Shown here piece after piece: positions 1-36,194 of a stretch of 36,194 nucleotides of DNA. How positions within the stretch are numbered: the first letter of the stretch is position 1; each line of letters opens with the position of its first letter. The stretch is from a virus. The stretch covers positions 1-36,194 of IMG/VR virus record IMGVR_UViG_3300025131_000182; one strand, given 5' to 3'. The translations under genes and the position numbers were made by a program. Below the pieces are notes generated by a model, which worked only from the letters and a program-made list of their open reading frames with translations, had not been told where the DNA came from and searched no databases.

Positions 1-1729
1 CTATATGCAGGGCGCAGACGGTGAAGATATCCCGCCCGTGGTTGTCGGTCATGCCTGAGATGGGTGTCGGTAGCATCTGAAAGTGCAGCGGGTCGAAGGT
101 CGCGCCCCTGATTTTAAGGTGATGCAGCCGCGTCAGCTCGCCGTCAGAATAAGCCGTCAGGTTGGTGTCGAGCTCGTTTGTAAACGCGTACCCGCCGCGG
201 GGGAGCAGGCTCTCCTCGAACACTGCGCCCTTTGTCGGATGGCACAATATAACCACAGCAGGCCCGCCAGGGAGCGCTGTGAGGGCCCGGAAGCTCTTAG
301 CCTGGCCCAGTGCTTCGACGTTCTCATTCTCGTCTGTGCCGCCAAAATAGGGCAGCTTGGAGTCGACGTAGACCGACTTGATGGGCCCGTGCTCCTGGGC
401 CCATTCCTGTATGTAGGGCAGGAAGCTCTCGATCGGCCCGGCGACCGGCATTACCCAGAGCCATTTGCCCAGCTCACCCGGGTCGACCTTATTGAGCTCG
501 CACCAGCCCCGGATACGCCCGCGGACGTCCTCATCATTCTCGCCGGCCAGGAAGAGCACAGTGCCTGGCGGTCCGGTATCGAGCCCAGCCCACGGCATGC
601 CCATAGCCACACAGCATGCCTGGTCGACGGCGATCGCAGTCTTACCGGCGTTACTGTGGCCCGTGAGGGCATATAGGTATCGTTTGCGTATGATGCCGTC
701 GACTATGTACTCGGGCGCCTGCATCTCGGCAGCGAACTCGTCTGCGCGCACGAAGGGAGGAGGTGACGGGGTCTGCGGACTTGCGCCGGAGGGAGCAGCT
801 TGTCCTGGGCTGGTCGAGGGGATCGGACCCGCCAAATGGAACAGACTGCCCAGCCCGACAGCCCCGTCAATGTCGAATGTAGCCCACTTTGCCTGCAGGG
901 CGCCAGCACCAGGGAACTTCTCGCCAAGCTGGGACCAGTTCAGCCAGACGTCGAATGATTCCTCCCAGCATGTCTGGTGCAGCGCCTGGCCTACCTGGAG
1001 CCATGTGCTGTAATCGCAGTCCGGGTCTATCTGCCTGAGCGCCAACTGTACTCGAGTCAGCTCCGCAGGGTCAGCGGGCGTCAGGTTGGTAGGCTGGCGC
1101 CGAGGCGCGTCTAAGACACTTACTCGCGCGTCTGCAGTATCGTCCAATTGGACATTCCAATTTCCAATTGGAATCCGCCACGCCTCTGGTAGCGCCGCCG
1201 TGTTAAGCAGCCCGTCCTCGAGCGGGTCGTCGCTCGCCTCCCACTCATATGTCCTGCCCGAGGCATGGATCGAGGGCGGCATGACCACGTAACCAGTGGC
1301 GCTTATTATGTCGATACCAGCATAACGGTTGCCGTTGATGTACTTGCGGTTCCGCACCGGGTCGCACGAGTACCACAGATGCTGGCCACCGCCGCCGGTC
1401 TCCACGTAAGCGGTAGGCGGGCTCGAGCCGTGGTCCGCGACCCAGTTTTCAAGCGCCTCGATCCCGCCGTTACGCGGGTCGACGTCGAGCACCAGGCCAC
1501 GGGCCCGCGGCCGGCAGCCTATGTTCGCCTTCGGCCAGGTCGTAAACCAGCGTGTAATCAGCTCAGGGTCAGTGGATGCGGCCTTAAAGCCAGAGCTGAT
1601 GAGCGGGTGTTTACCTGGCGACGGACACTTATCGTCCCCGCACGAGCATATGCCGTGCAGGATCGTATGCAGAGGCAGGACTTCGAGCCCTGCCTGTGCA
1701 TAAAGCAGGGCTGCGTCGAGCGGGAGCAT
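1..1729 (-). CDS. Primase-polymerase / RepA-type helicase, N-terminal part
   Basis: Start and first 576 codons of a bifunctional replication protein; the rest lies at 35672-35946 because the contig closes on itself (667 residues in total, and the joined length is an exact multiple of three). The N-terminal third is an archaeo-eukaryotic primase/prim-pol domain: a Cys cluster (C28, C30, C35), PGKHP, the metal-binding D82-V-D84, H117 in TGGGGQHLWY and D140. A PriCT-like linker follows (LRQIDPDCDYSTWLQVGQAL). A RecA-fold ATPase then has a Walker A GHSNAGKT at residues 357-364. Such proteins prime and unwind at phage and plasmid origins. The ATG (1729) overlaps the stop of the upstream nuclease as TAATG, so translation is probably coupled. 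It is the only replication enzyme seen, which suggests use of host polymerases. Domain order and motifs were read directly; the role in initiation is inferred from the family. Confidence 0.9.
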   Translation of the reverse strand, partial: MLPLDAALLYAQAGLEVLPLHTILHGICSCGDDKCPSPGKHPLISSGFKAASTDPELITRWFTTWPKANIGCRPRARGLVLDVDPRNGGIEALENWVADHGSSPPTAYVETGGGGQHLWYSCDPVRNRKYINGNRYAGIDIISATGYVVMPPSIHASGRTYEWEASDDPLEDGLLNTAALPEAWRIPIGNWNVQLDDTADARVSVLDAPRRQPTNLTPADPAELTRVQLALRQIDPDCDYSTWLQVGQALHQTCWEESFDVWLNWSQLGEKFPGAGALQAKWATFDIDGAVGLGSLFHLAGPIPSTSPGQAAPSGASPQTPSPPPFVRADEFAAEMQAPEYIVDGIIRKRYLYALTGHSNAGKTAIAVDQACCVAMGMPWAGLDTGPPGTVLFLAGENDEDVRGRIRGWCELNKVDPGELGKWLWVMPVAGPIESFLPYIQEWAQEHGPIKSVYVDSKLPYFGGTDENENVEALGQAKSFRALTALPGGPAVVILCHPTKGAVFEESLLPRGGYAFTNELDTNLTAYSDGELTRLHHLKIRGATFDPLHFQMLPTPISGMTDNHGRDIFTVCALHI

Positions 1730-2343
1730 TAGTCCAGCGCTTCCCGGTCAGGCGTGTAGCTGTGGTCGAACTTCGCCTTGCGCGCTATGTCGCCGGCTTT
1801 ATCTATCCTGTCACATATAGAGCGGTACGTGTCCATCGCGCAGACAACATAGCCCTTATGCGTAGAGTAGTCGCCCAGCCTGCCCTTGCGGACCTGCTGG
1901 TCTGTTCCTTCCTGGGTCTCCATATCGCACTGCTTGCAGGCCAGCCAGACCTCGTCGTTGTCAGCGGGGGCATGCAGCCCGCCGCGGACTATCCCGCCGC
2001 ACCGCGGGCACATTGCCGCCTCGCCGACGAAGACAGCCATAGGGTCGCCATTGAGCAGCGTTATATTCGACCCGGTAGCGAGCATGGCGTCGACCTTCGG
2101 GTCAGTCGCCACTGTCTTATGCTTCACTTCGTAGAAATACTCACGCCCTCCTGGCGTATGGCACCTGAAGTCAGGGCAGTACAACATACCCTTCCCGTCG
2201 GCATCATAATTCTCAGGCTCGTGCTCCCAGTCATGCAATCCCATCTTGTCAAAGAACACGGCCCAGCGCGCCTCGAGCATCGACCTGAACTCGTAGCCGG
2301 CGTAGTGTGTGCGTGCTGCTTTTCTCGGTTCTTCATTGATCAT
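1729..2343 (-). CDS. PD-(D/E)XK nuclease with zinc ribbon
   Basis: 204 residues. The N-terminal half has the PD-(D/E)XK arrangement: E24 in an FRSMLEARWAVFF helix, D58 in YCPDF, and E72-V-K74 in YFYEVKHK. A four-cysteine zinc ribbon follows (C112-x2-C115 and C136-x2-C139). Related small phage nucleases act on recombination or replication intermediates; the exact substrate cannot be read here. The start is supported by AAGGAG six bases upstream, placed just after the methyltransferase stop. The stop overlaps the primase start by one base. Within the regulator-methyltransferase-nuclease-primase operon a replication or repair role is more likely than restriction, though a modification-linked nuclease cannot be excluded because it follows a DNA methyltransferase directly. 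Confidence 0.75.
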   Translation of the reverse strand: MINEEPRKAARTHYAGYEFRSMLEARWAVFFDKMGLHDWEHEPENYDADGKGMLYCPDFRCHTPGGREYFYEVKHKTVATDPKVDAMLATGSNITLLNGDPMAVFVGEAAMCPRCGGIVRGGLHAPADNDEVWLACKQCDMETQEGTDQQVRKGRLGDYSTHKGYVVCAMDTYRSICDRIDKAGDIARKAKFDHSYTPDREALD

Positions 2344-2344
2344 A

Positions 2345-3247
2345 TCAATCTCCTTCTGTTAATAATTGCCATGCTGCTCTAACCACTGCCGGAACTTGTC
2401 CGTTTCCAGTGGCTTTAAGCCTGTCCACCCGATTGGCCACCCCATCAGCCACTCGACCCAGCCGGGGTTCAGTTGCCCACCAGTCAATTGCTTTACTGCC
2501 GTATCCAACCCCACTCCTCTCGCGCTCGTTTCGCGCATCTCCGCCAGCGCTTCCGGCGACCGCCCGCCTTTCCAGTCCCTCGCTGCCGGAGTCGGCCATT
2601 TCTCCGAGACAGTTAGGGCATCCGTATCGTCCGCAGGCAGCGGCAAACTCATAACCGCATCCGCATCTAATTGTCCCGCTCTCGCCATGTATGCCAGGCT
2701 CCCGGTCCCTGCTCTGGCTTTGCTGCGTTCTCCGCCGCCCGTTGGTGTGGCAATAAATCCAGACCCTGTCGCGCTTATGCGGCGCTCCGCACTCGGCTGC
2801 GGATAACACGCGCCAGTCCGCATCGAACCCGCTTTCGGCCAGGTCCCCGAATATTCGTCGAGCGTATGGGTGAGCCAAGAGACCTGGGACGTTCTCCAGC
2901 AGCGCGTATCGCGGTCGTACTGCGCGAAGTACGGCAAGTGTTTCGGGCCAGAGGTTGCGGCTGTCGTCTTCTCCTGCTCGCTTTCCGGCGACTGAGAATG
3001 GTTGGCAGGGAAATCCGGCAGTGACAACATCAACCATTCCCTTATAGCTTGTGGCGTACCCTTGATCGATGAATGCTCGGATATCGCTGAATATTGGCGC
3101 ATCGTCGAGCAACCCATCTTCGATCCTTTGCGCGATAACTTTTTGACAGTATTCGTTGAACTCGACATAACCTACATGCTCCCATCCCAATAGCCTCTCA
3201 CCGAGCAGACCGCCGCCTGCCCCGGAGAATAAAGATAAAGACCTCAA
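2345..3247 (-). CDS. DNA cytosine-C5 methyltransferase
   Basis: 300 residues with the ordered C5-methyltransferase motifs: motif I FSGAGG (7-12), motif IV GFPCQPFS (78-85, catalytic Cys81), motif VI ENVPG (118-122), motif VIII GAPHKRDRVW (154-163) and motif X TGNGQVP near the end. It transfers a methyl group from S-adenosylmethionine to cytosine, probably to shield phage DNA from host restriction. The stretch between motifs VIII and X, where the target-recognition region lies, is rich in Arg, Gly and Ser and includes a small Cys cluster (CGCGYEF, CPNC). A second long frame covers most of the gene (see 2359-3168). The start overlaps the Cro-like gene's stop, so both are probably translated from one leftward transcript. 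The target sequence is unknown. Confidence 0.92.
   Translation of the reverse strand: MRSLSLFSGAGGGLLGERLLGWEHVGYVEFNEYCQKVIAQRIEDGLLDDAPIFSDIRAFIDQGYATSYKGMVDVVTAGFPCQPFSVAGKRAGEDDSRNLWPETLAVLRAVRPRYALLENVPGLLAHPYARRIFGDLAESGFDADWRVLSAAECGAPHKRDRVWIYCHTNGRRRTQQSQSRDREPGIHGESGTIRCGCGYEFAAACGRYGCPNCLGEMADSGSEGLERRAVAGSAGGDARNERERSGVGYGSKAIDWWATEPRLGRVADGVANRVDRLKATGNGQVPAVVRAAWQLLTEGD
2359..3168 (-). CDS. Open frame overlapping the methyltransferase in the +1 frame
   Basis: A 269-codon open frame lying wholly inside the methyltransferase gene on the same strand, shifted by one base. It is not a random-looking shadow: it reads CWRTSQVSW, EYSGTWPKAGSMRTGACY, SGFIATPTGG, KWPTPAARDWKGG, and ends LNPGWVEWLMGWPIGWTGL then RQWLEQHG. 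I recall these motifs (RTSQ, TWP-SG, WPTPxARDWKG, LNPxWVEWLMGxPxGWT) as recurring in phage proteins annotated as methyltransferase-associated or hypothetical. The same DNA encodes methyltransferase motif X in the main frame, so the database family might itself be a shadow of methyltransferase genes. Start is uncertain: ATG at 3168, or the internal ATG at 3030. No function is assigned. Confidence is for the frame being translated. Confidence 0.5.
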   Translation of the reverse strand: MSSSTNTVKKLSRKGSKMGCSTMRQYSAISEHSSIKGTPQAIREWLMLSLPDFPANHSQSPESEQEKTTAATSGPKHLPYFAQYDRDTRCWRTSQVSWLTHTLDEYSGTWPKAGSMRTGACYPQPSAERRISATGSGFIATPTGGGERSKARAGTGSLAYMARAGQLDADAVMSLPLPADDTDALTVSEKWPTPAARDWKGGRSPEALAEMRETSARGVGLDTAVKQLTGGQLNPGWVEWLMGWPIGWTGLKPLETDKFRQWLEQHGNY

Positions 3248-3477
3248 TCTCCCCTCGAGTATACGTCTGGCGCCAGCGCATGCTTAGGCACGCCAGTCAG
3301 CGCAGATACCCGCGGGCACCAGCGTGGCGGTACGCCGTTACGTATCCACTTGCTGATGCGGTTAGCCATGCGCCTGAGCTCCTGCTTTGACGCGCGTGGT
3401 GGTGATAAATGAATAGCGAGCGCCGCTGGCCCGCCTGCTCTAGTGATGGCCTCCCAGGCCGCTCGTTGTATTTTCAT
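3244..3477 (-). CDS. Cro/YdaS-like transcriptional regulator
   Basis: 77 residues with a helix-turn-helix of the YdaS/Cro type: an alanine-rich first helix (AITRAGGPAALAIHL), a recognition region ending NRISKWIRNGVPPRWCPRVS, and a C-terminal tail ALTGVPKHALAPDVY typical of this family. It is the first gene of the leftward early operon and faces the rightward promoter across about 140 bases, the usual place for a lytic-switch regulator. A purine-rich ribosome site (AGAGAGGGCT) precedes the ATG. Its 3' end overlaps the methyltransferase start (ATGA). No CI-type partner or integrase is seen, so it more likely tunes early transcription than maintains lysogeny. Its first 27 codons are duplicated at 3829-3933. 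Confidence 0.78.
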   Translation of the reverse strand: MKIQRAAWEAITRAGGPAALAIHLSPPRASKQELRRMANRISKWIRNGVPPRWCPRVSALTGVPKHALAPDVYSRGD

Positions 3478-3485
3478 AGCCCTCT

Positions 3486-3514
3486 CTTATATACTGCTGG
3501 GGAGATGAAAGCAA
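3486..3514 (-). promoter_or_regulatory. Leftward early promoter
   Basis: On the minus strand TTGCTT, 17 bases, then TATAAG, about 8 bases upstream of the regulator's AGAGAGG site. The -10 matches the sigma70 consensus at 5 of 6 bases, the -35 at 3 of 6. It would transcribe the regulator, methyltransferase, nuclease and primase. An almost identical copy is at 3942-3970. Confidence 0.5.
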
Positions 3515-3550
3515 ATCAGCATTTAATTTCATTTATTTTAGCTAAGGAGC

Positions 3551-3579
3551 TTGCATTTGCTGAAAAAGTTTCCTATACT
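3551..3579 (+). promoter_or_regulatory. Rightward early promoter, copy 1
   Basis: TTGCAT, 17 bases, TATACT, followed at once by a GTATAC palindrome and the leader CCCTGAAACAACC. The -10 is strong and spacing ideal, the -35 moderate. The same arrangement recurs at 4016-4044 and the -10/leader part at 5692-5735, which supports a real phage promoter family. GTATAC just downstream of the -10 could be an operator. Confidence 0.6.
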
Positions 3580-3613
3580 ATGTGTATACCCTGAAACAAC
3601 CGAGATACATAAC

Positions 3614-3796
3614 ATGCTGACAACCGCCACACCGTTACTCCTCGACAGCCACGGCAACTGTCTGAAGCGCGTCATTCGGCGTGACACACGCGGCTTGTAT
3701 GTAAAGCATCACGGTCGCGTTGCACGGTTACGCAAGACAGTACGCAGGATAGAGAACATCATTATCAAGACCCGGCACATCGACTGGTACGAATAG
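3614..3796 (+). CDS. Small basic early protein, unknown function
   Basis: 60 residues (MLTTATPLLLDSHGNCLKRV onward), strongly basic in the middle (KRVIRRDTRGLYVKHHGRVARLRKTVRRIENIIIKTRH). The start is set here because the frame's earlier in-frame start (3551) coincides with the promoter -35 itself, so it could not be on the transcript. The ribosome site is weak. It is the first gene after the rightward promoter and lies between the two copies of the duplicated control region. Small basic first-expressed phage proteins often bind nucleic acid or host factors, but nothing here identifies a family. Confidence 0.55.
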   Translation: MLTTATPLLLDSHGNCLKRVIRRDTRGLYVKHHGRVARLRKTVRRIENIIIKTRHIDWYE

Positions 3797-3828
3797 TCGA
3801 TGGTTCCAACGAGAAAACACACCTTAAC

Positions 3829-3933
3829 TTATTGATTTACCTGGAGAGCACTAGGCGGTGATAAATGAATAGCGAGCGCCGCCGGCCCGCCTGCTTTGAT
3901 GATGGCCTCCCGGGCCGCTCGTTGTATTTTCAT
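3829..3933 (-). pseudogene. Truncated duplicate of the Cro-like regulator
   Basis: ATG at 3933 opens a 34-codon frame whose first 27 residues match the regulator at 3477 with four changes (W8R, T12I, R13K region) and then run into unrelated sequence and a TAA. The helix-turn-helix recognition part is missing, so it cannot be a working regulator. It is the by-product of duplicating the control region. Its own leftward promoter copy (3942-3970) and ribosome site are intact, so a short peptide could still be made, and transcription from it would run into the 3614-3796 gene on the opposite strand. Confidence 0.75.
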
Positions 3934-3941
3934 AGTCCTCT

Positions 3942-3970
3942 CTTATATACTGCTGGGGAGATGAAAGCAA
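3942..3970 (-). promoter_or_regulatory. Duplicate of the leftward early promoter
   Basis: Same elements as 3486-3514 (TTGCTT, 17 bases, TATAAG on the minus strand), now driving only the truncated regulator copy. If active it would send antisense RNA across the 3614-3796 gene. Confidence 0.4.
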
Positions 3971-4015
3971 ATCAGCATATAAATAGGACGGCCTTGGACG
4001 TTAATGGAAAAGAGC

Positions 4016-4044
4016 TTGCATTTGCTGAAAAAGTTTCATATACT
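4016..4044 (+). promoter_or_regulatory. Rightward early promoter, copy 2
   Basis: TTGCAT, 17 bases, TATACT, then GGGTATACACTGAAACAACC. It serves the Cys-rich gene at 4083 and those beyond. Confidence 0.6.
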
Positions 4045-4082
4045 ATGGGTATACACTGAAACAACCGGAAAGAGAAAACACT

Positions 4083-4373
4083 ATGCCTTGGAACACTCGC
4101 CAAAAGAACATCCCCGGCACGAATACTACCGCGCCCGCACTCACCGCCACACAGCGGTGCGATGAGTGTAACGTCAAACTGGTGCCGGTCGATAAGTGCA
4201 ACCCTAGAGATGCGGATACTTGGATTTGGACGGACTGCGAAATTTGCCTGGAACCCATCTGCGAGAACTGTTCAGACGTTATCGACGAAGGGCGTATCTG
4301 TATAACGTGCCTGCAATCCCCCAAAGACCGCGACCTGTTTACTGCGGCGATTTGCGAAACTTGCCCCGATTAG
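4083..4373 (+). CDS. Cysteine-rich zinc-binding early protein
   Basis: 96 residues with 11 cysteines, ten of them in five CxxC pairs: C26/C29, C52/C55, C60/C63, C73/C76 and C91/C94, plus C39. The spacing of the middle pairs (CEICLEPICENCSDV...CITC) recalls RING or B-box style zinc folds, but no histidine ligand pattern fixes the class. A good ribosome site (GGAAAGAG) lies 8 bases before the ATG, directly after the second rightward promoter. The stop codon is the first base triplet of the duplicated terminator module. Early phage zinc proteins commonly contact host transcription or defence proteins; that role is only a guess here. Confidence 0.7.
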   Translation: MPWNTRQKNIPGTNTTAPALTATQRCDECNVKLVPVDKCNPRDADTWIWTDCEICLEPICENCSDVIDEGRICITCLQSPKDRDLFTAAICETCPD

Positions 4374-4416
4374 CCGTCCTCTCAGCCCCTAACCAGAGCC
4401 CCTTAATTGGGGCTTC
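4371..4416 (+). terminator. Hairpin terminator module, copy 1
   Basis: AGCCCC-TTAATT-GGGGCT hairpin at 4397-4414 inside a 46-base module repeated at 5056-5101 with three differences. There is no long T run, so strength is uncertain, but it follows a stop codon both times. Confidence 0.55.
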
Positions 4417-4470
4417 GTCAGTAGGACGATACCCATAAGTTAGCAGCCGCAATTCGCAATGAAGGATAAT

Positions 4471-4665
4471 ATGGCAAACCGAGTCTACCAGTATGAGCAG
4501 AAAAGAGGACAGGTTGGCGTCATTAAGGAGTATTTCGGAATGACGCCTGGCGATATGCGAAAGGAATATAAAAAGCTTTCTGATGACCAGAAGCTGGAAC
4601 TCGCCAAAGGAGCGGCGAAAGCATTGGGCCTAAAGGCCCGCGAAGTTTCCTTTCCGATTGATTAA
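4471..4665 (+). CDS. Small early protein, unknown function
   Basis: 64 residues from ATG 4471; an in-frame ATG at 4459 is possible, but AAGGA lies 5 bases before 4471 and is the better site. The protein is charged and probably helical: YQYEQKRGQVGVIKEYFGM, then PGDMRKEYKKLSDDQKLELAKGAAKALGL. The second half, with the KKLSDDQKLEL stretch and no cysteine, suggests a compact helical bundle. No family recognised. It sits between the two terminator modules. Confidence 0.6.
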   Translation: MANRVYQYEQKRGQVGVIKEYFGMTPGDMRKEYKKLSDDQKLELAKGAAKALGLKAREVSFPID

Positions 4666-4688
4666 CCCTACTACAGAGAGAGAACACC

Positions 4689-5027
4689 ATGTACCAACAT
4701 CCCGCCATTAAGAGCATCTCCAGCCGTTTTAAGCGCATCCCGACCTGGACGCCAGCGGACTCGGCCACTGACATCTTTGTGATAGTCCTCGCAGTCACTA
4801 CTGTTTCGCACAGTGGCAAGATGCACGGCATATCGCACATGGTTCAAGTCCAGTTCCCGACCCCTCCCAGTTTCAAGGACATCCCGTTGTTTGCTGACGG
4901 GTACATTCGCAAGACGGTCGCCGACAAGGGCAGCTACCAGGACGCAGTAACCTATGCACAAGACCTGCAATTGCAGATTGGCGCAAAGGACATCCTGCAC
5001 GTCGGCACTGTCAGCACTCGCGGCTAA
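4689..5027 (+). CDS. Hypothetical early protein
   Basis: 112 residues, no recognised family. It starts MYQHPAIKSISSRFKRIPTW, has a hydrophobic beta-rich core (DIFVIVLAVTTVSHSGKMHG) and a C-terminal part ending DAVTYAQDLQLQIGAKDILH. It could be a small alpha/beta protein; there is no signal peptide, and the hydrophobic stretch is too short and polar-interrupted for a confident membrane segment. A purine run (AGAGAGAG) precedes the ATG. The second terminator module follows the stop by 28 bases. Confidence 0.6.
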   Translation: MYQHPAIKSISSRFKRIPTWTPADSATDIFVIVLAVTTVSHSGKMHGISHMVQVQFPTPPSFKDIPLFADGYIRKTVADKGSYQDAVTYAQDLQLQIGAKDILHVGTVSTRG

Positions 5028-5055
5028 CAACCAATACACCATTTAACTCACTGGG

Positions 5056-5101
5056 TAGCCGCCCTCTCAACCCCTAACCAAAGCCCCTTAATTGGGGCTT
5101 C
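5056..5101 (+). terminator. Hairpin terminator module, copy 2
   Basis: Second copy of the 4371-4416 module. The hairpin at 5081-5100 has a 7-pair stem (AAGCCCC/GGGGCTT) and a TTAATT loop. Confidence 0.55.
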
Positions 5102-5128
5102 CTGGGTACACCAACCTGGAGAATAAAC

Positions 5129-5428
5129 ATGACCGCAACAGCAAAAGTAATCCCGCTCTTTTCAATCGACGCCGACCTGCTCGGCGAGCTCCGCGCTGAG
5201 ATTAAAGCGCTGCAAGATAAGGCCCAGCTCATCGAGACCGAGCTTAAGACGCGCGGCCCCGGCCAGTACGACGGCGAGTGGTTCACCGCTTCCGTCAGCT
5301 CCTCCGAGCGTGTCACGGTAGACTGGAAGGCGGTTGCCGCCAAGCTGTCGCCCTCGCATCAGCTTGTGACTGCGCACACCAAAGTCAAGGTCATCGAGAC
5401 TCTGCGCCTGTCCGCGCACAAGAAGTAG
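5129..5428 (+). CDS. Conserved-type phage early protein, unknown function
   Basis: 99 residues. An N-terminal coiled helix (LLGELRAEIKALQDKAQLIETELKT) is followed by a beta-rich segment (GEWFTASVSSSERVTVDWKA) and KLSPSHQLVTAHTKVKVIETL. This layout, a short helix then a piece reading like G-x-x-F-x-A-x-V-S...DWKAV...L.PS...AHT, is familiar from small proteins near phage recombination genes, and it loosely parallels the protein at 7003. No function is known to me. The start has a strong ribosome site: GGAG seven bases before ATG in an AACCTGGAGAATAAACATG leader shared with neighbouring genes. Confidence 0.65.
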   Translation: MTATAKVIPLFSIDADLLGELRAEIKALQDKAQLIETELKTRGPGQYDGEWFTASVSSSERVTVDWKAVAAKLSPSHQLVTAHTKVKVIETLRLSAHKK

Positions 5429-5451
5429 TCTCCGCTATCATCCCGCCAAAC

Positions 5452-5470
5452 AGCCGGCCTTGCGCCGGCT
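5452..5470 (+). terminator. Possible terminator hairpin
   Basis: AGCCGGC-CTTGC-GCCGGCT, a perfect 7-pair GC-rich stem 23 bases after a stop codon. No T run follows, so it may be a pause or stability element rather than a true terminator. Confidence 0.35.
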
Positions 5471-5497
5471 AAGGCGGTAGTAAAACCTGGAGTAAAC

Positions 5498-5683
5498 ATG
5501 GCACACACACCGACACCTTGGCTCATACGTTGCGCTAACCCGCAGTACAACAAATCATGTTCGCTGCCGCCCGATACAAAAGAAGATGATCTCCAGTCAG
5601 AGACGTGGCGCCGCACGAACGACGCTGCGTGGGACATGGTGACGAATTATACACTGAACAACCTGGAGAATAAGCATGAATAA
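5498..5683 (+). CDS. HTPxPW-type early protein, probably truncated
   Basis: 61 residues. The start MAHTPTPWLI resembles the HTPGPW opening of a common small phage protein family that normally runs longer and ends in an ARLIAAAPELL-type helix, absent here. The last 12 codons (NYTLNNLENKHE) are translated from the leader repeat at 5648-5682, that is, from non-coding sequence of the next gene's control module. The simplest reading is that insertion or duplication of this module cut the gene short. A ribosome site (CCTGGAG) precedes the ATG. Whether the short product is functional is unknown. Confidence 0.5.
   Translation: MAHTPTPWLIRCANPQYNKSCSLPPDTKEDDLQSETWRRTNDAAWDMVTNYTLNNLENKHE
5648..5682 (+). 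repeat. 35-base leader repeat, copy 1
   Basis: Perfect 35-base repeat of 5701-5735, carrying TATACACTGAACAACC, the CTGGAG ribosome site and an ATG. The ATG here opens only a 7-codon frame (MNNYLVL). It also supplies the 3' end of the 5498-5683 gene. Confidence 0.9.
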
Positions 5684-5691
5684 TTATCTTG

Positions 5692-5735
5692 TATTATAGG
5701 TATACACTGAACAACCTGGAGAATAAGCATGAATA
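5692..5735 (+). promoter_or_regulatory. Third promoter-like element with leader repeat copy 2
   Basis: TATTAT followed by AGGTATACACTGAACAACC, the same -10/GTATAC/leader order as at 3574 and 4039. No good -35 is seen at 17 bases. The 35-base repeat 5701-5735 ends in the start codon region of the 5729 gene. Confidence 0.4.
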
Positions 5736-6034
5736 TCGAAATAGACACAATCAGTTACAATGACCGGCGCTACGGCAAACCCTGGATCGCGCTCGTCGAT
5801 TTTACTTCCAACGCCAAAGGCGATTTTGCCTGGGGTCAGTGGGTTGGTGACGTGGGCGGAGAGGGCCTGCTAATACTCGACGCACAGCCGGGCGACGTCA
5901 TCGCACGCGGACAGAAGGACACCCGTAAGCCCCGCAATTCCGCGCCCAGTTGGTTCATCGTTGAAGCTGCCGGTACGCTGCGCGAGTGCTCCAAGGTTGA
6001 CGCATACAAGCACGCGCGGGCGGTGACAAAATGA
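5729..6034 (+). CDS. Conserved-type phage protein, unknown function
   Basis: 101 residues. Features such as ISYNDRRYGKPWIALVDF, GDFAWGQWVGD, GLLILDAQPGDVIARGQKDTR and a C-terminal SKVDAYKHAR helix match a small protein I recall from many phage early regions, always of unknown function. It is probably a compact beta fold with one terminal helix. The ribosome site CTGGAG lies eight bases before the ATG in the leader repeat. Its stop overlaps the next start (ATGA), so it begins a coupled trio with the genes at 6031 and 6459. Confidence 0.65.
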   Translation: MNIEIDTISYNDRRYGKPWIALVDFTSNAKGDFAWGQWVGDVGGEGLLILDAQPGDVIARGQKDTRKPRNSAPSWFIVEAAGTLRECSKVDAYKHARAVTK

Positions 6035-6462
6035 AAACAGAATCAATACGCGAAATCAGCATCACGCTCGGTGACAACGAGTACGACGCCACCGTGGAAT
6101 ACGTCGGCACGTGGAGTGGTCAGTACCGCCCGGCGACCCAGCTCGATCCGGCGGAGTACCGCGAGTTCGAGTGTGAGACCATTCGCTTCGTCGAGGTGCA
6201 GGACGAGTTCTTGTGGGACCTGAAGGCCCATCACAGGCTCGAGGCGCTCGACTGGGCGCACTGCTCGCTGGACGAGAATGGCGCGCAGACGATTGAAGTC
6301 CCGATCCACGTCAGTCTGACCGGGCTCGACTCGAGCTGCGGGTTGCGCGAGGCGGTTGTGCCGTACACAGCGCCGAGTATTTTCGGCGACTTCGCACTCG
6401 ACACACGCCGCCGCTACTCCGGCGGTATCGCAGAGCTGATCGAGCAGAGTGGGGACAGATGA
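6031..6462 (+). CDS. Hypothetical early protein
   Basis: 143 residues, acidic, no recognised family. The sequence has a beta-rich start (SIREISITLGDNEYDATVEYVGTW), an acidic middle with EFECETIRFVEVQDEFLWDL and a C-terminal segment YTAPSIFGDFALDTRRRYSGG. No membrane segment or signal. It overlaps both neighbours by four bases (ATGA type), so it is translated with them. A role in early takeover is possible from position only. Confidence 0.6.
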   Translation: MKTESIREISITLGDNEYDATVEYVGTWSGQYRPATQLDPAEYREFECETIRFVEVQDEFLWDLKAHHRLEALDWAHCSLDENGAQTIEVPIHVSLTGLDSSCGLREAVVPYTAPSIFGDFALDTRRRYSGGIAELIEQSGDR

Positions 6463-6812
6463 ACAACTGGACAGTAGGCGACCTGGCGCTGGTCATCACC
6501 CAGGTCCCCGACTTTTCTAACGAGTACGGCCACATCTACCACGGCGACGTGGTGACCATCGCCAGTATCAATAACCACAAGGTGCAGGCTCACACCAGTG
6601 ACGGCGAAGTAGTCACGGTCTGGGCTGAGTGCAAGATCGAGGCGCCGGATGGCACCGAGTGGTCCGCGGTGTTTTGCAACCTGAAGAAGGTCGACCCGCC
6701 TGATGAGGCCGGCGACTGGGAACAATTAGAAGGTATCTGGGAACCGAAAATTCCTGTCACTGTCGGCATATCGTCGATGCTCGAGCGGGTGTGTGGGCTC
6801 TCGAGCGAGTAA
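6459..6812 (+). CDS. Hypothetical early protein, SH3/KOW-like N-terminus
   Basis: 117 residues. The start NWTVGDLALVITQVPDFSNEYGHIYHGDVVTI is the kind of short beta-barrel opening seen in KOW/SH3-like folds (a V-G-D-x-x turn, then strands), but this is a weak resemblance. CKIEAPDGTEW and FCNLKKVDPPDE close the domain; the tail is not distinctive. It is the last gene before a clear terminator at 6826, so it ends the first early transcript. Confidence 0.6.
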   Translation: MNNWTVGDLALVITQVPDFSNEYGHIYHGDVVTIASINNHKVQAHTSDGEVVTVWAECKIEAPDGTEWSAVFCNLKKVDPPDEAGDWEQLEGIWEPKIPVTVGISSMLERVCGLSSE

Positions 6813-6825
6813 GCAGTGACAGCTT

Positions 6826-6868
6826 CCCACCCCAGGCCCCTCATGGACTGGGACTAGTGGGCTTTTTA
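6826..6868 (+). terminator. Rho-independent terminator
   Basis: CCCAC CCCAG, a 12-base loop, CTGGG, a 4-base bulge, GTGGG and then CTTTTTATT. The stem and T run are the best terminator in the window; it separates the small early genes from the recombination set. Confidence 0.75.
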
Positions 6869-6950
6869 TTGAGGGCACGAGCACTCATGCGCTCTCCAGC
6901 CAGGCCGCCGGCACTGGGCCCGACGCCGGCACTAATTTTAAGGAGTCAAT

Positions 6951-7013
6951 ATGACAGACAACAATACTGGGCACTGTGGACCGTGCTCGCACGGTGGTAA
7001 CTATGACAACTGA
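6951..7013 (+). CDS. 20-residue Cys-rich leader peptide
   Basis: MTDNNTGHCGPCSHGGNYDN, preceded by AAGGAG at ideal spacing, the best ribosome site of the recombination operon. Its last codons overlap the start of the next gene (ATGACAACTGA), so it probably couples or regulates entry into that gene. The CGPC pair with two His could bind a metal. It could also be just a ribosome-loading frame. A short direct repeat of GCCGGCACT lies upstream at 6909-6933. Confidence 0.5.
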   Translation: MTDNNTGHCGPCSHGGNYDN

Positions 7014-7404
7014 AGCAGAGATCATCGAAGCCGCGGCGACCCTGAGCGCCGCACAGACTGTAGAGCAGAATGCAAAGCAGAAGCGGATAGACTGCGAGGA
7101 CAAGCTGCTGAAGCTCGTCGGGCACAGGGTTGAGGGCTCTCGGACCACTCTCGCTGGAGCCTGGAAAGTCATAACCGAGGGCAAGCTCACGCGCACCGTC
7201 GACCAGTCGGTCATGGCTGAGGTCCTGCCGTTGCTGCCAGACGATCAGAAAGCCGTCAGTATTAAGTACGCGCTCAGTACCGCAGGGCTGCGTACTATTG
7301 GCGCCGAGTATCCCGAGGCCGCTGCGATCCTAGCGCGAGCCATCACAACCAAGCCGGCTAAGACGTCGGTCAAAGTAAGCGAGGACACCACAGATGGCGA
7401 TTAA
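7003..7404 (+). CDS. Helical protein next to Sak4-like ATPase, unknown function
   Basis: 133 residues from ATG 7003 (a GTG at 6976 is possible). The N-terminus is alpha-helical and Ala/Gln-rich (IIEAAATLSAAQTVEQNAKQ), followed by a beta part (GSRTTLAGAWKVITEGKLTRTVD) and a conserved-looking end, IKYALSTAGLRT...AITTKPAKTSVKV. I recall this KPAK-S-KV ending in a phage protein that sits just before Sak4-type ATPases, with unknown role, likely a recombination partner. It overlaps the next start by 11 bases. Confidence 0.65.
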   Translation: MTTEAEIIEAAATLSAAQTVEQNAKQKRIDCEDKLLKLVGHRVEGSRTTLAGAWKVITEGKLTRTVDQSVMAEVLPLLPDDQKAVSIKYALSTAGLRTIGAEYPEAAAILARAITTKPAKTSVKVSEDTTDGD

Positions 7405-8071
7405 CCTGACAACAACAAGCGAGGCCGCGCGCATGCGCGGCGTGAAGGTCCTGGTCTACGGTGACGCGGGCGTCGGCAAGACGCGGCTGTGCGCTACGGC
7501 GCCGACACCTGTCATCATCTCCGCGGAGGCGGGCCTGCTCTCGCTGCGCGACATTGAGCTGCCGGTCATCACCGTCGCCGGCATAAATGACCTGAGCGAG
7601 GCATATAGCTTTCTGGCCGAGTCTGCTGACGCCAAGCAGTTTGAGACCATATGCCTCGATAGCCTGAGCGAGATAGCTGAGACATGCTTGATCGCAGAGA
7701 AGGCGGTGCAAACGGACCCGCGCAAGCATTACCCCGAGATGGTGCAGCGCACCACGGCACTGGTCCGCGCATTTAGAGACCTGCACAAGCACGTGTATTT
7801 CAGCGCCAAGGCGGAGCGCCAGACCGACGATACAATGCGTACCAGCTTCCAGCCCAGCATGCCGGGGCAGAAGCTGGGCCCATCATTGCCATATTTATTC
7901 GATGAGGTGTTCGCGCTGCGCGCGAGCCTCGACGCTGAGGGCGTACTGCAGCGCACGTTGCAGACACAGCCGGACAGCGCATACCAGGCGAAAGACAGGA
8001 GCGGAGCGCTCGACATGTACGAGCAACCCGACCTGGCCGCAATCATAGCTAAAATCACAGGAGCAAAATGA
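7394..8071 (+). CDS. Sak4-like RecA-fold ATPase (single-strand annealing)
   Basis: 225 residues of the AAA_24/Sak4 type. Walker A GDAGVGKT is at 23-30 and a Walker B strand ICLDS at 86-90. A later QPSMPGQKLGPSLPYLFDEVFAL segment is characteristic of the family. Sak4 proteins are shortened RecA-like ATPases that promote annealing of single-stranded DNA in phage recombination and often act with a cognate ssDNA-binding protein. That partner is probably the next gene. The operon also supplies a Cas4-like exonuclease, giving a complete recombination set. Confidence 0.85.
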   Translation: MAINLTTTSEAARMRGVKVLVYGDAGVGKTRLCATAPTPVIISAEAGLLSLRDIELPVITVAGINDLSEAYSFLAESADAKQFETICLDSLSEIAETCLIAEKAVQTDPRKHYPEMVQRTTALVRAFRDLHKHVYFSAKAERQTDDTMRTSFQPSMPGQKLGPSLPYLFDEVFALRASLDAEGVLQRTLQTQPDSAYQAKDRSGALDMYEQPDLAAIIAKITGAK

Positions 8072-8072
8072 C

Positions 8073-8528
8073 ATGGTTAAGTTATTCATCGAAGAGTCGA
8101 AGCCCGAGGACGATGCCTCGTGCCTGCCTGCCGGCTGGTACCCGGTTACGATCACCGCAGAGCAAATCAAGCAGAACAACAAGGGGACCGGCGAGTATCT
8201 GCAACTGGACCTGCAGGTCATCAGCGGCCCGTATGCTGGGCGCTACTACTGGGAGCGCCTGAGCTTGTGGCACGAGAATCCGACCGCTGTAGAGATAGCG
8301 ACCAAGACGTTGAAGCAGATTGGACGCGCTATCGGCATTGTTGGAGAGATCGATTCCGCCGCCTTCGTTGGGCGTCAGCTCGACGTCAAGCTCGTGGTAA
8401 AGGATAACCCGGAGTATGGGCTGCAAAACGACGCCAAAGGGTACCGCGCACTCCAGGGCCCTGGCACTGTAACTGCAGTTCCGGCTACTGCAACTGCGGC
8501 ACCTGAGCAGAAGACCACCCCGTGGTAA
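8073..8528 (+). CDS. DUF669-type single-strand DNA-binding protein
   Basis: 151 residues. LPAGWYPVTITAEQIKQNN, GEYLQLDLQVISGPYAGRYYWERLSLW and the helix AVEIATKTLKQIGRAIGI are the hallmarks of the DUF669 family, shown in several phages to be OB-fold ssDNA-binding proteins. The C-terminus is a flexible Ala/Thr-rich tail ending TTPW. This resembles SSB tails in position, though it is not acidic. It starts two bases after the ATPase stop. It should coat single strands for the Sak4-like ATPase and the exonuclease. Confidence 0.85.
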   Translation: MVKLFIEESKPEDDASCLPAGWYPVTITAEQIKQNNKGTGEYLQLDLQVISGPYAGRYYWERLSLWHENPTAVEIATKTLKQIGRAIGIVGEIDSAAFVGRQLDVKLVVKDNPEYGLQNDAKGYRALQGPGTVTAVPATATAAPEQKTTPW

Positions 8529-9610
8529 AGCTCCATGTGGCGGGCACCGCTGACGCGGTGTACCGCGCGCTTGAGGAAGGGGCCAAGGAGGGCCCCAGAG
8601 CGCACTTGGGGGCGTCGGTGATAGGCGGGCCCTGCGATCGGCAGCTCTGGCTGTCTTTTCGCTGGGCCCGCCAGGAGCGCCATTCTGGGCGTGTCCTGCG
8701 CCTGTTCCGCCGCGGGCAGAACGAAGAGGCGGAGCTGACTAAAGACCTGCGTGCTGCCGGCTACGAGGTGATGGACTTGGACCCCGGCACCGGGGAGCAG
8801 TTCCGGTTCGAGGCGCTCGGCGGTCACTTCGGCGGGTCGATGGACGGCATAATCCGAGGGATACCCGAGGCCAGCGGGTCTGATAAATGGCACGTGCTCG
8901 AGTACAAGACGCACTCGGTCAAGTCATTCGCCGATTTGAAGAAGAACGGCGTGGAGAAGAGCAAGCCCCAGCATTATGCTCAGGTCATTGTTTACATGCA
9001 TCTCTCAGGTGACACCAACGAGAGCCGCATGACCCGCGCGCTGTATATCGCCGTATGCAAAGACAACGACGAGCTGTACGTGGAGCGGATCAAGTATGTC
9101 AACGCGACGGCGAAGAAGCTCATGGCTCGCGCCGAGCGTATTGTCTATTCTGACGATCCACTCGAGCGGGTGAGCGCCGATCCGTCATGGTACCGTTGCA
9201 AGTGGTGCCACTTCAGTGAGCACTGTCACGGCTCCGCCTTGCCGGCTGTATCGTGTCGGACATGCGTGCATGTGACAGCGACGGAGGGAGGCTGGCAATG
9301 CGAGCGAGATACGAAGTCACTCGACTACGACGCCCAGCGCGCCGCATGCGTCCGGCACCTATTCGCTCCGCACCTCGTGCCTTACTTGCGCATCAATACG
9401 AGCAGCGAGGAAGGCTGGGTCGAATATGAGATGGATGACGGGCGCAAGTTCCGCAACGGGCTACCACCGGGCGACGGCTGTTACACGAGCCTCGAGCTCA
9501 CCGGGCTCGACCCTAAGCTGATTGGCGACAAGGGCATGGATGAGATCCGCGCTGAGTTCGACGCCCACGTGGTGCCGTCTGAATTTGCTGACCTGGAGGA
9601 AATACCATGA
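8522..9610 (+). CDS. Cas4/RecB-like PD-(D/E)XK exonuclease with Fe-S cysteines
   Basis: 362 residues from GTG 8522, overlapping the previous stop. Nuclease residues are D108 (SMDGII), E127-Y-K129 (LEYKTHS) and Q154. Four cysteines, C37 (GGPCDRQLW) and C226-x2-C229-x5-C235, reproduce the Cas4/AddB 4Fe-4S arrangement with one Cys before and three after the nuclease core. A further set (C245, C248, C260, C276) could bind another metal and is less usual. The last 90 residues contain no recognised domain. Such enzymes resect DNA ends to make the single strands that Sak4 and the ssDNA-binding protein then anneal. It overlaps the next start by four bases. Confidence 0.87.
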   Translation: MVKLHVAGTADAVYRALEEGAKEGPRAHLGASVIGGPCDRQLWLSFRWARQERHSGRVLRLFRRGQNEEAELTKDLRAAGYEVMDLDPGTGEQFRFEALGGHFGGSMDGIIRGIPEASGSDKWHVLEYKTHSVKSFADLKKNGVEKSKPQHYAQVIVYMHLSGDTNESRMTRALYIAVCKDNDELYVERIKYVNATAKKLMARAERIVYSDDPLERVSADPSWYRCKWCHFSEHCHGSALPAVSCRTCVHVTATEGGWQCERDTKSLDYDAQRAACVRHLFAPHLVPYLRINTSSEEGWVEYEMDDGRKFRNGLPPGDGCYTSLELTGLDPKLIGDKGMDEIRAEFDAHVVPSEFADLEEIP

Positions 9611-9849
9611 TCATCCTACTACTCACCGCTCTCGCCGGATCGGCGTGCGAGCACTTCAGCCAGGTGCTGGCCGACACCTACATCGAAGCCGAGGCCGGCG
9701 ATAAGTACGCGCAGACGAATATTGCACTGCACGAAATGGCATGCGAAGCGACCCTACGCCAGGAGTACGGAGACCTTAATCGCTGGGATTGTGTGATCAA
9801 CCTGCAGCCCGGCGCCGCGCAGGTATGCGAGTTTGAAGTAGACCTGTAA
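9607..9849 (+). CDS. Small hypothetical protein with hydrophobic N-terminus
   Basis: 80 residues. MIILLLTALAGSAC could be a short signal peptide, perhaps with a lipobox-like GSAC, but there is no basic residue before it and the -3 position is not typical. The mature part is soluble, with four more Cys possibly forming disulfides (C46, C52, C67, C76 approximately). The start overlaps the exonuclease stop (ATGA). It is the last gene of the rightward arm and faces the late operon's end 18 bases away, with no clear terminator between. Confidence 0.55.
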   Translation: MIILLLTALAGSACEHFSQVLADTYIEAEAGDKYAQTNIALHEMACEATLRQEYGDLNRWDCVINLQPGAAQVCEFEVDL

Positions 9850-9867
9850 TATTTGTGCGACCACGAG

Positions 9868-10218
9868 TCATCGTACTGCTTGCACCACACCGTATGCTGA
9901 AAATGTCAACGCAGCGCCTGTGCCGGTACGACATCCGAGCGTGTCGGTAGCCGCCAGGGTGATGCCGCTGTGCATCTCAGCATCGAGGTTCAGCGTGGTG
10001 TTGCCGGGTATGCTGACATCGTAATACAGGGCATTGCTTACTGCATAGGTTGCCCCTTGCTGGTCGTGGAATAACCGGAACGTCACGGCACCTGCTGTCA
10101 CATTGCAAATAATTACACGAGTTATCTCTGTGCGCAGCGTAGCCGTGACCAGAGCGACAGCCGTGGTGTTAGCCGGCGCCACTTGTCCGAGTAGGCTGCC
10201 TGGTGCGAGAGCGTTCAT
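9868..10218 (-). CDS. Virion-type beta-sandwich protein
   Basis: 116 residues from ATG 10218, chosen because it overlaps the previous stop (ATGA). The protein is rich in Thr, Ala and Val, with alternating strand patterns (ITRVIICNVTAGAVTFRLFH, NTTLNLDAEMHSGITLAATD), like head-decoration or fibre-associated beta proteins. It resembles in style, not in detail, the decoration protein at 21145. It is the last gene of the late operon. Its exact place in the virion cannot be told. Confidence 0.6.
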   Translation of the reverse strand: MNALAPGSLLGQVAPANTTAVALVTATLRTEITRVIICNVTAGAVTFRLFHDQQGATYAVSNALYYDVSIPGNTTLNLDAEMHSGITLAATDTLGCRTGTGAALTFSAYGVVQAVR

Positions 10219-12215
10219 CTGCGCTGCTCGAACGGGCTCCAAAACCCTGCGGCGCCATTACCGAGCTGTTGATACTGCGGACTGTACTGCGGCTGTATCG
10301 GGCTCTGAGAGCCGAGTATGCCGCCGGCAGCGCCCGGCACCAGCGCAGGGTTCTGTCTGCCAGGTAACGCCGGCCTACCGCCGCCCATAAGCGTGTTCAT
10401 GTACTGCTGGTTCGCGTGCCTGTTAAGCGCATTGGGCTCGAGCAGCGCCTGCGCTGTGGCCGTCCTTGCTGCTTCTGAGCGCGACGGACGCATGCGGTTC
10501 ATGCCCTGGCCTATAGCTCTGGCCGCGGTACGTGCGGCGCCTGCCGGCGTGGTGCTCGTGCTCGCGGCCTGCATCAGCTTGTCGAAGAAGTCGTTACTCT
10601 CCGCCGCCGCAGCCAGCCGGCGAGCGGTCGCAGAGTTGCCGCGCACCGCATCGTACGTCTGTTGTTGCCTGGTCGACGTCCTTACTTTGTTGAGGAACGC
10701 CGCGTAGTCGCTGTCGTTATCAAACAGCAGTCGTATCTTGCGTTGCATTGCCGGCGTGCGAAAGAACTTAGCCACGTCCTGGGTCCACTGCCCGCGTTCG
10801 ATCCTGGCCTCCATCGCTTCGACTGCTCCGATCCGAATAGCAGCCCTGTCCGCCCTGCTTATGCCGTGCATGATCTCATCAAACTGCGAAGCGCTCATAG
10901 ACATAAAGCGGTCAGCCAGACCCATCATGTCCTCGAACTGTGCGGCGCTCGACCACATTTGCCGCGCCTGCGCGTAGTCTTTATTATGCACGTCGAGCTC
11001 GTCGAGCAAGCGCTGGCGCGTGTCTTTTAATGCGCTGGCCTCTTTGGCGTTGCCGTTCTTATACAGCGCATTGATGCGGTCGTCGAGCTGCTCCTTCATG
11101 TACTGCCAGCCACGCAGCGAGGGCCTGGTCGTTCCCATTGCATCCGGCGCCAGGCGTCGACCTGCATTGTTCTCTGCCAACTGCCCCAGTTTTTTAGCTT
11201 GCGCCCATAGCCCCGGCATGAACTGCTCGAGGTCATTAAACACATCTTCAAGCACCTGAGTATGCGGCACGCCCTGATTGAATGAACGCTCGTATATCGG
11301 GCTCGCTTCGTTCTGCTTGAACTTTTTCAACTCACGCACTGTCTGGTGCTTGCGTCCTGGCCCAAAGTCACTCAGCAGTTGCCCGCCCTGTGTCTCGCTT
11401 CGGCGGGTCAGTTGACGCATTGCCATGTCACGCGCCGGCCCCGGCTGCTGGGTCATGGTCTCGAGCATCTCGAGGTGCGGGATCGAGCTCTCGGCCAGCG
11501 TACTCTGTGGCCCCATCGCGCCGGCCACTTCAAGCGCCTCATCACTGGTCATGTCTGCGCGGGAGTTCGCACGGGCCACATTCTTCGCAGCCTGGTACTC
11601 AGGGTCCATCGCTCTGCGTACTGTGTTCATGCCAGCCCTGCCGGCGGTCATGACGCCTTCGGCTACCGGGCCCAGTGCGGCGCCTGCTGCAGTACCCCAC
11701 AGCGCGCCCTTTGCGGCGGCGCCGGGTATGTCAGCCATCTCAGGCGCATGCCCGGCCCCAGCGACTGCTCCGCCGGCTCCGCCCGTACCCGCACCAACCA
11801 TGCTCGCGGTAGCCATACGGCCCCACATGCCCTGCGTGGCGACGCGCTTGGCAAACTCTTTGCCGACAGCGGTGCCTGCAGCCTTCATGCCGCCCAGGAC
11901 GCCCAGAGCGCCGCCTCCTGCAATTTCGGCTGCAAGATTAGCGCCAGGGTGCTGTCGGGCGAAGCGCGCGCTCTGCTCGTTCTCGTAGTTCTTGGTGACG
12001 TCGTACAGGTCGCTATAGCTACCCTGTCCGGTCATAGCGCCGAGGGCGGCGGAAGCCGCGGCTCTCATCTCGTCACCCCATCCCAGCGTGGCGCCCCCAA
12101 GCGCAGAGCGCACGAGGTCACCGCCGGTTATCGGCTGTACTTCTTCCCTGTCGCCGAACTGACTTACACCGGCTGGCGGAACGTACTCTTGGTCGCCGAA
12201 TTGACTGGTAGCCAT
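10215..12215 (-). CDS. Internal virion / DNA-ejection protein
   Basis: 666 residues. The N-terminal SQFGDQEYVPPAGVSQFGDRE repeat is followed by ALGGATLGWGDEMRAAASAALGA, a motif seen in podovirus internal proteins. From about 90 to 200 come Gly/Ala-rich hydrophobic segments (AAEIAGGGALGVLGG, AGTGGAGGAVAGAG, AAAKGALWGTAAGAALGPV) with glycine-zipper character suited to inserting in a membrane. The remainder is helical and charged. This is the pattern of proteins ejected with the DNA to form a channel. Assignment is by composition and position downstream of the fibre genes. Confidence 0.65.
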   Translation of the reverse strand: MATSQFGDQEYVPPAGVSQFGDREEVQPITGGDLVRSALGGATLGWGDEMRAAASAALGAMTGQGSYSDLYDVTKNYENEQSARFARQHPGANLAAEIAGGGALGVLGGMKAAGTAVGKEFAKRVATQGMWGRMATASMVGAGTGGAGGAVAGAGHAPEMADIPGAAAKGALWGTAAGAALGPVAEGVMTAGRAGMNTVRRAMDPEYQAAKNVARANSRADMTSDEALEVAGAMGPQSTLAESSIPHLEMLETMTQQPGPARDMAMRQLTRRSETQGGQLLSDFGPGRKHQTVRELKKFKQNEASPIYERSFNQGVPHTQVLEDVFNDLEQFMPGLWAQAKKLGQLAENNAGRRLAPDAMGTTRPSLRGWQYMKEQLDDRINALYKNGNAKEASALKDTRQRLLDELDVHNKDYAQARQMWSSAAQFEDMMGLADRFMSMSASQFDEIMHGISRADRAAIRIGAVEAMEARIERGQWTQDVAKFFRTPAMQRKIRLLFDNDSDYAAFLNKVRTSTRQQQTYDAVRGNSATARRLAAAAESNDFFDKLMQAASTSTTPAGAARTAARAIGQGMNRMRPSRSEAARTATAQALLEPNALNRHANQQYMNTLMGGGRPALPGRQNPALVPGAAGGILGSQSPIQPQYSPQYQQLGNGAAGFWSPFEQRR

Positions 12216-12218
12216 TAT

Positions 12219-13391
12219 CTACTGTCCCTTAACAAAGACTTTGCCGCTCGAGTCTTTGTACTTGGCCCCTGCAGGGAGCTCCGCATAGGCGCCGCCGGTA
12301 CGCACGGTTGGTATCTCGCCTTCTGCCGGTGACTTGTATCCTGCTTCGCCTTTGCGTGGAGCGCCTCCGAGCTCGGCATATATCTTGGCGTATGTCGCGT
12401 CAATCTGCTCGAGGTTCCGACGCAAGATCTTCGGGTCTAGCCCCACATCGAGGCTCGCTATATTCGACTCGAGCAGGTCAAGCTCTGCCTTGGAAACAGC
12501 GCCCAATGTGCCGCCTGACTTTTTCAGCTCGATAAGGGTGCTGAGTGCTACCTTAGACTTAATCGTGGTCAGGATGGTCTGCAAGGTCCTCTCGTCGGTG
12601 CCGCCAAACCAGGCCCAAAACTCTGCGCCGAACCCTGCCTCATCTACAGGACCGTCGAGCGCCTCGCGCACCTTGGAATAGACTACGTCTGCGTCACCCA
12701 TAGCGTCTTCGACGTTGGCCGCATTTTGCTTCTCTGTCGCCGCCAGCTCTGCAGTGTACTTATTCTGCGCCCGAGTAGCTGCTGTCTCGTCCATCGCCAG
12801 TTTGCGCGTCTGGTACTCGCTTAGTGGTTCCGGCTGGTTGCGCTCGCCGTGTGTCTCTACCTCGCGCTCTTCTTTCTTGCGCTCCCTGTTTGCCTTGTCA
12901 GATTGCTCTTGTACATCTACCGGCATCATGCCCTTGGCTCGACCTTCCGCCTTTGTCATCTGCACCGGGCCCTGCTCGGTGTAATACCAATCTGTTTCCT
13001 GGCCTGCTGCGTATGCGGTCTGCGCTGCCGTAGCATGGTCGTCGGCGCCCATAGCGTGGGCTATCTGCCGTTGCCTTGGGTCTTCTATTCCCTGGAAGTA
13101 CATGCTGTCACGCTCTGACTTCGCGGCCCGTTGCGCGTTTTGCACATGCAGTTGATAGAGCTCCTGCTCTTTGATCCTCTGCTGCATCGCGGCCTTCTGC
13201 TGCGCTCTTTTTGCCTGCTCCTGCGATCTTTTTTCCTGCTCCAGATAACGCTGTGCGTTCTGCGCGTTCATTAGCCCTCTCTGCACGCCCTGCCAGGGGT
13301 TTATTTTGTAGCGTGACGGGCCCTGACTGAGCAGCCCCATGCCTATGTTGAACAGTGGGTCCGTTGCGAGGTTGTCCATCCGCCTGCCCAT
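12219..13391 (-). CDS. Coiled-coil internal virion protein
   Basis: 390 residues from ATG 13391 (TAATG overlap with the gene before). The start NLATDPLFNIGMGLLSQG is followed by a long Gln/Lys/Arg-rich helix (about 40-100), then a central helical part. In podoviruses this layout next to a glycine-zipper protein is typical of the second ejection protein. It probably works with the 666-residue neighbour in moving DNA into the cell. No enzymatic motif is seen. Confidence 0.6.
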   Translation of the reverse strand: MGRRMDNLATDPLFNIGMGLLSQGPSRYKINPWQGVQRGLMNAQNAQRYLEQEKRSQEQAKRAQQKAAMQQRIKEQELYQLHVQNAQRAAKSERDSMYFQGIEDPRQRQIAHAMGADDHATAAQTAYAAGQETDWYYTEQGPVQMTKAEGRAKGMMPVDVQEQSDKANRERKKEEREVETHGERNQPEPLSEYQTRKLAMDETAATRAQNKYTAELAATEKQNAANVEDAMGDADVVYSKVREALDGPVDEAGFGAEFWAWFGGTDERTLQTILTTIKSKVALSTLIELKKSGGTLGAVSKAELDLLESNIASLDVGLDPKILRRNLEQIDATYAKIYAELGGAPRKGEAGYKSPAEGEIPTVRTGGAYAELPAGAKYKDSSGKVFVKGQ

Positions 13392-13696
13392 TATGTTCTC
13401 TCCCAAATAGCTTTTAGTTCGGCTTTCACGTCTTGGGCCGTGCCTCCGCCCGTGCGGGCAACGATGAATTTTATTAGCACCTGGTCCTTTTTGCTTAACT
13501 CAAATCCGCGCTTCAGTCCTGCGGTCGCCGCGGTAGCGTCGGCGTCGGCATCTGTTACCGCATCCACCTCCGCATTAGTCGGCGGACTACCTGCACGGCT
13601 CCACTCAATGTCTATGTTCCCAGTGTTAGGGTTCTGCGCTAACTCCCAGTCACCATCGCCGACAAGATGAATTAGTTTATCTCTAAATGATGCCAT
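13391..13696 (-). CDS. Small acidic protein after the tail fibre
   Basis: 101 residues from ATG 13696, which overlaps the fibre stop (TAATG) and has GGAGG eight bases upstream. The middle has a run of Asp/Ala (AVTDADADATAATAGLKRGF), then a helical end (SKKDQVLIKFIVART, VKAELKAIWERT). Small acidic genes placed right after a fibre often encode fibre-assembly helpers, but nothing here proves that. Confidence 0.55.
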   Translation of the reverse strand: MASFRDKLIHLVGDGDWELAQNPNTGNIDIEWSRAGSPPTNAEVDAVTDADADATAATAGLKRGFELSKKDQVLIKFIVARTGGGTAQDVKAELKAIWERT

Positions 13697-14676
13697 TAAA
13701 ACATCCTCCATCCGCCAAATACGCCCTGCCCGGTGGCCGCGTATGTTTCCCAGTTTGCTGTGGTAACAAACGCTTGCACCTCGTAGTAATTATCGTTCGC
13801 CGAATCGGCTATGCTGCCAGACACGCGCGCTACTACATTTCCACCGACAGACGTTGACTGATGATTTGCTATAGCTGTCAGAATAGTGTCGCTACTGTTT
13901 CGCTGCAGAATCCTGATACCAAAATCTGTATCTGCTGCTAGGGTGGTTGCAGCACCCCTGAGCGGCATTGCTGCGTGTAAAAAATACTTGCCAGCAGCTC
14001 CCGGCGTCCACTTATAGCCCGAAAAGGTACCGGCAGCGTCCCATCGCTCCGTCCCCCAAGTCGAATCTACTGTTGTCCATATACTGCTTGAATTTCCTGT
14101 TATGTCCGTGGTTAGCAGGACATTAAACGACGTGGCTATTTCAGAGCTTAATTGCAATCTAGCATTAGCGACCGTTATCTTTTTCTGCGCTCCGTCGTGC
14201 ACAGGGATAAAGTTGGCATCTCCGAGTGTAGTTACTGCCGTCTGGTCGTGTATCTCAAGGTTGGGATTGAGCACAATAAACACGTCACTCGTAGCGTCGT
14301 AGCTGAATATATAAATGCCGTTTATTACCAGTTGCCCGGCAGCTAGTGCGGTCTGACTTGTGGTCACAACAGATTTTACGCCGACGCTATCGACGTCCAA
14401 AGTTACCGCGCCGGTATTGGTCGCATTGCATACAACAGCAAAATGGTCACCGGCTGCGTATGCGCTTATGGTCTGACTCGCCGCTAACGTGTACGCGGTA
14501 GTTCCGCCCCCGAGCGAGGTTACAGCGTGGTCGTCGGTCCACAGCCGCTTAAGCCTTGCAGCGGTCTCACGCCAAACATTGTTTGTTACGCTTGGCGCGG
14601 CGCCCTCTGCGAACCCGCCAGGCGAGGCGCCGTCGTTGCTGCCAGCTACTACGTTATAGTCTTTGATTTCAGCCAT
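13696..14676 (-). CDS. Tail fibre or receptor-binding protein
   Basis: 326 residues. The N-terminus (GFAEGAAPSVTNNVWRETAA) resembles the attachment end of phage fibres. The middle is a run of short beta repeats (TSLGGGTTAYTLAASQTISA, AGDHFAVVCNATNTGAVTLD). The C-terminal 150 residues look like a C1q/TNF-type jelly roll: WDAAGTFSGYKWTPGAAGKY, then alternating strands to GVFGGWRMF. Such domains trimerise and bind cell-surface targets. AAGG precedes the ATG. The gene looks more AT-rich than its neighbours, common for host-range genes. Confidence 0.7.
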   Translation of the reverse strand: MAEIKDYNVVAGSNDGASPGGFAEGAAPSVTNNVWRETAARLKRLWTDDHAVTSLGGGTTAYTLAASQTISAYAAGDHFAVVCNATNTGAVTLDVDSVGVKSVVTTSQTALAAGQLVINGIYIFSYDATSDVFIVLNPNLEIHDQTAVTTLGDANFIPVHDGAQKKITVANARLQLSSEIATSFNVLLTTDITGNSSSIWTTVDSTWGTERWDAAGTFSGYKWTPGAAGKYFLHAAMPLRGAATTLAADTDFGIRILQRNSSDTILTAIANHQSTSVGGNVVARVSGSIADSANDNYYEVQAFVTTANWETYAATGQGVFGGWRMF

Positions 14677-14685
14677 GATATTACC

Positions 14686-15510
14686 TTAAAAACTGAACAG
14701 GTCGCCGATACCGCCAAGCCCGCCCATTGACTGCAAGAAGCCTAGACCAGCCATTGTGCCGCCTGCTAGGTTTTGCAGGGTCGACGGCGTGCTGTAGTCC
14801 TCGTTGCTCGATGAGCCATAAGATCCTCCCCCTATGGAGGCCATGTAGCGAGACAGCGCATCATACGGCTGCTCCTGGTTGAACTGGTGACGCTGAATGT
14901 CTGCACTCAGTTCCTTTTGAGCCTGCGTGTCATAGAGCTCTCCGACGTTCAGCATCTGCGCTGCGTCCAGGTACGACATAGGCGCAATCTCGGGCGCCAA
15001 CTGTGCAGCCTGCAGCATGCGGTCACGCTCATTGTTATACGCTCCACCATAGATGGTCGTATTTATGTCGCCGAGGCCCTGTGCGAGCGCAGCACGGCTT
15101 ATGTCCATCTGGTTTTGGTACAGCCCGCTACCATAGCGTCCGGCCGCATCAAAGCCGGCGCCGATACCCGGTGCCACCGCTTCGCTGTACTGCCTCCCCA
15201 TCTGCCGTCCCGCCATATCCGAGGTAGCTTGGAGATACGGATTGGTCGCCGGGTCGAGATACTGTCCACTTAGTGTGTCAGCAATCATCCCCTGCGTGGG
15301 CGCTGTGATCGGGTTGCCTGCGTTGGCAATGCGCAGGTACTGACTGAGCGCATCCTGCGTGGTGCCACTCAATGGTGCCACGGTGCTCCCGCCATAGTAG
15401 TCAGGTCCGCCTGTCGCTAACAGGTTGCCGGCCGCATCAAAGCCGCGCTCAAGGTACGGCTGTTGAGATAGCCAGGGTTCGGTGCTGCTGTGGAGTGTCT
15501 CGGTTGCCAT
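14686..15510 (-). CDS. Virion structural protein, ejection or tail-associated
   Basis: 274 residues, rich in Gln, Gly, Ala and Tyr. An N-terminal PYLERGFDAAGNLLATGGPDYYGG, a central helical AGRQMGRQYSEAVAPGIGAGFDAAG, and QNQMDISRAALAQGLGDINT with NNERDRMLQAAQLAP recur in uncharacterised podovirus virion proteins. The end is Gly-rich (GGTMAGLGFLQSMGGLGGIGD). It starts directly after the stop of the 518-residue gene. Possibly part of the ejected internal protein set; no enzymatic motif. Confidence 0.55.
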   Translation of the reverse strand: MATETLHSSTEPWLSQQPYLERGFDAAGNLLATGGPDYYGGSTVAPLSGTTQDALSQYLRIANAGNPITAPTQGMIADTLSGQYLDPATNPYLQATSDMAGRQMGRQYSEAVAPGIGAGFDAAGRYGSGLYQNQMDISRAALAQGLGDINTTIYGGAYNNERDRMLQAAQLAPEIAPMSYLDAAQMLNVGELYDTQAQKELSADIQRHQFNQEQPYDALSRYMASIGGGSYGSSSNEDYSTPSTLQNLAGGTMAGLGFLQSMGGLGGIGDLFSF

Positions 15511-17067
15511 TTAGGTGTAACCTCGTAAGAACGGGTTGTGCGAATAATTAAAATACTTTGAAGGGTTGGGCGTACCATACATGAACGGTGTGTACTGATG
15601 ACTAAAGTTGGGCGACCTGCCTGCGACGGCTCGTATTCCTGCCATCTCGCTTGCAGACCGCGGGGTCTGCAAGCGAGAGCTTGCAGTGTCGCCGATGCTG
15701 CCCGTCGTCGTCGGCATTAGTAACGCGTTAGCGATAGTGGCTAGTGCGAGCGAGTCTGGCTCCTCCTCCTCGTTGCTAATAACATCGATATCGGGCCATA
15801 GGTCAGGCCAACTGCCGATAGTGGCTGGGGCAAGCGGATCTTCTTGCTGATTATCATCATTGATAATGTCGGTACCAGGCCACAAGTCAAAAACGCTTGT
15901 GCCTTGCTGGTCTGGCGGGACCTGCCCATCACCGCCCTGCCCTTCGCCATCGCTATCGTCGCCGGTAAGGTCTGCAATGGTTGTTGCGGTATTAATAGCG
16001 TCTACCGCGTCATGCGCCAACGTCCAGGCTGAACTGCCAGGTGATGCGTCGTTCACGCCTCCGTAGCCGCCGTGCCGATTGCGCCCGGTCAATCCTACAA
16101 ACGGCGAGCCAGAGCTGCTGCTATACATAATCGGGCTAGTAATGCGCTGCCCCGTGAACGGGTTGGTAATGCCCATATTCAGAGCCTCGCCCAAGGAGAA
16201 CCCTGATAATGCGTCAGTGGCACCACCTAACAAGTCAAGTCCGCCACCCGGTTGCAGGCCGCCAGTAAACCCGCCCATCAGCGCACCACCAAACGGACCG
16301 CCGAATGCAGCGCCCAAACCTGTAGCAAGCAACCCGCCGAAACCGCCTAGCGAGCTACTGATACCTCTGGGCGGCAACTGGTTCTTCTCCTCCTGCATCC
16401 TCGTATAGATATCGAGGAACTGGAGTTTTTTCCGCGGGTCGAGTGCGTTAATAGCGTCCATTGACGCATAGTCGGACGGACTGATGCCGGCCGCCGCAAG
16501 CGCGTCAGTGAACATGCTATCCGCCAGGCTGCTATTGAGCGAACCCCGCGCGCCTAGCACATCCAAGTTGTACTCGGTGTTCGCTGCTGCTTGTTCGCCC
16601 CACATCAACTCAACATAGTCCCGGCCACCGCTTCTTCCGCCGAGGGTTGGGCCTGCCATTATCTTGTGTGTGTCTGATCCTGGTATGTCCGCAGAGGCCG
16701 GCGGCGTGTCTGCTAACGGCGCGAACGGCGACCCGAATAATTGGTCAAACCACAAGGCAGGGTTCTGTGTGCCCGTTACGCCGGACCCGGTTTGCGTGTA
16801 ATCAAACCGATCTTCACGCGGGCCAGAGTTAGTGAAATACGGATTGACAAAGTTTATCGTTGCGTCGGAATACACGCGAGGAGTAAACGCAGCTAACGGG
16901 TTCTCCTGGATGTGCCTCTCCCTCTCTGCCGCCTGTTGCGCCATGCCCTCATCGCGCAGTCGTACTACCCTTTCTGCTGCTGTCTCTACGGGAGCAGCAG
17001 TCGTTCCCTGCGCTATTTGCGCCTGCATCGCTAAGATTTGCGCTGGCGTTAATAGTCCTCCAAGCAT
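15511..17067 (-). CDS. Gly-rich virion protein, unknown function
   Basis: 518 residues; start overlaps the tail-hub stop (TAATG). The first 60 residues are helical (LTPAQILAMQAQIAQG, ERVVRLRDEGMAQQ). Around 230-290 it has Gly-rich hydrophobic segments (GGFGGLLATGLGAAFGGPFG, GALMGGFTGG) suited to a membrane contact. The C-terminal part contains two near-copies of an acidic motif: FDLWPGTDIINDDNQQEDPL, then PDLWPDIDVISNEEEEPDSL. An internal duplication is thus visible. It lies between tail hub and fibre, so virion placement is likely, role unknown. Confidence 0.55.
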   Translation of the reverse strand: MLGGLLTPAQILAMQAQIAQGTTAAPVETAAERVVRLRDEGMAQQAAERERHIQENPLAAFTPRVYSDATINFVNPYFTNSGPREDRFDYTQTGSGVTGTQNPALWFDQLFGSPFAPLADTPPASADIPGSDTHKIMAGPTLGGRSGGRDYVELMWGEQAAANTEYNLDVLGARGSLNSSLADSMFTDALAAAGISPSDYASMDAINALDPRKKLQFLDIYTRMQEEKNQLPPRGISSSLGGFGGLLATGLGAAFGGPFGGALMGGFTGGLQPGGGLDLLGGATDALSGFSLGEALNMGITNPFTGQRITSPIMYSSSSGSPFVGLTGRNRHGGYGGVNDASPGSSAWTLAHDAVDAINTATTIADLTGDDSDGEGQGGDGQVPPDQQGTSVFDLWPGTDIINDDNQQEDPLAPATIGSWPDLWPDIDVISNEEEEPDSLALATIANALLMPTTTGSIGDTASSRLQTPRSASEMAGIRAVAGRSPNFSHQYTPFMYGTPNPSKYFNYSHNPFLRGYT

Positions 17068-18530
17068 TACCTTATCCCCATCGCTTGCGCCGACACCCGC
17101 ATGCCAACAGCATGGTCAAAGCCGCCCGCGGTATCGCAGCGAAAGCGCATGTACCGCCCAACATCGCGCGTGTTAAATTCCCCGATTGTGTTCGCCGTTA
17201 TCGCAGAGCCGTACACTACGCTATCAGTCAGCGAGTCGCGCGACCCTACATACACGGTGTTAGTCGAGCCCGTGCCCTGCACCAGCGGTCGCATAGAATT
17301 GACGAATATCATTGCCGCGTCTTCCAACGCAAGCTCTGCGGTCTCGAGCCTCGATGTCAACGCCGTGCCGCCAAACGACCCGCTGGCATGCGTCAGGTCG
17401 AATCCGTAGAGCGCCAGCGCTCCACCTTTCCACTGATCGTCATCGAGCGAGGCCATGCCGGCAGTGTCGATGCTGTTGCTGAACAGCGTGTCTATATTGT
17501 CTATCGTGTAGCCCTCACTGCGGCCCGCAAAGATAACTTCGGTGTCGACCTCGGCGTATGACCAGCGCGCTGTCTTGTAGTCGTATATAAGCAGCTCGTC
17601 ACAGTCGCCTGAGCCTGTCGGATATGCCCAGACAATCTTGCCATTGGGTATGTCGACCGCGGCACAGACCCTGTGCATATTTGTCTTTTCCACACGGCTG
17701 TCGAACCATAGGTCGACCTTTTTATCTCCAATCGGAGAGGCGCCTTTGCCCGGCACATATGAGTAGAAGCCGTCGTTGCCCAAGAAGTAAATTGTGTGCC
17801 CGAACTGCACCACGCTTCGGGGGGATGGAGTGCCAAGCCCCGGCGCTGTCTCTATGACGGAGAATATAGTCGGGGGCCCCTGATACCGTAACTCCCATAT
17901 GGACCGCTCGCATATGACGGTTCCGACGTCGCCGCCCATGATTGCCTGGACTGCGCCACCGTCACCAGCAAGCAACTGAGAGTCTGCCTGCGTCGCGGGG
18001 TTCGTGCCCCAGCTTGTCTCCAAGTTCTGGCCGGACCATTGGATCTTATTTGGATAATGCGTTCCATCGTTTATGTCGCCGAGCACTATAAAGCTTTTGA
18101 CTGACGCTATGGCCTTTGCCTTCGGCGGGCTGCCCCCGAGGTTTGCAAAGTCAGTGCCGGGGCCGAATGCTTTTGTCTGTATCGCATCGCCGACAGGGCC
18201 GTTGCATGCGATCACAGCCTCACCCCATTTGAGAAATGCCCACCATGCTTTTGTCGCTGTCGAATACGTGGTGCTAGACTTGTCAGCCCATGTACCCGAC
18301 CCGAGGCGATATAACTTGGTCTCATCGCCGGCATACGCCTCCACCGCCTGATTCGAGTCTTCCATTGCGGCGGCTCCGCGGCAGTACGCGGTAAGCGCGC
18401 TCGAGGTCGTCACCAGGCCTTTCATCTGACGGTAGCTGTCCTTATGAGGCACCACATTCTTTGCCTCAGTGTAGGTGACGTCGGGCAGGTCTGGCGTAAA
18501 CTCGCCGAATGGCAGCGTTGTGTTTAACAT
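17067..18530 (-). CDS. P22 gp10-like tail hub / DNA stabilisation protein
   Basis: 487 residues, beta-rich. LPDVTYTEAKNVVPHKDSYR near the start, repeated blade-like segments (SFIVLGDINDGTHYPNKIQW, FGHTIYFLGNDGFYSYVPG, KIVWAYPTGSGDCDELLIYD) and SERLE-type end match the tail accessory factor that closes the portal and connects to the tail needle or spike. The order connector then hub agrees with P22-type tails. The start overlaps the connector stop by one base. Known role in relatives: keeps packaged DNA inside after terminase leaves. Confidence 0.75.
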   Translation of the reverse strand: MLNTTLPFGEFTPDLPDVTYTEAKNVVPHKDSYRQMKGLVTTSSALTAYCRGAAAMEDSNQAVEAYAGDETKLYRLGSGTWADKSSTTYSTATKAWWAFLKWGEAVIACNGPVGDAIQTKAFGPGTDFANLGGSPPKAKAIASVKSFIVLGDINDGTHYPNKIQWSGQNLETSWGTNPATQADSQLLAGDGGAVQAIMGGDVGTVICERSIWELRYQGPPTIFSVIETAPGLGTPSPRSVVQFGHTIYFLGNDGFYSYVPGKGASPIGDKKVDLWFDSRVEKTNMHRVCAAVDIPNGKIVWAYPTGSGDCDELLIYDYKTARWSYAEVDTEVIFAGRSEGYTIDNIDTLFSNSIDTAGMASLDDDQWKGGALALYGFDLTHASGSFGGTALTSRLETAELALEDAAMIFVNSMRPLVQGTGSTNTVYVGSRDSLTDSVVYGSAITANTIGEFNTRDVGRYMRFRCDTAGGFDHAVGMRVSAQAMGIR

Positions 18531-19135
18531 CAGAAGTCTGTCGGTATGACCCTGGTAGGCTGCTTGCTCTCTTCGCGCCTGCGTAGCTCGCCCAGTGCTT
18601 CCTTTTCCAGCAACTTGAATCGCTGCATGATTTTATCATCGTGCAGGTATCGCATGGCGACGTTCGCAGTGACGCGAGACTCTATCAGCTCCTGCGCGTT
18701 GGTGGTCCATACATTGCTGTCGGTGGTCGCCGAGAGCGTAGCCGGCTTAATCACGCCGGCAATGGTCGTTGTGTATACAGCGCTCGGCGACGGGTACGGT
18801 ATAAACGCGCCACGGTACATCGAGTACCAGGACGGGTCACCGCTGACGTTGCTCGAGTCGTATCGCAGCCGCTCGCTCTCAGATATTGGGTCGATGGTAT
18901 ACGTGCTTTCGTTGCGCGTTATCTGTACCGCTATGATCTCAAGCACAGAAGCCGAGAGCGTGTACTCGCTGATAGTGCTCGAACACGAGAGCGACACCCG
19001 GCCCTCGTTGAACCAGAATCGCTCGCTCTGGTAGAAGCGCACAGCGCTGTGGACCTCGAGCTGGATCTGAGAGCTCAGGTCAGAGCGCGCGAGCATGTCT
19101 GCTACGTTGTCCGATATTACGCCGAGAGTAGTCAC
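18530..19135 (-). CDS. Head-tail connector (adaptor) protein
   Basis: 201 residues from GTG 19135. An N-terminal helix pair (ISDNVADMLARSDLSSQIQLEVHSAVRFYQ), a beta middle (YTLSASVLEIIAVQ, YTIDPIS) and a C-terminal helix (VWTTNAQELIESRVTANVAM, then EALGELRRREES) match podovirus adaptor proteins that bind under the portal. Its place before the gp10-like hub is the expected one. The GTG overlaps the zinc-finger gene's TGA. Confidence 0.7.
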   Translation of the reverse strand: MTTLGVISDNVADMLARSDLSSQIQLEVHSAVRFYQSERFWFNEGRVSLSCSSTISEYTLSASVLEIIAVQITRNESTYTIDPISESERLRYDSSNVSGDPSWYSMYRGAFIPYPSPSAVYTTTIAGVIKPATLSATTDSNVWTTNAQELIESRVTANVAMRYLHDDKIMQRFKLLEKEALGELRRREESKQPTRVIPTDF

Positions 19136-19290
19136 TTGTTATGGCGCCTCATATGTACATGCATTTTCTGGTAGCGCTCACCGCATACCGGGCACGGGCT
19201 CTTGCCGTCGTCGACCGGCGCCGGTTGCACTGCCTGTTGCGCCCTGTGCTGGGCGAGCGGCCTACGCCTTATTGGAATCTGCGATAACAA
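19132..19290 (-). CDS. 52-residue C2H2 zinc-finger protein (TTG start)
   Basis: A small gene between the methyltransferase and the connector. From TTG 19290, with GGAG nine bases upstream, it encodes a basic, Pro/Gln-rich N-terminus (SQIPIRRRPLAQHRAQQAVQ) and a single finger CPVCGERYQKMHVHMRRHNK. The two Cys and two His fit a C2H2 finger. Its ends overlap both neighbours (29 bases with the methyltransferase, 4 with the connector), as expected of a packed phage operon. Function unknown; single-finger phage proteins might bind DNA, RNA or a protein partner. The main doubt is the non-ATG start. Confidence 0.6.
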   Translation of the reverse strand: MLSQIPIRRRPLAQHRAQQAVQPAPVDDGKSPCPVCGERYQKMHVHMRRHNK

Positions 19291-19768
19291 GGAAGCTCAC
19301 TCCAAAGTTTTGGTATGTTTGAACATTGAACCGGGCAAAGAACTTAGGCAGCCACCACTCGGCTGGCTCTTGTGTTAAGTGCGCGTTGCGCCCGTCGGGC
19401 AGTGTCTTAAGCGCAGCCACAGGCGTAATGACTGCGAGTATCGTAGACCCGGTAACTCGCTTGAGGTCATCGAGCACTTCATCTACGCACTCGGGCTCTA
19501 TGTGCTCGAGCACGTCGGTGCAGACCACGAGCGTAGCCGGCGAGGGCATATCATCGAGCCCGTCGATACATGGGTCGTACCCGGTGACGTAGGGCAGTTT
19601 CTTTTTCAGCGTCTGCTTACCGCAGCCATAGTCGAGCACGTCGGTAGTCTTAAGCGCCTCGGCTATGCTGGCGACAGTATCCGCCCAACGGTGACCGCTG
19701 GCGCCATAGTCCCCGCTGTCGCTATGCAGCTTCTGGTTCTGCTCGCGATATGCGTCCGAAATTAGCAT
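19262..19768 (-). CDS. SAM-dependent methyltransferase
   Basis: 168 residues of the class I fold. Motif I is VLDYGCGKQ (43-51), the acidic end of strand 2 is GYDPCI, and the post-II region is CTDVLEHIEPE (83 onward). There is no DNA-methyltransferase catalytic motif (NPPY or PCQ), so a small molecule, sugar or protein is the likely acceptor. It overlaps the TPR-glycosyltransferase by 47 bases, so the pair probably act on one glycan, for example O-methylating a sugar the neighbour attaches. It is short for the class and seems to lack any acceptor-specific domain. Confidence 0.8.
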   Translation of the reverse strand: MLISDAYREQNQKLHSDSGDYGASGHRWADTVASIAEALKTTDVLDYGCGKQTLKKKLPYVTGYDPCIDGLDDMPSPATLVVCTDVLEHIEPECVDEVLDDLKRVTGSTILAVITPVAALKTLPDGRNAHLTQEPAEWWLPKFFARFNVQTYQNFGVSFLVIADSNKA

Positions 19769-21101
19769 TGAGCTCTTCCTTCACTGTGTCAAATACCTGG
19801 TCCCAGCCTTTGCCTTTTTGGCGTATCAGTTTGACCGAGTTATACCAGTCCATCTCGCCTTTGACTTTATAGCGCCACGCTGGGGCCTCTGGCGTCAGGC
19901 ACCAGCACGGTGTGCCGACAGCGCCTGCGATATGTACTGCGGTCTGACAGGGCGTGATGACCAGGTCCAGGGCTACTATCAGAGCCGCTTGAGAGTCGAG
20001 GTCGTCGATTGCATACTGCCAGTGCGGTATGCCCAGCTCTTGCGCCTGAGCAGGCGCCTCGGGCCCGTACTGCACAGAGATGAACTGTGCGTCGGTGCTA
20101 TCAATAAGTTTCTGCCAGTGCTCGAGACCGGGGTTACGGAGCTCCTGGTGCGTAGCTTTTGTGCCGCCGTGCCAGGCTATCCCGATCCGGGGGCCAACTC
20201 CCCACTGGTGGTTTTTCAGCTTGTTGTGATGCTCGTGTATCACGTTCTTGTCTGGCACTAGATACGAGTGACCTGGGAAGTCCTCCGACGTGTTACGGCA
20301 CAGCGCCGGCATCCCCCCCATTGGGAGGTATGCGTCGACGTCGGGGTGCATCTCGATCAGCTCTTCATGCGTAGCGTAGAATCGCACCTCGGGCCATGTC
20401 CGCTCGAACAGCTTAAGCAGCCGGCCCGCAGCTTCGACCACTACCACGTCGGCTTTGTCTTTGAGCTCGTCGAAGCAGGACATGAACATTATCTCATCGC
20501 CCAGTCCTTGCTCGCCGTGTACCGCGAGTTTGCCGACCTTGCCGCCGTTCCATCGCTTGCAGGTATACGGGCGGGCCTGGATAGAATCTGTCAGCGCGTA
20601 GCGTGTTGCGTAGTACGGCCAGGCTTCTTCGTAGCGGCCCAGCTCGAGTAGCGCGAGCGCCTTGTGGTTGCGTGCGTGCGGGTCGTCGGGCGTGATAGCC
20701 AGCGCCCTGTCGGCGTAGTCGATAGCCATGCTTGGGTTGTTCTGATTGACGTATGAGCCGGCGAGCATAGCAAGCGTGTCTGCTGACCCTGGCTCGAGCG
20801 CCAGCCTGTTCTTGTAGCACTCACGCGAGAGCTCTGAGTGCCCCTCGTTACGATACGCGCAACCCAGGTTGTGCCATGCCTCGGGCAACTCTTTGGGTTC
20901 GATTTCAACCGCCTTAGACAGGAGCGCGATGGCAGTGCCAAACTTTTTTTGTTGAGTGCAGAGTGAGCCGTAGAGATACAGCAGCAAGCTGTCGCCCGGC
21001 TGCGAGCCAAGCAGGTTCTCGTACAGGTAAGCAGCCTCGGCGAGCTTGCCGGCTACATGCAGCTCCGTCGCCTCGGTGATCACGTCGCGATAGAGTCGCA
21101 T
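19722..21101 (-). CDS. TPR-domain GT9-like glycosyltransferase
   Basis: 459 residues. Residues 1-150 are tetratricopeptide repeats (LAEAAYLYENLLGSQPGDSL, AIALLSKAVEIEPKELPEAW and more). Residues 190-440 are a GT-B fold of the heptosyltransferase/GT9 type, with GEQGLGDE at 196-203 and CQTAVHIAGAVGTPCW near the end. TPR-GT fusions in bacteria and phages glycosylate proteins or cell-surface sugars; TPRs usually bind the acceptor. An AGGGAGA site precedes the ATG. Position within the head/tail gene set suggests the acceptor may be a virion protein, but host LPS is an alternative. Confidence 0.82.
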   Translation of the reverse strand: MRLYRDVITEATELHVAGKLAEAAYLYENLLGSQPGDSLLLYLYGSLCTQQKKFGTAIALLSKAVEIEPKELPEAWHNLGCAYRNEGHSELSRECYKNRLALEPGSADTLAMLAGSYVNQNNPSMAIDYADRALAITPDDPHARNHKALALLELGRYEEAWPYYATRYALTDSIQARPYTCKRWNGGKVGKLAVHGEQGLGDEIMFMSCFDELKDKADVVVVEAAGRLLKLFERTWPEVRFYATHEELIEMHPDVDAYLPMGGMPALCRNTSEDFPGHSYLVPDKNVIHEHHNKLKNHQWGVGPRIGIAWHGGTKATHQELRNPGLEHWQKLIDSTDAQFISVQYGPEAPAQAQELGIPHWQYAIDDLDSQAALIVALDLVITPCQTAVHIAGAVGTPCWCLTPEAPAWRYKVKGEMDWYNSVKLIRQKGKGWDQVFDTVKEELNANFGRISRAEPEAA

Positions 21102-21114
21102 GTGTCTCCCTGGT

Positions 21115-21134
21115 GCGGGGCCCGGAGGCCCCGC
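21115..21134 (-). terminator. GC-rich hairpin before the TPR-glycosyltransferase gene
   Basis: Perfect 8-pair stem GCGGGGCC/GGCCCCGC with a 4-base loop between the decoration gene and the next start. No T run. It may attenuate transcription after the highly expressed head genes. Confidence 0.45.
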
Positions 21135-21144
21135 GGTTACAGGT

Positions 21145-21558
21145 TTACTTATGGGTGTACAAGACCGTCAAGTCGACCGTCGCTGTAACTGTCCACGTCG
21201 CCGAGGACGGCGCCACAGTGATAAATGTGTACTGCGGTTGCGCGTCATCAGACAGACTGACGCGGAACTTGGTAGCACCCTCATCTGCCCACGCAGGCGC
21301 GGTACCAGAAGCCAATGACCCGAACTGGGTATTGGCGCCGGAGATACCGACAGTCGCGTTGGCGGCAGTGGCTGCGGTCGTTATCTTGCCGTAGACACCG
21401 ATAATGTCCACGCCGCTGGGGATGCGAGCAATTAAGATCGTATCACCAATCGTGGTCGTCGCTGGCGCAACGTATCGGCCTGTAACGGAGTTAACACCCG
21501 CATGTATCAGGTACGGGCCAACGAGCGCGGTCGAGGCCGTATGAGTTGTAGTAGCCAT
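21145..21558 (-). CDS. Probable head decoration protein
   Basis: 137 residues immediately after the major capsid gene, with a very strong ribosome site (AGGAGGT) seven bases before the ATG. Thr/Ala/Val-rich and beta-predicted (VGPYLIHAGVNSVTGRYVAP, TTIGDTILIARIPSGVDIIG, WTVTATVDLTVLYTHK). Strong translation signals, size and place fit a capsid-binding decoration or head fibre protein made in many copies. No direct homology is claimed. Confidence 0.6.
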   Translation of the reverse strand: MATTTHTASTALVGPYLIHAGVNSVTGRYVAPATTTIGDTILIARIPSGVDIIGVYGKITTAATAANATVGISGANTQFGSLASGTAPAWADEGATKFRVSLSDDAQPQYTFITVAPSSATWTVTATVDLTVLYTHK

Positions 21559-21570
21559 TAGCTATACCTC

Positions 21571-22656
21571 CTAAGGCGTCGGCGCGTAGCCGGAAAGAAC
21601 GATGGTACCGAAGTCAGCGGAGTTGAATACCGACTTCTTCAGACCGTAAATGCAGCCTGCCGCCACACCCAATTGGTTGCCGTAGTCGAAAGCCTCCTCC
21701 TCCCACGACATTTTGTTGGGTTTGTTATCCTGGCCGTAAGCCAAAATAGCAGCCTGCGCTCCGCAGAATACGCCGCGGCGGTAGTTCGACCCATCAGAGC
21801 CAGGCGCCGAGGCGTCGGGCACGTTGGGCAGATAGTCCCATTCATGGACAATCACGTTGTTGTAGATGAACGAGGCGCCCGTAACAATCGGGTTGTCGCT
21901 TATCTTGCCGCCCGACAGCATCGCCTTGTTGACGTCGTAGAAGTTACCAGCGGTCGAAGCGTCCCGACGTAGCTGAAAGATCTGATACGGGTGGAGGAAC
22001 GTGACCCACATGTTCTTGCCGTCAACATTGATAGGCCGAATACGTGGGGTGATAACCTTGGCCCGAGCAACTGCTCGGTCGAGGTCAGCGAGCTTAACCG
22101 CGTGCGTGGTAGTCGCCGACAACGAAGCCTCGGTTGTGATGGTTCCTGTGTCGCCGCCGCCAACAATAAACTTGTTGGCCGTAGGTGCAGTCGTTGCCAT
22201 GTTGCCGCTGTACTTGGTGTCGGACTGTCCGGTGTTACCCGTCAACTGATTAGCGAGCGATTTTTCCATGCGCTCGATCCACCAATCTTGGAGTCCCGCC
22301 CGAGCCTCTTCTCGTACTGAGAAGCTAACCCGCTGCTCTGACATCTTGCCGGAGCTGCGAACCGCATGACGAAGCTGGTCGATGGTTACGGCATCGTTGT
22401 AGGTGACTAAAGCCTCTTCGTTGCCTTCCAGGCCGTTGTCGCCGGCAGTACCGTCGCCGGTTAAAAGATTACGCAGGCCGACGGTGATTTTATCACCAGG
22501 GCCTTTCTGCGTTTCGGTTTTGATCTGTACAAGGCTCTTGTCGCCCTTCCCGGTAAACTTACCAAAGAAGCTCGTTCCAATAATTTCATGGAACAATTTA
22601 CGCGACCAGAGTTTGACAGCTAATGGATGGTTAACACCATACGCTGTAGTAGCCAT
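21571..22656 (-). CDS. Major capsid protein, N4-gp56 family
   Basis: 361 residues. The start GVNHPLAVKLWSRKLFHEII with SFFGKFTGKGDKSLVQIKTE, GDKITVGLRNLLTGDGTAGD, LEGNEEALVTYNDAVTIDQL and the RSSGKMSEQRVSFSVREEA block are hallmarks of the N4-gp56/DUF4043 capsid family (HK97 fold). It forms the head shell around the scaffold. GGAG seven bases before the ATG. Hairpins on both sides (22686, 22742 and 21115) may set its high expression. Confidence 0.88.
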   Translation of the reverse strand: MATTAYGVNHPLAVKLWSRKLFHEIIGTSFFGKFTGKGDKSLVQIKTETQKGPGDKITVGLRNLLTGDGTAGDNGLEGNEEALVTYNDAVTIDQLRHAVRSSGKMSEQRVSFSVREEARAGLQDWWIERMEKSLANQLTGNTGQSDTKYSGNMATTAPTANKFIVGGGDTGTITTEASLSATTTHAVKLADLDRAVARAKVITPRIRPINVDGKNMWVTFLHPYQIFQLRRDASTAGNFYDVNKAMLSGGKISDNPIVTGASFIYNNVIVHEWDYLPNVPDASAPGSDGSNYRRGVFCGAQAAILAYGQDNKPNKMSWEEEAFDYGNQLGVAAGCIYGLKKSVFNSADFGTIVLSGYAPTP

Positions 22657-22685
22657 GAGTGGTCTCCAATATGCGTTGAACTGTA

Positions 22686-22701
22686 GATAGCTGGTGCTAT
22701 C
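22686..22701. promoter_or_regulatory. Inverted repeat in the capsid leader
   Basis: GATAGC-TGGT-GCTATC, a perfect 6-4-6 inverted repeat 30 bases upstream of the capsid ATG. It could be an mRNA leader hairpin or an operator. Confidence 0.3.
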
Positions 22702-22741
22702 CGTTTATCTCACAGTTCCCTGTCGCATATGGGATAAGCGA

Positions 22742-22763
22742 AAGCCGGGTTACGTGCCGGCTT
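22742..22763 (-). terminator. Hairpin between scaffold and capsid genes
   Basis: AAGCCGG/CCGGCTT stem of 7 pairs with an 8-base loop; on the transcribed (minus) strand it is followed by TCGCTT. A partial terminator or RNA-processing barrier is possible. Confidence 0.45.
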
Positions 22764-22795
22764 CACGGTAGCGATTTACGTCCGTCGACGAGAGG

Positions 22796-23677
22796 TCACC
22801 CGGTGCCCACTATCTTGTCCCAGTTCGCCTCGAAGTCCTCGTCGCTCATCGCGCTAAGTGCCTCGAGAGTCTGACCTGCCGGGGGCTTGCCACCTGACGG
22901 TGAGCGCCTGCCGGCGGTCTGGCCCTTTGCAATCGTCGCCGGATCTGGTCCGGTGTCGGCTGCAGGGGCTGGGGCAGAGGGCGTATAACCACGTGCCTGC
23001 GCGATAGCATACACCCGTTCCGCCGGAGATGCACCCTCCTGCAGCGCCCTGATAATGGCCGCGGACTCCTCCTGCCTGGCGATATGGTTCGCCTGCTCCT
23101 CGTTGGCACCACCAACCCGCAGCTCTTTGACCCGGCCCTCCTGCCAGTAATTGTACGCCGGTATAAACTCGGGGTTCTTGGCTGCCAGGCGCGAGGCGTC
23201 ATTGTGGTACTGCGTCATAATGCCCTGCCACTGCTGGGCCTGCTGCTGCTCCTGGGCTGTTCTTGCGTTCTGCTCGACCTGAGCCTGCCCCTGCTGCTCC
23301 AAAGCGGCCATACGCTGGTCGAAGTGCCCGATGGGGTTCTCACCCACGGGTATCTGCTCAGGCTCCTGTGGGGCTTGCTGGGCCTGTTGCTGGTGATGGA
23401 GGAACTGCTGGAACCGCCCCTCCATCTGACTCATTTTTTCGGTCAGCTCTTTGCGCTTGACGCGCTCCTCGTGGAGAGCATGGATCGGAACCGTTTTTTC
23501 TTGCTCGCTCGTTTCCGGCTCTGCCGCTGCCGGCTGCTCTGCAGCGCTCTCGGACTCCTCTTTGTCTTCTTCTGGGGCTTCTTCCGACGCACCGGCTGCT
23601 TGCTCCTCGTATAATGTGTCTAACTGCTCCTCAGAGTAGCTCTCGACTTCAGTCGTTTGATCATTGTCGCCGTCCAT
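22796..23677 (-). CDS. Scaffolding protein
   Basis: 293 residues, very acidic and Glu/Gln-rich with coiled-coil stretches (RVKRKELTEKMSQMEGRFQQ, then a Gln-rich AQEQQQAQQWQGIMTQYHND) and a charged C-terminal segment (ALSAMSDEDFEANWDKIVG). Composition, size and position between portal and capsid are those of phage scaffolds, which guide procapsid assembly and then leave. Sequence family is not recognisable, as is usual for scaffolds. The stop is 139 bases before the capsid start. Confidence 0.8.
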   Translation of the reverse strand: MDGDNDQTTEVESYSEEQLDTLYEEQAAGASEEAPEEDKEESESAAEQPAAAEPETSEQEKTVPIHALHEERVKRKELTEKMSQMEGRFQQFLHHQQQAQQAPQEPEQIPVGENPIGHFDQRMAALEQQGQAQVEQNARTAQEQQQAQQWQGIMTQYHNDASRLAAKNPEFIPAYNYWQEGRVKELRVGGANEEQANHIARQEESAAIIRALQEGASPAERVYAIAQARGYTPSAPAPAADTGPDPATIAKGQTAGRRSPSGGKPPAGQTLEALSAMSDEDFEANWDKIVGTG

Positions 23678-23696
23678 TGTTGTTTGCCTCCCCGCG

Positions 23697-25976
23697 CTAG
23701 TGTGTCGTATCGCCGCCCGGTGCGCGCGTAGTTGAGACCGAGCTGCCTGGGCGCTCGTCGAGTATGTCGGCGCCGGTAATGTCTCCGTTTGAGTCTCGCA
23801 GGACTTTGACGGTCCTGGTCTTCGGTTGTTGCAGCTCTGCCACAGCGGCTTGGCTCTCAGCTACCGCCGAGGTAACAGACATGAGCGCAGCATTAATCGA
23901 CTGCATCTGACTGTCGGTGTTACTTATGATCTGCTGCAAATTATTGAGCATGTTCTCGTCGGGCACACTGCCGGCGAGCTTCATGCGCTCGATCTCAGCC
24001 GCGGTCACTGCCCGTATGCGTGCCACCTCGATGTCGGTCGCCGCCTCAATCTGCGCCTTCTCGCGCGTCATCTGCATGTCGGCCTGTACCTCAGCACCAG
24101 GTGGTAACTGCGCCGCAGGTGGCTGCTGTATATCGTGCATCGCCTTCTGCGCTTCGGCCTGGGCCTTCATCGCCTGGGCCTTTTGCAGCTCGGCCTTCGA
24201 CTGCCGCTCGGCCAGTAACACCTGGCGCTCCTGGTCCTTCTCCTGCGCCTGCTTCTGCTGCTGCTCGGGGTTGGGTCTGGCTTTTTGCAACCACTTCTCC
24301 ATCAGGCTCTCGGGCACCGGCAGGTACTCGAGCACCTCGGGCGGCGGAGGGGGCATGCCTGACTCCATCAGCACTGGGGCCAGATGTAATAGGATTTGCA
24401 TCACTTTTTCTTTTTGGTTATGACTCGTCGGCGCCTCGTCGATCACAGTGTCATACCGCATAGCGACCTGGTCGTGCATCAGCGGCAAGTACTTCTGGCC
24501 CTCGGGTCCCACGACCCGGATCAACCGCCCGTCTGATATGTAGTCGCGGATAAACGCTGCCAGAATCCGACCCTGCTGCTTGCGGTATAACCGCAGGCTG
24601 TCGAACATCACGGTCAACATGGTCACGCCGGCTTGCTTACGCATCGACTCGAGCACGCCCGGCTGCTCTTTGCCAGTCAGCCCCATCAGCTCCTGGTTAA
24701 TACCAGGCGTGTCGGAGATGGCGTCGACGGCGTACTTCATCAACTCGTGTACGCCCTGCGGAAACAGCGCAGCGTTACGCTCGCGCACCTTCTCCAGCCC
24801 GCTAGGATTCATCTCGATGAGAGCGTCGGGCTTGGCCCAGTCTCGCTTCGCCTTCTTCGGATCTGCGAAGGCGCCGGTCTCCGCCATCAAGCCGCCCTTG
24901 GCGTTGCTGTTCATTATGTGCATAGTCTGACTGAGCCACTTGTTGGCCCACATTTGTGGGTCCATCATTATCGCTACCAGGCCGAACCAACTGTTCGCGT
25001 TGCGGTCTCTCATGCCCGTCATCGCCTTCAGTGTGAAGCCGCCCTCCTGCACCGCGAGCTCACCGTCCTCGTAGACCGTGTCGCCAATCAGATACGCGTA
25101 GTAATACACCCGACGCTTCTGCTCGACCCAAGTCAGCCCGCTCTCTTCCAGTCGGTCCTTTATGCGGTTGAATCGGTCAGGCGCGAACTCGACCATGCCG
25201 GCGCCAGACTTGACCCGGTAATACGACTCGCGCTCGTACCACTGATAATGCACAACCTCGATATCTTTAGTGCGACCCTGCGGCTTCTCTTCGTTGTCGT
25301 AGAACGGCGGGCTCGCATCATGCGGCTCGTCCTCGCTGTCGAGCCACTCGACGCCCTTACCGCCGGCCTCGTACTCGGGCCAGTTCTCTTTTATCTCGGC
25401 GGAAGACATGCGGCTGACTCGTGCGATCCAACGACTGTCCTGCAGGTTCTTACGCGTAGCGCTCGAGTCCCAAAACATCTCAAGTGGGTCGCACCTGGTT
25501 ACAGTCACCAGGCCGTCGGGGTCATCGTCGTAATCGAGCGCTGTCTCGGTCCAGCCCATGCCGCAGATGTTCAGGTCACCAAAGCTCTCGGTCTCCTCGT
25601 CTTCGACGTCTGTCTGGTCTCTGACCCATCGCGCCGCGTCGGTCAACATCTCGTTGAAGCCGGTGTCCTCATTGCCGCGGGGGATGAAGCGAACCTCCTG
25701 CCGATTAGCAACCTCGAGGCCGATAACGGCGTTCAGCGTGCGGCTGATACGGTTGAAGGTGACCGGGGGCCGGCGCTGCTCATTGAGTATGGCTTGGTCC
25801 TCTTCGGACCATTGGTTGCCGGCGGCGAAGTCGTAGCATTTACGACTAAGCGTGCGCCAGTCTGCGCTGTCGCTCTTGGCGCGGCGCATCTGCTCTCCGA
25901 TCTTCTTAGCAAGCTCCTCGCTCTCGTCAAGCTGCCCAACTGCTTCCGCCGTCGCTCCCGTATTTGTTTCTGCCAT
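23697..25976 (-). CDS. Portal protein, P22 type
   Basis: 759 residues, within the usual size of P22-type portals. The N-terminal region (DWRTLSRKCYDFAAGNQWSE, LNEQRRPPVTFNRISRTLNA, VIGLEVANRQEVRFIPRGNE) and GWTETALDYDDDPDG are typical. The C-terminal 200 residues hold a long Gln/Ala/Glu coiled coil, corresponding to the barrel or tail seen in P22-like portals. The dodecameric ring is the DNA gate. AGGAG seven bases before ATG; the start overlaps terminase by 50 bases. Confidence 0.9.
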   Translation of the reverse strand: MAETNTGATAEAVGQLDESEELAKKIGEQMRRAKSDSADWRTLSRKCYDFAAGNQWSEEDQAILNEQRRPPVTFNRISRTLNAVIGLEVANRQEVRFIPRGNEDTGFNEMLTDAARWVRDQTDVEDEETESFGDLNICGMGWTETALDYDDDPDGLVTVTRCDPLEMFWDSSATRKNLQDSRWIARVSRMSSAEIKENWPEYEAGGKGVEWLDSEDEPHDASPPFYDNEEKPQGRTKDIEVVHYQWYERESYYRVKSGAGMVEFAPDRFNRIKDRLEESGLTWVEQKRRVYYYAYLIGDTVYEDGELAVQEGGFTLKAMTGMRDRNANSWFGLVAIMMDPQMWANKWLSQTMHIMNSNAKGGLMAETGAFADPKKAKRDWAKPDALIEMNPSGLEKVRERNAALFPQGVHELMKYAVDAISDTPGINQELMGLTGKEQPGVLESMRKQAGVTMLTVMFDSLRLYRKQQGRILAAFIRDYISDGRLIRVVGPEGQKYLPLMHDQVAMRYDTVIDEAPTSHNQKEKVMQILLHLAPVLMESGMPPPPPEVLEYLPVPESLMEKWLQKARPNPEQQQKQAQEKDQERQVLLAERQSKAELQKAQAMKAQAEAQKAMHDIQQPPAAQLPPGAEVQADMQMTREKAQIEAATDIEVARIRAVTAAEIERMKLAGSVPDENMLNNLQQIISNTDSQMQSINAALMSVTSAVAESQAAVAELQQPKTRTVKVLRDSNGDITGADILDERPGSSVSTTRAPGGDTTH

Positions 25977-27483
25977 AACGGCACTCCTTCTCTGCTACAA
26001 TTAGTCGAGGCCATACAGTCTGCATGTCTTCGTCCAGTATCCGCGCCATCGCGTCTAGTCCATCATCGTGCAACGCGACCGGGAACAGGTCGTATTCTTC
26101 AACCATCCACTTTTCGATGACGTCGATCCGCTTGCCCTCATAGTCGACGCGGAAGATATTATCCGGCACGTACCATCTAGCCTGCTCGAGTATCGGCACA
26201 AGTCGCTTGATGCGGTCTTCCTTTTTAAGTCGCCCGCCGAGAGGGGTGACGTCGAAGCGGTAATTCTTCTGCGCCTGAACGTACTGTATATGTTCAATGT
26301 CAGAGTCCTTACCGTACTTCTCGTACCCAACACCAAGCGGCTGCCACTCGTGGTGCATGTCAAACAACATCTCGGTCCGCTCTGTCAAGTTCAAACGGTC
26401 ATAGACAAAGTCGAGCAGGTAATACTTCTTGTCGGCGTTCAGGCCGATTGCGACCATCGCGGTGTAGTCCGAGCTCTTTTTCTTCTCGCTCGCAGGGTCG
26501 ACAACGACATACACGTTCATGCCGGCGCCAGACGGCTGCTTGAAAAAGCGCAGCCACTCACGCTTGAAACCCTGACTACTGTCCACGGCTGGGTTCTGCA
26601 TCTGCTGACAAGCGAACGTGTACGGACCCTGGTCCCGCCGCTTGATCTCTAATTCCTCGCGGGTGAGAAACACCGGCTTGCCCTCGATCGTGCCGTTGTC
26701 CGTCGCCGCATGTATCCGCGGTATAAAAGTCCCGCGGTCCATCACCGTCTTGTAGCTGTCGGCGAAGTGATACCTGGTTCCAATCATCCTGCGCTCGCCG
26801 CCCCTCGCTCCAAGGTTGTATGACATTGCCAGGCTGTCGGTCACCTTGGCTATCATGTCCGGTGAGCGCACCACGTCCAACGTCACTATGTCGTCGTACA
26901 CCAGACGCGAGAAATGCCCGCCAGTCGGCATGCCGTCGATCAACCCGTAGGCTTCTATCGTCGCTTCCTTTGGGTTGTTCTTGCGCCTCACCACGAGACC
27001 TGAGTACACCGACCACTTACTCGCCTCTTTGCGCGGGTTCGCCCAAAAGATGTCTGGGAACAGCTCGCGCAGCATCTCGTTGCGTTCCATCTCGTTCTTC
27101 AGGTGCGAGAGGAACTTCACCGCTGTCGGGCGATTGTGGCTGAAGATGCCGAACGTCAGCTCTTCGGGCATCACCGGGTCGTCGCCATGTGAAGCGAGAA
27201 TATCCTGCAGCGTCTTGCCAAAGGTTATGATAGTCGACTTGTAATGCTCTCGAGCCCATAGGTCTAGGTACCCGTCAGGGCGCTCTTGCACATCACGGCA
27301 GCGGTCATGGAGCCACTGATGCTCCATATCGTCGCGGCCACAAACATAACGCAGGAGGAAGAACAAATCATGTCTCGCTAGAGCCCTCATTGTTTCCGTC
27401 TGCTCGCTTTTGCTCAATCTCCGCAAGTCGCTGATTAACTGCGGATAGTGACTCATGCCCGTGTGTGTTAGCGATATTGCCAT
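25927..27483 (-). CDS. terL: Terminase large subunit
   Basis: 518 residues. ATPase: a variant Walker A WAREHYKST (76-84) and Walker B LVYDD (194-198), then GTRYHF. Nuclease: D329 (VVVDPASEKK), D339 (SSDYT), E388 and the C-terminal HDDGLDAMA. It cuts and pumps DNA into the head. The start is uncertain because it overlaps TerS by 116 bases; 27456 and 27390 are also possible, but the N-terminal SEQTETMRALARHDLFFLLR reads as part of the family, so 27483 is kept. No strong ribosome site was found. Confidence 0.95.
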   Translation of the reverse strand: MAISLTHTGMSHYPQLISDLRRLSKSEQTETMRALARHDLFFLLRYVCGRDDMEHQWLHDRCRDVQERPDGYLDLWAREHYKSTIITFGKTLQDILASHGDDPVMPEELTFGIFSHNRPTAVKFLSHLKNEMERNEMLRELFPDIFWANPRKEASKWSVYSGLVVRRKNNPKEATIEAYGLIDGMPTGGHFSRLVYDDIVTLDVVRSPDMIAKVTDSLAMSYNLGARGGERRMIGTRYHFADSYKTVMDRGTFIPRIHAATDNGTIEGKPVFLTREELEIKRRDQGPYTFACQQMQNPAVDSSQGFKREWLRFFKQPSGAGMNVYVVVDPASEKKKSSDYTAMVAIGLNADKKYYLLDFVYDRLNLTERTEMLFDMHHEWQPLGVGYEKYGKDSDIEHIQYVQAQKNYRFDVTPLGGRLKKEDRIKRLVPILEQARWYVPDNIFRVDYEGKRIDVIEKWMVEEYDLFPVALHDDGLDAMARILDEDMQTVWPRLIVAEKECRYGRNKYGSDGGSSWAA

Positions 27484-27769
27484 CGAGATGCACCGTTTGC
27501 CCTTCTTCGGCTTTGATTATGTCAATGAGTGACGTCAACACAAAACGCTCGCCGACCAACTTCTGCCCCTCCGGGGAAATGAGAAACGCAAACACATCGT
27601 GCGGGTCGTAACCCAGCTTCATGCACGCAGCCTTTGCGCGCGCGAAGCTGAAGCTCTTCATCGACCGGCCGCCTTTCAGCTTGCGGTTCTTCTCCAGCGG
27701 CGGCGGCGTATCAAGCGCCGCCATCGCCGGCATGTAATCGCCCGTCTGCTTTTTGCTTATAGTCGACAT
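27368..27769 (-). CDS. terS: Terminase small subunit (probable)
   Basis: 133 residues with GGGAGGA about 8 bases before the ATG. It lies directly before the large subunit, the usual place. FARAKAACMKLGYDPHDVFA and the C-terminal SAVNQRLAEIEQKRADG are helical, and the first could serve DNA binding. TerS sequences diverge strongly, so the call rests mainly on size and position. It overlaps the glycosyltransferase by 59 bases and TerL by 116 bases, unusually deep. Confidence 0.7.
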   Translation of the reverse strand: MSTISKKQTGDYMPAMAALDTPPPLEKNRKLKGGRSMKSFSFARAKAACMKLGYDPHDVFAFLISPEGQKLVGERFVLTSLIDIIKAEEGQTVHLDGNIANTHGHESLSAVNQRLAEIEQKRADGNNEGSSET

Positions 27770-28484
27770 TGTCTAATTCCTCCCAGGCGCGCTCTGTCAT
27801 GTCCATCGCGGTGACACCTTGCGCGCTGCAAGTGTCAAGCAGCTCATCGTGCCACTGACCAGAATGGTCTGTGTGCGAATAGTTGTACCAGCATGGCGTG
27901 CCGAGCGTGTAATGGATGAGCTTCGCCTTCGAGTTGTATTCCATCTCTGTGTCCAGCCAGTTCCACTCAGGCGGTAACTCGCCGATGACCTCGTCCTTCA
28001 ACCAACTGAATCTATGCAACTGGGCACCAGTCATCTCGGCTACGGTCTCGGGTAACAGCCGGCGGTTCCCGTAGTGCGCGTTGTTCCATATCATCAGCGA
28101 GGACCAGTTCTTGCGCGGGTAGTCTTCGTTCTTTGCGCCCAGGTACTTCACCGCGGCTGTGGTCTTATAATCATGCTTTACAACCTGGACCGCTTTGGTC
28201 AGGTTACGCAGAGCCCACAGCTCTGCAATGTCCGTTGTCAGGGTCATGTCGCCGTCCATAAATATCGCCTCGCCAATAAACCCGCAGAGGTACGGCACAA
28301 TGAAACGGCTGTAGATAAACCCGTTGCTGCCGTCAGTATGGCGCTCGTCGTATACGACCTTGAGGTTGTTCAGCGCGAGCGGCGTTATCTCCAGCGGCTC
28401 GCTCGAGCGCCGGATAATGCTGTTAACGCATGTATGATATGCGACAGGCTCTACCGGGTCGTATCCGATAAATATCTTGATCAT
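27711..28484 (-). CDS. GT8-like glycosyltransferase
   Basis: 257 residues. KIFIGYDPVEPVAYHTCVNS, PLALNN, NGFIYSRFIVPYL, the metal-binding FMDGDM (D77-x-D79), KHDYKTTAAVKYLGAKNEDY, NWSSLMIWNNAHYGNR and LIHYTLGTPCW define a GT-A fold glycosyltransferase related to GT8, seen in phages and bacterial surface-sugar loci. It should transfer a sugar from a nucleotide donor. Its acceptor is unknown: virion proteins, DNA bases or host surface are possible. It starts by overlapping the previous stop and ends inside terS. Confidence 0.87.
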   Translation of the reverse strand: MIKIFIGYDPVEPVAYHTCVNSIIRRSSEPLEITPLALNNLKVVYDERHTDGSNGFIYSRFIVPYLCGFIGEAIFMDGDMTLTTDIAELWALRNLTKAVQVVKHDYKTTAAVKYLGAKNEDYPRKNWSSLMIWNNAHYGNRRLLPETVAEMTGAQLHRFSWLKDEVIGELPPEWNWLDTEMEYNSKAKLIHYTLGTPCWYNYSHTDHSGQWHDELLDTCSAQGVTAMDMTERAWEELDNVDYKQKADGRLHAGDGGA

Positions 28485-28834
28485 ATGTGCTCCTCAATCA
28501 TTTTAAGTAATGTGTCCTCATCACGGCGTTTGCGCCCCTTCACTCGCTTGGCGAACGTCCGTACTTCGCCCTGTATTCTGCTACGGTCTCGCGCCAACTG
28601 ATTAAGTTTGCGCGTAGCGCGTGCTGTCTTCGCCCTGGCGTCGAGTCTCTTCGACTCTTCGAAGAGCTCCCCGATCCGATGAAGCCTCGAAAGCTCCGCG
28701 GTCATCGAGCGGTCAGGTAGCTCGATTACCTCGAGCGGCTCGTTGTCGGAGCCAAGCTCTTTAGCCGACTGCTTCTCCGCCGGGAAGAGGGTCTCCAGCC
28801 AGCGGATAATGTCCTCGTTGTCATACGCGGTCAC
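28481..28834 (-). CDS. Coiled-coil hypothetical protein
   Basis: 117 residues from GTG 28834. An acidic N-terminal half (DNEDIIRWLETLFPAEKQSA) and a very basic C-terminal half (RLDARAKTARATRKLNQLAR, KRVKGRKRRDEDTL). It could bind nucleic acid or serve as an accessory packaging protein, given its place two genes before terminase, but there is no recognised family. A GTG with a modest site is the only good start in frame. Confidence 0.55.
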   Translation of the reverse strand: MTAYDNEDIIRWLETLFPAEKQSAKELGSDNEPLEVIELPDRSMTAELSRLHRIGELFEESKRLDARAKTARATRKLNQLARDRSRIQGEVRTFAKRVKGRKRRDEDTLLKMIEEHI

Positions 28835-28891
28835 GTCTGGTCCCGGCCTCCGCCGCCCGGTGTCTCGGTGACGCCACTCATCCGCTTGCCC

Positions 28892-29140
28892 TCACTCGCG
28901 GGATTCTTTTTTAATAAATTCCGCTAACAGACGCAGTTCTGTTTTCATTTCCGCAATGTCAACTTGCAACTGGTCAATCGCCTCTGCATGAGAAATATGG
29001 TATCTGCCAAATTCCGTTTTTACCTCGATTAGCGAAAAAATCATAAACCGATACAGCGCATAGATCGCGCCCAGCAGCAATACAAGAGGAAGACCGTATT
29101 TTTCAACAGTGTCTAAACTGAATAAGCCCGTAGGTTCCAT
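28892..29140 (-). CDS. Small membrane protein with coiled coil
   Basis: 82 residues: one membrane segment near the N-terminus (YGLPLVLLLGAIYALYRFMI), then a helical, charged tail (HAEAIDQLQVDIAEMKTELR). This could be a spanin-like or BhlA/UviB holin-like lysis protein. It lies among lysis genes. The gene is about 44% GC by hand count (28921-29100), well below its neighbours, suggesting recent acquisition. No clear ribosome site. Confidence 0.55.
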   Translation of the reverse strand: MEPTGLFSLDTVEKYGLPLVLLLGAIYALYRFMIFSLIEVKTEFGRYHISHAEAIDQLQVDIAEMKTELRLLAEFIKKESRE

Positions 29141-29164
29141 ATTAGTTGAGCGCGGTGACTTCCA

Positions 29165-29503
29165 TCAGATCTTCTCCAGCAGCACGAGAAACGCGGCCAC
29201 GGCCCCGGCCAAGCCGCCGATCCACATGACGCCTCGCGCCACCAGGTGCAACGCCTTGACGCCCGCGGCGATGTCCGCCAGCGGCTCGGTGCGTTGCTCG
29301 ATGACTTTAATTGTCGCGGTGTTCGCCTGTTGTCCGCCCTCCAGGTGCGCGATCGTCGCGTTGAATCCGAGCACGGTCTGATGCACCTCATCCACTTCGC
29401 GCCGCATTGCCCGCTGCTCGTCACGCAGACTGCCCATCTGATTCTCCAGGCTCTGCACCCGCTGGCAGTCTATCCGCGGAACGCAATCGTGCTCTGCCGG
29501 CAT
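29165..29503 (-). CDS. C-terminally anchored coiled-coil protein
   Basis: 112 residues: a long N-terminal helix (CQRVQSLENQMGSLRDEQRA, then RREVDEVHQTVLGF) and a C-terminal membrane segment (GVMWIGGLAGAVAAFLVLLE). The anchor is at the wrong end for an Rz-type inner spanin. It may regulate the holin or anchor an assembly factor. Located between the two small membrane genes of the lysis region. Confidence 0.55.
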   Translation of the reverse strand: MPAEHDCVPRIDCQRVQSLENQMGSLRDEQRAMRREVDEVHQTVLGFNATIAHLEGGQQANTATIKVIEQRTEPLADIAAGVKALHLVARGVMWIGGLAGAVAAFLVLLEKI

Positions 29504-29540
29504 ACATTACGCCTTTAGCCAGGCCACGACGCGGCTCATC

Positions 29541-29663
29541 TCACCCAACCCACATCCCAACGAAAAAAACTGTCGCGGTATAGCCCACTGCTATGCCGAT
29601 GACTACCAACACCTCGCGGTTATCTTCTAGCCAGCGTGTCGCTTTATCTTTCAGCTCACCCAT
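29541..29663 (-). CDS. 40-residue membrane protein
   Basis: ATG 29663 overlaps the end of the holin gene (GATGGGTGA) and reads MGELKDKATRWLEDNREVLV, then a single membrane span VIGIAVGYTATVFFVGMWVG, then stop. Basic N-terminal part, so the N-terminus is probably cytoplasmic. It may be a holin partner, antiholin or small lysis protein; the coupling to the holin stop supports translation. Confidence 0.55.
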   Translation of the reverse strand: MGELKDKATRWLEDNREVLVVIGIAVGYTATVFFVGMWVG

Positions 29664-30057
29664 CGTTCTTCTCCCACTTGGATTTAGCTACGGCCTGTGC
29701 GCTGCGACCAACGACATAGCCGCCGAGCCCGATCTTCATCAGGTCCCATAGGTCAGGCGGTAACTCGAGCACCGGCGCCTCAGCCCAGAACAGTGCCAGG
29801 TACGGATACAAGATGTAGTTGTTGGCAATGATGGCGCCGAACATCAGCATAATGATTGGACGCCAGGACCTGGTTATCCAACTGTCGCTCTGCGCCTCGG
29901 CAATGATGACCTGCATGGCAGCGTCGAGCTCTTTCAAGTCGCCTGACTGCTGCAGCTCCATCAGCTTGAGCGTAGCGGCTTCGCGCTGGCCCTTGTCAGG
30001 CAACACTTGCTTTAACAGCTCGAGGCCGACTGTTACTGCCTGAGGGATGCCTATCAT
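29656..30057 (-). CDS. Holin, 3TM (GTA-type) family
   Basis: 133 residues. DSWITRSWRPIIMLMFGAII, NNYILYPYLALFW, then PPDLWDLMKIGLGGYVVGRS match the GTA_holin_3TM family. The N-terminal helix (LGLELLKQVLPDKGQREAA region) is amphipathic. It makes the hole by which the endolysin leaves the cytoplasm. The start overlaps the giant gene's stop (ATGA), so lysis and the giant protein are on one message. Confidence 0.85.
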   Translation of the reverse strand: MIGIPQAVTVGLELLKQVLPDKGQREAATLKLMELQQSGDLKELDAAMQVIIAEAQSDSWITRSWRPIIMLMFGAIIANNYILYPYLALFWAEAPVLELPPDLWDLMKIGLGGYVVGRSAQAVAKSKWEKNDG

Positions 30058-33000
30058 GGGGCTTTCCGCACGACGCCGCCTACTTGCTTAGTAGCCCCCT
30101 GTTTGGCTTTGGCTTTCTGGCCGGCGTGTTTTTTGATGATGGCTTCGATTTTCGGTTGCCAATTATTTTGAATTGCCCTTCCTGTTCCGGGGCGTGCTGC
30201 CTCCATCCTTTGAAAGTAATCTTCGCCATTAGCTTTTGCGCTCCAATTGTTGCCCGTGAAATAAGATTCTGCATGCGCTATGTCAAATTCAAAGTCACCG
30301 TCATGCCCAAGCTCTTTCAGCGTCTTCTCCATTACCGGCATCAGTTGTTCTTCGAAGGCTTTGTGTATTGCGTTCGCGCTGTATCCTTTGAGCTTGGTGA
30401 ACACAATCTCCATGCCGTTATCTATTGGTGACTGACCGGCAAGGATCAGTGATATCTTCTTACGCACCTCTACCGGCGCGCTCTTCAGGTTTACCTGGAG
30501 CGCATCCCAAAAGGCGCCTGTCTGCTCTGAGTTCAGCCAATTGCCGTCAGTCGAGCGCATCTGCATAGCGACGTCAGGCCCGCTGTTAACGTAGCGCAGC
30601 CCCATGACCGAGTCTTGCTGCAGCATGTAGCCTATGGCGTCGGTCGCAACCTTGGCAGCTTCTGGCGACGAGAATATAGGCAGGTTCACCGCCGGGTTCG
30701 CAGTGTCAAACCAGGTGCCGGTGCCAAATATAGGCGGCAGCTCGGCAATGCCCAGCTCTTCACGCAGCATGTCACGCACAACGTCGCCTGTCTCGCGGGT
30801 AAATGCCTCGCGCTCAGGCGTTGTCATGTCTGCTATCTCAGGGTATTTGGCAGCGTATGGCGAGGTCTCGCCGAAAGCGGACTCAAAGCGCATCGTCTGC
30901 GTGTTGCCGGCGACTACCGCATCCGCGGTCTCTGGCGCACGATCCGTTACCTTGCCCATCTTGACCCAGCCCGCAGCCTGGACCTGGGCCGGTGTCCAAT
31001 TGCCGCCCATGTAGCCTCTCTCGTTCAGGTCGTCTGCTATACGACGCCCGAGCTCTGCTGCGTGCTCGTACTGCGGGTCACCCCAAAAGGTGCCAGTGGG
31101 TCGCACTGCGCCTTCGTTGATCGCTTCTTTCTTCCAGGCCGGCAGCTCTCGGTTACCCAAGAGACCTTTGCCTTCGACATTTTCAAACATGCGCTCGACG
31201 TCGCCCATTGCCGGCTTGCCGAGGTTGTACTCGCGCGCAAATTGCTTCGCCAGGAGCCCGCCCTCGGCGCCCTCGAGCTCTTCGGCTATTGCGTCGAAAT
31301 ACTTTTTGTTTGCGTCGGTGCTGATCGAGGTATCGAGCGTGACGCCCATGTCATCGAGCTGCTTCTGCCCGTATTTCTCGCGCAGGAAGTTATACATGGG
31401 CCAGTCGACCAGGCCCATGTCCCGGCCTGAGTGAATATCGGCAACGAACGGGGCGCCGCCTTCTGGCGAGTACCCGGTAGCGTTGCGGACGTTGAGCCCT
31501 TTGGTGCTGTCGGCGAAGTCGGACAGCTTGAGCCCGATCCCCATGCCCGTGGTATCACCACGGAGCAGCGCCAGGATTTTATCTCCGGACATGCCAAACT
31601 TCTTGGTGTGCCTGAAGTTGCGCAGGCTCTCACTCGCACGGTTGGCGTCGAGCGCGGCGCCGGCTGGGCTCTTGCTCTGGTTGGCTGCTAGTGACGCTAT
31701 CATCTCGCGCATTGCGCGCTCTGGGTCGTTGGGATACAGCTTGTGATACAGCTTAGAAAAGTCTTCGTACCAGCGCCTGGCCTCGGTTATGCCTTCAGCG
31801 CCCAGCGTGGTCTCAATCTCGTTGATCCACTCGTCGGTAGTCGGCTCGCCGATCCGAAAGTCGGGCTGACCTTCGGCCCGCAATACACCGTGCGGTGTCT
31901 TCGGAGCGCCTGCGCCAGACTCGGGGTCATACCCTTGCACGCGGCGACGGAGAGTCGTAGCTGCATCTTCCGGCTTGACCGTTATCGGGCTGCTGTAGTC
32001 GCCGGCATGCGCGACCACGCCCTCTCTGGCCTCGTCTAGCGACATTTGCCTGGGGTCTAGCGCGAACCTGGCGGTGCCAGCGGCATGCAGGTCACCCAGA
32101 ATGCCACCCGTCGGGCCCATGTCGCCTGATGGGTCGACAGCGCCGCCCTGGCGGAAGTTGCCACGGTTAACTGATGGCTGCTCTATTATCTCGTCATTGC
32201 GTTTTAGGACTTTGGCGCGCCTGGCTAAGTCATCGAACAGCACCATGTTGCGGGTGCCTTCGCCGGCTGCTCGACTTCCTTGATCGTAGTATTTGATGCC
32301 GGGGATGCCTAAATTATTCAGATACTCAGATGCAAAAGCCGCTTCATCGTCCCTAAGTATCTCTGCGACTTTACCGAATTTGTCAGTAGCCATAGATTTA
32401 TACATTTGCTCTCCGGTTGGATTGCTCATGCTCAAGCGTCGCCCTAATTCATCTGCTTCGCGTTTTAGTGCGTGCCACTCAGCCTCCTGCCGCATTCGAT
32501 TGTCTGGCAACCTGTCTTTTGCCATTGATTCAGTCAGGTCGTTAATCTCATCTAGCCGCGCTTGCACCGATGGGTCGTACTCAAATCCAGCCGTTTTAAG
32601 CGCATCCCGCACACTCTGCGACTGCTCACTCAACGGCTTATCCCAATCCAACATCTTGGCTATGTCTGCGTCGGGGACTTCTATTTCGTAGAGGTATTTG
32701 TTCAACGGGGCTGATAGGGCATCCCACGCCCCCTGATTGCCGATTTCTATTATTTCTGACCCGTCATCCATGACGTGATGTATTCCATCATCGTCTGTGT
32801 ATTTAGATGCCCTCAGACTGTCTAATACGTCAAACAAGCCATCGCCGAGCTCGTCTGCTAAATTGGTAGCAATTGACGGGGCCGTATCCGCACCGCCTGT
32901 TACCCTGTCAAAGCTGCCCAACTCATCGGCATACCATTGCCCCACTCCCTTATTCTCAGCCACATACAATCCATGCCCATAGGTCTGAGCGCCTTGCCCT

Positions 33001-33635
33001 GTGCCTATCTTGGAGGGATCAAGTGCGTCAAACTTATGCGGGGAACCTTGATAAGCAACCATCCCACGCATGCCTCTCGCTATCGGCTGCGCGCCTATCA
33101 TCTCAGGGATCGCACCGCCGGCACCGACGCCAGACCGCGGCTCGAACAGCCCGCGTGCCATACGCGCAGCGCGAGGCAGGTTGGTTAGATCGAAGATCCC
33201 GCCGACTACACGGCCCGCGTTCTCTGGGCCAGTGCCTTTGAACGGGATGCCGAAGTCGCGCGCAAGCGAGTCTGAAGTCAGCGGGTAGTCGGACAGTGTC
33301 GCTGTGTTCTCCATCAGCGGGCGCCCTTCGGCCCAGTTGTCGATCATTGCCGGCGCCACGCCTGCTCCGAACACAGCCAGGTCAGCCGGCAGGCCAAGCA
33401 GGCCGAGCGTGGCCTCCTTGCCGGCGCCAGACCAGAAGTCAGGGTCCAGCAGCCCCCGCCCTACGGTGCCGGCTACGTCAGAATAAAACTCGCGCGCTGG
33501 GCTGTAGCTTGTTGCAAAGGGCCCGGCAAGGTCCTCGTTGGGCCAGCCCGGCGGCAGCAAACCGCCCATCTGTCGCTGGCGCCGCACCGGCACCTGTCCG
33601 TATATGTCGCTCATGTTGTAGCCCGGATAAGCCAT
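30054..33635 (-). CDS. Large polyvalent protein with ADP-ribosyltransferase-like domain
   Basis: 1193 residues. Residues 1-190 resemble the Gly/Ala-rich start of ejected virion proteins (DLAVFGAGVAPAMIDNW). Residues about 193-470 match the ART-PolyVal type: AYQGSPHKFDALDPSKIGTG, GAQTYGHGLYVAENKGVGQW, then LYEIEVPD and GIPGIKYYDQGSRAAGEGTR. Large alpha-helical segments of unknown fold follow (EWINEIETTLG, MREMIASLAANQSKSPAGAA, DMGLVDWPMYNFLREKYGQK) and a basic tail. Polyvalent proteins are thought to be injected with phage DNA to modify host targets. The position between the endolysin and holin genes is odd for a virion protein. NAD-binding and catalytic residues need structural confirmation. 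Confidence 0.72.
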   Translation of the reverse strand: MAYPGYNMSDIYGQVPVRRQRQMGGLLPPGWPNEDLAGPFATSYSPAREFYSDVAGTVGRGLLDPDFWSGAGKEATLGLLGLPADLAVFGAGVAPAMIDNWAEGRPLMENTATLSDYPLTSDSLARDFGIPFKGTGPENAGRVVGGIFDLTNLPRAARMARGLFEPRSGVGAGGAIPEMIGAQPIARGMRGMVAYQGSPHKFDALDPSKIGTGQGAQTYGHGLYVAENKGVGQWYADELGSFDRVTGGADTAPSIATNLADELGDGLFDVLDSLRASKYTDDDGIHHVMDDGSEIIEIGNQGAWDALSAPLNKYLYEIEVPDADIAKMLDWDKPLSEQSQSVRDALKTAGFEYDPSVQARLDEINDLTESMAKDRLPDNRMRQEAEWHALKREADELGRRLSMSNPTGEQMYKSMATDKFGKVAEILRDDEAAFASEYLNNLGIPGIKYYDQGSRAAGEGTRNMVLFDDLARRAKVLKRNDEIIEQPSVNRGNFRQGGAVDPSGDMGPTGGILGDLHAAGTARFALDPRQMSLDEAREGVVAHAGDYSSPITVKPEDAATTLRRRVQGYDPESGAGAPKTPHGVLRAEGQPDFRIGEPTTDEWINEIETTLGAEGITEARRWYEDFSKLYHKLYPNDPERAMREMIASLAANQSKSPAGAALDANRASESLRNFRHTKKFGMSGDKILALLRGDTTGMGIGLKLSDFADSTKGLNVRNATGYSPEGGAPFVADIHSGRDMGLVDWPMYNFLREKYGQKQLDDMGVTLDTSISTDANKKYFDAIAEELEGAEGGLLAKQFAREYNLGKPAMGDVERMFENVEGKGLLGNRELPAWKKEAINEGAVRPTGTFWGDPQYEHAAELGRRIADDLNERGYMGGNWTPAQVQAAGWVKMGKVTDRAPETADAVVAGNTQTMRFESAFGETSPYAAKYPEIADMTTPEREAFTRETGDVVRDMLREELGIAELPPIFGTGTWFDTANPAVNLPIFSSPEAAKVATDAIGYMLQQDSVMGLRYVNSGPDVAMQMRSTDGNWLNSEQTGAFWDALQVNLKSAPVEVRKKISLILAGQSPIDNGMEIVFTKLKGYSANAIHKAFEEQLMPVMEKTLKELGHDGDFEFDIAHAESYFTGNNWSAKANGEDYFQRMEAARPGTGRAIQNNWQPKIEAIIKKHAGQKAKAKQGATKQVGGVVRKAP
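32226..33059 (-). other. ADP-ribosyltransferase-like domain segment, lower GC
   Basis: Codons of residues about 193-470 of the giant protein. By hand count, 32341-32880 is about 49% GC, against about 71% for 33361-33480 in the same gene, a sign that this domain was swapped in from another source. Confidence 0.5.
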
Positions 33636-33985
33636 TATATGTCCCAGAACCCAAACGGGCGCCTGTCGTTTATCCCGCGGCGATACTCGCTTATCAGCTC
33701 GTGCTGTACCTCGTCGTATCCGTAGTGGTCAAAGGCAGTGCTCGAGCAGCCCGCGGCCATGACCGGGTACTGATAATGCTCACGTGCCTCGTCGAGCTCG
33801 CGCTTGCGTATGCACTCCAGCATGTACTCGCTGTCGGTCTCTTCGGGCTCGGGCTCGAACCCCAGCACCGGGACCGCCGGCTCAGGTATCAGCTCGCGCA
33901 CCGACTTGAAGCCTGGCGTCACTGCTTCCATCACCTCGAAGTCGACGCCTTGGATCTTGTACCGCACCGGCTTGAACTCAAACAT
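33635..33985 (-). CDS. Hypothetical late protein
   Basis: 116 residues, acidic. The N-terminus is MFEFKPVRYKIQGVDFEVMEAV, followed by a Pro/Glu-rich linker (PVLGFEPEPEETDSEYM) and a C-terminal part (FDHYGYDEVQHELISEYRRG, NDRRPFGFWDI). It overlaps both the gene before and the giant gene (ATGA and TAATG types). It may be a chaperone or assembly partner of the giant protein judging by coupling, but no family is recognised. Confidence 0.6.
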   Translation of the reverse strand: MFEFKPVRYKIQGVDFEVMEAVTPGFKSVRELIPEPAVPVLGFEPEPEETDSEYMLECIRKRELDEAREHYQYPVMAAGCSSTAFDHYGYDEVQHELISEYRRGINDRRPFGFWDI

Positions 33986-34185
33986 CAGCGCCGCCTCACC
34001 TTGATGATATTGCCGCGCGCGGGCTCGACACCGCAGCTCTTGCGGAGCTCGCTCGACCTTAACGCGCCCTCGATGGCGGTCTCATGCGCCATGCGGTCTA
34101 TGGCTGCTTTCGCCCATACATCAGGCACCAGGTATGACTGCTTGGCAGTCTTCAGGGCCAGGATTGTTGCGCCTCGTCGATACAT
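33985..34185 (-). CDS. Small basic hypothetical protein
   Basis: 66 residues from ATG 34185, which overlaps the endolysin stop (TGATG). The sequence (MYRRGATILALKTAKQSYLV, PDVWAKAAIDRMAHETAIEG, RSSELRKSCGVEPARGNIIK) is basic and helical. No family recognised; the 98-codon version of this frame would begin inside the endolysin gene and is less likely. Confidence 0.55.
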   Translation of the reverse strand: MYRRGATILALKTAKQSYLVPDVWAKAAIDRMAHETAIEGALRSSELRKSCGVEPARGNIIKVRRR

Positions 34186-34538
34186 CAGCGCATGTCCCTG
34201 TATGCGAACGAGTAGTGATTGCCGTCGTTGAACCGCCCGCCCCAGGATGCACCGAACTCCCGGTACTCGGTCTCCCACCACATGCCCAGCTCTGCATGGT
34301 CCTCGGTCAACTGCAGGTACTCGCCATCGCGGAACAAGTTCAGGTCCGCGGCCAGGCGCAGCTTGTGCAACGAGCGCTTGCGCCCGTAGATGCCAGCCTT
34401 CTTGCTGCCATGCGCGCCGAACACCCGCGGGTCGCGGTAGCTGTCGCCAAGCGAGACCTCGTAGCCGATCTCGGATGCATGCAGTATCAGCTTTGCATAT
34501 GCCTGAGCGAACTGACGCTGGAGTTGACCCAGTGTCAT
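34185..34538 (-). CDS. Endolysin, M15 peptidase family
   Basis: 117 residues. The zinc ligands of M15 D-Ala-D-Ala/L-Ala-D-Glu peptidases are visible: H58 and D65 in SLHKLRLAADLN, and H107 in GRFNDGNHYSF; YRDPRVFG and WGG are also typical. It cuts the peptide part of peptidoglycan at lysis. The start at 34538 has AGAGG eight bases upstream; the frame stays open to a TTG at 34721, which would add 61 residues reading VAVRHDLFDDFRWRVPIDFQ, so an N-terminal extension is possible. No signal peptide, so the holin should export it. Confidence 0.85.
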   Translation of the reverse strand: MTLGQLQRQFAQAYAKLILHASEIGYEVSLGDSYRDPRVFGAHGSKKAGIYGRKRSLHKLRLAADLNLFRDGEYLQLTEDHAELGMWWETEYREFGASWGGRFNDGNHYSFAYRDMR

Positions 34539-34744
34539 GTCCATGACCTCTGATTCATCACAGATCACTTGACAGTCCATCGGTAGTCGCGAGCCCTTGT
34601 TCGACGAATTGGATTTCCGCAACCCGCCCAGATCGAGTCTCGGGTGCTGGAAGTCGATCGGCACCCGCCACCGGAAGTCATCGAAAAGATCGTGTCGCAC
34701 TGCAACATCGCCGGTGTCCAATTTAACTTCTGCGCGAGCATGCG
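34539..34744 (-). other. Stretch between regulator and endolysin core
   Basis: 206 bases that are either an N-terminal extension of the endolysin (TTG start at 34721) or non-coding. The reading is protein-like (RLDLGGLRKSNSSNKG), so translation is possible. I see no promoter or terminator in it. Confidence 0.4.
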
Positions 34745-35104
34745 CTAGAGTTCTCTGCTTTGCAAGTTTTGCATCCGCTCAATCTCCGCCTGCAGCAACT
34801 CCTTGCCCTCCGTCGCGTGCCGGCTCACCGTCGCTGACGGCTTCATCAACTGTCTACAAACAGCAACATGGCCCAGCAGAGCACACGCCAGTGCCATCCT
34901 CACTCGGTCAGCGTTACGCATCGAGCTCTGTATCACAGCCGCTGACGCACGCTCCACGGCCCTCGCCTGCTCGTGGTCCACATGGTCACTGGTGCCATGC
35001 ACTGCCTCGTGCAGCCCACTGCGCCAGGCTCCAGCGCCCTCCTCCTCCTGCGCCAGGGCCCAGTTGTCGAGCCAGCTAGTAATCCACAATTCCGTGGTTG
35101 CCAT
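34745..35104 (-). CDS. Possible antitermination-type regulator
   Basis: 119 residues from ATG 35104, with AGGAG seven bases upstream. ELWITSWLDNWALAQ, a middle ERASAAVIQSSMRNADRVRM, then ALACALLGHVAVCRQLMKPS and ATVSRHATEGKELLQAEIER look like a helical protein ending in a sigma-like or helix-turn-helix region, as in phage Q/RinA-type regulators. The second place in the late operon would suit an antiterminator. The resemblance is only in pattern; no family is firmly recognised. It overlaps the VRR-NUC gene. Confidence 0.4.
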   Translation of the reverse strand: MATTELWITSWLDNWALAQEEEGAGAWRSGLHEAVHGTSDHVDHEQARAVERASAAVIQSSMRNADRVRMALACALLGHVAVCRQLMKPSATVSRHATEGKELLQAEIERMQNLQSREL

Positions 35105-35399
35105 TCCGCGCTCCTCTGGCCCTAAGCCATTTGACGTGCTCCACCACCTTCTCGGCTGTGTCCACAATCCACACCGAGCCCTGCCACTCATCGTGCCACT
35201 CAACCTGCGCGTCAGTCAGCTTGCGCCGGCTGGGTGACAGCTTGCCGTTTTTGAATTCCACTGGACAACTCACCCCGGCCACTCCGACCAGGTAGTCCGG
35301 GCAGCCCTTGCCGACCTCACTCAGGTCAGTCATCGAACACCCGAGCTGCCGGTAAATTTTGACCAGCTCGGTCTGGTTTTTATCTACTCTCTTTTGCAC
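35076..35399 (-). CDS. VRR-NUC nuclease
   Basis: 107 residues from GTG 35399, with AGGAG nine bases upstream. The nuclease core is CPDYLVG (D), PVEFKNGKLS (E-x-K), then KLTDAQVEWHDEW and VWIVDTAEKVVEHV, the usual order for phage VRR-NUC proteins. These act on branched or flap DNA, and may resolve junctions before packaging. It is the first gene of the late leftward operon, next to the 9-base repeat array. Confidence 0.82.
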   Translation of the reverse strand: MQKRVDKNQTELVKIYRQLGCSMTDLSEVGKGCPDYLVGVAGVSCPVEFKNGKLSPSRRKLTDAQVEWHDEWQGSVWIVDTAEKVVEHVKWLRARGARNGNHGIVDY

Positions 35400-35432
35400 T
35401 GCAACATACTCCTACTGATAACCTTGTCATTA

Positions 35433-35668
35433 ACTGTCCCATAAACCGTCCCACCTAAGAGAATGGGATGGTGGGATGGTTTGTATAGGGAATACCCTAT
35501 AAATGGGGTTGCGGGAAAAGGCGTGGGACAGTTTGGGACGGTGCAACATACTGTCCCATAACGCATTTATTTGAAACCATCCCAAACCATCCCACAAACC
35601 GTCCCATCCCAGGACATACCTCAAAACCATCCCACATGCAAAAAGGCGTGGGATGGTTGTGGGATGGC
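35433..35668. repeat. Array of 9-base motifs, candidate origin
   Basis: About 13 copies of ACYRTCCCA (or its complement TGGGAYRGT) at 35433, 35445, 35464, 35472, 35524, 35534, 35550, 35576, 35586, 35598, 35626, 35649 and 35660 (last base differs), many in pairs 8-12 bases apart, in both orientations. It lies between the primase-helicase gene's 3' end and the VRR-NUC gene. A palindrome TATAGGG-AATA-CCCTATA (35484-35501) sits in the middle. Such an array could bind the initiator or the Cro-like regulator. It is the longest gene-free stretch near a replication gene. Confidence 0.7.
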
Positions 35669-35671
35669 TAT

Positions 35672-36194
35672 CTATTTTTGCCACGGTGTAGCGCCCGGAT
35701 TTGAGGCCATATCTGCGACCAGTTCAGCGCCCTTCTTTGTGGTCTTATACTTCGACTGTTTCCCTGCCGGCTTGCACACAAACTTCTCCGCCTCGAGCTC
35801 TTGTAGCTTGCGCCCGACCTTGCTGCCTGAGAAGCCAACGGAGGCAGCCAAATCGCTCACTGAGGCGCCGCCGCGGCCTCGGTGTACGGCTGCGAGCAGT
35901 CTCATCTTCTCATCTTGTGCGCTCTCCTGCAGCGCCTCGGGCTTGTCTATATGCAGGGCGCAGACGGTGAAGATATCCCGCCCGTGGTTGTCGGTCATGC
36001 CTGAGATGGGTGTCGGTAGCATCTGAAAGTGCAGCGGGTCGAAGGTCGCGCCCCTGATTTTAAGGTGATGCAACCGCGTCAGCTCGCCGTCAGAATAGGC
36101 CGTTAAATTGGTATCGAGCTCGTTGGTAAAAGCATACCCGCCACGGGGGAGCAATGACTCTTCGAACACTGCGCCCTTGGTAGGATGACACAAT
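35672..36194 (-). CDS. Primase-polymerase / RepA-type helicase, C-terminal part
   Basis: C-terminal end of the gene that starts at 1729; 35947-36194 duplicates window positions 1-248. It holds the end of the RepA-like ATPase core (VILCHPTKG, RGGYAF, IRG) and, in the last 80 or so residues, a winged-helix domain (EKMRLLAAVHRGRGGASVSD onward) that could contact origin DNA. The stop lies just beside the 9-base repeat array at 35433-35668. That adjacency of an initiator-type helicase and a repeat array is typical of replicons. In the duplicated 248 bases the two copies differ at 18 positions, yet encode the same residues over the compared stretch. Confidence 0.88.
   Translation of the reverse strand, partial: LCHPTKGAVFEESLLPRGGYAFTNELDTNLTAYSDGELTRLHHLKIRGATFDPLHFQMLPTPISGMTDNHGRDIFTVCALHIDKPEALQESAQDEKMRLLAAVHRGRGGASVSDLAASVGFSGSKVGRKLQELEAEKFVCKPAGKQSKYKTTKKGAELVADMASNPGATPWQK
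35947..36194. repeat. Terminal overlap with window positions 1-248
   Basis: Bases 35947-36072 equal 1-126 exactly; 36073-36194 differ from 127-248 at 18 sites (about 15%), all silent in the primase-helicase frame. It shows circular closure, with the last part coming from a variant. Confidence 0.9.

Follow-up and report, generated by a model that had tools for sequence, protein, structure and literature searches.

A phage C5-cytosine methyltransferase very likely encoded as two subunits nested in different frames of one DNA strand

Introduction

Motifs IX and X form the C-terminal part of C5 methyltransferases (PMC3404938), and in a few described enzymes the motif series is divided between two polypeptides. 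In M.AquI (CYCGRG) the alpha polypeptide carries motifs I-VIII, with the rest of the variable region, motif IX and motif X in the second polypeptide (PMC3404938). In M.EcoHK31I (YGGCCR) the larger subunit carries motifs I-VIII and X, and the smaller polypeptide motif IX (PMC3404938); the small open reading frame is reported to lie inside the large one in another frame (Lee, Kam and Shaw 1995, PMID 7870574). A nested +1 arrangement also occurs in Paenibacillus phage Redbud, where gp51, inside gp50, is annotated 'g50 internal gene'. However, that annotation gives neither a function nor an explanation, related phages list two 'DNA-cytosine methyltransferases', and an internal gene is noted only in Redbud-type phage annotations. 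No explanation of this phage double coding was found in the literature searched. More generally, the existence of long overlapping genes on the same strand is in dispute for prokaryotes, and few cases are fully established (PMC9927249).

Here we analyse such a pair on the minus strand of a phage record (36,194 bases, the whole of which we call the window). Like M.EcoHK31I, the window has motifs I-VIII and X in one protein (alpha) and motif IX in a second (beta), with the beta gene wholly inside alpha in another frame. Unlike M.EcoHK31I, whose predicted recognition domain lies in the larger subunit (PMC3404938), the stretch between motifs VIII and IX evolves here as beta; beta reaches over nearly all of alpha; and relatives show a twin start in most cases, a motif X that changes frames, and a spread over phages and many phyla. 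We regard it as very likely that the window is of the M.EcoHK31I kind and that this kind is distributed much more widely than the few enzymes described so far, a judgement made by architecture, with no sequence comparison to M.EcoHK31I and with the need for both polypeptides inferred. M.AquI is resembled by a minority of relatives, here termed type-2 loci (L019, L041, L119, L129, L230 and L244), in which motifs IX and X both lie in the second polypeptide, whereas the window keeps motif X in alpha, and its beta extends over the entire catalytic part as well. Of the two window proteins, alpha matches PHROG family 363 and beta family 1008; each family is labelled 'DNA methyltransferase', but the library is silent on the two being two frames of one DNA.

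Results

Alpha is a catalytic half without a small domain

The features of the alpha frame are as follows, read from the sequence unless another basis is given.

2345..3247, minus strand: alpha, large subunit of a C5-cytosine methyltransferase (300 aa); motifs I-VIII and X present, motif IX absent
3249..3256, minus strand: purine-rich GAGGGGAG directly 5' of the alpha TTG, with a spacing of only 1 nt
3209..3229, minus strand: motif I, FSGAGGG
2993..3016, minus strand: motif IV, GFPCQPFS, with catalytic Cys81 (invariant in alignment A1); beta reads FPANHS there
2888..2899, minus strand: motif VI, LENV, within the bases of beta CWRTSQ
2756..2785, minus strand: motif VIII, APHKRDRVWI; beta TGSGFIATP starts here
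2390..2413, minus strand: motif X core, ATGNGQVP, overlapped by the beta tail segment LKPLETDKFRQWL

Alpha thus meets the criteria for a C5-cytosine methyltransferase, namely motif I, PCQ (IV), ENV (VI) and motif VIII. It matches phrog_363 (1.1e-64) and Pfam PF00145 (DNA_methylase; E=5.5e-36), the latter over aa 2-174 only. Its TTG start overlaps the stop of the upstream gene (TTGA) and is less certain because the purine-rich element is so close to it. In the AlphaFold model, aa 1-170 mostly have pLDDT above 85-90 (130 residues reach pLDDT >=90), residues 281-300 form an ordered motif X helix (76-89), and residues 171-280, where the recognition domain would be expected, are a disordered stretch at about 38-56. 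A Foldseek search against the PDB matched the model to the catalytic part of M.HhaI (E 4.1e-13, 173 columns), and alpha is accordingly predicted by the model to fold as a C5 methyltransferase catalytic domain. A small domain with the target recognition domain and motif IX is absent from alpha: aa 171-280 are of low confidence and the Pfam match stops at 174.

The otherwise variable spacer between motifs VIII and X also holds a zinc-ribbon-like stretch (CGCGYEF...CGRYGCPNC, 2609-2665, minus strand) that is not present in the other alphas of alignment A1. The CxC...CPxC pattern (alpha aa 195-213 of this phage) resembles a real zinc ribbon, so the alpha spacer is possibly not idle, and both frames could conceivably carry meaning at this place.

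Beta lies wholly within alpha

The features of the shifted frame are given below.

2359..3168, minus strand: beta, 269 aa, read in the +1 frame and contained entirely in alpha; carries motif IX and the recognition part (basis: phrog_1008, the open frame, codon-position rates and an in-frame run into motif X in relatives)
2884-2901, minus strand: CWRTSQ (sequence)
2812-2844, minus strand: TWPKAGSMRTG (sequence)
2563..2601, minus strand: KWPTPAARDWKGG box, inside the VIII-IX stretch dominated by beta
2422..2481, minus strand: motif IX, GGQLNPGWVEWLMGWPIGWT; alpha reads EPRLGRVADGVANRVD from the same bases (residue conservation against synonymous shuffling)

The frame is 810 bases long, opening with an ATG at 3168 and closing with a TAA at 2359. 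The preliminary description, made from the sequence alone, had claimed a +1 frame of this length at 2359-3168 inside a methyltransferase gene, and both the coordinates, which are exact, and its quoted series of motifs, all of which are present, held. It failed in one detail, having placed alpha motif X on the same bases as the beta LNP...GWT block; these encode alpha EPRLGRVADGVANRVD just before motif X, and it is the next beta segment that the motif X core overlaps. It also lacked the identity of beta as motif IX and the recognition part of the same enzyme.

Beta matches phrog_1008 (8.3e-28) but has no Pfam match and no PDB sequence match. A tblastn search with it found relatives in 121 phage records, and over 300 stretches related to it occur among 84,980 prokaryote species genomes. 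Modelled alone by AlphaFold, beta gave a poor prediction (mean pLDDT 61, pTM 0.28), in which the motif IX block and the C-terminus are helical and YDRDTRCWRTSQ and TWPKAGSMRTG each form a hairpin, and a fold search with this model matched nothing. A poor lone model would fit a half-domain that folds on its partner, which is a possible inference only. Because the model is poor and there is no solved relative by sequence or by fold, the reading of beta as the 'small domain' rests on motif IX and the type-2 loci.

Both frames are under selection as proteins

The null model was synonymous codon shuffling within each gene, which leaves the protein sequence and codon usage of alpha unchanged. The main-query set (69 dereplicated loci) was picked by the alpha frame alone, thereby avoiding selection on the frame under test; a further, third set held one genome per prokaryote species. 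Across the 69 loci the +1 frame contains 11 stops against 323.4 expected, and it is fully open in 63 of them against 0.6 expected, the other 6 having stops. By contrast, the +2 control frame has 954 stops against 843 expected. The prokaryote genome set gave 7 stops in the +1 frame where 226 were expected. For the alpha gene of the window itself there is no stop in the overlap, against a mean of 6.2 in shuffles, and none of 400 shuffles was open.

Residue conservation points the same way. In 300 of 300 pairs (25-55% alpha identity) the +1 frame is conserved above the shuffling null, and in the motif IX block of beta, residues such as Trp, Gly and Pro are 0.85-0.99 conserved against 0.27-0.60 under synonymous shuffling. 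The upstream part of beta (alpha 28-166) is also conserved above the null, at 104 of 123 sites. The +2 frame shows a smaller similarity excess (0.32 vs -0.14), and a modest excess there is expected because the bases are doubly constrained.

Substitution rates by codon position (91 close pairs; positions 1/2/3 in alpha phase) separate the two proteins along the gene. The core from motif I to motif VIII is alpha-like, with the third position fastest (0.115/0.062/0.240). In the VIII-IX spacer (0.439/0.259/0.292) the fastest position is the first of alpha, which is the third of beta, and identity there is 63% for beta against 48% for alpha. Over the IX/X overlap both frames are bound (0.150/0.081/0.148). 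The VIII-IX DNA therefore evolves as beta and not as alpha, a pattern characteristic of a +1 frame that codes for protein. Beta is a genuine gene, and selection acts on both frames as proteins.

The double coding entertained in the preliminary description, as opposed to a well kept shadow, was thus right. Neither of the two refuting conditions it named was fulfilled: stops are nearly lacking from the +1 frame of homologues, and synonymous variation in the main frame is strongly constrained. Its remark that the VIII-X region is more protein-like in the shifted frame also held, and the alpha spacer looked unlike protein to its author because beta dominates VIII-IX.

As a separate observation, the IX/X double-coding stretch of the window (2390-2480) has 78-87% DNA identity to phages of Acinetobacter, Salmonella and Lacticaseibacillus (H111-H118), whose genes outside this stretch are too diverged from the window to align.

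Type-2 loci join motif IX to motif X in the beta frame

Ten phages of differing hosts, and then 80 viral contigs found with beta, gave the same two-frame picture, with the second open frame always in phase +1, 200-420 codons long and at a G+C from 0.35 to 0.69. HMMs of the catalytic part, of motifs IX and X and of the shifted protein were used to call the architecture at 252 loci. Nearly all have motif IX in the +1 frame and motif X in frame 0 (73/81 main-query loci; 75/79 classified genome loci). The family is spread over phages and many phyla, archaea included. No beta without an overlapping alpha was seen among the loci examined, bar one fragment at a contig end (L238).

In the type-2 loci alpha ends after motif VIII, and the +1 open reading frame runs through (G)GxLNPDWVEWLMGWPIGW and then in frame into NRVNRLKAIGNGQVP, which is motif X; the block LNPxWVEWLMG likewise continues in frame to RVNRLKAIGNGQVP, motif X. 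A Streptomyces plasmid (L259) has this layout too, and its annotation covers alpha only. Since the +1 frame joins IX to X in these loci, motif IX is the LNP block, and the recognition half is the +1 protein; and since alpha there stops after VIII while the +1 frame runs through IX-X, the half of the enzyme that alpha lacks comes from the +1 frame. In the alpha tree, type-2 loci occur at scattered positions, L019 and L041 near the window, and supported branches force at least 4 changes. Motif X has probably switched frame several times, or else one frame lost it and the other acquired it.

Some individual loci deserve mention. An apparent in-frame alpha-beta fusion (L092) was rejected, a one-base indel explaining it better. 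An E. coli prophage copy (strain PCP07014; L265 1500-2261) has a twin start after GGAGGAG and a stop in both frames at about the same place; RefSeq lists its alpha as a pseudogene and leaves beta unannotated. In two phages (L002 1582-2082; L006 392-652) the annotation calls the beta frame and omits alpha, and the beta of L002 is annotated 'DNA-cytosine methyltransferase'.

Beta has its own start

At 141 of 213 loci we found a twin start, NTGAATGAG or a close variant, in which the beta ATG follows exactly 4 nt after the alpha start: an alpha NTG, an in-frame TGA that closes the +1 frame, and then the beta ATG. The Asn2 codon is AAT in 147 cases and AAC in 8, against 455 and 507 for other Asn codons before G. 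The subgroup of the window instead has a common beta ATG at +79/82 in alpha (ATGTCGA), often with GGAG(G) about 10 bases upstream. The corresponding element in the window is:

3179..3183, minus strand: GGGAG, candidate Shine-Dalgarno of beta, 10 nt before the beta ATG (3168)

A GGAG(G)-type element is similarly placed in many window-like relatives (L094, L096, L016, L097 and others). The ATG within alpha RIEDG (window 3117) was rejected as a general beta start, the Asp codon GAT being barely commoner there than elsewhere. The preliminary description had left internal initiation or a frameshift undecided; because beta has its own start, the former is favoured, and initiation at that start is probably much the better account of the two.

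Neighbouring DNA

The next gene (1729-2343, minus strand) begins just past the alpha stop, with a Shine-Dalgarno, AGAAGGAG, within the last codons of alpha. A weak DUF790 match and the pattern LEARWAVFF...PDF...EVK hint at a possible PD-(D/E)XK nuclease. As a restriction partner this candidate was rejected, no relative of it being found beside related loci. A direct repeat of about 200 bases lies at about 3403-3600 and 3855-4075 (plus strand), ending in TATACTATG.GTATAC.CTGAAACAACC, and a similar element lies near 5650-5720. These repeats are perhaps promoter or operator units of early genes.

Discussion

The best explanation is very likely a two-subunit C5-cytosine methyltransferase with its genes nested in different frames of one strand, although we have no expression, binding or methylation data. 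Alpha (2345-3247), with motifs I-VIII and X, would provide the catalytic domain, which binds AdoMet and transfers the methyl group at Cys81. Beta (2359-3168), starting separately at the internal ATG, would give target recognition and motif IX, that is, the small domain missing from alpha. The two would associate into one enzyme that methylates cytosine at a specific site in phage (and host) DNA, most likely shielding the DNA from host restriction. Phage methyltransferases usually serve this purpose. We only infer that the two proteins are produced, interact and are active as a pair, and the same holds for the target site and the anti-restriction role.

A programmed frameshift, by which alpha would pass into the +1 frame after motif VIII to give one longer chain with no separately started beta, has in its favour that a single +1 shift between VIII and the alpha stop would yield a complete I-X monomer in type-2 loci. 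However, beta is conserved far upstream of such a shift point, its start sits right behind an in-frame stop in most loci, and motif X would be forfeited if such a shift took place in the window or in other type-1 loci. We hold this to be very unlikely, with the caveat that no systematic search for slippery sites was made.

Also very unlikely is that beta, though a real protein, works independently of the enzyme, for instance in anti-restriction or regulation, and is not a subunit of it. The lack of a solved relative or Pfam match for lone beta would allow this, but in several relatives motifs IX and X follow each other in one frame while alpha has neither, alpha lacks motif IX and a recognition domain, and beta is not found without alpha (the L238 fragment aside).

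A shadow, in which the alpha protein and codon usage force the openness and conservation of the +1 frame, can point to common motifs that do arise from conserved alpha residues (e.g. WRTSQ under LLENVPG) and to the modest +2 excess, but it is all but excluded by the shuffles, which leave 0.6 of 69 loci open where 63 are, and by a spacer that evolves in the phase of beta.

The two-subunit reading bears on a family of which the window itself is an ordinary phage member. A bolder version, which we think likely, takes it as a large and ancient family of dual-coded methyltransferases that spans phages and numerous phyla of bacteria and archaea. In it, the entire recognition subunit would be written in the other frame of the catalytic gene, the two starts would often share one 9-base element, and motif X would have switched its coding frame several times. 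The overlap is about 250 codons long and has relatives in the hundreds, the function of the hidden frame is clear, the type-2 loci serve as a natural control, and the pair is among the best-supported long overlapping gene pairs known to us. Gene callers retain only one of the frames and omit or mislabel the second, beta usually going unannotated, so that many 'DNA methyltransferase' entries of phages and prophages are half enzymes, which would mislead cloning and the prediction of specificity. The family is also a test bed for how two mutually fitting proteins evolve in the same DNA, and for how ribosomes choose between starts 4 nt apart.
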